From: Rugalucina vietnamica
Taxonomy: Eukaryota; Mollusca; Bivalvia; Lucinida; Lucinidae
DNA length: 64,000 nucleotides
Assembly (NCBI GenBank): GCA_964017185.1
Contig: OZ024879.1
Span: 27,624,956 to 27,688,955 of the forward strand
Direction of reading: 5' to 3'
Shown: positions 1 through 64,000 of the stretch, in pieces
How positions within the stretch are numbered: position 1 is the first letter of the stretch
Layout of the letters: each line of letters opens with the position of its first letter
Notes under the pieces: generated by a model
Databases searched by the model: none
Seen by the model: only the letters and a program-made list of their open reading frames with translations
What the model was told of the DNA's origin: nothing
Translations under genes and position numbers: made by a program

Positions 1-46
1 AACCTAACAATAAGGTACCCATACCATGAATACATTTCGTAAGCTA
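1..46 (-). repeat. Penelope-associated tail repeat, fragment
   Basis: The first bases of the window match, in reverse orientation, the segment of the roughly 365-bp tail repeat that reads 'tttcgtaagc' and 'caggtacc' in the copy near 39.4 kb. Only this short, diverged piece is present and it is cut by the window edge. Confidence 0.5.
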
Positions 47-205
47 CACCATTCACTGTGAAGGTCAACAGAGACGGGACACTATAACTCAGTGTTACAA
101 ACGTTTTTCCAAGGCCAATTATTGTCTTAACCAATTAAAAACCCTAAGATGCAAACTGTGGGTGATGCGTGATTTCTCTATTTTACTCATTAATCGTTAG
201 CGCTA

Positions 206-563
206 ATGAGCCACGGCAGAAGCTGAGGGTGAGGTTACGGCCGTGTAAAATCGATTTAAGCCCGCCAGTAACTTTGTTACTGATCGTTCCAAGTCGATAC
301 TTCTGTGGTGGTTCTTCTTGTTTTATGTCTTGGTGTTTAATATTTTTGTGCTGTTGGCGCCTTGTGTGTTTTCGTGTTTTTGGTTAAGTTAAGGTAACTA
401 ATTGGGCACCTATTGGGAAAATAGCTGCTCATTCGGCTAGCGAAATGTTTTCATGGTATAGGTACCTGATTGTTAGTTTGGTTTTTTCCCACCTCGGGTT
501 TTTGGAGTTGGAATCTTTTGCTGATTGCGTCGTTTCCTGATCTTTGCCTACTTGTACCTTTTT
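206..563 (+). repeat. Penelope-associated tail repeat, copy A
   Basis: This segment matches the terminal part of the Penelope-like element at 13,099-13,462. It starts at the 15-nt stem strand (gagccacggcagaag), carries the hairpin CAGTAAC-TTT-GTTACTG, and ends at the shared terminus 'gcctacttgtaccttttt'. No reverse transcriptase sequence precedes it, so it is either a 5'-truncated copy or an independent non-autonomous unit. The short ORF across it (169-387) is not considered a gene. Confidence 0.8.
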
Positions 564-1542
564 GTGAACTTGCAATTATTTTGCATTTTAATAGGGTTTT
601 TATGTTTTTCTAGTGCCATAAAGTTTAGCTAAGCTTTTCTGTTTTAAGAACCATTAACCATGTTTACAAATTCAATAAAATGACTATATTGATATCAAAA
701 TATAAATGTTCATGTAATTTGCTTTAGTGACAATATAAATGGTAATACAAGCCATGAAAACATTTCTAACAATTGTTCTTCTGTCTTCGCTTTAAAAAGA
801 ACATGAAATTTATCAGTTAGTGTTGAAGGAAATGTACTTGAAGTACTGGTAATTTGCCCTTTGAGAGGCATGTCAAGGAACAGTATAGGCAGGATATTAG
901 ACTGGCCTGACATGTCTTCATCTAATGGCCATTGATTGTTAGCATTCAAACTAGCAAAATCATCAATTTGTATGATGTCAATTTGGCATAAACTCAATAA
1001 GCTACATGCATGTATCATCTCACTCTTGTGAACTTTTCTATTTGAGAAAGTGTCTTTGGGATGATTAGCTCATCTGAGCCAACGGCTAACAGGCGAGTTA
1101 ATAGGCAGGCATCCGTCCGTTGTCGTCGCCTGTCCATAAACAATGTCACAATGTAGTTCAGGACGACTTGCAAGATGTCTTAAAGAATGATCAGTCTTTT
1201 TTGTGACTAGGGTATTACATGATTTCAATATCAAATGTCAAAAAATCAAACTTAGAAGACGAATGAAAATTTGTAATAGAAATAAATGAAAGTGTTAAAA
1301 TATATGTGTTGTTTTCCTTTAAAGCAAACATGTGACACCTCCCTGGCCATCAGGAAGACTTCAGGAAATGAGCCATTACATTGATCGAAAATTATTAAAT
1401 GAATCATGCACATTTTTCTAACAAAATGCCAAGTCTCCCTAAAATGTAACAGAATGTTTCCTAAATGTTCTAAATATTTTTCAAAACCTCCATAAAAAGA
1501 AAAAAATCTCTCTGAAGCCCTTTTGAACTCATAACATGTATG
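564..1542. other. Intergenic, no recognised gene
   Basis: AT-rich sequence. A 102-codon minus-strand ORF (710-1018) has no motif I recognise. It lies downstream of the Helitron relic on the same strand and could be part of the same decayed element, but nothing in its sequence proves this. Confidence 0.4.
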
Positions 1543-2260
1543 TTAAAGGTCTGTTTCCTTGATGTGCGTAATCCCATGAGCATCTGGATTAGTAGATGAA
1601 CGTTTGAATAAAACTATATCCCTGTTAGTTGGAGAATTGGTTGAATTACTCTGAATAACGACAGCAATTTCTAAAGCAGTTGGTAAATTGTATCTTCTTA
1701 AATCTTTGTTAGTATATTGATTTAAAACCAATTTCAGATTTTCACTTTCGTTTGACCTTGAAAAAACATCAGCAGCATGCTGAAAGCAAGTAACATATGG
1801 GTTGGACTGATGCAACATATTTTGAAGATTTAAGAGGATTTGTTTGTTTAGTTCAGAATTCCATGCTAATCTATTTGCCAGTTCATTGTCTGTATCAAAT
1901 ATATAAATTTGACTTAATTTAGGCCTTTGACCAACATCAGGAAAAAGATGTCCTATTCTGTGATATACAGATCTACAAATCCTAACAGTTACGGTCCAGG
2001 TGGAAGAATTTCTTCCTTCATTCCGAGGTAGCAAACGCCAAACTGGAGTTAAATACACGTATATCATGTTGAAAGTGCTTTGAATTGTTCGTATCTCCAG
2101 ATAGAAGATTTTTCAATAATACTGGTGGGTCACTGAAAACAGGTAGCTGAATTTTACCTTGAATGCAACATGTTAAAAACTTAGCATTAACATTAATAGT
2201 ACCAGTGTGTGTTTCATTTTTCCACGTGAATGCTCCACAGGCATTACAGACACAGCTTAA
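1543..2260 (-). pseudogene. Helitron Rep/helicase N-terminal fragment (decayed)
   Basis: Read on the minus strand this resembles the Helitron_like_N region of Helitron Rep/helicase proteins. A Cys-containing segment (CVCNACGAFTWKN) comes first, then a stretch with the family pattern LLSGDTNNSKHFQHDIRVFN, then 'GHLFPDVGQRPKLSQIYIFD' followed by 'DTDNELANRL' and 'NLPTALEIAVVI'. In intact proteins this part lies before the HUH endonuclease and the SF1B helicase, which perform rolling-circle transposition. The two parts are in different frames, with a frameshift near 2040, and no HUH motif or helicase follows at lower coordinates. It is therefore a truncated, non-functional relic. The family assignment is from remembered pattern, not a search. 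Confidence 0.7.
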
Positions 2261-2517
2261 TTGTCCTAAAAATCAAGTCCTGGAAACAGTTTATCTTTTT
2301 CATGATAGTCCTGTAACGATCCTAGTCCTATGAAACGTTTTTTTTTTTTTTTATTAATTTGAATAGTTTCAGAATAATGTTTTTTCTCTTCCTAGTATGG
2401 AAATCTGGACTTTTTCGCTTTTGCATTCTAGATGTTAGTCCCTTTTTAACATTCATGTTGTTTTAATAGTACAGACCTAGATATCAAGGTCAGACTGGTC
2501 CTAGATGTGTAAAGTCA

Positions 2518-2949
2518 TTATTTGTTCTCATCTTGAAGTTCTTGTTTCTGCTTTTCAATCTCCTTTGTTGGCTTTTCATTCTCCATTGTTGGCTTTTCAT
2601 TCTCCATTGTTGGCGTTTCATTCTCCATTGTTGGCTTTTCATTCTCAAATGACAGATCTGATATTATTTTGTTTTCTCTTCGAGTTCATGCTTTAATGTT
2701 TTTGTTTTCCTCTTCCATTTTATGGGTAGTTTTGAGAACAGCCTCCAGGGAGGAAATACACTGTGTCAGTTCTTGTTCAATAAGAGTGACTAATTCTCTG
2801 ATATCAGATGTGCATTCTTGCTTCCGTTGTGAGAAGTATTCTATAGCTAAACAGTTCTTGATAGTCCTGTGCTTGATGGTTTTTATCTTTTGTAAGATCC
2901 CTTTGATCTGACAATGTGCAGGTGGCACATACACACAATACACACGCAT
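2518..2949 (-). pseudogene. Unidentified coiled-coil exon relic with 7-residue repeats
   Basis: A minus-strand frame begins at an ATG directly after a good splice-acceptor-like sequence (ttgttcttatttcag) and encodes about 87 residues rich in I, K, E and Q, with a charged helical look. It meets an in-frame TGA at about 2686 and then continues open for about 55 codons. The continuation contains four tandem copies of a heptapeptide of the form ENEKPTM and ends at TAA near 2518. I do not recognise the family. It could be an exon of a host gene or a piece of a transposon ORF. The single internal stop suggests a pseudogene, unless that part is spliced out. Confidence 0.4.
2567..2648. repeat. 21-bp minisatellite, about 4 copies
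   Basis: Tandem copies of a 21-bp unit (ttggcttttcattctccattg) with single-base variants. The period is a multiple of three, so on the minus strand the array encodes a heptapeptide repeat without breaking the frame. Confidence 0.85.
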
Positions 2950-3087
2950 CTGAAATAAGAACAAATAGACAATTAAGGGTTCATCATAATCAATGGTCTT
3001 GAAATCGATCACCTGATGCCTGACCTTGAAGAATTTAATAATGATAAAGTGACCTTGACATTGAATTCTTAGATACCTTCATTGACT

Positions 3088-4154
3088 TCATTTCTTGTGA
3101 ATTCTTCTGGAATCCATAATTTTTAGGACATGCTCCTCCTTTCGCTCATCCCCCTTACACCGTCTTTGTATATGACCTGTACGTTGACATGAAAAACAAA
3201 CTGTGTCTTTGAAATAGCAGTCTGCCGGTAAGTGTTTTCTACCGCACCGCCAACATTCTTTTACGCCTTCTTTTTGCACCTTCTTTTCAGTTACAATGTT
3301 TACTTTTCCTTCACCCGTAGCGTGGCCTTAAATATCTGATGTTCCCTTCTCTGCTTGTTCCATAGCGGTTGCTATATCGGTGGCTGTCTTCAATGTCAAT
3401 TTGGTTTCAGCCAAGAACCGCCTTTAATTTTTTTGATTGTTTATACCGCATACAAGTCTATCCCTGAGCATTTCCTAAAGTGAATCCGCTTTGAAATTAC
3501 AGTCTTGAGCCAGGTGGCGAAGGCGTGCTATGAATGCGGCTACTGACTGACCTGACTGTCTATAACTGTTATGGAATTTATGTCTCATGACAATTTCTGA
3601 AGGTTTTGGCTGTAGATGGTTTGTTATCAATGTTCACAGGTCATCATACGACTTATCGCCGGGCTTTGCAGGTGATAGTTTGTTTGTTTGTTTGTTTGTT
3701 GTTTAACGACGCATCAACCCTGATGGGTCATTAGCGTCTAACAAGGTAAAACGTTAAAATATATTGAACTCGTATTAAAAAGTAATACTAAGTAAGATAT
3801 ATATGTCGTTGTAAAGAAACGATATATGAAATAATAAGATTGGTGATTTAAAAATTATATTTTATAAAACAGATTTACTTGTCTAAGAAATGATAAAATC
3901 TTTCCAACGGGTACATCTTTGAACAATTCTTTCAAGTTATTAGCTTGAAAACAAGAAATTCGCTCTTCTGCATGTGATAGTAAGGCAATCATTAACTTGT
4001 AAACTTTACTTCCACACACTGACAATAGAATCGCCCGTTGTTTGCCCGCGTCCGTGACCCCGTTTGCCGTGAAATAATGTCCCAATCTTTCCGTGTATTG
4101 AGTCCATTTTTCCTTATTCTCGTCGAACTCTTCCAGTTTCCCGTATGTAGGCAT
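3088..4154 (-). pseudogene. Ty3/gypsy gag (decayed, split by a LINE insertion)
   Basis: The minus strand encodes a gypsy-type Gag. An N-terminal capsid-like region (start MPTYGKLEEF) is followed, after the inserted LINE, by a retrotransposon gag stretch (VAAFIARLRHLAQDCNF) and two zinc knuckles (CWRCGRKHLPADCYF and CFSCQRTGHIQRRC). Gag forms the particle that packages element RNA. I choose the ATG at 4154 because the longer ORF start at 4199 lies inside the putative LTR end and primer-binding site. Several in-frame stops interrupt it, at about 3641, 3480, 3425 and 3330. No pol follows below 3088, so the element is truncated. This gag differs from both other gypsy gags in the window. Confidence 0.75.
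3680..3969 (-). mobile_element. RNase H-type LINE, 3' end fragment (copy 1)
   Basis: This is a 5'-truncated LINE tail on the minus strand. It shares the segment 'tgtttaacgacgc' and 'ggtcattagcgtctaacaa' with the copies at 16.6 kb and 59.8 kb, and like them ends in a short tandem tract (here gttt repeats). The target-site duplication is gcaggtgatagt at 3668-3679 and gcatgtgatagt at 3970-3981, 11 of 12 identical. The insertion lies inside the gypsy gag. Confidence 0.8.
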
Positions 4155-4185
4155 TGTCCTTATTCTATTTAATTGGTTGGAGTTT

Positions 4186-4198
4186 ATCTTCGTCGCCA
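4186..4198 (-). promoter_or_regulatory. Putative primer-binding site (tRNA-Ser type)
   Basis: Read on the minus strand this is TGGCGACGAAGAT, which matches the reverse complement of a tRNA-Ser(GCT) 3' end plus CCA with one mismatch, as I recall that tRNA. It sits directly upstream of the gag relic. The sequence from 4202 upward, which ends in CA when read on the minus strand, may be the remains of the 5' LTR. Confidence 0.5.
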
Positions 4199-4201
4199 AA
4201 A

Positions 4202-4819
4202 TGTAGTATATTAATCACAAAACTACAAATGTTCGTTGTCTTTTATTTGACATTCATTTTTCTACGATTTACCAAAACCAACTTTTTCCTAAAGAGTTAC
4301 AATCGAAGTACTGCAAGTACTAACAGTGACTAAAACCCGGTATTACTATCATACAGTTTCGAAAACCTAGTCATTCCATCGCATGGAAACTTTCTTCGCA
4401 AATTAATACCTGTTCAAATGTCAGTTTTGGCTGTTATTATTTTACCTTTTACTGGTTAATTATGGCATAAATAACAATTATCATGACAAACATGTCGTTT
4501 AAATTTGATTATAATCTTTTATAAGTGTATCCACCCAGCAGCCGTGGAATTGTACTAATGGAATCGTACTATCACAGAAGTGAAAACAAGGGCACTGACA
4601 AGTTTCAGGGCTGACGAGTGCCTTTATTTTTACATATGAAGAATGTTTGTTTTGTCACGTGGAGTCATTTTGTATCGTACTTGTTTCCCTCGTGATATTG
4701 TGGGCGGGGTGTGGGGCTAAATTGTACCGGTTCCTGAACCTTGTTTATTCTTATATTTGGGAGATATCTATTCTTATTTATTGTTTTTTGTGCTTCAGTC
4801 CCCACCACCTAGTAGCAGC
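4202..4819 (-). other. Possible degraded 5' LTR/leader of the gag relic
   Basis: This stretch carries no gene I can support. It abuts the putative primer-binding site and could be LTR sequence, but no second copy exists in the window to prove it. The small ORF at 4647-4829 has no recognisable features. Confidence 0.3.
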
Positions 4820-5298
4820 AGTGTTCTGACGACGACCTTTAGACGGACCTCAAGCGGAGCCGCACATACCCCCTCGTCCAGTGGCAGGAACCACTAATAT
4901 CAGTGAGATCATGACCAAAGATGTCGATCCATCGCCCGTAAGTATCTGTCGCTTTACGCAGATGATTCATATTGTGAATAAGCTGCCTGAATAACGCACA
5001 CTGGAGAAACTTTTTCTTTGTGAGCATTAACTGGCCAGTGGTTTGTAAAAGGTTATACCATGCAGCAGGACTATAACTGCGCATTACTTTCCTACTGTAG
5101 AAGTGTTCTGACGACGACCTTTAGACGGACCTCACGCGGAGCCGTATAGACCCCCCGTCCAGTGGCAGGAACCACTACCACAAGTGAGATCATGACCAAA
5201 GATGTCGATCCATCGCCCGTAAGTATCTGTCGCTTGACGCAGATGATTCATATTGTTAATAAGCTGCCTGAATAATACACACTGGAGAGAAACTTTTG
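4820..5298. repeat. Direct duplication of a ~195-bp segment (period 282 bp)
   Basis: The segments 4820-5015 and 5102-5298 are near-identical. Both begin agtgttctgacgacgacctt and share 'aagatgtcgatccatcgccc' followed by GTAAGT (4938 and 5219), a strong 5' splice-site consensus. The copies differ by scattered substitutions and small indels. The segment could be a duplicated exon with its donor site or part of a repeat; no open frame settles the matter. Confidence 0.8.
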
Positions 5299-5744
5299 AC
5301 TATGAAAATCCCTGTATGGGTATCCAGGGGCAAATGCTATCAACAAGTCTGACCAAAGTTGAAATCATGCATTCATGTTTGTTTATATAGGAGCAGTGCA
5401 AATGATTCTAAGGCACAAAAATAATATGTTATATCTTGATTTTGCAGAATTAAGCATTTCCATCCCTATATTATCTGTGATCATTACACTAATTATCATC
5501 ATCATTCGATTGAAAAGAAAGATTAATATTAAGAGAAAAGCCCTAATGAATGAAGAGAAAATTGAAATTAGTGTTATTAAATCATCTCTCACGTCGACGT
5601 CATTACTTAATCACAGTCATCCCAAGCTCTCTAAGAGCTGCATGAATATCCTCCTGTTTCTAGCAGGACGAGATTGACTAGCCGTAAAGCTTTGCATCTT
5701 TAGGCTTGATGTGCTTGAAACAGGAGTTAGTTTCTTGCAGTTGT

Positions 5745-6188
5745 GAAAGAGCTGGAGATTCCAGTGACATGTCATTTTTTGCATGAAAACAGAAAGCAGT
5801 ACCTAGGCGCAAGAGCTGGAGATTCCGGTGACAAGTCATTTTTTGCATGAAAACAGAAAGCAGTATCTAAGGCGCAAGAGCTGGAGATTCCAGTGACAAG
5901 TCATTTTTGCATGAAAACAGAAAGCAGTATCTAAGGCGCAAGAGCTGGAGATTCCAGTGACAAGTCATTTTTGCATGAAAACAGAAAGCAGTATCTAAGG
6001 TGCAAGAGCTGGAGATTCCAGTGACAAGTCATTTTTGCATGAAAACAGAAAGCAGTATCTAAGGCGCAAGAGCTGGAGATTCCAGTGACAAGTCACTTTT
6101 GCATGAAAACAGAAAGCAGTACCTAGGCGCAAGAGCTGGAGATTCCAGTGACAAGTCATTTTTGCATGAAAACAGAAAGCAGTATCTA
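5745..6188. repeat. ~61-bp minisatellite, 7 copies
   Basis: Seven tandem copies of a unit beginning gagctggagattccagtgac and ending in 'cagaaagcagtatctaag'. Units vary by single-base indels in the run of T, so the period is 61-63 bp. The minus-strand ORF at 5995-6195 is only the array read through in one frame. No promoter or protein family is evident. Confidence 0.9.
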
Positions 6189-9100
6189 AAGCCAAAGTTT
6201 GTCCTTTTACCTGACCAAAGGAGTGTCAAGATTTAATCGTTACTTTTGATTTCTGTTTGTTTTGAGCACATTTTGCATCTGTATGTTGTAATGTAAAGAA
6301 TATTGTAACATTAATCCTTTGATATTGTTGTTTTAACATTTATTTTGAAGAACAAGGGGTGATAAAGTTCAGGATTAATCCTGTATAGTGCATGAAAATT
6401 CATGAGAATTGTTGTCAAAATACAGATTCAGATATTTGCCATAAATAAAGCATTTGTCTGTTGATTAGTTGTGATATTTTGTCATTTTAAGCTCTTTATT
6501 TCTGATTCAAGAACATCTTGGTATCACTTCAGGGTTCATTTCACAGAATTTCAGGATTTAGAATATCTGGCTTATATCACCCTTGAAGAACACAATTGAT
6601 ATATTTCACAGCTAGCTTGTTATCGAAGGCAGTAGTGTTCATTCCTGAGTATTCAGTATCATCCATCCAATTGAAGTGATAGGCTGAAATGAAAAAATAT
6701 ACAGATAAGAATTGATAATAAGGCTCGAGTATACTCAATTGTATGCTGCTTTGTGTAAAGAGTTTGAAGTTTGTTGTTTGAAGGATCACAGATTGAATTT
6801 TTATTTAATATGGAAGCATGTTTGCTTTAATGTTAATGACTATCATTGATAAGTGAGTACTTTAAACATGATCATCTAAGTGACCTCAACTGCCTAAAAG
6901 ATAACTGTAATAAAAGAAGGTCTGTAAACATACCTATTGATCATCCACATCAATTTCTATCGGCTCAATGTCCTCCGTAGATGATATTACAGAGGAGTCA
7001 CGGCTGGTAGTACTCTCGGTGGTGTTGGCAGCCTGGCTTTCATTCCCCTCTTGGCTGTTGCTTCCATTGCCCTGTTGGCTGTTGTTATCAGATGTTGGTA
7101 TGGTTGGCGTGATTACCACCTGATCAGGGTGGTGGATCCACATTCTGTGGAAGATCCACTTGGTTAGCTCGTCGGATTACGCCAGATCCAGTACATTTTG
7201 TGCTGTGTTTACTCCATATATTTACTCGTCGCTGTGCCGTTCATGTTGTTTCAGTTGAGCATGAATAATTTTCTGTATTTGATCCAGATAAGGTGGATAC
7301 CCCATTAAATGAAGCAACATCTCTCTGGCCGTGTGGAAGTCAGTAATGAGATGTTACATGTCATAGCGCACTGTTTCATTTCTCAAACGATAGCATTCAT
7401 TTTGCTCTCCTCTGGGTATCCCTTCCAGGCACTTAGAAATTGCCGTCAGCTGTAAGAAGCATTCTACTCGAGCCTTTATCCAACAGTAGAGAGCAATTTT
7501 GAAACACCGAATTAAAGGCATAATTTTAGCCCCTCTGATAACTCACAAAGTTAAGTCCCAAAACTGTCAGTGGATTGGTTATTATGATAGATCACAAAGT
7601 GAACTGAATGTTCAAGTCCCAAAAATTGTCGGTAGATTAGTAATTATGAACTTTTATTTTGCTGTTTATTCCTTTATATGGCTGACAGTAGTATGACTTT
7701 AGGCAGTTACTATTTTTGGTTTGTTTGTTGTTCAAAGTTTGAAAGTGATCATTTTCTTCAGTTACTCTCCCTTGAAAGGCACAATTTTCAGTATTACCTT
7801 GTTTAAACATACCTATGTACCTGATTGAGCCACAACATTTGAAAACCAGTTCCTAAATAAAAATTTATTCTGCAAAATCATTTCAAATAGGTCTTTGTAT
7901 ATATAAGAAAGATGACCCCAGCCCAATTCTATTTTGGGGATTTTGTTTAAGTGTTTGGACATATACTTCACCATTTAATGTGGATTTGCAGAATTTCAGG
8001 TCTAAATTATACTTTGTATTTTCCTGGGGAAATAGATTGACTTGCTTTATTGCATTATGCAATCGAAAACACCCTATAGAAAATTACTTTTATATGTTAC
8101 ATTTTAAATCAATTTTTATAGCACATTTTAAGATTTAAACTGCAATAGCTTTAAAACAAGAAACTTCTAAACAACATGATGGTTTCTAACAAACATTAAG
8201 ATTTAAAATAACCATGACACACTTGTAGTTTGTTTAGCCTTAAATTCTTTTTCAAAGTCACAAAAATTTCACTGTCATGCAGACAATTTATGAATTAAAA
8301 ATGTAAAGCCATAAATAAGGCGGGTGTAAGATGCCATTCAAATAGTTTTTCACCAGTTATTTGCATAATGAAAAGATTGTTAGTAAACATGAGATATTTC
8401 AACCTCAATTTAGGATCTTTGATACTTTGAACATTCCCTGGTTTACATTATTATATTTCATTGTTACACTAGCGAATGCTGTTGCTTACCATGAAATATA
8501 CCTATACATTAAGCAAGCTGGTGGGGAACAAGACAAAAGTTATAACTTCTAATAAAGACATATAGAGCTAGTCATCAACAAGTTTATGTGTATGTTCTAC
8601 TTTGTGTATTTAAACCTGAGGCTACCTCACTTTGACCACTTACATGAAAGCCAACAAATAGCAAGGTGCTATATATTATAGATTTGCCTTGCTTGCTTAT
8701 GACCTTGAAGATTTTATCACATGTTTATTCTTTCACTTGACATGTATTGTTTTTTGCTCATTAATGTGAAATCATGTAGCTTAATTGATGTGTGCTGCAT
8801 AATAAATGACATGCAATTTCATTTTGTCACTTGAGATGTATTTTTGCTCATTATTGTGATTACATGTAGTTTCATTGAGTTGTGCTGTATAATAAAACCA
8901 ATCAATGCAACATATTAATTTGACATGCAATTTCACTTTCGATAAGTATATTAATTTACGGATTTTCTAAATCAGCTCTATGCCTGTTTGACATTTAATA
9001 TGATTACAGCATGTGATTTTAAAATCTCCATAAGAATTTTAGAGCACAAAGAGGAAAATTCCTTCTTTTGATGGCTAAAATTCCAAAATATATTAGCATC

Positions 9101-9506
9101 TGGTGTCATTACTTTTTCTCAGCGAGTTTTTGAGAAGATTAAAATTTACGAGCCAAAATTTATGAGATAAAAAGTCAATTTGCTATTAAAACCAGAAAAA
9201 ATCAAAAAGTTCTGTGTTTGCAGATTTGTCAACAACTTGTAGTTTTCTAACCTAGAAATAGATAATGCCCACTGAGATTCCCACACCCACTGTAGACTTG
9301 GGATGCACACCAAGTGCACAATACCCTATATTTCTTTATCTGTATTATGCACTTCATGTCCTTAACAAGTGCATGAATGTGTAAACTTAAGTTCAGACTT
9401 CACTGTATGCATTAAATCATTCATTCCTTTAAAGCAGCGCAGAACTGGCCTTATTTTCCTCTGCTTCCCAGAACTCAAAGTAGTAGATTCCTTCGATATG
9501 TAAAAC
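6189..9506. other. Intergenic, one low-complexity ORF and a degenerate duplication
   Basis: No gene is recognised. A minus-strand stretch at 6934-7143 encodes about 60 residues rich in S, T, N, Q and E ending DIEPIEIDVDDQ, reminiscent of a disordered tail. The sequence upstream on that strand (to about 7490) has fragments of open frame but several stops. Two degenerate copies of a roughly 120-bp AT-rich unit sharing 'gacatgcaatttca' occur at about 8740-8940. The rest shows nothing I can support. Confidence 0.4.
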
Positions 9507-10125
9507 ATGGTACCAACAAATACCAATCAGCCAAGACACAGCAGTTCTGATGAGCCTATTGATGATATACTCAGTCAACAAATCCAAATGTTAGGAGAGG
9601 ATCAAGGTTCGGAAACAGATCTTTACACATGCTCCGAACCAAATTGCACAGCAAGTTTCAGTAAATATGGAAACCTCCTAAAACATTTGGATATAGGAAA
9701 TCATAGAATAAGGCTGACAGATCAAATAACATTTTCGAACATTTGGATATAGGAAATCATAGAATAAGGATGACAGATCAAATAACATTTTAGGACAAAT
9801 CTGAGAAGAAATTCGCCTCAAGAATGGAAGAAAAGATAATTAACTTACCTTTCACAGGTACTGATGACATTTGCTGTCATACATTCCTTAATATTGGATG
9901 GGGAGAGAAAACAGAGGAACAAATCTTGTTTCTGAAAGAAAGTTCAGTACAGGAGAAAAAAAAACAGGATGTAAGGCCGATCTAGAAGAAGTTAGAAAAG
10001 TTCAGTACAGGAGAAAAAAAGAAAAACAGGATGTAAGGCCGATCTAGAATAAGTTGCCAAAGAAATGAGGTCAGCTAAATCAAAAACAGGTGCCAGACGT
10101 TTTTCAAGAGACAAATGTTGGTCAG
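9507..10125 (+). pseudogene. C2H2 zinc-finger protein relic with two local tandem duplications
   Basis: The frame from 9507 encodes an acidic start and one C2H2-like finger (C-x4-C at CSEPNC, then SKYGNLLKHLDIGNH). After the stop, pieces in other frames continue with a basic segment whose last part reads approximately VAKEMRSAKSKTGARRFSRD. I recall similar arrangements in uncharacterised invertebrate proteins but cannot name a family. Two tandem duplications disrupt it: a 53-bp unit at about 9685-9791 and a ~58-bp unit at about 9943-10060 (gttcagtacaggagaaaaaa). Function, if any, is lost in this copy. Confidence 0.45.
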
Positions 10126-10140
10126 CAAACCAGATAGCAA

Positions 10141-10547
10141 GCTATTGTACAATATGGCCCATCTTCTCGCTTTGAATGTTTTACTGCTGCTTCCAAAGGA
10201 TCTAACAATTATTTTATTTGCTATTACTGCAGCTGGTGTTGTGCCGTGTGGCGGCCCTAAAAGTCTTTCCGTTCATCATCCATAGTGCAGATTATATTTT
10301 TCTTTTGATCCTTTGGGATCAGTGAATATATTTGGAGTATTTCAAATACATTTACGTTAAGATTCATCTGCTCAACAGTATTTTGATTATTTGGCCCCTT
10401 TGGGAATATGTTTTTGATTTAGACTACACAGATGTAAATTCTTGAAAATGCAGCAACAAATTTCGGGCTTTCGCTGCCAGTTTTATAAAAGGTCACTGAT
10501 GAACGTTCATTACCCGTATGCTGCCTCAAAGGTTTAATGAAAACCAA
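10141..10547 (+). repeat. ~370-bp dispersed repeat, copy with an uninterrupted target site
   Basis: This segment shares with 43,268-43,379 and 57,543-57,900 the blocks 'attgtacaatatggccca', 'aaaggatctaacaattat', 'cagctggtgttgtgccgtgt' and 'gctttcgctgccagttttat'. At 10,202-10,230 it shows the undisturbed sequence at the place where the 14.2-kb LTR element is inserted in the other copy. No coding potential or terminal structure was seen. Confidence 0.75.
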
Positions 10548-11173
10548 CACAGCTAGTTAACCGTCAAATCAACACCCTTTAATACAGTTGCTTTATACAT
10601 CAGGAACAGGAGATGAGATATGGTAAAAGACTGAAAAATACACAAACACCACTTTAGAAATGTACCCCAAAAGACCAAAAAATGCAGATTATATTCCTAA
10701 ATCAAGTAAGAAATTTCTGAATTTAAGTTTAGTAATGTTTAGAAGTAACATTATAAAGCAAAAACTTCCTACAGACAAAAATACAGAATACCTACTTCCA
10801 AAATTCAGAACCTCCTATTATTTGTTACAAATATAACAAACCAATCAGAAATACTATTTTTAATTTCAATAAACTTGTTTCTGATCTTGATATCCATGCT
10901 AATACTCCTAAGTCTTGAGATTGTAAAGATTCAAGATATGTTTATCAACAAGCTGGACATATAGTTACTGGAAATTTAAAAATAATTTCGGATTCTAGAA
11001 TTCGCAAAATTGTTTCCAAAGGTCCGAAATATAGATTCCCTTCCTACATTAACTTCGACAAATGTAGAGAGGAGATTGCATCTGCATTAAATGATTTCGG
11101 TAATCGATGGTGTAAACGAGAGGGTGTTGAGGATAATGCTCTTAAAGAATGGAAAAGAAGTATTTTCACTATC

Positions 11174-12841
11174 GTGGATAAACGTATTAAGTTTTATTCA
11201 CAAAATACTAATCTTTTACCTCCTAAACCCAAATCGTCATTTAGGCATTTGAAGCAGGGTATCCAAGAATTTCATAGAAAGTATGTCTTGATTCCGGCAG
11301 ATAAAGCCGCTAACAATGTTGTTGTCGTTTGTAGGCTTCACTACGTTAACACCTTAAAACAGGAGCTTGATGGTACCAGGGCTTATCTGGAGACAGATAC
11401 TGATGAGGTGTCTGTAGTTAATGCCCACTTAAACGATTTACCTGTTAAGTTTTCTGTTTGTGTCAATGAAGGCCAAGACAAACTTCCTACGATGTATTGG
11501 TTACCTAAGCTTCACAAAAGACCATACAAAGCTAGATTTATTGCAAATTCTAGCTCTTGTACTACCACTGAACTTTCTAAATTATTAACTTCCTGTCTTA
11601 CTGCTATCAAATCTCATGTTATAAGATACTGTGAGACAGTGTATGAAACTTCAAATAAAAATTGGTTTTGGTCAATTAAAAATTCTGGTGAGGTGCTCAG
11701 TAAATTGAAGTGTAGAGGGTTCCGTGCGACAAGCTTGTCCACATATGATTTTTCTACTCTGTATACAACATTACCACATAATCTAATTAAAGAAAAACTT
11801 CTGGATTTGATAGAGTGGACCTTCAAAAGGGCATTAAAAAACTATGGTTCACTTTATTTGGCATGTAATGACAGAAAGGCTTTTTTCACTTCCTCTGACC
11901 AAAGTCGGTATACACTTTGGTCATGTCAGAATGTGTGCGACGCCTTATCCTATTTCCTTGATAATATTTATATTAGATTTGGGACCAAGTTATACAGACA
12001 AATTGTTGGAATTCCGATGGGTACAAATTGCGCACCTCTCGTAGCTGATTTATTTTTATACTGCTACGAAAGAGATTTCATGGATTCTCTTAACCATGAT
12101 AATCAAGCTGATGTTATCGAGGCTTTTAATTCCACATCTAGGTACCTCGATGACCTTCTGAACATTGACAACCCTTATTTTGAAGGTATGGTCAATCAAA
12201 TTTATCCACCTGAACTTCAGTTAAACAAAGCCAATATCTCAGATACCGAAGCCCCCTTTTTAGATCTACATCTTTCTGTTTCAAATGGATTTGTTTCTTC
12301 TAAAATTTATGATAAGCGCGATGACTTTGATTTTGATATAGTAAATTTTCCTTTTTTGGATGGTGACGTTCCTCGTCGTGCTTCTTATGGTGTATACATT
12401 TCGCAACTTATTAGGTTTGCTAGAGTCTGCAATCATGTTACAGACTTCAACGCTCGAAATAAATGTTTAACGGCAAAACTTCTTCAACAGGGCTATCGGT
12501 ATCATAAACTTCGAAAAACCTTTTCTAAATTTTATCGTAGACACTATGAATTGATTTCCAAATATAATGTTGGGTTAAAGACGCTTTTAAGTGAGGGCCT
12601 TGCGGAACCTGAATTTTATGGTGACTTGGTTTACAAATTTAAGAAACTTAAAGGAATTAACGATTTTTCTTTTCAGTTCAGAAAAATCATAACACGTTAC
12701 AGACGTATAGGTTATAACTTGAATGTTATGCGACAGTCTGCATGCTTAGTTTTTAACCCAATCACGGTTGATAACTATGCTGCCTTCTTTAATTGCACGC
12801 CGGTGGGTCGGGCGTCAGACTCTATGATGGCCCCGACTTAA
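11174..12841 (+). CDS. Penelope-like reverse transcriptase
   Basis: A 555-codon reverse transcriptase that copies element RNA into DNA in the nucleus. Visible motifs in order: a PADKAANNVVVV block near residue 43, the LPKLHK motif near residue 109, the catalytic block STYDFSTLYTTLP near residue 190, GIPMGTNCAPLVADLFLY near residue 283, and RYLDDLL near residue 322 with the two Asp expected of the active site. FLDLHLS follows. This motif set fits Penelope-like RTs better than LTR or LINE RTs. The same frame is open back to 10,919, so the true start is probably upstream and the ATG used here is nominal. No C-terminal endonuclease follows; the protein ends about 40 residues after the conserved basic region. 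Confidence 0.7.
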   Translation: MDKRIKFYSQNTNLLPPKPKSSFRHLKQGIQEFHRKYVLIPADKAANNVVVVCRLHYVNTLKQELDGTRAYLETDTDEVSVVNAHLNDLPVKFSVCVNEGQDKLPTMYWLPKLHKRPYKARFIANSSSCTTTELSKLLTSCLTAIKSHVIRYCETVYETSNKNWFWSIKNSGEVLSKLKCRGFRATSLSTYDFSTLYTTLPHNLIKEKLLDLIEWTFKRALKNYGSLYLACNDRKAFFTSSDQSRYTLWSCQNVCDALSYFLDNIYIRFGTKLYRQIVGIPMGTNCAPLVADLFLYCYERDFMDSLNHDNQADVIEAFNSTSRYLDDLLNIDNPYFEGMVNQIYPPELQLNKANISDTEAPFLDLHLSVSNGFVSSKIYDKRDDFDFDIVNFPFLDGDVPRRASYGVYISQLIRFARVCNHVTDFNARNKCLTAKLLQQGYRYHKLRKTFSKFYRRHYELISKYNVGLKTLLSEGLAEPEFYGDLVYKFKKLKGINDFSFQFRKIITRYRRIGYNLNVMRQSACLVFNPITVDNYAAFFNCTPVGRASDSMMAPT

Positions 12842-13098
12842 AGCTATTCATTTTAGTTGGTTGGGGCCGGAGCTTCTTGTCTGTTGCTTGGCCCACCGGG
12901 GTCCAACTGGTGTTTTTCTTTTGCTCCGGAGTAAGTAGGTTATTCGGCGCCCAGGGATCTCCATCGTCGGGCAGCTTACTCAATCTGTGAGTCCTGGATT
13001 TTGATTCATCGGGATGTTTATCATGATTTATTTGTTTGTTCTTGATGATTCATTGACTAGTTAGAGATTCACCACAAGGACCAAATAACTAACTAAAT

Positions 13099-13462
13099 GT
13101 TATGAACCACTGCAGAAGCTGAGGGTGAGGTTAGGTACCTGTAAAACCGGTTTAAGCCCGCCAGTAACTTTGTGTTACTGATCGTTCCAAGTCGATACTT
13201 CTGTAGTGGTTCTTTTTGTTTTATGTCTTGGTGTTTAATTTTTTTGTGCTGTTGCCGCCTTATGTATGTTTTAATATTTTAGTTAAGTTAAGGTAACTGA
13301 GTGGCCACCTATTGGGAAAATAGCTGCTCATTCGGCTTACGATATGTTTTATCGTATAATGTACCTGATTGTTACTTTGGGTTTTTTCCCACCTCGGTTT
13401 TTGGAGTGGGAATCTTTTTCTGATTGCGTCTTTTCCTGATCTTTGCCTACTTGTACCTTTTT
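13099..13462 (+). repeat. Penelope-associated tail repeat, reference copy
   Basis: This is the terminal ~365 bp of the Penelope-like element. The first ~110 nt can fold into a closed structure. The strand gaaccactgcagaag pairs with cttctgtagtggttc over 15 bp including one wobble, enclosing the hairpin CAGTAAC-TTTGT-GTTACTG. The 3' terminus 'cttgtacctttttacaaaaagg' is locally palindromic. Other copies lie at 206, 35,461, 39,378, 41,801, 42,016, 42,797 and, diverged, 61,573. Confidence 0.8.
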
Positions 13463-13810
13463 ACAAAAAGGTCGAAACGTCAAATGTACGAATCTGAAAT
13501 CAGTGTAAAATTTGACATCAATTTGAACGTTAAAAAACATGTTCCATAACTGACACAGCAATGACACTTCTGTAATTAATCAAAGAAACATTAATTAATG
13601 TTATGGGATGGATGACGTACACCGTGAGAGGCGACAAAATTTGTCAAGTCAATTTCTTTAGATTTTGCTTTCGAGCGGCAACCGGAAAACGAATGAGTAA
13701 TTAACTTACCATAACGCATTTCAATGAAGCACAATAAACAGCATCGGACATGAAAATTCTGCCACTATCGGAACACCTCTCATGATGTATGTCATTAAAC
13801 TATAAAAACT

Positions 13811-14050
13811 TTTTTTTTTAATTCAGTTTTACGTCCCTTTCAAGATTATTTCAGCTCATATGAGACGGGCCAATCAGTAGGTGGGGCCAAAACGGGAGAA
13901 CCCCGAGCAAAGCCACCTAACACGCCCGCAAGCAGAACTTGGCTTGTCTCACATGTGGCCAGAGCGGGGCTCGAACCCACACCAGTCACAGCGGTGAGAT
14001 GATCGAGTGATTAAGAAACAGCGCTCTTAACCGCTCGGCCGGGGGGCCGC
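13811..14050 (-). mobile_element. tRNA-derived SINE (family 1, copy 1)
   Basis: On the minus strand it begins with a tRNA-like head carrying the A box ggccgagcggttaagag and the B box gggttcgagccc. A body with 'caagccaagttctgcttg' follows, and it ends in 'gtaaaactgaatt' plus an A-run. Target-site duplication ctataaaaact at 13,800-13,810 and 14,051-14,061. RNA polymerase III would drive it and a LINE would supply the reverse transcriptase; I cannot tell which. Confidence 0.88.
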
Positions 14051-14212
14051 CTATAAAAACTTTGAACAATAGACAAAATTAGTGAAATCGCTTTGTGCAA
14101 TAAACAATATGCAAGCACTTTAGGCTTTTTTGACAGTTCCATCCCACTCTTCGCCTGATATAGAAATATATCACTATTTATTCATCATTATCAAAAATGG
14201 TTGCCATTCCTT

Positions 14213-16154
14213 TCAAAGCATTACGACTGAACTAGACCAAAAATAATTTGAAGACGCACATTGACTCCAATGATTTTGGACTACACTTACATAATTAACT
14301 ACTTTGCCATCCCTCGCTGTACGAACTTCGATTTTCCGAATTCTCCCATCTTCATTGGGGAAGATTTTTTCAACAAGGCCGATTGGCCAATAGAGGCGTC
14401 CCATCTCATGATTTTTCATAAGGACGATGTCACCGACTTGCAAACTCTTGTGCTCATTTGCCCATTTACGACGAGACTGCAGTGGTTTAAGATATTCTCG
14501 TTGCCACCGCATCCAGAAAATATAAGCTAAATGCTGAACCCGTTTCCACTGTGAACGATACAGGTCCTTGACATCAAGCTGGGTGAGACTTTGCACATCA
14601 GCATCTGACTTCTGGGTCAGTAACATGGTGGGAGTGAGCACTTCAGGTGCTTCACTATCATAAGACACTGGCACGAGAGGTCTGGAGTTCACAATAGCAG
14701 ATATAATTGCCATTAGAGTAACTAGTTCCTCATGGGTAAGATTTTTCACTTCGACAAGCATGGATTCCAAGATCCGACGAAGTGTCCCAATCATACGCTC
14801 CCACACTCCTCCCATATGGGAGCTATGGGGAGTGTTAAACAGCCAAGTAGATCCAGTATCCAAGAAGAACTGTTTCACAGTCTCATCTTCCACGTTTATG
14901 GTATTAATTTTCAGGTCATCTGTCGCACCTACAAAATTTGTCCCAGCATCGGAACGAAATTGATTCACTTTTCCTCGCACTGCTATGAATCGACAAAGAG
15001 CATTTATGAATACTGAAGAGAAGACATATCCTCCACGACTTCAATGTGAATAGCTCTTACACACAAACAAGTGAACAATATTGCCCAACGTTTCGAGTTT
15101 GCAACTCCACCTCTGGATTTCCGCTCTGGATTTCCGAGTGGTAACTGACCATGGTCCGAAAGTATCTAGACCCACATAAGTAAATGGAGGTGCTTTCTCC
15201 AATCGATCACTTGGGAGTTCCGACATTTTCTGAGATTCAAAGTGTCCGCGTAACTTTTTGCACTGAACACACCTGTGTATAACAGAAGAAACTAAGCGCT
15301 TTCCGCCGACTATCCAAAATCCTCCAGTTCTGACAGCACCCTCTGTAAACAGGCGTCCTTGATGCTTTACGCTCTCATGGAAATGTGTCACCAACAGTTT
15401 GGCAACATGCGTGTTAGGAACAAATACAGGGTGTTTCTCCTTTGGGGTTAGACAGGGTGCCCTACTCAGCCTACCACCAACTCTTAAAAGTGTATGGATT
15501 CAGTGAACAAATCACATTGTTTTTCGGCACAGGTTTGTTTTCCTTCAGAAGACGAATCTCTATCTTGTACATTTCATGCTGTACTTCTCTCAGTATGAAG
15601 TTGAAAGCTTCTTCATTGGACTCCGCAGAATCAGATTCCCTGCAGTTATGCCAGCCACTGCAGTTTGTCCCTTTATGAAATGTATGCACAATATGCCTAA
15701 GCTTTCTGATTGCTTTCACAAGCCTTTTCCAGGACGAAAACTTCTCAAAACGCTTTGTACCCAGGGACTCACTTGAAACGTCAGTTTTTAGGACCTGAAC
15801 TTCTTTTCTAACTTCACAGTCATCCTCTTTGCTGATTAAGGGGAACACTTCAAGACATTCTGACTGACAGCCTTCTTTCATCAGGAACTGGGGTCCATTT
15901 AGCCATTTGCTGTCTTTCATATTTTCCACCGGCAAACCTCTTGTTCCGTCGTCAGCTGGATTGAGATGAGTCGTTACAAAAGTCCACTGTTGTGGAGAAC
16001 TGACACTTCTAATCTTTTCCACACGATTGGCTACATATGTGAAGAATCTTCTTGTCTGATTACCAATGTAACCTAATACCACCTTGCTGGAAACTATAAT
16101 AACCATTTGTAATCTTATTAGGACTCTAAACAGTCTTTTGGATATATTCATCAA
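14213..16154 (-). pseudogene. BEL/Pao pol fragment (RNase H-like to integrase), broken
   Basis: Three minus-strand frames follow each other. 16,154-15,471 has the BEL/Pao pattern YIGNQTRRFFTYVANRV and LNPADDGTRG, the region linking RT/RNase H to integrase. 15,394-15,041 has the integrase zinc-binding part (CVQCKKLRG) and the first catalytic Asp region (YVGLDTFGP). 14,980-14,213 has RSDAGTNFVGA with the second Asp, HMGGVWERMIGTLRRIL with the catalytic Glu, and the C-terminal DUF5641-like part (LQVGDIVLMKNH). Frame breaks near 15,020 and 15,430 and the loss of gag, protease and RT mean it is inactive. No LTRs were identified. Confidence 0.8.
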
Positions 16155-16224
16155 TCAAATTATACCAACCTATAGTATAAGTAAAACTCTTCAATACAAT
16201 TCTCTTAATACCACATGTGTTATC

Positions 16225-16428
16225 TATTGTATTGTTGAATGGTCAATAATTAAATGAAAGCATGGTTTCTTAATCACTAATTTTAATGATGCTAGATGTT
16301 GCAAGCACAATGATCTAAACGTAAGTGAGTTACGTTTTACTCGAAAAAGTATTTAAGAGGCAAAGTCCCAAAGCAGTAGGTGAACGCTCTACCATAAACT
16401 ATCCAAATATAATGGTGAGTATACAACA
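16225..16428 (-). repeat. 3' LTR of the minus-strand gypsy element
   Basis: On the minus strand the LTR starts TGTTGTATACTCACC and ends CAATACAATA, an imperfect inverted terminus (TGTTGTAT against ATACAATA). At 204 bp it is a short LTR. It pairs with 29,648-29,858. Confidence 0.88.
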
Positions 16429-16440
16429 TCCCCCTTTCTC
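16429..16440 (-). promoter_or_regulatory. Polypurine tract
   Basis: The minus strand reads GAGAAAGGGGGA immediately before the 3' LTR, as expected for the plus-strand DNA primer of a gypsy element. Confidence 0.8.
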
Positions 16441-16640
16441 AGGCTTTTATGACGAATGTCTATAAAGCACATCTGTGTGAAATAAATCTTGAAATATCTT
16501 AGAAAAACATGTTGATAAACATTCTAAAACATAATCATTTAATCTAAGAAACATGCCCTAACTGTTATTTTATTATCAGCTGAAACATTAAACTAAATTC
16601 CTTCCCTGAAAAAGTTATTAACCTTTCATATGAACAAGGA

Positions 16641-17274
16641 TTGATTGATTGATTGATTGATGTTTAACGACGCGTCAACCCTAATAGGTCATTAGCGTCT
16701 AACAATTGTAAAATGCATAATTTAGTTCAGAGAAAAGGCAAAAAATATGGTAAGAATTATCAAAGTTATAAATAATTATTCCGCTAGATGAAAGATACAG
16801 TGATTAAAATGAAATGATAGAAATGGAGAAAGGTATAAATATGATTTAACTTAAAAATTTATATTTTGTTAAAAAGGTTAATTCGTTTTAAAAATGACAA
16901 AATGCGTTCAACAGATACATTTTTGAACAAATCTTTCAAACTGTTACTTTGAAAGCAGGAACGACGTACATCTATAAAATCAATGCATTTAAGCAGAAAG
17001 TGCTTGGCAGTTAATTGTGTGTCACATCCAATACATTGAGGTTTATTTTCTCGTTTAAGTAAATATGAATGTGTATGTCCAATTCGAAGACGAGAAAGAA
17101 CAATCTCTTCCCGTCTCGAAAGTTTATGAATTAATCTTGGTCGTTTTACATGAGGTTCAATTTCTTTCAATTTATTGTCATCTGCTCTGCTCCAAATTGA
17201 TTGCCATTCATTAAAGATATACTCGTTGATAAAAGGTTTAAAATTGATAAAAGGAATTTTAAAATCTGTTTGTT
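16641..17274 (-). mobile_element. RNase H-type LINE, 3' end fragment (copy 2)
   Basis: This is a 5'-truncated copy of the same LINE family as 3,680 and 59,844. On the minus strand it carries the C-terminal coding end (LSRREEIVLSRLRIGHTHSY and a Cys/His segment with CIGCDTQLTAKHFLLKC), then the 3' UTR and a terminal (TCAA)n tract. Target-site duplication atgaacaagga at 16,630-16,640 and 17,275-17,285 is perfect. It lies between pol and the 3' LTR of the gypsy element. Confidence 0.9.
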
Positions 17275-17418
17275 ATGAACAAGGAAGTTCATATCACTGA
17301 TAAGCCAGCATGAAAGAAGTCATATGTTGAAATGTTGACTATTTCACTGAAGCCTGAAATTAAGAGTTTATTTGTAGTCTTTCTGGCGGCTTTGAAATAC
17401 GACCAGATCTCGTAACGG

Positions 17419-19735
17419 TTACACCCACAGGAAGCGTCGTATCTCTCTTTGTACTGGTAAACCCTGTTTTGGTCTACCCTCCGCGTTGTTTTCGCCCATG
17501 TTCTCGAGGATGTTTTCTCTCTGCTCGACAGGCGTATCAGCATTTTGTTGATGTAATCTGACCAAATGACGCCTGTTTCTTCTGATTGTTCCTCGCGGCG
17601 TATCCACAATGTACGATCGCGGGAAAAGGGCACCTTGGACAACATTTCCATCAGTTTGTAAGTTTTTCACGTGTACCCTGTCGCCCTTCTCTAACGGCGG
17701 AAGCGGTCTTGCACACCTCCTCGTATCGTAGTTTAGTTTACTTTGTTCCCGAACATACTTTTCGCGCTCCGCAATTTTCGCGGCACTGACCAGTTTTGGC
17801 TGTAAGTTACCCGGTGCAGTAGGTAACAATGTCTTGATCTGTCTGTTGAACAGGAATTCACTAGGACTATATTCCATTACGAATCTTAGTAGCTCTGTAC
17901 TCCATTAGAGCAACGTAGGGGTCATCGGCCTTTTCGAGTAGCCGTTTTACAGTCTGCACAGCCCTTTCACTTTCACTGTTTCCCAGCGGCCATCGCGGGC
18001 TGCTTCGAACATGCTTTATTCCGAAGTCTCTCATGAATTGTTCGAATAAATCCGAGGAAAATTGTCCTGCCCCGTCGGATACTAACGTGTCACAAACACC
18101 ATGTCTACTCATAATCGACTTTAAATGACTGATGATGTCACTTGACGTTGTTGATGTCAGTTTAACAATCTCAATATACCGCGAAAAATAATCAATCACT
18201 AGCAAATAGTTTTGTCCCTTCCAGTAAAACATGTCTGTACCTAGTTTTTCCCAAGGTCTGCCAGGTAATGGTGTATAAATCATAGGTTCTGCATGATCGT
18301 TTTGTACTTTAGAACATGTATCGCATTTTCGCACCATATCTTCGATGTCTTTGCTTAGCCCCGGCCAATACACTGAATTATTTGCTCTATCTCGGCATTT
18401 CGTTATGCCTTGATGCGCTCCATGTATTTTTGACAGAATATCTGCTTGCATTGAAGCTGGTATTATGATTCTGTTTCCTTTCATCAGTAATCCATGATTG
18501 ACAGTTATTTCACCTTGAATAGACCAGTATGTTTTTATAAATTCCGGCAAGTCTGATTTGCGTTCTGGCCATCCATTTTCACAGTATCTAATTAGTTTTC
18601 TGCACACAGTATCATTATATTGTTTTTCAATAATTTCTTGTAACCTTGTGTCCGTTACAGGTAATCTACTGATGACGTAATCCACGTAATTTTCAGTGTC
18701 GATAGTTGCTTGCTCGTCCTTGGTCGACAGTTCACGGTATAAAGGTGCTCTTGAGAGCGTGTCCGAGATTACCATCTTACGTCCCTCTACGTGAGATATC
18801 GTATATGTAAAGTCCATGAGTCTCATTCTGAATCTTTGAATACGCGAACTTAGTTCTGCGGTATCCTTACGGCCCAACAACGACACTAATGGTTTGTGAT
18901 CTGTTTCTATATGAAACTGTTTACCTATGAGTAAGTCCCGGAACCGTTCACAGGCCCATGTGATACCGAGAGCTCCCTTCTCTATCGTAGCGTAGCGTTG
19001 TTTTGAAGCATATGCGACTGGTTTCATCTGACCGTCATCCTGCTTTTGCATAATTACGCTGCCAATACCGTAATTACTCGCATCCGATGCCACTACCGTA
19101 TATCTCGTTGGATCATACAGTGCCAGTACTGGGGATTTTGGCAGTTCTTCCTTGATCTTATTGAAGGCATCCTGCTGTTGGTACCCCCAATAAAACTGAT
19201 TCGTGTCCTTAAGCAAATCTCTCAGTGGTTTTGTATACTCAGCCAGGTTGGATGAAAATTTACCCATATGATTGATTACACCCAATATACGTCGCACCCC
19301 GCTGACGTCACTGGGTGGTTTCATGTCCACAAATGCTGACAGTTTATCAGGATCTACACGAACTCCGTCTGGTCCTATTACATAACCGACATATTTTACT
19401 GACCTTGTCTTGAACACACATTTTTCAGCGTTCAGAGTCAATTTAGCGTCCTGAATCCGTTTCAGAACCGTATCCAAGCGTTCGTCATGCTCCTGTTCAG
19501 TTTTTCCGAATACCAAAACATCGTCAGTTTGACATACTACGCCTGGTATACCGTCCAGTATACAAAACATCCTTTTCTGGAAATACTCGCTCGAGCTTGA
19601 AAGTCCAAACGGAAATCTATTGCAGACGTAACGTCCGAATGGCGTTATGAAACACGTCAACTTTCTGCAAGACTCCCGACAGTTCACATTGCCAAAAACT
19701 ACTATTACAGTCAAGCTTTGAAAAGTACTGTGCAC
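17419..19735 (-). pseudogene. Gypsy pol: RT C-terminal half, RNase H, integrase (frameshifted)
   Basis: The frame 19,735-17,867 encodes the RT catalytic box CQTDDVLVFG, the thumb, an RNase H domain (VVASDASNYGIGSVI ... ETDHKPLVSLLG), the integrase HHCC zinc finger (HGAHQG ... CDTCSKVQ), and the integrase core with D (LGTDMFY), D (LVSDGAGQF) and E (GNSESERAVQTV). The frame shifts near 17,870 into 17,877-17,419, which holds the integrase C-terminal part (LEKGDRVHVKNL). A second break near 19,620-19,735 separates it from the N-terminal RT. The reading resembles invertebrate K02A2.6-type gypsy polyproteins. The first residue of the RT box is Q-T rather than Y-x before DD. Confidence 0.85.
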
Positions 19736-21223
19736 CTGATAATAATCCCAATGTTTGATCTATGGCAGGCATTGGAAAGTTTTCTCTTTTGACACTTTCG
19801 TTAAGTTTTGTCAAGTCAACACAAATACGTACGTTACCATTCGCCTTGGGTACGACCACCATTCCGGCACACCATTCGGTTGGTTCGTTAATTTTCGAAA
19901 TAACACCTGTCTCTTCCATGCGATCCAGCTCCTGCTTTACCTTAGACATAAGGGGTATTGATACTCTCCTCGGTACGGTAAGCGCATATGGCTTGGCATC
20001 GTCTTTTAATTTAATGTCATACTGTCCCTCAAGTTTGCCAAGTCCTTGAAATAACTTGGGGTATCTATCCTTGACATTTTCAGGTGTGAAAACTTCATAA
20101 ACACGTTTAACTAGTCCCAGTTTTTCAATTGTCGGTCGCCCCAGTAAACAGCGTTTTAGTCCCTTCACAACGTAAATGTTCTCCTGAACTGACTTATTTT
20201 CACTAGATATTGTCTCTGTGAATGTACCCAATACATTTAATTCCACTTGTCCAGGTCCGACCAATTTTCTCGTCGATTTTTGTAACGGAAATTTGCCAAG
20301 TTTGACGTAAATGTCATCTGATATTACTGTCAAATCGGCCCCTGTGTCTATTTTGAAGTCTATGTCCAAGTTTTTGACTTTCAAAGATATAAACCACGGA
20401 CTCGAACCCTGGACCTCGTGGATAGTTCCTAAGTAAGCATCCTCAACTTGCTCATATTCAGTATGGCTGTCCTCCTCTACTTCATGTAGGTGTTTCTTCG
20501 CTAAACAACATTTTTGCCAATGTCCCTTTATGCCGCAACCTCGGCAAATACTTTGAGCAGCCAGACAATTCTTCCGACTATGCTCAGGAGTCGCTCCGCA
20601 CCGAGTACACTTCGAGCGGGTGTCTGGCCTGTTGTGGTAATTATGTGCTTTACTTGGAAGTGACTTGTGTTTGACAAAGTTCCTTTTTCTCACAGAGTCT
20701 ACTTTAGAGTCATTGTCATTTATTTGGGATCGAACCACTGACTGCTGTTTCTTAATCGACTCACTTTGGCGTGCCTGATTTACTGCCTTTTCTAAAGTGA
20801 GATCAGCGTCCATTTGTAATTTTTCTGCAACTCGCGCATCACGTACACCAACCACGATTCTGTCCCTGATGAGTTCATGTTTTAAATCTCCAAATTTGCA
20901 ATGTTCAGCCAAGGTGTATAAAGCCGTAATGAACGTGTCCACCGATTCTCCTTCCTCCTGTTTTCGCATGTTAAATTTTGCCCTTTCGAAAATGACGTTT
21001 CTCCGAATTACGAAATGGTCCTGAAATTTCTTTTTGACGCCATCATAGACCTTTTGTTGTGGTTTCGTTAAGTTGAACGATTTGAAAATCTCGTCGGCTT
21101 CCCGACCCATACAGTATATTAATGTATTAACTTGTTGTTCTCCAGTTTTACCGTCCAATCCAGAAGCTATTTTGAAGCGTTCAAAACGAGAAATCCACCG
21201 GTCGAAATCCTCTGGATTTTTGA

Positions 21224-21227
<4 letters not shown>
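19617..21227 (-). pseudogene. Gypsy gag (3' part), protease and RT N-terminal half
   Basis: One 513-codon minus-strand frame runs from the capsid part of Gag (FDRWISRFERF just upstream) through two zinc knuckles (CTRCGATPEHSRKNC and CRGCGIKGHWQKCC) and the aspartic protease (DFKIDTGADLTVIS) to the start of RT (NVRICVDLTKLNESV and SKLDCNSSFWQ). Gag and protease appear fused in one frame. The frame is lost at the RT break near 19,617-19,735. The gag 5' end lies on the far side of the LINE, at 28,906-28,955, and the 14-bp duplication joins the two parts exactly. Confidence 0.85.
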
Positions 21228-21274
<47 letters not shown>

Positions 21275-21543
21275 CGCTCCTCCAACCCCTTACGGCACCA
21301 GTTTGCCTGTCGTGTATTTTCAGTTTATAACATTCTTGCGTTATTTTTAGTGAAGCTCTTTGCGTTGCGTTGGCATTTGTGTATGTTCCTAATGTAGTTT
21401 AATTGTGTGTTAAGTATTGCTGATGACGGTTTACTGATACAACAATAATAATGATAATAATAATGATAGTATGTACGGTGCAAGAAGGCATTAAAGCGAA
21501 TAACAATCTAGAGTTACTTGTAAAAAGTTATTGTCGTTAGAAA

Positions 21544-21545
<2 letters not shown>

Positions 21546-21591
<46 letters not shown>

Positions 21592-21924
21592 TGTACTGTG
21601 CAAGCATTGATGTGGATAAAAAACTCTGAGAGCTGTAGAAAGATAGTATCGTTAGATAATAATAATAATAATATTATTATTATTAATAATAACAATGATA
21701 ATACTGATAATAGTCGTGCAGATGATGATGATGATGATGACGTAAAATAATAATATTAAATAATGATGGTAATAATAACAATAATGATAGTAGCGTATAT
21801 GCTTCTAAAATACGACGACTATGACAAGGAAACAGAAAAGTTTAGGGGAACAAGAAGAAGAAGAAGAAGAAGAAGAAGAAGAAGAAGAAGAAGAAGATGA
21901 TGATGATGATGATGATGATGATGA
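21546..21924. repeat. Trinucleotide microsatellite cluster
   Basis: (AAT)n, mixed AAT/ATT, (GAA)n and (GAT)n tracts follow each other. The serine-rich minus-strand ORF across them is an artefact of the repeats. Confidence 0.9.
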
Positions 21925-23357
21925 ATGCTGGCTGCTATTGATAGTAGTCGTTGTGTGTCCGTAGTGGTGATTGTCGGTATATCTTTGTGTGTGTTTGTTA
22001 GTAGAATTATGCATTGATCAGTATGTTAAAGCTTCAGTGTGCCAAAATAGAAGTTGTGTTAAAAGACTGCATTTGTTCATTTCATTTATTTAAATTTAAC
22101 CTTAAGGACACGACATGCTTAGGATCCAGACTGTATCATGAGCATCGGTATGGTATATGGGAGACATCGCGTGAGGACATTGAAAGGGGGCCCTGGATTA
22201 CCCAGTCAAACGGTCATTCTCGCGAATCTCTCCCACTTTTCCACACCGACGATCATGACAATTAGCCCTTTTCCCCCTCTCCTTACATATTAAAGCTGCA
22301 TTTATTTCTAATTAAAACCGATACACAATTTTGAATATACAAATTTGAGTAATGTCTTAGATTTGATGATGATGATACAGTTGGTGGGTCTTTTAGATTT
22401 CTATTCTCGGTAGATAGGTCTGAAACGAGAAGAAAAAAATTAACAAAAGAACATTATAAACATATTGGCAGTATATTACGGTGTGCTATCTAAGGAAGGT
22501 GTCTTATACACGGTATCTGGGTAGTTATGCAAATAGACTGTTTCTATTTTAAGGTGTATTGAAAACTAGGTCATAGTTATTTTTGGCCTAGCTCATCTTT
22601 GCTCGGACGTGTAAAACCAGTTTATCGAGTTTGCAGCGATCAGAGGTCATTTGGTCAGTGTTCCGGTCGCGTGTGCTTAAGTTACTGTGTCATTGACCAC
22701 GTTAATGGGTTAATAGATTCTGTTTTCGTGATATATTATTGTGAAAAAGATGATAATCTTATCAGTGTCAGAGTGATAGTGAATTCATGTCGTCTTCTTT
22801 TTGGATTATTGCCGGTATTCGTCTGCGCCTTTACGAGTCGGTTGGCCGTTGTACGATCATCATCTGAAACAGGATAAAAGTAGCTGTATTATTACGTAGG
22901 TTTTGTTGTTTATTTGTTTGTGAATTTACATGTCTTATATCTTATGTCTGCAGTGGTGCTGCCTGTCATCAAAACGATAGTCCTGGCGGCAAGCAGCAAC
23001 ACAGCAGCATTTCAAACGCTGTTGAAGAAGCTTCAACAACAACGAGGCTGTATTTATAAAGTTACAGTGGTTTAGATGTTACAAAAGTGCCGTATGTACA
23101 CAGTGGTCATTCACATTAGTTTGTTTAGGGGCTAAACAGCTGTAGACCCAGGTTGATGTTTGCACAGTATTTATCAAATGCAATGTACATAGTGCACCAA
23201 ATTAATTTAACGGTTAATTAATTACTAAAATAAATAGATGGAAAATGCAATAGAAATTTACGTGGGTATTTGAAAAAGAACAAAAATGGTAAAAATTAAA
23301 ATAATAGGTTGTTTTGTTTATATTTATGTTCGAAAAAACTAAAAAATATATCTTTTT

Positions 23358-23603
23358 TATTGTGTGTGTGTGTGTGTGTGTGTTATGTTTGTATTTATGT
23401 ATGAGAGGAAAAAATATATATATATATATATACATAAAGCAGTTTTTATTTGTTAATGTTTGTGTGTTTGTTTGTGTGTTTTTAAAGTAATAGGTTGTTT
23501 TGTTTATGATTGTGTATAAAGAGTATAAATTTTTATGTGTGTGTGTGTGTGTTATGTTTGTATTTATGTATTGAGAGGAAAAAGATTAAATATATACAAG
23601 TTT

Positions 23604-23641
<38 letters not shown>
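23358..23641. repeat. (TG)n and (TA)n microsatellites in ~190-bp duplicated context
   Basis: Three TG tracts and one TA tract occur in a region where the surrounding sequence (ttatgtttgtatttatgtat, gagaggaaaaa) is itself repeated two to three times, suggesting slippage-driven segment duplication. Confidence 0.85.
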
Positions 23642-23642
<1 letters not shown>

Positions 23643-25484
23643 ATGCATGCGCATGTGTGTCTATGTGTTTTGTTTGTATTTATGTATGAGAAAAAAAAAA
23701 GATATATATAAATAAAGTTTCAATTTAAAGAAAAAAAAAGTGGTTTTTGTAAAGATTTTTTTGTTGATTGTTTGCTTTTCTGTGTTTAGATATTTGTTTA
23801 AAGTACTTTAATATGAGGTAGGCATTAATTTTCATTTTTCAAATATAGAAGTATAAGAATTTCATATTGGGTTTGGGTCCTGCGGGTCTGAAAAAAAAAA
23901 TAAAAAACACAACAACAAAAACAGCACCTTATGGTATATTACTAATCATTGTCAGAAAACAGCTTAGATCATTCTGGTAATATTCATGAGCAAAAAGCTC
24001 TGATTATATATTTATACATGCATATAGAAATATACAAATGTAAATAATACTGTAGGTCTATTATTTTATTTTCTAGCAATTATGGAAAGATAAAGAGAGA
24101 GTCACATTGAAGACACCACAACATATATGCCGAGTAGAAGCTTCACAGCGATGGATTTGTTAGCTGAGGTGATGTATGTTAAAAAATTCTGGCGGCTACT
24201 ACCAGAGTGATGAAACAACACACATATGGGCCCTGTGTTAGTATATGAAGCAGAAGTACACGTAGCATATACAGGTATAGTATATTCATGTATGTTAATA
24301 GTATAATTTTGTTTTATACTTGATGATACAGGTTTTTATCAGCATGATAATTATTATACTTGATGATACAGGTTTTTATCAGCATGATAATTATTATACA
24401 TGGGATGAAAAAAAAATCATTTATCATCTTTATTTGTTTAAGTTGAGACTTAAACGTCCCAGCCAAAAGATCTTCCTATTATGCCGGGATGGATAAAATA
24501 ATCTTTGAGAGCCATGGAAAACGCATGATGTAAAAATATACATCTATGGAATAACATGAGGCATTAAAGTATATAACTGGTTACATACATTTAATACCTG
24601 AGTCCCTACTGCAGGTGTTCCTGACTCAAAAACAAACCAGATGAAATGAGCTGTTTTTACTATTCAATAAAAGCTTATTCTGCATAAGGAACATACAGCA
24701 TACAAAGAATTTCAAAGAAGATTGTTTGACACTTAATATGCTGCATGGTCTTCATAGCAGCAAAAGATAGGTCTGTAACCGACTGTTATTTTTAATGACT
24801 TAAAATTCTGTTGGCCTTGCATTTGTTTATCATGCAGTAGGCTCAAGCAGTTTTGCATCTTGACGAAACGAAAACCAAGGTGCTAAATAAAGTCTCTGCA
24901 TGCAAATGCTAGGCTGAAATAGATGGCCCATACTTAGACAACCTTGCTTTCAAGATTGTAGAAAGCCATTTCTTTTACAGTGGATATCATTTATGGATAT
25001 AGTGATTGGAGCCCAAATGCAAAGCGTGAGCAAACCTGTTTTACTAATAGGGTTTTCCACGCTCTACATAGGTCTCCAGTTATTTCTGCTACCTTTTAAG
25101 ATAACAGAAGATATGTGAGGTGTGACATTCAATACTACAATTGGGTATTTCTGCCAGATCTCTTATAACATTTGGGAGAGAAACTGGTAGGGTGTTCCAC
25201 TTGTTAGTGTTGTTAAAGCAACTAAGTTTGGGTAGAGTAGAGTCTAAGGTAATGTCTTTACAGAGATAATAAATTCAAGTACATGTATAAAGTGTAAAGA
25301 GTTTCAGGTTAGTGAGTCATGTTATGAATACACAGTGGGTAGTGTAAATTGATGTCAAGAGTATTTCATTGGATTTAAAAAATTACTGGTGGGCATTTAT
25401 ACATGTATGTTGCTGGGGGTATAGGTAAGTTCATGTGTTTATTTGAGATGGGTATAGTTTACGTTAATACAGAGTTAATTAGTT

Positions 25485-28400
25485 TTACGTTATGTGCCAT
25501 TCATTCAAAAATTTCTCTAGTAATGAAAAGTTCTTGGTATTGTTTTGTTCCTTGTATATTTTCTGTCTCATAATTAGGTGGCTATGTAGCCAAGGTTCAA
25601 TGTCAACCTGCTTGTTGTTATGTAGCCAGTGTTTATATATGGCATGAAAGATGTAAGAGAGTAGATTATTCAGAGGTCCATAAGCTGGATATACTATTTT
25701 ATGGCCAAAGAGAAGTGTTTTATAGGTGAGTTTCAAGGCGAAGCCAATTTTTTCAAAAATCTGATTTAGTTTGAGGATCAAAGGTTTAAGTCTTGGACAC
25801 AATAAAAACATATGGTTATAATTTTCAACAGAATGACAACCAAATCTACAATACTGAGAGTCTGATAGCTTCCATTTATGCAGATTTTCTTGAGATGGAA
25901 GGATCTTATGAATAAGTTTATAGTGAAATTCTGACAGTTTTTTATCTACTTGTGTTTGTATTCGTAGCTTCCATATCTCACACCATGTTGGTTTATTGGG
26001 GATCACATCATTCCAGTATTTCTCTATATAGGACTTTTCTTTTATTTTATTTGTTAATATGGTATAATAATCTTTAATTTTTGCGGGTAGGTCAAAAATG
26101 TGTTTTCGCTCACACAAAATGAAAGGTTTCATGTCCTTTTTGACTTTCAAATTCATATCTACATTTTTTAAGCTGTTTTTCCATGCTTGAGGGATGGATT
26201 TCAAAATTGTGGCATATTCAATTAGCCAGTTTGCTCTATTACATCCTTGCATTTGATTAAATATATCCTTACTGCTTTTTAGATTTCCAGTTTCGTCTAA
26301 CAAATCATCGATGAAGTTAATGTTACTTTTATGCCAGTTCTTATAAAATAATGTTTTATTTTTTGTTTGTATAAATTTATTGCCCCACAAAAGTTGTTTT
26401 CTGATTTCAGCTACACTCTGAGGTGCTTTTGAGCCTCCACCACATGAATGCCAGCTGAGGATAGCCTCCTTATAGAATTGAGGGAGTTTTAAAGGTAAGT
26501 GGGTTTCTTTTTCTACATTCATACACATTAATAAGTTAAGTACAGACTGATCCATGTAAGTTTTAGGAAGTATCGTCCATGTTTCATTTTTACTCTCATA
26601 TAATCTTTGGCACCATACTGCTTTTGCAGCTGTACAAAATGATTTAAGATCTAACATTTTCAAGCCACCTTTATTTAAGTCATTTATTAAAACTTTTCTG
26701 CATATTTTGTCTCTGGTGTATTTCCAGACAAAACTGTATAATTCCTTGTTTATTTCATTAATAGCCCACTTAGGGATACATATAGAGGAAACTAAATAAA
26801 CAATTTGTGACAGTGGAAGTGTCTTAACAATAAGAATTCTTCCTTGCATTGAAAGATCTCTGTATTTCCATTTGTTTAGTATTTTTTTGACATTTTCTAC
26901 TTTACTTCTCCAGTTTTTTTCCTCAATTTCTTTTTTATTAAACCCAAAATGCACACCCAGTGCCTTTACCACCTCATTTTTCCAGTTAATATCAGCAAAG
27001 TTGTCCCCCCTATTTTTACCTCTGCCTAACCATAACCCTTCTGTTTTCTCCATATTAAGTTTTAAGCCTGTGACTTTTCCAAATTCTTTGATTACATGTA
27101 GACAGTTTTTTACAGCTTGTTCATTTTTGAGAAATACAGTTGTATCATCTGCTAGTTGAGCAATTTGAATATATCTTTTTTCTTCTTTTACTTTAATTTC
27201 AAGACCATCATTGGTGTTTTTTCGAATCTGGTTTCCTAGGATTTCTACAACCAATAAAAAGAGCAGTGCACTTAATGGACAGCCTTGTCGAATGCCCCTC
27301 TGTATTTTAAAGGGTTTTGATGTCCATCCATTATTTGATAGGCATGCTTCTGCATTATTATAGATAGTTTTAACCCACTTAATGAAAGAGTTCCCAAAGT
27401 TGAATTTTTCTAAAGTTGCATGTAAAAAAGTATGATTTACAGTGTCAAAAGCTTTTTGAAAATCAAGGAAGACAACTGCTCCTTCTATGTTATCTTGTTC
27501 AAAGTGATTGATTACATCTTGAATGAGTCTAATGTTATAAGCTATATTTCTTCCCTTAATGTATCCATTTTGGTCAGTATGAATTACTTGTTTAATGACA
27601 GTCTTTAAGCGGTTGGCTAATACATGTGCTAAAATCTTGTAGTCAGTGTTTAAAAGGCTAATAGGCCTCCAGTTTTTCAGAAGCTGTTTATCATTTTTCT
27701 TAAATATTAGTGACAGTATGCTTCTTTTTTGGGTTGGGGACAGTTCTCCAAGTTCATATGCATTATTTAGTGATTCTATTAATATCGGATGTAATTCTGT
27801 CCAGAAATTTTGGTAAAATTCTGCAGGAATCCCATCACTACCTGGGGACTTATTACTTTTCATTGCCTGTAAGGCTAATTCACATTCCTGCATGGTAATT
27901 TTCCCTTCAAGGCAGTTTGATTCATCATCACTTAATGTTTTTGGGTGACTTGCATTTTGTAAATATGTTTTTATTTCCTGTTCAGTTATATTGTCATTCT
28001 TGTAAAGGTTTTCATAGAATTTATAGCCTTCATCCATGATATCTGCATCGGAATGAGTAAGTGAGCCATCCTCCTTCTTAAGTTTCCTTATAGTGTTTTT
28101 TGATATGTTTTGTTTTTCTAAATTAAAAAAGAATTTAGTGCTTTTTTCGCCTTCTTCAACCCATTTTGCTCTGCTCCTGATCTGTGCACCTTTATTGCTT
28201 TCATTTACTAAATTATGTAAATCATTGATTAGTTCATCTCTTTCAGCTTGTTTATTTCTATTATAGTTTGAGTTAATAACTTCTTGTTCTTTGGCTTGTA
28301 CCCTATCTTCAAGTTCTTTTATTACATTTTTTCTAACTTTTTGTTTATATTTGCAGTAGGAGATGGTAAATTCTTTTATTTTGATTTTGCAAATTTCCCA

Positions 28401-28905
28401 TACAAACTGCTTAGAGATATTTTTGTACTCATCTTGTGTTTTTGTTAGGAGACTTTTAATATTATCATTATAAGTTTTATCTGCTAGAATACTGGTATTT
28501 AGTTTCCATCTTCCAGGGCCTCTAGTTGATGTATCAAAGTCCATGAACAAAGTCACACATTTATGATCTGATTTTACACCAGGTATGATAATATTTGTTT
28601 TTTGTACATTATCCAAAAGGTCAGTTGAGACTAAGAACTTATCTAAGCGGCTTATATCTTTGTATGTAAATTGCTTTCTGTTAGGATGCATTTGTCGCCA
28701 GACATCATTTAAGTTTTTTGTATCCATGAGATTTTTATATGTAACAGAGCTCACATCTTTTGTTTTAGTTTTATTGTGTCTATCTAGCTCATTTTCAGTA
28801 GAGTTCAAATCCCCACCTATTATTAAGTGACTCTCATCATGTGCAAATCTATCTATCCATTTTTGAACTTTGGAAAAAAAGGTTTTTCTATCATTGCTAT
28901 TGTTC
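25485..28905 (-). CDS. LINE ORF2: endonuclease remnant and reverse transcriptase
   Basis: About 1,140 codons are open without interruption. In order: the C-terminal half of an APE-type endonuclease (HLIIGGDLNSTENELDRHNK, SRLDKFLVS, GVKSDHKCV), a linker (AKWVEEGEKSTKFFFNLEKQ), RT motifs NWRPISLLNTDYKILA, VFLDFQKAFDTVNH, GIRQGCPLSALLF and LADDTTVF, then a C-terminal domain with a CCHC-like segment (CRFGCHSVENYNHMFLLC). The protein would nick DNA and prime reverse transcription at the nick. The missing endonuclease N-terminus makes it defective. The motifs match the L1/Tx1 group. The frame continues upstream into gypsy gag codons, so the ORF reported from 29,018 is a chance fusion across the insertion joint. 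Confidence 0.85.
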
Positions 28906-28955
28906 GGATTTTTGAAGTTGAAATTTTCCGGCGGCGCAACTTGGAAAGTCGCCAT
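28906..28955 (-). pseudogene. Gypsy gag, first codons (severed by the LINE)
   Basis: The minus-strand ATG at 28,955 begins the gag of the enclosing gypsy element (MATFQVAPPENFNFKNP). The coding sequence stops at the LINE insertion and resumes at 21,227, where the next residues fit a gypsy capsid N-terminus. The start is supported by its place downstream of the LTR and primer site and by the match across the duplication. Confidence 0.8.
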
Positions 28956-29141
28956 GATGATAATTCCAAAGAAGAATAATAAAATCACTTTCAACATTGA
29001 TTTTGAGCCTGATTTCACATTTGATCACGAATATTTGACAGAACTTATAATGCATATATCTTTACACTAACACTTGAAACTTTTTATTTATTCCAAATTT
29101 ATCACATAATATGAATGCTTATTAATTATTAATGCTTATTT

Positions 29142-29315
29142 GACCGGTCCCGATAGCGTAATGGTTAGAGCGTTCGCTTCGGAAGCGGGAGGCGCGGGTT
29201 CAAATCCGGGCCGCGTCATACCAAAGACGTTAAAAATGGTACCAGTGGCTACCTTGCTTGGCGCTCAGCATTAATAAGGCAAGCACTGGCTTCTCTTCTC
29301 TCTCTCAAAAAAAAA
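29142..29315 (+). mobile_element. tRNA-derived SINE (family 2) in the gypsy leader
   Basis: The head is tRNA-like with the A-box-type sequence tagcgtaatggttagagcg, an anticodon-like loop cttcgga and the B box gggttcaaatcc. The body contains 'ccttgcttggcgctcagcat', a segment I recall from invertebrate SINE cores. It ends in a CT-rich stretch and A9. No clear target duplication was found. It is not called a tRNA gene because the acceptor and T stems do not pair. Confidence 0.7.
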
Positions 29316-29634
29316 GATAACTTCAATGATGGGAGCTCCATGTAATACTCTGTTTATGAGGTGTTTGGAGTACTTGGCAGATTCAGATTCAGAATTCCAT
29401 AATTTACACTGGCACTAATTTCACATAATTTTTATTCTTTAATGCTTTATCCATTTAATAACACTTGATGGAAAAACACACAAAAAATTAAGAATTCCTT
29501 TTATTATTCCACTCTGAAGCAGCTACAAAACTTGTCGATCCGTCTGTGATAATTCCAAATTTCACGACTTTTTTGACAGTTTCTCCGTAACTTGCACAGG
29601 TAGATGACGGTTGGTCTTAATTAGTAAATTAATA

Positions 29635-29647
29635 ACTTCTGACACCA
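29635..29647 (-). promoter_or_regulatory. Primer-binding site, tRNA-Leu type
   Basis: The minus strand reads TGGTGTCAGAAGT directly after the 5' LTR. This is the complement of the tRNA-Leu(CAA)-type 3' end ACTTCTGACA plus CCA, as known from animal tRNAs. Confidence 0.8.
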
Positions 29648-29858
29648 TATTGTATTGTTGGATGGTCAATAATTAAATGAAAGCATGGTTTCTTAATCAC
29701 TAATTTTAATGATGCTAGATGTTGCAAGCACAATGATCTAAACACAAGTGAGTTACGTTTTACTCGAAAAAGTATTTAAGAGGCAAAGTCCCAAAGCAGC
29801 AGGTGAACGCTCTACCATAAACTATCCAAAAAAAATGGTGAGTATGCATTATACAACA
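29648..29858 (-). repeat. 5' LTR of the minus-strand gypsy element
   Basis: It pairs with 16,225-16,428. Relative to that copy it has about six substitutions and a 7-nt insertion (gcattat) near its outer end. On the minus strand it starts TGTTGTAT and ends ATACAATA directly at the primer site. Confidence 0.88.
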
Positions 29859-29863
29859 TTATC

Positions 29864-30119
29864 TATATATTGTTGCAAGTTTATTGTCTTATTAATATTA
29901 GAAATTGTATGATACGTTTTTATTCATAAAAAATGATGCCTAAAGAATCCAAGTACAATCCCAATGCATCATATAACCCCAATACCAATCATACCAAAAA
30001 ATAATATTGAACTAGTAAAACAAACAATTTATGTTAACACAAATGTTAACACAAAACAGATGACCATTTCCCAGTAACGTTTCCCGCTTTATTTCAAAAC
30101 TATCAAAATCCAACATACA
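29864..30119. other. Intergenic, nothing recognised
   Basis: AT-rich sequence with no ORF, repeat or motif I can support. Confidence 0.4.
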
Positions 30120-32565
30120 CACCAATGAACAGTGGACTACATGGCTTCATTCATCATTTGACTGGTGGCAGTGTCAATTAAACTATGGTGTTTTGTGTGC
30201 CACTGCAGGTTGTGGAGTAAGTTATAAATCAAGATCATCTACAAAACACATCAGGACTAATTAAAACAGTATATACATTTCATGTTTATTATTGTATTTC
30301 TGCTATCTTAAAAGAACTGAGGTCATCTTTACCAACAGATGCATCATTCTGTTATTACAAAAACCCATACGACAAAGCAGTCCACCAAAAAACATGCAAT
30401 GAATTTGATGTTTCGCCTACTATTGGATTGGCGTCAAAAATTATAACCCAGTTTTAAATGCTCTGGTCTTGGAGAATTTACACAATACTTTAAACCAAGT
30501 GGAAAATACAGACAGGAACATCGAAGTAATGGTCTTTTCTTCAATCCAATTGACAGAATAGTCTATACAAGAGATATAGGTGAAGCATGGACAATGTTTA
30601 TATTAAACAAATCAGAAGGCTTCACAAAAGCAGGTATTGAACGATTTAACGAAAGTATTAGAATGTTTGTATGGCCACTATTAGGAGCACAATCCCGAAC
30701 ACGTGTAGAAATACTAAACATAGGCACAGGAATTGATGCTCAAAACAATTCGTAGCATTCGTTTAAAAAGCTATTAATAGTTCAATCGATTTGCCTAATC
30801 AAATATCAAGATATCAAGATGTATTGAAATATGCAAGTAGTAAAGTTAATTACACATATGGACTTGGTTTATATATGTCTCCTAGCGATATGATATTACA
30901 AATTAACACTATTTCAGGATATTATTATAGAAATGATGAATTCCTGCCAATATATGAACAATACAAATCTAAACAATTATCTTCTAAAGACATTGTGCAA
31001 ATTCTTTTGACTTCAGAATATACAAGCCCCATAATAGCCAGAACCATACCCACATCTGTTGAAAACAACTGTACATTCATTGTTGATACAAAGGCAATTG
31101 GAAATTGGAAAGACCTGCTTGCTGATGATACTGGAGCATGGACTGTAATTGGTAGAAAGGTTTTGTTTGTTGAATTTGATGGCAGTGATTGTATCATAAC
31201 ACAAGATAGGGAACCTGGAAGCGATTTTCAGTTAGTAAGAAATTTCCATAGGAATGATTCCTCTAAAGATTTTCATAGGGTAATAGTAGTGTTACAATCA
31301 CTTTGTGACAAGACAATTCTCGCTTTATGTCTGGTACAATATTACTTTGATAATGAAAAACACCCTATAGTGGTGAAACCCAACGGCAACAGTAAGCAGT
31401 CAAAGGCATATATGAGGACACAATACAGTGTAATGGACAAAATAAAACGACGTATTACTTCTCAGTCCCCAAAAGAGGTTGTTCACACAGTTATAGAGTC
31501 TATCGGAGGCACAGAAAAAAATCAAATCTTGTGGCGAAAAGGTTATAGACAGGCCGCAGGTAAAAAACCTTTAAGCGGAAATCAGAGGATTCAACAGATA
31601 TATTGCTGGTTACAGAGATGTATAAAAAAGAAAAAAAAAGACACATCAAAAACGTTTATACGTAATCTGACAGTGAATCCGGAATTTACTGTTGTCTTGA
31701 CTGACCAGCAACTACTGGACATAGAGCGGTTCTGTATAGATCCAAGACAATTTTGTGTTCTCGCAGTTGACACAACATTCAACCTTGGAAACTACTACAT
31801 CACGATGACAACTTATAGACATTTACAGTTGCTAACCAAACAGAAGACCCACCCAGTCATGATTGTACCTGTTTTGCTCCACCAGCAAACATTGCAGATT
31901 AGTTACATCAAGCTGCCATCCGCAATGTTAGAGTTAAGGCCAGCATTGAGAGACATGGTGGCTTAGGCACAGACGGAGAAAAGAAGAATTTGTATGATGC
32001 CTTTGTGAGCCTAAATCCAAATGTGACACACCTTTTATGCGACATTAACATGCGTGATAATGTCAAGTCAAAGCTGGGTGATTTGGGCATGCCGCAAGAT
32101 GTCCGGACAAATATTTTGAATGACATATTTGGTAGGCAAGTAGGCGAAACGAAGGTCAAAAGACTGATTGACTCGGAATTTGAGGCGACGCACAGGGACA
32201 TTATTGCAGAATAGGATCAACTTCAGCCATCCGACAAGATTGTCCAGTTTGTGAAATACTTCAACGACAAGAAGGTTAAGAGGATTCGCTCCTCAATGAC
32301 AGCAGATGTGAGATCGCGATGTGGATTAGGATACCCACCAGCTCCATTTACGCAAAACGCTAATGAGTGCATGGATAAAGTATCAAAACAAAGGAGCGCC
32401 GGAGAGCCAGCAAGACTCACTGCTAAGGATTTTATCAGTAAGTTAAAAACATTAGTTGGACGACAAGATGAAGAAGCATTCTTAGCCATGCTTGGTCAGA
32501 GAGAGAAGACACAAGCACCAGGCTATGGATACACTGCACAGACACTTTTGCGCCAGATAAGTTGA
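30120..32565 (+). pseudogene. Multi-frame transposon relic with a MULE-like DDE region
   Basis: The coding sense is scattered over all three plus frames. First, 30,290-30,470 and 30,470-30,750 (GLFFNPIDRIVYTRD, then ERFNESIRMFVWPLLGAQSR); second, the 391-codon frame 30,791-31,966; third, one frame from about 31,960 to 32,565 broken by a single TAG at 32,212. The latter part has a transposase-like order: FCVLAVDTTFNLGNYYI (possible first Asp), LGTDGEK (possible second Asp) and HLLCDINMRDN, then YTQNANECMDK... as APFTQNANECMDK. This recalls the MULE-type DDE fold, but I am not certain of the superfamily. A frameshift near 31,920 and other breaks make it inactive. Confidence 0.5.
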
Positions 32566-32772
32566 GGAAACAAAGAAAAGCTCCTTGAAAATAAATCACA
32601 ATTCCTTCACTGTAAACTTGTCATAAGTTTCTATAAATTGAAGAAATGGGTTCTATTATACATCAGGTAATTGTTTAGTTAATCTCTGTTTTCTGATTGC
32701 TGTATTTTCCATGAAATTTATAACTTCAGGTAAAATTGTACATGAGTCCAAGAGCAATCAGCTGTTTTGGTT

Positions 32773-33145
32773 CAATACTGTTAATTTCATATTTCTGGTG
32801 CAAGATTTAAACTCTTTGTCACAGTTACTTGTAAGAAATGAAAATGGAATTTGTTTATAAGTGTCTCAATCTATATAGTTCTATGTTCTGTACAAATACT
32901 TGATATACTGTCTGTGTAATACTAAAGCATGCAACCAAGTAAGAACAAAGGTTTTGATGTCATTATTTCATATCGGCTTTGTTCATATAAGTTGATACTG
33001 TTCTTATCCATTCCATCCATTTGAATAAAATGTTTCACTTTTGTGCATTGTGAATCATGACCGCAATTAAATGTCACAGGCTAAAGTATAAATAGATCAA
33101 GGAAGTTGCTAATACTTGCTTGCATCCATATTTGTCTGTCATTTA
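32773..33145. repeat. Direct repeat, left copy
   Basis: It matches 35,110-35,460 with scattered substitutions and two small gaps (4 and about 16 nt). It starts caatactgttaatttcatat and ends tttgtctgtcattta. It contains AATAAA (within tgaataaaatgtttc). It follows the transposon relic and may be its 3' end. No TG...CA termini are seen. Confidence 0.85.
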
Positions 33146-35109
33146 TTTATCTGTGTACTTTGATTTGCCCTCACGGCACAATACTTTCATATGAATTGAT
33201 ATGGATCAGCTTGGGATGTACACAGTTTTCATCATGTCCGAAATCAAGACCTGCCGAATTTATGTGCGTGACCTATTTCCCCTAGAAATGAGTTTAAACT
33301 TCGTGACACGCTACGGCCGCTCCAGTCTGGAACGGATTACCTCACATACTCAAGAACTCACCCAAGTATATCATACCAACCCCCTTTTGAGTGACAAGAA
33401 TTGCCGAAAAGACTTGAGAAAATGATTGAAATTGGTCTGTCCTCGCGACTGTCATTGTTGTGTCACGTGACGTCGCTTACGCATCAAGAAATAGATCGAG
33501 GGGCCCATGGGAAGTTTTCAGTGGCGCAAAATATGAAAATGCTTAATACTTTTTAAACAAATCGTTTAAAGGGTTTATTTAAGTGTTTTCATTATATAAA
33601 ATATATTTTCATCCCAATTTTTGCATTATTTGAATTTGTCGGATGACTGTTAGAATTCCTACGTTATGATCAACATACGGAAACTTTGTCAGAGCTTCGG
33701 AAACCCGGCGGAAATTGCCGAGTCCCAGAATATAGTCCCCTCGGCACCGCCCGTCCCCACGGAAAGCTTGTTGGGTCCCCGAGTCTACAAAATCCGGCAA
33801 AAAGTAGTTCTGTCGGACAGCTTTCCTGTTTTCATATTAAAAGGAGGTGCGCGGTAGCTCTTGGCCACTTTTTGTCGAGAAATTCTAGAAAAGAAACAAA
33901 ATATTAGAGACGTTTAGAAGCTGGAGGGCGGCACGGGGACTGATCTAGAGTATTTAGGCATAGGTATTTATGATTCTAAGTTCCTAGAATATTTCTAGGA
34001 ATTTTCATTTTGCAGATTTCGATTTCTACCGATGAGGAAAAAGAAAACAACAACAAAAATGACAACAACAACTCTTAGAAAAATACCGAAGATCAAGATT
34101 GGGAATCGAACCAGGACTTGAAATAGAGCATCTTGATTCACCTCGGCAGATTAGAAAAGTCAGGCACAGGAGCTCAAGTGAACGAATTGACACCGTTACC
34201 GTCCTCGAGAGACAGCCTGTGGTCATGTCCAGAATTTAGATCAACTTTCATGCGTTCGTCCGTCTAGAAGGTCTCGCCAGAAAATGTCCACCATTTTTTA
34301 GACTATTTTTCTTCTCCTTATTTTTATTTCTGCTGCGCCGTGAACAGCGAGCCTTGGAGATATGGTCATGCTGTGAGAGGAAGTCAGTCCCAATTACGCA
34401 GATCATGTTCTACACTGTTCGAACTAGATCAGTACCACGCACCTACAACGCCTGTGAGCACATCAAGGTCTACCCTGTTTGCTCAAGCTCATTTTTCTAT
34501 CATGTTCAGACCGTATAACGAGTACAAAATCCAGTTCTGTTCCGCTCACGGTGATCAGCCTGAGCCCGCTAGAACCTATAAGCGAATAACAGGAAACAAG
34601 TGCTATCTAGCCAGATTAGTCACCACATGCACAGGCCCGTGTGACACGTTTCTGAGCCGAGTCTACACCGTCCGCTATATAGACCGCGGACCGAGGCAAT
34701 CAACGAGTTAGAACAGAACAGAATAGAACTACGCCCGAGTTACTGGCTCTCCTCACGGAATACGCGTTTAGCAGCAAATTAAAGACATCTTTGTTATAGA
34801 AAAGTTTACTTAACTGCTTGTTGGACCTAGACGTACTGGTCTGAGAAGTTTGGGCTTCGAATCGGTACATGAGCGTACCGAGAACTTAAGCTTATATGTG
34901 GCCAAATAGAGGTTTATTTGGTGAGTTCCGATGGCTCGAGAATAGCCAGAACTCGTGTTTTAGAACATACAGTTCCCCTTTACAGAACTTGTTCGTGATT
35001 GAAGTTGCGGGAATCACGTCCGATGCAGTCATGGTCCGCGTGTTAGTGACTAGCAGAGACATCCTTGCGTTCGTTGAGACTCTTGGTTAGAGTAACTGAC
35101 GATGTAGAG
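33146..35109. other. Unexplained ~2-kb segment between direct repeats
   Basis: The segment is richer in GC than its surroundings. A 123-codon ORF (34,340-34,711) ends shortly after a TATA-like 'ctatatagaccg'. Its product (start MNSEPWRYGHAVRGS, with several Cys and Arg) matches no family I know. Other ORFs (33,201-33,425, 34,896-35,090) are short. No LTR signals, SINE heads or RT motifs were found. Confidence 0.4.
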
Positions 35110-35460
35110 CAATACTGTTAATTTCATATTTCTGGTGCAAGATTTAAACTCTTTGGCACAGTTACTTGTAAGCAATGAAAATGGAATTTGTTTATGTCTC
35201 AATCTATATAGTTCTGTGTTCTGTACAAATACTTGATATACTGTCTGTGTAATTCTAAAGCATGCAACCAAGTAAGAACAAATGCCTTGATGCCATTATT
35301 TCATATCGGCTTTGTTCATAGAAGTTGATACTGTTCTTATCCATTCCATCCATTTGAATAAAATGTTTCACTTTTGTGCATTGTGAAACATGACCGCAAT
35401 TAAATGTCACAGGCTAAAGTATAAATATATCAAGGGAGTTGCTTATTTGTCTGTCATTTA
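35110..35460. repeat. Direct repeat, right copy
   Basis: Right partner of 32,773-33,145. It ends exactly where a Penelope-tail fragment begins. Confidence 0.85.
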
Positions 35461-35560
35461 TAACATACATAAGGCGCCAACATAAAACAAAAAGAACCAC
35501 CACAGAAGTATCGCCTTGGAACGAGCAGTAACACAAAGTTACTGGCGGGCTTAAACATTG
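35461..35560 (-). repeat. Penelope-associated tail repeat, internal fragment
   Basis: In reverse orientation it holds the second stem strand (gaaccaccacagaag) and the hairpin strands, but a deletion between 'cgccaac' and 'ataaaacaaaaa' has removed internal bases and the 3' terminus is missing. Confidence 0.75.
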
Positions 35561-36416
35561 TAAATACCAACAATGGGCTTGAGAGGCAAAACAAGGTCTT
35601 CAAATATAACTTTCTGGAACAACAGAAGAATGCCTCATTGTCTAGAATGGTCTCCATTTTGATAACCGAATATCTGCCATCAATGATGTTAAAGTAAGTC
35701 TTCTTTGCAATACTTTTGCTTCATTATAAGAATTAGGTCTACAGTCAAAATCAACAAACCAATTTGGACATCAGTTTCATTTCAATCTTTGTTGAATGAC
35801 AACATGATTGTATTATTAATATGCAGTCAAGGAAATGATAGTAGTAACAAAAGTGAGACCAGCTGTGTGTGTAACTAGCCAGCTTCCTGGAGAGAAGCCC
35901 AGTGGTGTGGAAGATGCTCCAACACCTACATGATAATAAAATAATCTATGTTGATGATAATGATGATGATGATAATGATGATTTGAAGAAAGTCATGATA
36001 AGCAGATTCTTACACGTACATTTATTTCACTTGCTGAACATTATTTAAGATGACCAAGTGTATATTACAATAATAATCCTTTTTGATTTAATAAGTATTC
36101 GTATAACTAAGAGTTACACTTTCTTTAGAGGACATGAATATATTTTGCATGATGAGTTTGATGAAAAATTGTACATTAATATAAGTTTCACTGACAAGAA
36201 ACTTCAACTGAGACAAAATGAAGAATATATAATAGAAATCAATCATGAGTGTTTATATAAATGTCAGTGTATAAATTGCGAGGCACACCTGTTAATCGAC
36301 ATCAGCAACAAACGAAAGAAGAAAACAACAACAGTCACTGATGAAAAGAGATGAACACTTAGACCTACAGGTGTAAGTGAAAACATTTATTGCCTAAAGC
36401 AGCCAAAGTCAGTCTA
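35561..36416. other. Intergenic, no recognised gene
   Basis: It contains a short imperfect (GAT)n tract near 35,950. A 98-codon plus-strand ORF (36,058-36,354) has a hydrophobic start and a lysine-rich end (NKRKKKTTTVTDEKR). I see no family signature, and its status is unknown. Confidence 0.35.
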
Positions 36417-36667
36417 TTTTTTGATTCAGTTTAACGTCCCTTTCAAGATTATTTCAGCTCATATGAGACAGGCCAATCAGTAGGTGGAGCGAAAACGGGA
36501 GAACCCCGAGAAAAACCACCTGACACACCCGCAAGCAGAACTTGGCTTGTATCACATATGGCCAGAGCGGGACTCGAACCCACACCAGACACAGCGGTGA
36601 GATGATCGAATGGTTAAGTGCGGTAATGAAATATCAGCGCTCTTAACCACTCGGCCCCGGGAGCCGC
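36417..36667 (-). mobile_element. tRNA-derived SINE (family 1, copy 2)
   Basis: Same family as 13,811-14,050. Target-site duplication ccaaagtcagtcta at 36,403-36,416 and 36,668-36,681 is perfect. On the minus strand: tRNA-like head with ggccgagtggttaagag, B box gggttcgagtcc, body, and short A-tail. Confidence 0.9.
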
Positions 36668-37096
36668 CCAAAGTCAGTCTAAGTGACTCACAAACTCAAT
36701 GTCTAGTTTACGCAAAGGCATTCAGAAAATAATGAACTATTTTTTTTTAAGAAAAATCGGACATAACAGTTTATCAAAGGAATAAAAAATATCACCACAA
36801 ATTCTTGCGACTCCTTGTGTATGGAAACCCTTAATTGAAACAGAAAAACATAAAGTTTCTGTGTTCGCAAAATATGCAATTCAATCCGCTGGTAGGAGAC
36901 GTTATTTTTTTGTTACCTATAACTTTAAAGTTCTTTAAAATTGTACAAGTTATGACAGAAAATATACATTTTGTGTTTCTTTATGCATTTAGTATACTTG
37001 TCAATACTTTCAATATAAATAAATGTTCACAATTTGCATGGTCTGTCAAAGTTGCCAAGCATTTTTGAAAGGTGGTCATTAATAACTTTTCGAAAC

Positions 37097-37296
37097 CCCA
37101 GTGGCCGAGTGGTTAAGAGCGCTGTGTCTAATGTTGGTTCGAGCCCTACATGGTGCGCATGTCAGACAAGCCAAGTTCTGCTTGTGGGTGTGCCAGGTGT
37201 TTTTTCTCGGGGTTTCCCCAGTTTTTGCCCCACCTTCTGATTGGCTCTTCTCATATCAACTAAAATAATCTTGAAAGGGATACAAAACTGAATAAA
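37097..37296 (+). mobile_element. tRNA-derived SINE (family 1, copy 3)
   Basis: Plus-strand copy with the A box gtggccgagtggttaagagc, a deletion between the A and B boxes, the B box ggttcgagccc, the body 'caagccaagttctgcttg' and the end 'caaaactgaataaaaaa'. No target duplication was evident, so it is probably older. Confidence 0.82.
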
Positions 37297-39377
37297 AAAT
37301 ACAAGTTAGTGTAAAAACATGCCTTGGGTCTTTCCCACATCTTCTGTAAAGACTAGGGATGGCAAAGACTAAGGATCGCATACTACTCGAATATTCGAAT
37401 GCAAAAAAGCTATTCGATTTGTTTTTCTTTTTACGAACTTTTTTACGGATCTGATTTGATAATTGTCATAATTATAATAGTGTGATGTAACGTTGCTCAT
37501 ACTGGCATCAACTATCGTCACCTCATACAAATTGCAATTAAAGACCTACTTCTGAAGAAGCTAAAAGGGGTATTAATAATTAAAGATTGTAGTTTGCTTA
37601 TAGCAAACTTTGATTCTGGTTAGGCATGCATAAATATTAACAACAAATATAAGAAAATAATATCTTATTTTGCCCTGAAATCAACATCATAAGACATTAT
37701 AAACATAGTTTTTTTTATGCAAAAATACTGAAATTTATTTTTTTTTTCAAAGTTACTTTATTAGCCTTATATTGATATGTTCCCATGGTTGAAGTATATA
37801 ATGACACGTATGATGTGAAGATTTTACATAAAATAACATTTTTCTAGTCAAAATCAAAATCAAGGGTGCAACATTTTATGAGCTGTGATTATTGAGCTTT
37901 GCAATGATTATGAGCTGTGATTATTGTTTCAGCCTTGCCATGAAAACGATCTGACTTGAAAGTCTCTAGCTAAATTTTAACTTACACTAGCTAGATCCTT
38001 TTAAATTTGAGCCATAAAAGTTAGTAGCCATTTTTTAACCTTTGGAGCTGTTTAGCATATTTCCTCATGTCAAAGTTCATTTTGATTTATAGCATGGAAA
38101 TCTGTTTGACAGAAATGAGCCGTTATGTGAGAAAACCGAGCTGTAGGGTTTCCGACAATGTCCAACAAAAACCACCGGCTGAAGATAGTTAGAGGCTTGA
38201 AATTTTGTTGTTAGGTAGTAGAGAAATTGTATTGTCCAAGTAGGGAAAGCAAAAGTCGCTTATCAGCTTTTCAGCTATCTGCAACTTTGATTTCGCATAT
38301 TTGAAAATATCTGAGATTTCTCGTGTCACTGCTCATATGACAAATGGATATGTGATTATTATTTGATTTTTGATACTTCTAAAAATAAATCATATAGAGT
38401 TTCAATTTGTTTGTAGCATGTAAATGCCATTGATAAAATGATTTGGCAAAACTATGAAAAATAATTGCATAGAGCTAACTGTATGTCCCCATGAAGAAAG
38501 TCACAGCTCGTTCTAAATCACAGCATGTTGTAAAATATGTTTTAAGTTGTTCAAAGATTTCATGAATGATACATGATGTAACTAAAGGAATCAAAGAAAG
38601 GAAAAAGAGAAGCAGATGTCATCAGATAAAATTGGAAAATACATTTATCAAAATACCAATTTTAATAAAAGATAATTACATCGAGTAGTTGTCAGGAGAT
38701 TTAGCTAATTAAGGTTAATTAGAGACGACCAGCTAATTAGAATTATGCTAATAAAGGACACTGGACTGCCCCTAGTTTGGTTCTACTATTTTATTCTTAT
38801 ACGTTACGTTTACATGCTGTTCTTCCTCCAAAGCAAAATAGTATGTTATTTCTTCAATATATACATCATTGAAGACCAACAAGTATACTCACCTTTAGCC
38901 GTCTGCTCAAAATCACAATTGTGTCGACAAATCAACCAAAATGTACCGCTAGTTTATCTTCTCGCGGATGAGGCATGTGCTTTTATGAGCTTTTAACGTC
39001 TTCGTTGACCGCTTCTCAAACTTTTGCAAAGATGTGTTAAGATTAATTTGATGTTTTAAGGTGAATCTAGAGACTGCACTTCAAAAATGTACATTGCTGA
39101 CCTAAATTTGTATATATTTTTTTTTCATTTTATGAAGAAAACAATGAAACACCTGACTATATTGACTTTAATCAACACAACTCCCGAACATATCGGCTTG
39201 AAGAATAGACCCCGTGAACGCGGAGGTTAAGTATCGGGAAGAAGAAAGAAACAACTCTTATTTCAATTTTATAGCTACATCACTTTTGTTTCATTTCTGC
39301 TACAATTGCAGTAGAGCACTTCTTCCTACAAACATACTCTTCTGCATGCAGCGTCGCTGCTGTCTCCCACAGGTTAG
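37297..39377. other. Intergenic, nothing recognised
   Basis: AT-rich sequence. The only internal repeat seen is 'atgagctgtgattattg', occurring twice near 37,880-37,925. The ORF at 38,745-38,996 has no signature. Confidence 0.4.
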
Positions 39378-39770
39378 AAAAAGGTACAAGTAGGCAAAGA
39401 TCAGGAAAAGGTGCAATCAGCAAAAGATTTCCACTCCAAAAACCCGAGGTGAGAAAAAACCAAACTAACAATCAGGTACCTATACAATGAAAACATTTCG
39501 TAAGCCGAATGAGCAGCTATTTTCCCAATAGGTGGCCAATCAGTTACCTTAACTTTACTAAAATATGAAAGCATACATAAGGCGCCAACAGCACAAAAAT
39601 ATTAAACACCAAGACATAAAACAAAACGAACCACCACAGAAGTATCGACTTGGAAAGATCAGAAACAAAAAGTTACTGGCGGGCTTAAATCGATTTCACA
39701 CGGCCGTAACCTCACCCTCAGCTTCTGCAGTGGTTCATAACATTTATTTAGTTCTAGTCAATGAATCATG
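39378..39770 (-). repeat. Penelope-associated tail repeat, copy B
   Basis: A nearly full tail in reverse orientation, from the terminus 'aaaaaggtacaagtaggcaa' to the stem strand and about 30 bp beyond. One hairpin strand has drifted (GTTTCTG instead of GTTACTG), so this copy is probably older. The plus-strand ORF here is a chance frame. Confidence 0.82.
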
Positions 39771-41611
39771 TGCGCGATAACGTGATGTAAATCATTCCTT
39801 GTTGTACAGATTTTCGCGATTGTACGTAGTATTTCACACATTTGGCTGCTTATACCGATTACAATTTTCGCCTGTGAGAAAGGTGTGCTGCATAATTCCT
39901 TTTTTAATCCTACTTTAGTGTCTCTAATAATGATAAATGCAGATTTGCACGAACAACGGGATGATGATTATATCTAATGGGCATAATCCAATTTCGTCTA
40001 AAGCCTAAATGTCTCTTACCTAGTTAGATTTAAGACAAAAGTCAAGCCATACCGAGTTAGAGGTGATAGTCGTCTTGCTTTTGATCAACAATCTATTATC
40101 AACAACATTTGAGTAATTTTCGTCCACTTATGGTCCCGGGTTTCTTTCGAATATAACACACTCTCCATATATACTCTGTTTACTCTTATGTTAATTCTAT
40201 GTTGCAATGCGAAAGTTTAAATTAAACTATCACATATTGTTATTGCATATTCAAAAACTGTCAGAGGGGACAAAAAAGAAACTTGAGAAAAAACGTAAAT
40301 ATTTTCTAGAGAATACAGACAATCAGGAACCGAAGTTTTAATTTTACGACGAGGATATCGCATCTTCTGTTATTCAGGAAGTGTTAAGAAACATCAACGA
40401 AAAGGGGACAAAATATACGGAAAGCTATAAACAGAGAGCCGTAATAACAAGGCGCTTTCCGTATAAAATCGGGAGCTGACATCGACGAGCGCACAGACCT
40501 TTACGTTGCAAAACTTATCGTATGCAGAAAAGATCCAAACAAGGTTGTGACGGCGTTTCCGGTGAGACGTCTTCATTCTGAAACAGAAAAAGGATATTTG
40601 TGTTTTTTCAACCTATATGAGCCAACGCGCAAGAAAATCAACAAAATGCTTAGGTGAAAACAAAGAAGCGGATGCAGATCAGTTGTGCAGTAACTGCACA
40701 GCTGATCAGCGCCATTGTTTTTGCTACATGGATAGAGTAATCCCTCTTCTTCCTAAATCCGAAATTTCAAGCTTCTAGCCACCTTCAGTGACAGTACGGA
40801 TCGGTCTGTGTCGGACCTAGTCCGAAACCCAAATTGTTGTTTTTTCTCATGCGATGGCTCATACATAAATGTAGACATCAAACTACACTTTCAAAGCGTT
40901 AAACTAAAACGTATGCAACATATTAGTATTTTATCAGTTGAAGTCCGTCTTGTGAAATATTGCAGTGTATTCTGTGTCTCCGATGCATGAAAAACATGAA
41001 ACACCTGCAAGCGAGGACTTATCAATCTGTGAAATTGGTTTTTAAAATATATGTCTTTGTTTTTATTATTATTAGTAGTATTATGATGTCATGATGATGT
41101 CAATACATCAAGATTAATATTAAGCAAAAGTAAAAGAAAATCAAGATTATGAACTTTAAAAGATGTCAAAAACATCTGGCAATCTTGACCTCGCTCATCA
41201 CAGGCAATGTTTATTGGCGGCGCCTTTTATGTGGCTTCCATAATCTAAGTTGCGGTGTCTGTCTTTGATCGTATTGTGTAACATGTCTGCGACCGCACGT
41301 GTTTGTCTCGAAAAGTTAAACATTTGTTCACTTGCCTTTCAAAATTCAATGGGTCAAGATGTGTTTTGAGTTAGTTATTGTCATTTTGCTACGGGTCGGA
41401 GTTATGGTCGGCGACGACGGGACAGTACCATAGCTGGTAAACGGTTGCCGGTTGTGCGAGAGGAAAGGCGGCGTCGTGCATTGCACGCTTAAACAGACGG
41501 TCGTTGTGATCGACGTCACAGACTGACCTGGGGAAGCAGTCATTGCCGGTCCAGAAACCTTGGTTACAGGGTATAAGGGCCGGGCATCGTATGTTGTCGT
41601 GCCAAAGACAA
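39771..41611. other. Intergenic, no recognised gene
   Basis: Short ORFs on both strands lack motifs. The segment 41,380-41,610 is more GC-rich than its neighbourhood and ends abruptly at the Penelope RT fragment, but I cannot identify it. Confidence 0.4.
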
Positions 41612-42015
41612 CTCTATACATTTCGCAACGTATTAGGTTTGGTAGAGTCTGCAATCATGTTACAGACTTCAACGCTCGAAATAGATGTTTAACGGCAAAA
41701 CTTCTCCAACAGGGCTATCGGTATCATAAACTTCGAAAAACCTTTCCTAAATTTTATCGTAGACACTATGAATTGATTTCCAAATATAATGTTGGGTTAA
41801 AAAAAAAAAGGTACAAGTAGGCAAAGATCAGGAAAAGGCGCAATCAGAAAATGATTCCCACTCCAAAAACCGAGGCGGGAAAAAACCAAACCAACAATAC
41901 GCTTTAAAGACGCTTTTAAATGAGGGCCTTTCGGAACCAGAATTTTATGGTGACTTGTTTTACAAATTCAAGAAACTTATAGGAAGTAATGATTTTTCTT
42001 TTTCTTTTCAGTTTA
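41612..42015 (+). pseudogene. Penelope-like RT, C-terminal fragment
   Basis: It matches 12,394-12,690 of the Penelope-like ORF (ISQRIRFGRVCNHVTDFNAR and KLLQQGYRYHKLRKTF). After GLK it is interrupted by a reversed tail fragment (41,801-41,900), resumes with TLLNEGLSEPEFYGDL, and then jumps directly to the tail repeat at 42,016. About 400 bp present in the reference copy are therefore missing. It is not functional. Confidence 0.85.
41801..41900 (-). repeat. Reversed ~100-bp terminus of the tail repeat inside the RT fragment
   Basis: It starts with an A-run plus 'ggtacaagtaggcaaagatc' and covers only the last ~90 nt of the tail family in reverse orientation. Flanks 'gggttaaa' and 'gctttaaa' suggest a short ttaaa target duplication. 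Confidence 0.7.
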
Positions 42016-42410
42016 GAATGTTATGAACCACTGCAGAAGCTGAGGGTGAGGTTACGGCCGTGTAAAATCGATTTAAACCCGCCAGTAACTTTTTGTTACT
42101 GATCGTTCCAAGTCGATACTTCTGTGGTGGTTCTTTTTGTTTTATGTCTTGGTGTTTAATATTTTTGTGCTGTTGGCGCCTTATGTATGTTTTCTTATTT
42201 TTAGTTTAGTTAAGGTAACTGATTGACCAGCTATAGGGAAAATAGCTGCTCATTCGGCTTACGAAATGTTTTCATGGTATAGGTACCTGATTGTTAGTTT
42301 GGTTTTGGTATAGGTATCTGATTGTTAGTTTGGTTTTTTCCCACCTAGGGTTTTTGGAGTGGGTATCTTTTGCTGATTGCGCCTTTTCCTGATCTTTGCC
42401 TACTTGTACC
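42016..42410 (+). repeat. Penelope-associated tail repeat, copy C
   Basis: A full tail with the 15-nt stem strands and the hairpin CAGTAAC-TTTTT-GTTACTG. A tandem duplication of about 32 bp containing 'ggtataggtacctgattg' lies at about 42,276-42,340. It ends at 'gcctacttgtacc'. Confidence 0.85.
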
Positions 42411-42796
42411 GTTTAATATATGCACCTCAACGCGACAAAATGTACCTTCGGACATTCTGACATTACTTAGAGAAAGCAGCAGAAAAGCGGAAAAATCATG
42501 TATTATATATTTTGGAAATGACACTGTGATTTACTGGGCGACCAAATGAATATGTTTAAAACATTTATTTTCTACATTTGGAGTTATCCGCCCTTGTTTT
42601 TGTCCATAATTTACTTATTTTTCTATATATATATCGCAAACAGGTAACCATAGCAACCGCACCATGTTAAAATGGACAAAATAATTTCACAAGATTGCCT
42701 GTAAAGATGATATGCTTCTATTTTAAAAATAGGTTCTGACAAATGTTCAGACATGTGAATGCTTACTCCGATATGGAGCAATCGTTGTATGCAGAA

Positions 42797-43034
42797 AGGT
42801 ACAAGTAGGCAAAGATCAGGAAAAGGCGCAATCAGAAAAAGATTCCCACTCCAAAAACTGAGGTGGGAAAAAACCAAACTAACAACCCACACCATGAAAC
42901 ACACCGTAAGCCGAATGAGCAGCTATTTTCCCAATAGGTGGCCTTAGGTTACCTTAACAAAAACTATGCAAACACAAATAAGGCGCCAACAGCACAAATA
43001 ATTTTTTAAAACACCGAGACATAAAACAAAAAGA
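42797..43034 (-). repeat. Penelope-associated tail repeat, truncated copy D
   Basis: Reverse orientation, from the terminus 'aaaggtacaagtaggcaaag' to 'acataaaacaaaaagaa', where it stops before the structured part. Confidence 0.82.
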
Positions 43035-43267
43035 AGAGACTGTGCAGAAATTTCAGATGATGAAACAAATGCATTGAGCATATAGATATATGATATAACA
43101 GAGATATGCTTAAAGTCCATTGCTTTGTTATAATTCCAGGGGCAGCATTACCTCTGTAAGCTGTGTACAGTGAAGCCCCACTTCTTCAGGACGAAGTCCA
43201 GAGGCATCTACAGGACCAGCACTGTGGCGTTGGCCACACATGTGTCGGCTGTGGATTCCTATTTGCT

Positions 43268-43379
43268 GCCAGTTTTATAAAGGGTCACTTATGAAGGCCC
43301 ATAACCCGAAATTGTACAATATGGCCCACCTTTTCACTTTCAATGTTTTTACTGATTCCAAAGGATCTAACAATTATAT
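43268..43379 (+). repeat. ~370-bp dispersed repeat, left part split by the LTR element
   Basis: It shares 'gctgccagttttataaaggg' and 'aattgtacaatatggcccac' with 10,141-10,547 and with the right part at 57,543-57,900. Bases 43,376-43,379 (atat) are the left target duplication of the inserted element. Confidence 0.75.
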
Positions 43380-44190
43380 TGTGGCAAGCCTGGGCGATTG
43401 ATTGTTTATTGTCATGAGATTTCGCGACTTCGCAATACATTTTGAGCTGTAGATTCCAAAATCGCTTTCCATTTACATTCATGTTACTTATATCGATCGA
43501 TCAACTTTAGTTCTTACTAATTAAACCAAATTCAGCGTTTATTTGCCGTTATTTTGGATGTTTGGGAATGAAATTATAAGTTTAATTGGTTTTGAAGTTT
43601 CTGCTCCTTCCGCGTTCGTCTGCGCATCTGTCTCGCGCATTCCGGATATTTTGACCGAAGTTCGGTATTTGGCGGTACCTGGGGTGCGGTACCGGAACCG
43701 GAATACCGATTCTGGACCGGACCTCAGGTACCGGAGCTGCTCTACTATATAAGGCGACCGTTGGAGCCGAACTTCGGTTGTGTCCTCAATCTCTCGTCAA
43801 AGAGCACGTTTCAACGCTTTTGTCATCCAAAAATGCAATAATACTTCTTCTACTCCTACCATAATAGTACCATTACAGTTTACATTGATATTGGTGAGAG
43901 TTAGTTACTATTTTAACCATTTTAAGACAGTTTCTCTAGTCTACTTATATAATTATCTCTTTAAGTCATTAGTTTCCGTGGGTCAAATCTTCATTCTTTC
44001 TCTCGGGTAGCCACACTAGTTCCCCTTGAGGTAGCCTACCAAGGCCTGTACCAATACCATTTAAGTAACTTCACCATTAGTTGAATAATAATTAAAGAAT
44101 TGATTCGAGAGACTTTGTTCCTTGTGATTTATTCACCGGACTTATAGCAACCCCGGTCACTCAAGAACCCCAGAGCCTAGGGTTGTTACA
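43380..44190 (+). repeat. 5' LTR
   Basis: 811 bp, starts TGTGGCAAGCCTGG and ends GGGTTGTTACA. U3 carries a dense cluster of GGTACC/ACCGG motifs at about 43,671-43,735, followed by the TATA box. ATTAAA at 44,091-44,096 is a candidate polyadenylation signal. A GGTGAGAG at about 43,889 could be a splice donor. ORFs inside the LTR (43,543-43,752, 43,780-44,010) recur in the 3' LTR and are not genes. Confidence 0.93.
43746..43754 (+). promoter_or_regulatory. TATA box in the LTR
   Basis: TATATAAGG, duplicated at 57,098-57,106 in the 3' LTR. Transcription would start about 25-30 bp downstream. Confidence 0.7.
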
Positions 44191-44191
44191 C

Positions 44192-44213
44192 TGGTGGCAG
44201 CGCGCTGGGATTC
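44192..44213 (+). promoter_or_regulatory. Primer-binding site, tRNA-Leu type
   Basis: TGGTGGCAGCG followed by CGCTGGGATTCG, one base after the LTR. It matches the complement of the tRNA-Leu(AAG)-type 3' end (TGGTGGCAGCG then GTGGGATTCG) with a 2-nt insertion, as I recall that tRNA. Confidence 0.75.
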
Positions 44214-44862
44214 GTACAGCTTTCCAGTAGTTCCAGAAGTCGGCATATTTTTCCGGTGTTATACAACGCTACCATTTTGTTTGTGTATTCAATGGTGATG
44301 GTGCAGAGATAACAGCATTTTGTTCTACATACAAATTTGTCTTTGGAGATCAACATGTCTTACAGATAGATCAACACCAGCTATCCAGTTTTAGTCAGAC
44401 TCTGGTCACTTAAACCAGCTCAGAAATGTATTCCAGAAGACTGACATACTGTGATATGTACCAAATTAAAATATTTCACATGGCTATCTATGAACGCAGA
44501 TCTGGCTATCTATGAACACAGATTAGGCAATCCTGAACTGATAAAATTGTTCTAGATTTATTTTGTGATACCTTCATCAATAGATTTAGTAATCTGGCAA
44601 CAATTTTCTTCTGGACTATATCAGCTCACCTATATTTATCATCATGTTGTACTGCGACGATTTGGTCATTTCACAAGAAGAAGTCATTATATCAGAAGAA
44701 GAAAGTTTTGTTGTATTTGTTTTAATATTGATCATTCTTCAACAATATACATCAGTTAGTACACAATAGATTTGACAATATAAATCAAATATCTTTAACA
44801 ATTTTTGAATATAATTGTGTTTAATTTACTTGAAACTGAACTGATTTGTGTTTGACTGAAAT
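44214..44862 (+). other. Leader between the primer site and gag
   Basis: AT-rich untranslated leader, about 650 nt, with several short upstream ATGs. It would hold the packaging signal, but I see no specific motif. Confidence 0.6.
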
Positions 44863-46419
44863 ATGGCATCAAACAAGGACCTAGATCCACAGACATCTAG
44901 CTCTTCACAGACTCCAAGATCAGGGTTGGGGACACAACCCCGCCAGTGCTACTCTGCTAGGGAACTGGGTACACCCAGCGGGGAGGTTATTTTTAATTTT
45001 AGTAGGCGTAATGAAGGACAGAATGAGGAAGACCAAGCCAACCTACCACTTGGCGGGAAATCATCCGGGGAGTCATCCGCCAGAGAGGCCTCACGGGGAT
45101 TCGGAAAGTCTCCATGGAGTAACAGAATGGGCAGGTTATCGGATATGCTGGATTCTGTTGGATCCCTAAGAAATGAAATAGCTGGCCAGATGACTACTTT
45201 GAATAATGGATCAGAACATGAGATGTCTTGCTCTAGAGGTGATGGTGAGTACCAGCCTAGGTTTGATGAAGAAAGCGCTTCATCAATTAGAGAGCGGAGA
45301 ATCGTTCGAGAGATATCCGGGCCACGTACCCTGACACTCGGTGAAGTAGAGGATTGCGAGAGGCCTGCTCAGATCCCTACAGCGAGAGGGGGAAGGGTCC
45401 ACAATTTCACAGTTGAACAAGACTCAAACAACTGGGGTGATTTCTGGCAGCGGGATGCACCTGGTCCGGGAAGGAGCAAACCGGACAACGAGGCGCAAAT
45501 GGATAGAAGTAGGAATTCTCAAAGCAGAGTAGGAATTGGTGGTCTCCCTTTGTACAGACCTAGGACTAATAATTTACCTTCTTCACAGCCACCCTTAAGA
45601 ACTAGTCACAAGAAACCTGCCAATTATGATGGCACTACCAGTTTTCAGGATTATTTGGTTCAATTTGAAATGACCAGTGAATTAAACAAATGGGATGAGA
45701 CTACAAAAGCTATGGAACTAGCTACAAGCTTAAGAGGGGCAGCTCAAAGCATTTTAGGTGATTTAAGGCCCGCCCAGTATAAAGATTACGAGTACCTAGT
45801 ATCCGTCTTAACAGATAGGTTTGAGCCCTTAAACCAAACAGAATTATACAGAGCACAAATAAAGGGTAGATTACGAAAGAAATCTGAGACCGTTCAAGAA
45901 CTTGCCCAAGATATCAAACGTCTAGTTAGGCGCGCATATCCCCAAGCAGCTATCGACTTACGCAATCAAATCGCAAGAGATTGTTTTATCGATGCTCTCA
46001 ATGAGCATGAATTAGAATGGTTTGTGTATCAAGGTAAACCCAAAACAGTAGATGAAGCGACGCAGTTGGCGTTAGAGTATGAAGCTTTTCAGAGTGGTCG
46101 AAAAAGATCAGTAATGGTTAGGCAATGCTCTAAGGGAGATAACTCTGATACTGACCCATTGACAAAAATTACAGAGCAAATACAAAAACTGCAAACTGAG
46201 ATGGAAAAGATTAAAGAAAAATCCAGTAAAGGCATAATTTGTCATTCTTGCGGGGAAAGGGGCCACAAAATGATCCGTTGTCCAAAGAACAATAATCAGC
46301 AAAACCACCCTTATAATCGTTACCATAACAACAACAACAGTAGTTATCAAAATAGGGGTAACAATAATCGGTACACCAATGGCAACAGAAACTCTAACAA
46401 CCAGGGAAACTCCCAGTAG
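44863..46419 (+). CDS. gag: Gag polyprotein of the 14.2-kb gypsy element
   Basis: A 518-residue Gag that would assemble the particle around element RNA. Residues 1-250 are polar and disordered, rich in S, R, G and E. Residues about 255-420 match the retrotransposon gag domain pattern (NYDGTTSFQDYLVQFEM ... LATSLRGAAQSILGDL). A coiled coil (KITEQIQKLQTEMEKIKEK) precedes one CCHC zinc knuckle at about residues 460-473 (CHSCGERGHKMIRC). The C-terminus is Asn-rich, probably RNA-binding. The ATG follows stops in the leader. The ORF ends with TAG at 46,417, just after a slippery heptamer, so Gag-Pol would arise by -1 frameshifting. The frame is fully intact. Confidence 0.93.
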   Translation: MASNKDLDPQTSSSSQTPRSGLGTQPRQCYSARELGTPSGEVIFNFSRRNEGQNEEDQANLPLGGKSSGESSAREASRGFGKSPWSNRMGRLSDMLDSVGSLRNEIAGQMTTLNNGSEHEMSCSRGDGEYQPRFDEESASSIRERRIVREISGPRTLTLGEVEDCERPAQIPTARGGRVHNFTVEQDSNNWGDFWQRDAPGPGRSKPDNEAQMDRSRNSQSRVGIGGLPLYRPRTNNLPSSQPPLRTSHKKPANYDGTTSFQDYLVQFEMTSELNKWDETTKAMELATSLRGAAQSILGDLRPAQYKDYEYLVSVLTDRFEPLNQTELYRAQIKGRLRKKSETVQELAQDIKRLVRRAYPQAAIDLRNQIARDCFIDALNEHELEWFVYQGKPKTVDEATQLALEYEAFQSGRKRSVMVRQCSKGDNSDTDPLTKITEQIQKLQTEMEKIKEKSSKGIICHSCGERGHKMIRCPKNNNQQNHPYNRYHNNNNSSYQNRGNNNRYTNGNRNSNNQGNSQ

Positions 46420-49400
46420 CTGATGCTGCGGGTCAAGTGTCAGCAGAATCCTCCCAACAACCAGACCCTGAAATTAATTTTAAGGCAAATGATGGTCTGT
46501 TTATACAATTAGAAATAGAAAATTTGTCGTTAAACTGTCTTCTTGACACGGGTAGTACGGTTACCATCATACATACACTTAAATTCCAGGCATTGTCAGA
46601 AAGGCTTCAACAGAAATTAGAACCGACTAAGTATGTCCTAAGAATGGCGGATGGTGCTCCAGTTCCTTGTGTAGGCCAAGCTTGTCTGCCCTTGAAAGTT
46701 GGAAATGAGGTCTTTCTCCAGTATGTATTGATTGCAGACATAGAAGCACCTTTTGTTTTAGGTTATGATTTCTTGTACCAAAACAACTGTCTTGTAGATG
46801 TACGCCAAGGTTTGTTCGTGTTTGAAGATCAGACTGTACAGTGTGTGCCCGAAAGCAACATGCCTTCTGTATTCCAAATTGCACTACAAGAGACAATTGA
46901 AATCCCAGCTCAAAGCGAAATGATAGCGTTTGGTAAATTTACAGGAGATAGACCCCACTTTTCCACAGCAATGATAGAGCCGTATGATCAAAGCCTTTCT
47001 GACAATGAGATTCTGCTGGCAAAAACTGTAATAGATACCAACTGCGCAGCCATTCCACTTCGCTTCGTAAATTTTAACAGTTTCCCGACTAAGATCTATA
47101 AAAACAAAATAGCTGCAGTTTGTGACATGGTCACTGTAGAATCAAACGGTCAAACTAATACAAATGACAATTCAAGAAATCTTTTCAGTATGAGCGTTCA
47201 CGAACAAGAGGAGATGCCCTTGCCTGAGCATTTGCAAGTAATATACAACTCGAGTACAGAAAATTTATCACCAGAACAAGCCGAGTCAGTCAAAGGTTTA
47301 TTACTAAAATATGCTCACATATTCTCTAAAACAAAGTCAGATTTAGGGAACTGCGATATTATACCGCATCGTATAAACACAGGATTGTCTCCCCCTATAA
47401 GGCTGCCACCGAGACGGGTACCTCTAGCCATCAAAGAAGCTGTAGAAACAGAAGTTCAGCATCTGATAGATACAAACTTAGTAACAAAAAGCAAAAGTGC
47501 ATGGGCATTTCCTCTCGTACCTATCAAAAAGAAAGATGGTAGCATTAGAATATGCGTTGACTACCGGAAATTAAATGAAGTGACACTGCCAGATTCTTAT
47601 CCGTTACCTAGGGTTCAAGATTGTCTAGATGCGCTCGAAGGTGCTAGCTGGTTTTCTGTATTAGATTGCACCTCAGGATTTTTCCAAATTGAGACCCACC
47701 CAAATGATAGGGATAAAACAGCTTTCATTTGTCACAAAGGTCTCTTTGAATTTAAAGTTCTTCCGATGGGGTTAATCAATAGTCCAGCGACGTACCAGAG
47801 AATCTTAGAAACTATCATGGCAGGAAAACAGTATGAAACATGCTTGATCTATTTGGACGACCTTATAGTCTACTCCAAAACATTTGACGAGCACTTGCAG
47901 AGACTAGATGAAGTTTTCGAAAGAATTAGCTTTGCGAACTTAAAATTCTCGCCGAAAAAATGTTTTCTTTTCAGTAGAGAGACAAAATTCTTGGGACATA
48001 GGGTTTCCGCCAATGGGGTATCGACTTGCGATGACAAAGTAGTTGCCGTAAAAGAATGGCCTATACCAACTTGCGTGAAAGATCTTAGGGCTTTCCTCGG
48101 CCTAGCCTCATACTACCGTCGTTTCATAAAGTCCTTTAGTACAATTGCTGCCCCTCTGAACAAACTAACTGAAAAAGGAGTCAATTTCCGATGGTCTTCG
48201 GAATGTCAAACAGCATTTGATTCTTTGAAATCAGCTTTAGTATCTGCCCCTATCTTAGGTTATCCTAATTCCCACGATACTCTGTACCTGGATTGTGATG
48301 CATCATCAGTGGGAATTGGAGCAGTTTTATCACAGGTACAGAATGGACAAGAGCGTGTAATCGCCTACTTCAGTAAAAGTTTGAACAAAACTCAGCGCCA
48401 ATATTGTGTGACAAGGCGCGAATTACTAGCCATATTTGAGGCCGTAAAACATTTTCATTGTTATTTGTATGGTGTTCAATTTATAGTTAGAACAGACCAT
48501 GGTGCTCTTTCATGGCTTATGAAGTTCAAAAATCCCAGTGGACAATTAGCCAGATGGCTGGAAGTGTTGAGTACATACAGGTTTACAATCGAACACAGGG
48601 CGGGCGTAAAACATGGAAATTGTGATTCGCTCTCAAGAGTTAATCGCCCTTGCTCTGCTTGTATACATTGTGAACGCCGTGAACAAGAGGAGAGAGAAGC
48701 ACAATCAAATGATGTGGACAACTGCCGATGTAACCAGTCAAAATCAGAGAAAAGAGAGACTGGGTCAAACTCAGTGATTTTCAATGGTCAAAGGGAGAAA
48801 ACTCCAACAAATTTGACTAAAAATGAAAGTGAGAATAAACTGTCTTTTGAAGCTGAGATGCCAATCTGCAATGACAGTAGGACTGACAATTGCGACGATA
48901 AGGGTTGGGATTCAATGGCCAAGAGTCCAAATCCTTATGGGAGCGAGAAGTCAGAAAATGAAAATGGACATGTTAATCATATTCAAGGACAAAAATGTTA
49001 CAATATAAATTCAAGTGAAGTTGATGTGAATATGGAAAAATGGAAGGAAGCTCAGATTTTAGATTCAAGTATTTCAGTTCTGTACAAGGGGAAGCAACAA
49101 AATATGCGTCCTTCGTGGGAGGACATATCACATACGAACGAAGAGACGAAAACTTATTGGGCTCAGTGGTCTCGACTTGAGCTGCATAATGGTGTATTAT
49201 GTCGAAAGTATTTTGATACCAAAACAGACACAACTTTCTTACAAATAGTACTACCTAAGAGCCTTCGTGATGAAATTTTAACAGAACTGCATGATCATGT
49301 GACTAGCGGACATTTAGGTACTATGAAAACTCTAGAAAAAGTGAAACGCCGTTTCTATTGGCATGACTATAAAGCATTCGTAGAAAGCTGGTGTAGAAAA

Positions 49401-50330
49401 TGTCTGCTGTGTCAATCTAGGAGCCTCCCAAAACTTCGTCCTCGAGCACCAATGAAACAGAGTAGAACAGAAACACCCCTACAGCGAGTTAGTCTGGATC
49501 TATTAGGACCGTTTCCTGAAACAGAAAAGAACCATTACAAATATGTTTTATCAATTTGTGATCACTTTACTCGATGGATAGAGCTTTATCCGATGCGAGA
49601 TATGGAAGCAAGCACTGTTGCTAGGATTTTTGTAGAAGAATTTGTGAGTCGACACGGCCTTGTGCGACAAATACTAACTGATCAAGGGAGACAATTTGAA
49701 TCAAAACTTTTCCAGGAAATATGTCAACTTCTTGACATTGATAAAAAGCGTTCAACAAGTTTCCATCCTCAAACCAATGGAATTCAAGAGCGATTCAATA
49801 GAACCATTGAGGATATGCTTAGTAAATATGTGTCAGCAAATCAAAGAGATTGGGATAAGTATTTACCAATATTATTGCTGGCATACAGGTCCTCAATACA
49901 TGAGAGTACTCATCAGACACCGTATATGATGATGTTTGGTCGTCACGCCCTCCTACCCGTGGATCTGGTCTGTCCTCAACCAAGTACTGAAAGGGAAATG
50001 ACAAGTCATGAATATGTAGATGCTCTAAAAGAGCGACTTGAAAAAGTGTATAAATTAGCTCAATCTGAAATGGCGCAAGCTTGTGACAGACAGAAAAAGA
50101 CCTACGATCATCGCATTTACGTCATACCATATTCAATTGGTGACCTAGTGTGGCTACGAAACCCAATGAAAACTAGAGGCAAATGTCCAAAACTTCAGCC
50201 CAGGTGGGAGGGTCCCTATAAGATACGTAGACAAATTTCAGACTTAGTTTTCGAAATTGAAAAGGTCAAAGGTTCCCGAGTTCAACGGAAGATCGTACAC
50301 AGAAACAGGTTAAAACCTTGTATCCAGTAA
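46398..50330 (+). CDS. pol: Pol polyprotein of the 14.2-kb gypsy element
   Basis: About 1,300 codons with every enzymatic domain intact. The aspartic protease has LLDTGSTVTIIH (about residue 35 from the ATG at 46,437). RT has SIRICVDYRKLNEV, FSVLDCTSGFFQI and the catalytic LIYLDDLIVYS (about residue 470). RNase H has YLDCDASSVGIGAVL. The integrase zinc finger is H-x4-H then CLLC near 950-995, and the core has SLDLLGP, LTDQGRQFES and GIQERFNRTIED, supplying D, D and E. A GPY/F-type end (RWEGPYKIRRQ) follows, and no chromodomain is seen. A charged linker of roughly 140 residues separates RNase H from integrase. The frame opens at 46,398 without a required ATG, as expected for a frameshift product. 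Confidence 0.95.
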   Translation, partial: QPGKLPVADAAGQVSAESSQQPDPEINFKANDGLFIQLEIENLSLNCLLDTGSTVTIIHTLKFQALSERLQQKLEPTKYVLRMADGAPVPCVGQACLPLKVGNEVFLQYVLIADIEAPFVLGYDFLYQNNCLVDVRQGLFVFEDQTVQCVPESNMPSVFQIALQETIEIPAQSEMIAFGKFTGDRPHFSTAMIEPYDQSLSDNEILLAKTVIDTNCAAIPLRFVNFNSFPTKIYKNKIAAVCDMVTVESNGQTNTNDNSRNLFSMSVHEQEEMPLPEHLQVIYNSSTENLSPEQAESVKGLLLKYAHIFSKTKSDLGNCDIIPHRINTGLSPPIRLPPRRVPLAIKEAVETEVQHLIDTNLVTKSKSAWAFPLVPIKKKDGSIRICVDYRKLNEVTLPDSYPLPRVQDCLDALEGASWFSVLDCTSGFFQIETHPNDRDKTAFICHKGLFEFKVLPMGLINSPATYQRILETIMAGKQYETCLIYLDDLIVYSKTFDEHLQRLDEVFERISFANLKFSPKKCFLFSRETKFLGHRVSANGVSTCDDKVVAVKEWPIPTCVKDLRAFLGLASYYRRFIKSFSTIAAPLNKLTEKGVNFRWSSECQTAFDSLKSALVSAPILGYPNSHDTLYLDCDASSVGIGAVLSQVQNGQERVIAYFSKSLNKTQRQYCVTRRELLAIFEAVKHFHCYLYGVQFIVRTDHGALSWLMKFKNPSGQLARWLEVLSTYRFTIEHRAGVKHGNCDSLSRVNRPCSACIHCERREQEEREAQSNDVDNCRCNQSKSEKRETGSNSVIFNGQREKTPTNLTKNESENKLSFEAEMPICNDSRTDNCDDKGWDSMAKSPNPYGSEKSENENGHVNHIQGQKCYNINSSEVDVNMEKWKEAQILDSSISVLYKGKQQNMRPSWEDISHTNEETKTYWAQWSRLELHNGVLCRKYFDTKTDTTFLQIVLPKSLRDEILTELHDHVTSGHLGTMKTLEKVKRRFYWHDYKAFVESWCRKCLLCQSRSLPKLRPRAPMKQSRTETPLQRVSLDLLGPFPETEKNHYKYVLSICDHFTRWIELYPMRDMEASTVARIFVEEFVSRHGLVRQILTDQGRQFESKLFQEICQLLDIDKKRSTSFHPQTNGIQERFNRTIEDMLSKYVSANQRDWDKYLPILLLAYRSSIHESTHQTPYMMMFGRHALLPVDLVCPQPSTEREMTSHEYVDALKERLEKVYKLAQSEMAQACDRQKKTYDHRIYVIPYSIGDLVWLRNPMKTRGKCPKLQPRWEGPYKIRRQISDLVFEIEKVKGSRVQRKIVHRNRLKPCIQ
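46404..46410 (+). promoter_or_regulatory. -1 ribosomal frameshift site GGGAAAC
   Basis: In the gag frame the heptamer reads G GGA AAC, the canonical X XXY YYZ form. It lies 6 nt before the gag stop codon, inside the 22-nt overlap (46,398-46,419) of the gag and pol frames. Slippage places ribosomes exactly in the pol frame, which is closed upstream by a TAA at 46,395. A 3' structure is not obvious by eye, though short GCTG/CAGC complementarity exists downstream. Confidence 0.8.
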
Positions 50331-50917
50331 TCTTGTTCTGTGCCCGTATTCTCGTTGTTAATGAAACAGCTGGAAGTTGTATAGAGTACAGCTATTTAAG
50401 TCAAAGTTTAACAGCCTTGTGTATTTTTTTTTATTGTTGTAAGGAAAATGCACATAAAATGATGTCATGTCTGAGAATATCATTCACCTCGCAGACTGCA
50501 AACCACAAAAATATACTTACATGGTCTGTAGGGTGTAAAGAGCTCTAGTACGCCTTCAAAAGTCTACGTCTCACAACCAGTATCTGACCTGAGAATTCCT
50601 GAAAAAGAAATAGAAGCATATTGATAGAATATCATCACTGATTTAGTACTGACATGGTTTCTTATAAAATGCTTCAATATTTAATATTGTTTTCTTTCTG
50701 AAATTTTAATTTTGCGTATACTATTTAGAGTATACCTTCAGGCGTCAATTCAATAATGATACTGCACATATGATAAATTGGCGGCCATTTTGTCTCCATC
50801 TTTGCCGACATTAGCTGAGCTGCAATGCTACCACTGGCATAGTGAAACTTTAAACTGTCTCTGAAAACAAAGGGTGGATAATAAATACCATGCTCTATCC
50901 TATCATTTCAGATCACT
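50331..50917 (+). other. Spacer between pol and the third ORF
   Basis: Non-coding, AT-rich. It ends with ctatcctatcatttcag at 50,895-50,911, a good 3' splice-acceptor-like sequence 6 nt before the ATG of the third ORF. Confidence 0.6.
50895..50911 (+). promoter_or_regulatory. Splice-acceptor-like sequence upstream of ORF3
   Basis: Pyrimidine-rich tract followed by CAG at 50,909-50,911, then ATCACT and the ATG at 50,918. It could allow a spliced subgenomic mRNA for the third ORF, as retroviruses do for env. The alternative is a leftover intron end from a captured gene. Confidence 0.45.
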
Positions 50918-51235
50918 ATGGCAGACAACAGAGTTGTACGTAGATCGACTTTCCCGGAGGCTATTTCAACTCACACCTGTGAGCGTTGTGGTAGAATATT
51001 CAACGACCTCCGTGGTTTCAGACGACATCTTAGGGAAGTGCATGGGCCAAGAGTTCGGTGTAAATACTGTGGTGCTGATTTTTCCATACACAGGTCATAT
51101 GACCTGCAAATTCATGAGTCCAAATGCCAACGTGACAACTACAGAGCCACTGGACGATTTCGTAAACAACGAGAGCAGAATTCCAGAGATGTAAGACCCA
51201 GAGACCATTATCAGGCAAATAGGCCGAGAGACCAT

Positions 51236-51625
51236 GGTCAGCCTGCAAGACCCAGAATTGAAAGTCAAGGTCAAAAACAAACCCAACGCCCTGTTGACAA
51301 TAGAACAGAGAATGAACCTACAAATACAGTTCAGCATGGTCAGCCTCTAAGACCCAGAATTGAAAGTCAAGGTCAAAATCAAACCAAACGCCCTGTTGTC
51401 AATAGAACAGAGAATCAATCTACAAACACAGTTCAGCCTCTAAGACCCAGAAATGAAAGTCAAGGTCAAAATCAAACCCAACACCCAGTTGTCAATAGAA
51501 CCGAAAACCAACCTACAGTTCAGCATGTTCAGCCTCTTAGACCCAGAAATGAAAGTCAAGGTCAAAACCAAACCCAACACCCTGTTGTTAATAGAACAGT
51601 GAATCAACCTACAAGTACAGTCCAG
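51236..51625 (+). repeat. ~90-bp coding tandem repeat, 4 copies
   Basis: Four copies of a unit containing 'agacccagaattgaaagtca' and 'ccctgttgtcaatagaacag', with in-frame length variation (units of about 84-102 bp, all multiples of 3). It encodes the Q/N/R/P-rich repeats of ORF3. Unit lengths staying in multiples of three suggests past protein-level selection. Confidence 0.85.
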
Positions 51626-52029
51626 TCAGCAGGACAGACTTCGTTGGTGACCCTGTTTGAGGATTTGCCAGCCTCTCCATACCTAAATGTAGATTTAAGT
51701 GGAAACCCATGTAGTCCGGAAATAAATTTAGGGCTTTATGATCAGTCTCATGAGACTATGAATCTCTTTACCGAGCTTGAGCTTGATTCATTTTTCAATA
51801 CAAATGCAACATCTCATCAGCAGGAAACTGTTCCGTCCAGTACTATCGCATCAACAGTTCTTTCTAATAATGTTTGTAGTACTACATGTAGCACTTCTAC
51901 TACATGTAGCAGTTCTGCTTCCACAAATGTGTCTAACATAAATGATCTTTTATCTAATAATTCGGGGCCTATCTCTTTATTCACTGCCGATGGAAAGCAA
52001 ATTCTACTCCTACCTCAGGGATGGCAGGC

Positions 52030-52670
52030 AATTCAGACGAACGTACCGACAGAGACATCGCATACAGACACAAACGTACGGACAGACAAACCGGATACAG
52101 AGACAAACGTACAGAGAGAAATACTGCGTACAGAAATAAACGTACAGGCAGACACACCGCGTACAGAGACAACGCGTACAGAGACAAACGTACAGAGAGA
52201 AATACCGCGTACAGAAATAAACGTACAGGCAGACACACCGCGCAGAGACGAACGTACAGAGAGAGACAACGCGTACAGAAACAAACGTACGGACAGACAC
52301 ACCGCGCACAGAGACGAACGTACACAGAGAGGCAACGCGTACAGAGACAAATGTACCCACAGAGACAACGCGTACAGAAACAAACGTACGGACAGACACA
52401 CCGCGCAGAGACGAACGTACAGAGAGAGACAACGTGTACAGAAACAAACGTACAGACAGACACACCGCGCACAGAGACGAACGTACAGAGAGAGACACCC
52501 CATACAGAGACAAACGTACAGAGAGAAATACTGCGTACAGAAATAAACGTACAGAGAGACACAACTCGTACAGAGACAATCGTACAGAGAGAGACAAACG
52601 TACCAACAGAGACATCGCGTACAGAACCAAACGTACGGACAGACACACCGTGTACAGAGACGACTACAAA
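52030..52670. repeat. Tandem array of ~24/36-bp units, open in nearly all frames
   Basis: Degenerate repeats built from 'acagagacaaacgtacagag' and 'gacagacacaccgcgtacag'. On the plus strand two frames stay open nearly throughout, and on the minus strand three frames of 212-230 codons are open. Units lacking CA (cgcgcagagac instead of cgcgcacagagac) occur at about 52,240 and 52,401. The ORFs on the minus strand are considered artefacts. Confidence 0.85.
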
Positions 52671-53376
52671 GACTAAGACGGTACGACCATTTGAATTTAT
52701 TCCAAAAGCTACAACAAGTCATCAAGAAATAGAGGAGCCTACAGGACCACCTACAGCTTGTTTATCATTATCTTCATCATCATCATCCTCCTCTTCATCA
52801 TCTATTTCTTCTTCCTCGACAACCACTTCATCTTCTTCTTCTTCACCTAATACCCCATTAAAATTACCAAAAAGAGCAGCATCTCGCTCTCCAGTTTTGG
52901 AGCCTCACACTCCAGTATCAGAGCGGAAGAGGAGGAGATTACTGTATGAGCCAACTGGGAATATCAGTGAGGAGGACTATGTCGTTTATTCGCCCTCCAT
53001 GCCCCCCTATTCACCAGAGCCACCTGAGTATGAGCCAACAAAGATTGACCAGAAGAAGCCGAAATTTCCACCAAAACCCCTACACATTCCACTAAATCCA
53101 GTAAAAGATCGTTATTCCTTCCTGGCTCATGATCCTAGAACTCTATTTGCCGGTGCACCATCTTCCTTTTTGCAATCTATGGAAGCTAGAATCATGTGCA
53201 GGGCCAGAAAGGAGGCTCTGCAGATTGGGGCACAGCCCGGGGATATCAAGTATTACATTGACGGGCACGTGATGACAAAAACGGAGACAGTAAAAAAAGA
53301 CGACTTCTTCTACCGACTGACAACAACTGTTACCCCAATACCTACCTCGACAAGAATGGAACACTACACAGACTGA

Positions 53377-56300
53377 TGAGGAGTTTGACTTTCCCCGCTG
53401 TTCCAAAGACTGTCAGGGCTGCGGCAGACGTTTTACCTGTCAATAATAGAAATTTCTAAATTAATTATACATCACTATCTTTGCTGTTACTCTATGAAAA
53501 CATACCTGCATTTTACTGTCAAATCATTATACAAAAAGTATGAAATTAAGACCAAATAATGTTATAGAATTTTGGGTGTTTAAAATTAATGTCAGAATAT
53601 TTATATTTTTTTCTTTCCAAAACTGTTTTCATTGATGAAGTGTTTCCTCTTGACTTGCCGTGTCTGGGATTTTTTTTAGTGTAAATGTCAAGATATTTTT
53701 GTATATTATCCTTAAAATAATCTGATACTTCAACCTCATTCCTAATATTATACTTCACCACATTCTGTCAAAGCTCCCTCAGCCTTCTAGCTCCTCTTCT
53801 ACTACTGCTCCTCTTCAGGATTCTCTTCTTGTCTTCTTGTTTGAATCATTTTCCATCTTACATGTACTTCAGAGTATTTCAAGTAAAGATTTCTACCATA
53901 ATTTGTCTACCTTTTACACACAAAGGAGATTTATGAAATATTGTTCTTTAAATAAATGGATTTTGACATTTATTATCAGACAAACTTAAAGAACATTTTA
54001 AAAGATAACATTCTAGTCATTGTATAGAAGTCTGTTTAGTAATGTTGTATTTTAGCTCCTGAGACTGATCATGACTGTTTTAGTGTTAAATATCTTAACA
54101 TTATGATACATTCCATTGGATATTTACTGGGACTGTACATTTGTATTGAATTCTGTTTATAGGGTTGTTCAGATTATTATTAGGAAGGGGGCTCTAAATA
54201 TTTGACTGTGAGGATGTGAATTTAATGTGCAGATTCTGAGTCTGAGTTTCTGTAGGGCACCATTATGTCAGTCTGTAGCTCAAGCTGATTCTAGTAAACA
54301 TTTCATTGATTTCATAAGGAAGGAGAGTTAATAATTTTAAGACTATGGATTTGACGTTAATTCAAGTATTATAACGTTTAAATTAGCTGTATGTATGTAC
54401 AGTGCCTGTAGTAAATATACATGGGCAAATGACTGTTATATGATTTTGTTTGCTAAACTATGTACATCAGATGTTTTGTTCAAGTTGCAACCAAATACTG
54501 TTGTATGTGATGCTGATGATCTCAAATTATCATTATTGTTATTATTGCTGTTGTTATTGGAGATATTGCTCAAATCTACTGCATGTGCCATATTAGTAAT
54601 GACAAAATAATATTATTTCATTAGTTTATCATTATAAATATAGATATATATTTTTATGTGTTCCTCAAAGTTCTAGTCAGAATATTTCATAACATTCCAT
54701 CAGATTCATCTCGTTTCAAAATTATTTCCATGACTTCTCATAGAGTAAGATTTTGCAATTTTTAAATGGCTTATTTTTCAATTAAATGATACAAGTCATA
54801 AATATTAAGTGATACATTTTTTTTTCTTATTTTCTAAACATTCGTCCATTTAAGAAGTTCAAAAGATCTCATTTTTATAAATTCATCAGCATCATTCATT
54901 TTTGTTTGTCATTGAAATATTTTATTGAAAAAAAAAAAAAAATAAAATAAAAAAAAAAAAAAAAGTTACTGACAATGCATTTTTGAGATCAAATGTTTTG
55001 TTGAGGAGTCTGGTTTTGTGCCTCAGATGCTGTGGCAGTTTAAGACATTATTGGAATGAAATTTTACCACAGTGAATGAAATTGCATTGCTAAATTGATT
55101 TATCAAGAATGCATGTCACTATGACTGAATGATAGTACTTTTAATATGAATGTTGGTTGCTGTGTTAACACATTGTATAATTCAAATACAGTTCAAGGGA
55201 GATAACTGGTGATTGTATATTGTATTGTATGCCTTTTTCAACAACTTTGTATGCCCTTGCTGGGCTCAAAATTGGTCAAATTAAGTCTTGTATTGTAAGT
55301 GTTGTAACTGATGTCATGCATATAGGATTCTCCTGAGTGGAAAATGTGTATGTGTATACTTTTGAAGATATTTTTTTTTCCCTTTTGATGTCAATAAAAA
55401 AAATGTCCATCTGATTATTAGCAAATTAAGTCAGATCAATCATAATTACATGCTGTATAATGAGTTGCATAAATCTAAAAGTTTTCTAGATATCAAGGAT
55501 GATTATATATGTCTTGAATGTCCATCATATGATATATTCAGCATTCAGTCTAAATCAATATTACTGTATAGATCATCAGGATAGAAATAAGGTTGTATTT
55601 GTGTATGTTTTTAAAGATATGAATGTGCAGATCTATTTAACATTTAGATCTTTTCTTCAGATGTTTCCTTAAGAATTTCATAGTGTGTAAATGTCTGATT
55701 TTGATAAGTTAACTTTCTAACACAGCAACCAAACTACTTGTGTTCATATGTATTGAATTGAATGTAGAATTATGACTGTGTTTTGTGTTAATTCATAAAT
55801 TTATTGTTTTGTGAAAGAGAACGGTTAAATGTCACAGATGTATTCCAAGATCTATTTCTTGGATAAATTTTATCCAAAACGATAAGGTAGAGTATGAATT
55901 TGGTATAATTAAGTTGATATGTGCAGGCTTGTAATTTTAACTTGTCTTTTTCAAAAAGATTGCTTAATATTACATTACAAGTGTGAAGGTGACATTATAG
56001 CCATTCCTCTCTTTCTTTTGCATGTATTTGGTACAGGTCTTGATTGTTTAATATAGTTGTTCTTCTAAACATGTATAATATTGACTTTATGTTGATCTAT
56101 GATACATGGGAATATTGCTCCCTATTGCTCAAATATTGTTAATTCCATCTTGCTCAAGATGTATCTTTTGTGTCATATTTGAAGCAGTTGTGCCTTAACT
56201 ATTGATGAATCTTGTAGTGTACATGTTGATAATTGATATAAAGAAATCTTAATTCAGTGTTCATATTCAAATCAATCTAAATCAAATATGGACTGTTCTT

Positions 56301-56390
56301 TAATGTGTGTTACAATTTAAAGTGTGATTTGCTTCGAATTATTTCAAAAATTGATTTTTTTATAATTTTCTGTGAAATGTCAGAGTTTAG
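53377..56390 (+). other. ~3-kb non-coding region inside the element
   Basis: AT-rich, no ORF with a motif. It contains several AATAAA signals (for example near 53,950 and 55,393), A-rich runs at 54,928-54,964 and a short CTG/TTA-rich stretch near 54,535. It looks like a long 3' UTR. The ORFs 53,546-53,761 (minus) and 54,395-54,610 (plus) show no signature. Confidence 0.6.
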
Positions 56391-56623
56391 ATTGCGGAAT
56401 GGTCCAGTGGTAGGATCTTGTGTTTCGAGCTGGTGGATCCTGTGTCCGAGTTTTAATCATAGTGTGTTTAGACGTGACCACGAGTAAGTCACATTCCCTG
56501 CTTATGACGCATTGCTCAGAAATTACTACATTTAGAAAGAAAAATAACATATAGGTACTCTTGAATATTTTTTCTATGTTAATAAAATATTTCTCAGTAA
56601 AAAAAAAAAAAAAAAAAAAAAAA
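56391..56623 (+). mobile_element. tRNA-derived SINE (family 3) with poly(A) tail
   Basis: The head (attgcggaatggtccagtgg) has an A-box-like start and a degenerate B box (gtgtccgagtttta). The body has 'acgagtaagtcacattccc' and 'gacgcattgctcag', the kind of conserved core seen in many invertebrate SINEs. It ends AATAAAATATTTCTCAG plus about 25 A. A possible short duplication is aaatgtca on both sides. It is carried inside the LTR element. Confidence 0.65.
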
Positions 56624-56717
56624 TGTCATTGTTGCATCGTATTGATACCTTATGTCATGTGGTATTTTATTTGAATATATGCATTATTGTTTTTAAGTTC
56701 GAGGACGAACTTGGGTT

Positions 56718-56731
56718 GAAGGGGGGGATAG
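56718..56731 (+). promoter_or_regulatory. Polypurine tract
   Basis: GAAGGGGGGGATAG directly upstream of the 3' LTR. Confidence 0.85.
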
Positions 56732-57542
56732 TGTGGCAAGCCTGGGCGATTGATTGTTTATTGTCATGAGATTTCGCGACTTCGCAATACATTTTGAGCT
56801 GTAGATTCCAAAATCGCTTTCCATTTACATTCATGTTACTTATATCGATCGATCAACTTTAGTTCTTACTAATTAAACCAAATTCAGCGTTTATTTGCCG
56901 TTATTTTGGATGTTTGGGAATGAAATTATAAGTTTAATTGGTTTTGAAGTTTCTGCTCCTTCCGCGTTCGTCTGCGCATCTGTCTCGCGCATTCCGGATA
57001 TTTTGACCGAAGTTCGGTATTTGGCGGTACCTGGGGTGCGGTACCGGAACCGGAATACCGATTCTGGACCGGACCTCAGGTACCGGAGCTGCTCTACTAT
57101 ATAAGGCGACCGTTGGAGCCGAACTTCGGTTGTGTCCTCAATCTCTCGTCAAAGAGCACGTTTCAACGCTTTTGTCATCCAAAAATGCAATAACACTTCT
57201 TCTACTCCTACCATAATAGTACCATTACAGTTTACATTGATATTGGTGAGAGTTAGTTACTATTTTAACCATTTTAAGACAGTTTCTCTAGTCTACTTAT
57301 ATAATTATCTCTTTAAGTCATTAGTTTCCGTGGGTCAAATCTTCATTCTTTCTCTCGGGTAGCCACACTAGTTCCCCTTGAGGTAGCCTACCAAGGCCTG
57401 TACCAATACCATTTAAGTAACTTCACCATTAGTTGAATAATAATTAAAGAATTGATTCGAGAGACTTTGTTCCTTGTGATTTATTCACCGGACTTATAGC
57501 AACCCCGGTCACTCAAGAACCCCAGAGCCTAGGGTTGTTACA
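56732..57542 (+). repeat. 3' LTR
   Basis: 811 bp, identical to the 5' LTR except for one base noticed by eye (C at 57,194). It is followed by the right copy of the ATAT duplication at 57,543-57,546. Confidence 0.93.
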
Positions 57543-57900
57543 ATATTTTATTTGCTATTACTTCAGCTGGTGTTGTGCCGTGTGGCGGCCCTAAAAAGTC
57601 TCCCCGTACATCATCCAAAGTGCAGCTTATATTTTTCTTTTGATCCTTTTGGATAATATTTGGAGTATTTCAAATTTTTATACGTTAATAATCATCTTCT
57701 TAACAGTATTTTGATTTTTGGCCCTTTGATTAAGACTAAACTGGTGTTAATTCTTGATATTGCAGCAATAATATTTGGCTTTCGCTGCCAGTTTTATAAA
57801 GGGTCACTGATGAACGATCATTACCCGAAATTGTACAATATGGCCCACATTTTCAGTTTTAATGTTTTACTCATTCCAACGGATCTATAAATTATATTTT
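57543..57900 (+). repeat. ~370-bp dispersed repeat, right part
   Basis: It continues the repeat interrupted at 43,379 and then starts a second unit (gctgccagttttataaaggg at about 57,787), so the repeat is at least partly tandem here. Confidence 0.75.
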
Positions 57901-59843
57901 ATTTCCTATTCAACAGAAGAAATCTGAATCACAAATGAAGGTTGTGAATCTCACCTTTGTCTTTACTATCAGGGGGACCGGGAAAAAGGGGGCACCCGCC
58001 AGAGAAATGCTAATGGATTTTATAAACTATAACAGGATTCACACTAGAGGTATGTTCGGAGTGAGGAAGACCTTCGGAGTGAGGAAGACGAGCCAGAGAG
58101 CCCTGTGAAGTCAGGTCCAAGGTTGTGGTTAAGGTTACAGAACCTATGAGGGAGCCGAACGTCCGAAAGGAAAGGAAACGGTTGCCAGCCCCAATACTCC
58201 CACCCCTGTTTGAATGTGCGGATGATGACATCTAACTTGAGGAGCTACCACGGAAAGTCCGGAGACTCTCAATCCTTGAGAAGGCTTTACAGTGCAGCCC
58301 AAGAACCTCCTCCTCAAGAAGTGATATGGAAAATGAAGGAAATGAAAAGACAGTACAGAATAGAATGGAGGAAAGTAGAACTGAAAAGACAAGTGAAATG
58401 AAAGAAACTGAAAAGAGTAAACAGGGACAGACAGTTGAAAAGAGGAAAGAAAAGGAACAAGTGCATGAAAAAGAGAAAGACAGAAAAGAAAAGACAAAGC
58501 AAAATGAGAAAGCAAACGTACCAATAAGTGGCACTGAGAAAAGCAGAAATGAAAAGTAAAAGCAAAATGAGAAATCAAAGGAACTGAAGAAAGAAAATGA
58601 GAAATTTAGAAAAGACAAGACAGTGGAAACAGGAAAGATGAGTGAGAATGATAAAAGAGAAAAGACAGTAGACAAAGAAAAGAAAACAGTTGAAAAAGTT
58701 AACTCAAATGAAACGAAAAATGAAAAGAAGGCAAATGTAACTAGTAAGAAGAAGAGAATATAGGGAAAATAACAATCATACAAAGAGGTGGTGGTGTTAA
58801 AATAACTATTTGGTATTTGTTTCAGGCTGACTTCAAGGTAACTTGAAAATGAAAAAAATGAAGTTGAAGTTATACCTGTTATACAACACATTTAAGTATG
58901 AATGCCTAGATGCAGCCATTACAGCAGCACTATGCCAGGATTGGGCATATTTTTGGACAATTTGATGTCCATTTTCCCCTGGTGCTAAACGAGTAAAAAA
59001 AGAGGGATCAACAGAATGCCAATGGATCACTTTATATAGAGGAATTGAAATCAAAGAACTGTGACCTCTGAATATCCATGAAGACATTTTCAAGGATATA
59101 GTCCAATTCATCCCTGGAAAATACACAATCAAAAATATGTGACAATCTGGTTATTTGTTCCTTTGAAAGTGGAAGCCTCTGTAACGGTATTCAAATTTGG
59201 AAAGAGATTTCATTTCATAGTGACGGCTATTGGTTCTTGACTGTTTGTGGGAAGAATGTAAACTTACAGACCATTCATACAAATAACACTTTTTTCTTTC
59301 CATAAAGAAAGCATCATAAGTGTATGCACTGCAGTAGAAAAGATTCAACTCTGTGAGGGGGTAGAGGTTACTAAAATGTTATTGTGAGCAGGTTACACAC
59401 ACTAGAACAGTTTCAATATTCCCCATCTGTGAAACCAGTAAGAACTCTCAGATCTGTAATTTGTGACAGGATTGTTGCCTTTGGCTTTAAACTATTAACA
59501 TGTCAAACATGTAGAATAAATTATAGAAGAATGACTTTTAAGCAAACCAGTCAACAAGGAAAATAGTTATGAAAAGCAACAAGAGGATGAAAGCATGTTG
59601 ACAAACAGTTAGTTGACCTCTTTCTGGAACAGTCTAAAAATATTGACAGGTGTCCAAGTGGAAGAAGATGGTCAAAACTTTCATAGGGACCTGTCTCCAG
59701 TTGTACAACAAAGTCCACATTGTTACCAGATGTTAATGGCTTCCAGAATATGAGATCTGCCGTCAACTTCTACACTGATCATGTATAAAAATAGATTGAA
59801 ACAGGACGCTGGGTTTGATGACAATATTTTTGAATGTTTTTTT
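57901..59843 (+). other. K/E-rich relic and unidentified decayed coding fragments
   Basis: From 58,314 to about 58,770 a plus-strand frame encodes an extremely Lys/Glu-rich, probably helical protein segment (KETEKSKQGQTVEKRKEKEQ), broken by one TAA at 58,558. A tandem pair of about 21 bp (gaccttcggagtgaggaaga) lies near 58,050-58,085. From 58,860 to 59,760 short plus-strand frames (FKYECLDAAITAALCQDW, STECQWITLYRGIEIKEL) are separated by many stops. I recognise no family. Minus-strand ORFs here are hydrophobic shadows of the K/E-rich frame. Confidence 0.4.
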
Positions 59844-61376
59844 GATTGATTGATTGATTGATGTTTAACGACGCGTCAACCCTAATGGGTCATTAGCGTC
59901 TAACAATTGTAAAATGCATAATTTAGTTCAGAGAAAAAGCAAAAAATATGGTCAGAATTATCAAAGTTATAAATAATTATTCCGCTAGATGAAAGATACA
60001 GCGATTAAAATGAAATGATAGCAATGGAGAAAGGTATAAATATGTTTTAAGTTAAAAATTTATATTTTGTTAAAAAGGTTAGTTCGTTTTAAAAATGACA
60101 AAATGCGTTCAACAGATACATTTTTTAACAAATCTTTCAAACTGTTACTTTGAAAGCAGGAACGACGTACATCTATAAAATCATTGCTTTCAAGCAGAAA
60201 GTGCTTGACAGTTAATTGTGTGTCACATCCAATACATTAAGGTTTATCTTCTCGTTTAAGTAAATATGAATGTGTCAATCGTGTATGTCCAATTCGAAGA
60301 CGAGAAAGAACAATCTCTTCCCGTCTCGAAAGTTTATGAATTAATCTTGGTCGTTTTACATGAGGTTCAATTTCTTTCAATTTATTGTCTTCTTCTCTGC
60401 TCCAAATTGATTGCCATTCATTAAAGACATACTCGTTGATAAAAAGTTTAAAATTGATAAAAGGAATTTTAAAATCTGTTTGTTCTAGGCTCAGTGATTC
60501 TTTTGCTTTCTTGTCGACTTGCTCGTTACCATATATTCATACATGACTGGGAACCCAGCAATACACAATAGTTTTAAATTCAGAAATGCTATGATGTTTC
60601 AGCAATATATTTTGTATTTGTTGGTTTTTGGACATTGTATGGTTTAGGGCCTGAAGGACTGATAGAGAATCAGAGAAAATAACGAATTTGTTGTACGAGT
60701 TACAGTCATTAATGAAGTCTAAAGCTAAGTCAATAGCCTTAGCTTCTGCTGTGAAAATTGAAGAACCATCAGGTAGACGTAAAGTTTTGCAAGCGTCTTT
60801 GGAATAAGTAGCACAGCCTACTTTGTTATCTTCCTTTGAACCATCAGTATAAATAAAATGATAATCAGAAAATTGTGACTGTAGTTGGTGGAAAGTTTCT
60901 TTGAGAAAATGTGGATTTGATTCTGATTTTTTCCCTGTGTGAAGTGCCAAATTTACTGTTGGCTTTCTAATGCACCATGGTGGAATTTCAGAAACCGAAT
61001 GTTTTTCTATTTTATCTTGTTTGATTTTTGCTGTTGTTAAAAGTGGTGCTACTCGTAAACCAAAAGACCTGATAGCATTTGGTTTACTTTCATAACGCTG
61101 TAAGAGCTCGTCAGAAATATATGGTGGGAAAGTTACCTTATGTGCAGGATTAGAGGGGTTTGCTGCAAGTCTGATGGCATACTGAAGAGTAAGTTTTTCT
61201 CGACGCAAATATAGTGATGGTTCTTCTGTCTCGACATAGAGGCTCTCAACAGGTGACGTTCGAAAAGCCCTATTTTTGAATGGATGTTCATAGAAGCCAA
61301 AAGGAGGAATATTCCTGATGATGGAATGGTTGGCGGCATTATATTTGATGAAATGGCTGTTCAAAGTGATATACAA
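59844..61376 (-). mobile_element. RNase H-type LINE, 3' part (copy 3, longest)
   Basis: On the minus strand a 279-codon frame (61,376-60,537) carries the end of the RT-linked region (REKLTLQYAIRLAANPSNPA) and an RNase H domain (FIYTDGSKEDNKVGCATY with Asp, AEAKAIDLAL with Glu, IFSDSLSVLQAL with Asp). The C-terminal Cys/His part and the same 3' UTR and (GATT)n end as in copies 1 and 2 follow. A stop directly after WVPSHV breaks the ORF. It is of the Jockey/I type, LINEs that carry RNase H. RT and endonuclease are missing. Confidence 0.85.
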
Positions 61377-61572
61377 TTTACCAAAAATGGGGATGTTGCT
61401 GAACTTGTGGGATTTACTGAAGCAGGGTAGGCAATCACGTGTTTTTTGTTATTTTTGTAAATTGCACGGACAAATGGCGAGTGAGAAGACGCTTTTGTGG
61501 TTGCTAAAGGTAAGCGCACATTTCTCAATCTTTTCTAAATTTTCTCCAAAGTGTTATACACCGTAAATGTTG

Positions 61573-61730
61573 AGAGCCTCTGCAGAAGCAGAGGGTGAGG
61601 TTAGGTTCCTGTAAAACCAGCTTAAGCCCACCAGTTATTTATAACTGACCGTTCCAAGGCGGAACTCCTGTTGAGGTTCACATCCTAGTCTCCATGTTTT
61701 AGTCATTTTGTGATAGAGTCATTGCTTTGT
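61573..61730 (+). repeat. Diverged Penelope-type tail, structured part
   Basis: It aligns to the first ~110 nt of the tail repeat, but the hairpin is CAGTTAT-TT-ATAACTG in place of CAGTAAC...GTTACTG, and the outer stem has CCTC/GAGG in place of CCAC/GTGG. Pairing is kept while sequence differs. The downstream part diverges. Confidence 0.7.
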
Positions 61731-61837
61731 TGGTAGTTGACCAGTAATTTGAGATAGCTTAAAGAAACTACACTTCAGTCTTGAAGTCTACACTTCAGTC
61801 TTGAAGTAAGAACCCTTGAAATTTTGCGCCGGAATCT

Positions 61838-62109
61838 TTTTTTTTTTTTTTTTTTTTTTTTTTGATTCAGTTTAACATCCCTTTCAAGATTATGTGAGCT
61901 CAAATGAGACGGTGCCAATCAGTAGGTGGGGCGAAAACGGGAGAACCCCGAGAAAAACCACCTGACACACCCGCAAGCAGAACGTGGCTTGTCTCACATG
62001 TGGCCAGAACGGGCTCGAACCCACACCAGACACAGCGGTGAGATGATCGAATGGTTAAGTGTGGTAATGAAATATCAGCGCTCTTAACCACTCGGCCACG
62101 GGGGCCGCC
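61838..62109 (-). mobile_element. tRNA-derived SINE (family 1, copy 4)
   Basis: Target duplication gcgccggaatct at 61,826-61,837 and gcaccggaatct at 62,110-62,121 (one mismatch). It has a long poly(T) (25 nt) on the plus strand, head and B box as in copies 1-2. The flanking 'tttaccattgagacgccagc' on the right is itself tRNA-like, so this SINE may have inserted into another SINE head. Confidence 0.88.
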
Positions 62110-62261
62110 GCACCGGAATCTGACAGACGCTTTACCATTGAGACGCCAGCCCCACTCCACTTTTGCCATTCCGTCAGCATCTTTTAAATCTTAGGCTAAT
62201 CCTTCTGTAATATAACATTTGACCCCATATTATCATTTGTTTTGCAGATGATATAACAATA

Positions 62262-64000
62262 ATGGATAAACGAAATAGAGACATCTTGAGGGAAGCATCA
62301 CAAATTGGCAGTATATTCCAGATTTCTAACTGCACATCAAATTCAGTAGACTGTGACAGTCAGTTGGAGACTCTAATAACAGACTCTAAATCTGACCGCA
62401 TTAAGTGTGAGTTAAAAAGCGAACTCAATTTACTGCGTGAACTGGAATGTTTGCAATACATGCCTGTAGAATTAGCCTATGGGGAGTACATAGGACAATT
62501 GCCACAAGAATGGCATCCAAATTACACAACTAGAAATATTGCCGTTAAAGTATTTATGGATTCAATACTAAATCCTAAACATGGCTTGCCTGTAGTAATT
62601 GTTACAGCATACAGTGGCGTAAGGTATATGATGCTGCTTGAAAATGCTGGATGCCAGCTAAAGGTCTAGCAGACAGTAAAAAGCCTCTCAAATCCATATC
62701 AGAATAACTTCCTGTGTTAAAGGAGTTGTTTGTGAATGCGCGAGAAAGAGCAATTGCTGTGACATTACTTGCTCTTGAAAATTCTGCAACATCCTTAAGA
62801 CTTAACATTAATATTAGGGAAGATGTAATACTGAGGATTAAGGAAAAGGTTACAGAACTTTGTGAAATGTTAGATTCTGAAAAAATATTGCCAATACGTC
62901 GGCTAGAGAAAAATGGTCTAAGACAGTAAGTCAAGTGGAAGAACTTCTGCAAAAGGATGAGAAATATTTACTGGAAAATTCAGATAGTTTGCCAGAGTCT
63001 ATAAGAGATGACCTGAAACAAAATATTGACAACAGAAAAAATAGAAGAGATAGACTGAAAGATGATGCATGGTCAAAGAAATATATGTCAAGAGTAGCAG
63101 CTACATAACTGAAAAGGTGGAAAAATAGTTTATTTTCACAAAAGGGAAAGGGTATGGGAAAGCATAAGATTGGTCGAGGTGCAGAAATGGCTGTTTACCA
63201 GGCTCTACAAGAGCAGCTAGTTGCACATAAATCAAGAACAGGTTCTCCACTGTTAGAGACAAGACTGCACAAAAGAGAAATGCGGCAGATTGCAAATAAG
63301 TGGTTAGCATCTAATGGTAAAAGGCTAATCGAATCCTATGAAACTGTACGGTCTTGGGGAAAGCCCAAAAACAAACGTTCTATCCAAAGCTCCCAACACC
63401 GTGGAAAAGGACTCTTTTCTCACAGAAAGGCTCAAAAGAAATATGCTGATGCTCATATAAATATTCATTATAACAAAGCACACATTAAACATTACACCCG
63501 TCTTCTCTTCAGTAATAAAACAAAAGAAAAGTACAGACAATATGCATTAAGAAGGTGCCTAGATGATAAGGCTTATCTGAGGTGTGGGATTTCAGAAGGT
63601 TTTTAAGGCCTAAGCACAAACCTGTTATGCTCATAGATGAACAACCAGAACTGCCATCATATGATTTCCCTGACAAAGCAGGCTATATAGCGCCTGGTGT
63701 GAATCTAATAATATCAGACATGGAAGAATTAGATAAAGCTGGTAAAGATGTGTATGCTACCAACAATGTAACTATATCAGTGACATGTAAACCAAAAATA
63801 TGTTACAATAGTTCAAGCACAAATTAGGCTAATGACATGTATAGAGATAGATTAGAATTTCCAGAAGACCATGAAGTACCTAATACAGGACTAGAAACAC
63901 TGTCAAGAAAGTCTAAGACAAAACTGGTGTTTTTAAAAGACAGTCTAACCCAGTTTACGATTATGAATATAAGGGAAGATTATGTCAGATGTGTTGATGG
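62262..64000 (+). pseudogene. Unidentified multi-frame transposon-type relic, runs off the window
   Basis: Plus-strand open stretches succeed one another in different frames: 62,262-62,669 (135 codons, acidic, YIGQLPQEWHPNYTT), 62,714-62,929, about 62,930-63,106, 63,154-63,606 (150 basic residues, LHKREMRQIANKW, KNKRSIQSSQHRGKG) and 63,606-64,000 (GYIAPGVNLIISDMEELDKA ... ISVTCKPKICYNSSSTN). I recall similar uncharacterised proteins in many invertebrate genomes but cannot name a function. The upstream 'tttgttttgcag' before the first ATG resembles a splice acceptor. Frameshifts show it is decayed. Confidence 0.45.

Follow-up and report, generated by a model that had tools for sequence, protein, structure and literature searches.

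Organisation of the element

Within the 64,000-nucleotide stretch of Rugalucina vietnamica DNA analysed here (the window), positions 43380-57542 are occupied by a young Ty3/Gypsy insertion that belongs to a low-copy family (Table 1). The hallmarks of Ty3/Gypsy elements (Metaviridae) are present, namely LTRs, a short target duplication, a primer site and a polypurine tract, together with the Gypsy-type pol order of protease, RT, RNase H and integrase. The two LTRs show a single mismatch, and the insertion point is backed by a paralogous stretch in which the element is absent. An initial annotation of this DNA had described one young Gypsy element on the same grounds, which were all borne out, and had placed about 6 kb between pol and the 3' LTR; the measured distance from the pol stop (50330) is 6.4 kb.

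Table 1. Features of the element and its flanks, in window positions.
Feature	Position	Strand	Basis or remark
Target duplication ATAT	left 43376..43379, right 57543-57546	.	paralogous stretch 10144-10516 is free of the element
5' LTR, 811 bp, TGT...ACA	43380..44190	+	sole difference from the 3' LTR at 43842
Primer-binding site TGGTGGCAGCG, directly 3' of the 5' LTR	44191..44210	+	sequence; presumed tRNA-Leu (3'-end) match
gag, 518 aa, one CCHC knuckle	44863..46419	+	PF03732 22 bits (cut-off 24.1); zf-CCHC 12.8 (cut-off 20.8)
-1 slippery heptamer GGGAAAC, in phase with gag	46404..46410	+	pol in -1 frame
pol: protease, RT, RNase H, integrase	46437..50330	+	Pfam order PR-RT-RH-INT
pol-ORF3 spacer, ending in acceptor-like TTTCAG (50906-50911)	50331..50911	+	acceptor also at L040, L041, L047, L048, L053
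ORF3 N-terminal frame, 542 aa	50918..52546	+	one database relative, P0001
ORF3 zinc fingers	50978-51043 and 51059-51127	+	under Pfam cut-offs
ORF3 repeat block 1, period 96-102 nt, ~4 copies	51233..51625	+	
ORF3 middle segment, DLPASPYLNVDLSG motif	51626..52036	+	counterpart DLPASPELQVDLSG in other families
ORF3 repeat block 2, 33-nt units, some of 31, 48 and 18 nt	52035..52672	+	frame lost here
ORF3 C-terminal frame, 451 aa; conserved C-domain ~52918-53352	52021..53376	+	without Pfam/PDB match
Non-coding AT-rich tail	53377..56382	+	largely shared with C16 and C10
tRNA-like unit with 25-A tail and box A at 56400, flanked by the short repeat AAATGTCA	56383..56623	+	also in C16 and C10
Polypurine tract, G-rich, 5' of the 3' LTR	56712..56731	+	sequence
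3' LTR, 811 bp	56732..57542	+	sequence

For gag, 100 homologues were found among 7991 scored candidates. The RT, RNase H, H2C2 and rve matches of pol lie above the Pfam cut-offs, and the protease match lies below (18.5 vs 28.2 bits). The dN/dS of pol is 0.19-0.26, and 0.19-0.21 between the copies in the window, C16 and C10.

The last ~240 nt of the tail look like a tRNA-derived, A-tailed unit, which the initial annotation had missed. It has a perfect box A and a box B with two mismatches, a box pair to which comparable ones occur at two further places in the window, and neither ARAGORN nor Rfam called a tRNA in it. Because of these boxes and the short flanking repeats we prefer to see in it a candidate SINE-like unit rather than a poly(A) tail.

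ORF3 and its broken frame

Downstream of pol lies ORF3, for which two zinc fingers and two repeat blocks had been proposed; both are confirmed. The fingers have the spacings C-x2-C-x12-H-x4-H and C-x2-C-x14-H-x3-C. That the region is coding also holds, although it is not the single open gene that had been assumed: the zinc-finger frame terminates within repeat block 2 while the C-terminal region is open in a different frame, so that ORF3 is present in the window as two overlapping ORFs. Repeat block 2 is nearly stop-free in all three frames in this family. The C-terminal frame ends before a Cys-rich end which is still open in the C16 copy. ORF3 is damaged in all three copies (window, C16 and C10), and frame loss or stops are found in P0001, C16 and C10. 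Since ORF3 is out of frame, the element moved recently carrying a damaged ORF3; the recent move with this cargo that had been suggested thus stands for the move, given LTRs with one difference, but not for an intact cargo.

No hydrophobic segment was found by a Kyte-Doolittle scan in the two ORF3 pieces of the window (highest 19-residue means 0.59 and 0.71), in line with the earlier view that this is not an envelope gene, nor in ORF3 of L047, L048 and L053 (highest 19-residue mean 1.34).

Homologues in other Gypsy families and selection

Several further Gypsy families of this genome, with integrases 49-69% identical, have an ORF3 homologue immediately downstream of pol (L040, L041, L042, L046, L047, L048 and L053). 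In the family with 52% integrase identity ORF3 occurs at all five integrase places, and at four of them it is a single uninterrupted frame of 869-892 aa; these copy-by-copy counts cover the L047 family only. Across the families the protein follows one plan: a pair of zinc fingers at the N terminus, then repeats that differ from family to family, and at the C terminus a domain with the motif DPR..F.GAPS (GAPS domain). This C-domain has 58 invariant columns across three sequences, a tblastn value of 1.7e-7 against L047 and a profile match with E 1.3e-6 and probability 90.6. Taken alone, it scores about at shuffle level against L048 (25.8 vs a maximum of 25.4) and L053 (30.0 vs a maximum of 30.4, 1 of 100 shuffles being as high). 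In L049, L051 and L054 zinc fingers are present and no C-domain was detected, and in L050 and L052, which sample distant families, there is no such ORF within 3.2 kb.

Outside these families relatives are scarce. P0001 is the only database protein resembling the N part, and for the C part no relative appeared among 7984 scored candidates, though low-complexity words probably reduced the power of that search. The C-domain matches nothing in Pfam or PDB, and an AlphaFold2 model from the single sequence reached a mean pLDDT of 58 and a pTM of 0.23. No match was obtained in IMG/VR with the N part, pol, the C-domain and the L047 ORF3 as queries, and no relatives were matched in the GTDB genomes.

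The conserved ends of ORF3 are under purifying selection, and the repeats between them change fast. Overall dN/dS values are 0.03-0.35 for the ends and 0.51-0.60 for the middle. The zinc-finger exon gives 0.03 (L040 vs L041), the first 315 nt 0.28 (window vs C16) and 0.19 (window vs C10), positions 1-456 give 0.08 (L047 vs L046), and the C part 0.23, 0.35 and 0.31; the values of the middle segment, 0.51 and 0.60, rest on few changes. Because of this selection on its conserved parts and the homologues at the same place in other families, ORF3 is more than a chance reading frame.

Putative expression from a spliced RNA

A splice-acceptor-like site lies 0-6 nt upstream of the ORF3 ATG in six of six scored loci. 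An acceptor as good as that of the window element was found within 7 nt for 16 of 2590 ATGs in the window, and the score at each of the six loci is reached by 0.3-4.3% of these 2590 background ATGs. ORF3 may be translated from a spliced subgenomic RNA by way of the acceptor just before its ATG, although only one near-consensus donor turned up in 44191-45300, lying within gag at position 45245. In L040 and L041 a candidate intron is also seen within ORF3 itself.

Origin and possible function of ORF3

We favour, with moderate confidence, the reading that ORF3 in 43380-57542 has long belonged to its Gypsy lineage as an accessory gene which is made from spliced RNA and acts as a regulator similar to CERV or Rev. 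Less certainly, the protein would be nuclear, and its fingers and C-domain might bind the unspliced RNA (or the DNA) of the element and control the export or the use of this RNA; in that case it would work like CERV or Rev and not like an envelope. The broken copy in the window was most likely mobilised with ORF3 from another copy, or without a need for ORF3.

Of the two origins that the initial annotation had left open, the new accessory gene is upheld. A recent capture of a host gene is unsupported: homologues of ORF3 follow pol in other Gypsy families, and a search of the same genome, with 16 places and with scores for 110 of its 130 candidates, revealed no intact host parent, three weak places being set aside. 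All three places with the same LTR and internal sequence (window, C16 and C10) carry ORF3; LTR copies devoid of ORF3 were not found, and at the remaining LTR places the DNA examined contained nothing of the interior. A captured host gene should also be absent from sister element families, whereas ORF3 is present in L040-L042, L046-L048 and L053. Hence we regard it as highly improbable that the element family recently took up ORF3 from host genomic DNA or mRNA, even though the N part has a single database relative and an A-run with AATAAA upstream stands near the tail end. This A-run terminates the tRNA-like unit with its short flanking repeats, and capture of a host mRNA with the A25 run as its poly(A) tail was rejected, the two boxes and the repeats favouring a SINE-like unit. 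A place on C11 (44.006 Mb) has the spacer 50348-50776 at 81%, the match starting 18 nt past the equivalent of the pol stop, with no pol detected alongside and ORF3 ~5.9 kb on; but this ORF3 is a pseudogene full of stops, for which reason the locus was rejected as a recent host parent.

As to function, we think a nuclear DNA-binding factor clearly less probable; its finger pair would attach to the DNA of the LTR or to host chromatin, setting transcription or the integration site instead of RNA export. The pair is of C2H2 type, if below the Pfam cut-offs, and the sequences it matches in the PDB, all weakly (best E 0.0008), belong to C2H2 fingers in the nuclear proteins INSM1, ZBTB24, ZBTB17, ZNF423 and SALL4; the Retand TRP28 proteins are predicted DNA binders as well (PMC11963269). 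However, there are only two fingers, and the arrangement like that of spliced cerv suits a control of RNA equally well. It is also unlikely that ORF3 of this family is a dispensable relic which decays while the element still moves. It is true that the frame is lost in a copy with a single LTR mismatch, and that the other copies and P0001 are damaged too, but the zinc-finger and C parts have dN/dS values of 0.19-0.35 among three copies, near those of pol (0.19-0.21), and help in trans would let damaged copies move. For an envelope or another surface protein speak the env position and the putative spliced expression only; with N-terminal zinc fingers and no hydrophobic segment in the window pieces or in L047, L048 and L053, we find this hardly credible.

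Comparison with known systems

In retroviruses a spliced subgenomic RNA serves as the message for env, and the env of the insect Errantivirus elements, located after pol, is likewise expressed by splicing. ORF3 resembles the latter in position and in its putative spliced expression, but has zinc fingers instead of a membrane segment. The handling of unspliced RNA is the task of the retroviral regulators Rev and Rex, which the proposed role of ORF3 would parallel; ORF3 is much larger, and homology is not claimed. Rev is also discussed beside CERV, the protein of the C. elegans Ty3/Gypsy element Cer1, in PMC10309623. There, cerv is expressed from spliced RNA, a precedent for our reading, and CERV is described with an N-terminal half that shares Gag peptides, G and M domains and a C4-type loop (PMC10309623), whereas ORF3 has an N-terminal C2H2/C2HC pair, repeats and the GAPS C-domain, and the likeness in function is proposed by analogy. 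Plant Gypsy elements with Retand/Grande ORFs (TRP28, PF04195) likewise have a long region between pol and the 3' LTR, in which tandem repeats occur together with an accessory ORF for which a role in regulating transposition has been proposed, but these additional ORFs are mainly antisense while ORF3 is sense (PMC11963269, PMC7264820); TRP28/PF04195 gave no match in ORF3 at E up to 1. A literature search of limited depth found no description of such a zinc-finger accessory gene, and the main text of a mollusc LTR survey contains neither "zinc finger" nor "envelope" nor words starting with "ORF" (PMC6238403).

Combining these points, one could speculate that ORF3 founds a family of bivalve Gypsy regulators with a finger pair and a GAPS domain, acting on the RNA of their element in the manner of Rev or CERV and kept across deeply split families, with a switch between a full and a short form driven by slippage in the family of the window; we consider this joint reading rather doubtful. 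As repeat block 2 is nearly stop-free in three frames, changes in repeat number would swap or remove the C-terminal domain, and the short form would end at the repeat array, as in P0001 and C16.

When animal Gypsy elements carry an additional gene where env would stand, it is easily mistaken for an envelope gene or overlooked. If our reading is true, a conserved regulator that is not an envelope and has a new domain would be a second case beside CERV of Cer1, and it would allow the handling of unspliced RNA by an element without envelope to be tested. The zinc-finger pair, the GAPS domain and the acceptor before the ATG supply markers for this class.

Structure of the element and of ORF3

The assembly searched comprises 47 contigs (1.09 Gb) and includes the window. 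The Gypsy element is flanked by ATAT at both edges, and a paralogous stretch elsewhere in the window is without the element. The gag product has 518 aa and is overlapped by the pol frame in -1; a GGGAAAC heptamer in phase with gag ends 6 nt upstream of the gag stop codon. RT, RNase H, H2C2 and integrase core are found above the Pfam cut-off, the protease and gag matches below it. Relatives of the Gag carry names from Mytilus, Sinanodonta and Potamilus as well as from metagenome-assembled symbiont genomes, which points to a bivalve as the probable host.

Features of the element, of ORF3 and of neighbouring sequence (positions in the window unless a locus is named)
Feature	Position	Strand	Details
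LTRs	43380-44190 and 56732-57542		811 bp each; one base different between them
Insertion	43380-57542	+	bordered by the target duplication
Paralogous stretch	10144-10516		without element
ORF3 zinc-finger frame	start 50918		fingers at residues 21-42 and 48-70
ORF3 repeat block 1	51233-51625		follows the fingers
ORF3 middle segment			contains DLPASPYLNVDLSG; followed by repeat block 2
ORF3 repeat block 2	52035-52672
ORF3 C-terminal region, window copy	52021-53376		open in a different frame from the fingers
Finger-bearing frame of L054	1-1359
SECIS element	12816-12883	+	Rfam 39 bits (gathering score 35)
Twister-P1-like match, weak	42070-42133	+	24.6 bits (gathering 67.2)

The fingers of ORF3, the gene between pol and the 3' LTR, match Pfam below the cut-off. 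In the window copy their frame is lost inside repeat block 2, which is built of 33-nt units plus some of 31, 48 and 18 nt. All three forward frames are largely open in this block because its units are T-poor, and the frame reaching its end differs among three copies. In the C10 copy a single frame spans both repeat blocks and reaches the beginning of the C region; its lesions lie elsewhere. The C16 copy has stops within the N part; its C region is open as far as the Cys-rich end, while the window's frame is without that end. The single database relative, P0001 (463 aa, encoded on a 4.16-Mb contig; 77% across the part used as query), leaves the first frame within block 2 like C16, ending at the end of the block.

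Copies of the family and related elements

The genome search with the LTR gave 11 rows. Internal sequence was found at three LTR places only (window, C10 and C16), and each of these carries ORF3 together with much of the non-coding tail. The C10 copy is rearranged, with an LTR pair 94.1% identical; C16 has a split 3' LTR, and its 5' LTR and gag are absent from the DNA fetched. The LTR at C3:1.209 Mb stands alone, flanked by GTAT at either side, and no gag, pol or ORF3 was found within 9-19.5 kb around the LTR places on C14, C3:32.09 Mb and C17. An ORF3 pseudogene lies at C11:44.01 Mb. About 5.9 kb upstream of it, at C11:44.006 Mb (L030 7849-8281), the pol-ORF3 spacer (window 50348-50776) recurs at 81%; no pol was detected beside it in three pieces of DNA fetched.

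With the integrase as query, 132 places were scored out of 3200 candidates. ORF3 lies directly 3' of pol at C2:77.28 Mb (integrase 69%; zinc-finger exon 40% identical, C-domain 55%), at C11:20.9 Mb (integrase 64%) and at C2:14.46 Mb, where pol itself is broken. The family with 52% integrase has ORF3 downstream at all five integrase places, uninterrupted in four (871, 871, 869 and 892 aa) and split by a ~21.5-kb gap in the fifth. ORF3 was also found at both places examined at the 49% and 51% levels (one of five and one of two; L048 and L053). Against the window ORF3, the N and C parts gave 1e-10 and 1.7e-7 for L047, 3.6e-6 and 0.011 for L048, and 1.5e-7 and 5.7e-6 for L053.

Five places were examined at the 41-47% level. 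L050 and L052 have no ORF3-type frame within 3.2 kb. L049, L051 and L054 have frames with zinc fingers, in L054 joined in frame to the pol end; these frames may be unrelated to ORF3, because they show neither a significant match to it nor the GAPS motif. L049 and L054 belong to other finger-bearing Gypsy families (integrase 42-44%). Separately, a 185-aa open frame (L014 4803-5357, C12:12994.5 kb) carries the second finger of ORF3 and half of the first (83% over 42 residues), then LPLHSTVNQKLKEKIWANEYVELSTVL, which is reminiscent of another mobile-element protein; domain exchange between element types is possible.

Conserved C-domain and selection

The common ORF3 plan consists of a finger pair, family-specific repeats and a C-domain with the motif D-P-R/N-x-x-F-x-G-A-P-S. 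After this motif, L047, L048 and L053 have a K-x-E...P-x-G-x-x-Y pattern. In the window, L044 and L045 the domain has 58 invariant columns, among them a basic KRR stretch where it begins. Comparison of the profiles of these two groups, from shallow alignments, gave E 1.3e-6 (probability 90.6). Shuffle controls were clear for L047 (43.1 bits, shuffle maximum 26.6) and marginal for L048 (25.8 vs 25.4), while L053 was not above shuffles (30.0 vs 30.4; one in 100 equally high). The C-domain has nothing above cut-off in Pfam and no match in PDB.

dN/dS of the window ORF3 against C16 and C10 is 0.28 and 0.19 for the zinc-finger part, 0.51 and 0.60 for the middle and 0.23 and 0.35 for the C part, compared with 0.21 (integrase) and 0.19 (RT) for pol against C16. 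Further values are 0.31 for the C-domain of L045 vs L044, 0.08 for ORF3 1-456 of L047 vs L046, and, between L040 and L041, 0.26 for the integrase and 0.03 for the zinc-finger exon (26 synonymous, 4 non-synonymous changes). Several of all these comparisons rest on few changes. dS of the L040/L041 finger exon (0.47) exceeds that of the neighbouring integrase (0.06), suggesting exchange between families, with a possible recombination breakpoint.

Other features of the window

The stretch enclosing the SECIS element (12068-13233) is repeated at 97% within the C10 copy, so that the SECIS element may be part of a dispersed repeat. The twister-P1-like match is probably due to chance; the repeat holding it occurs again near 206, 13096 and 39456.

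Expression and possible function of ORF3

A polypyrimidine-YAG ends 6 nt upstream of the ORF3 ATG in the window, L040 and L041, 3 nt in L048 and 0 nt in L047 and L053; L042, whose ORF3 start was not found, was left out of the scoring. Acceptor-like sites this good precede 0.3-4.3% of the window's ATGs (2590, counting both strands). As L040 and L041 are closely related, the acceptor-like site is present in at most five independent lineages. Read by eye, L040/L041 have CAG|GTAGGG at the end of the finger exon and TTTCAG ahead of the repeat exon, as would fit an intron within their ORF3. Only one near-consensus donor is found in 44191-45300, at 45245. ORF3 would be made from spliced mRNA.

A tested precedent for a non-envelope product encoded in this position is CERV of Cer1; its mRNA is spliced, with TTTCAG, genomic RNA export requires CERV, and the Cys loop of CERV is essential (PMC10309623). 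The ORF3 protein has no membrane segments, and this, together with the fingers and the basic KRR of the window, L044 and L045, suggests a probably nuclear protein that acts on nucleic acid of the element. That ORF3 is a DNA-binding factor appears the less likely reading to us. We would regard ORF3 as CERV-like in its working, and not as a member of the CERV family.
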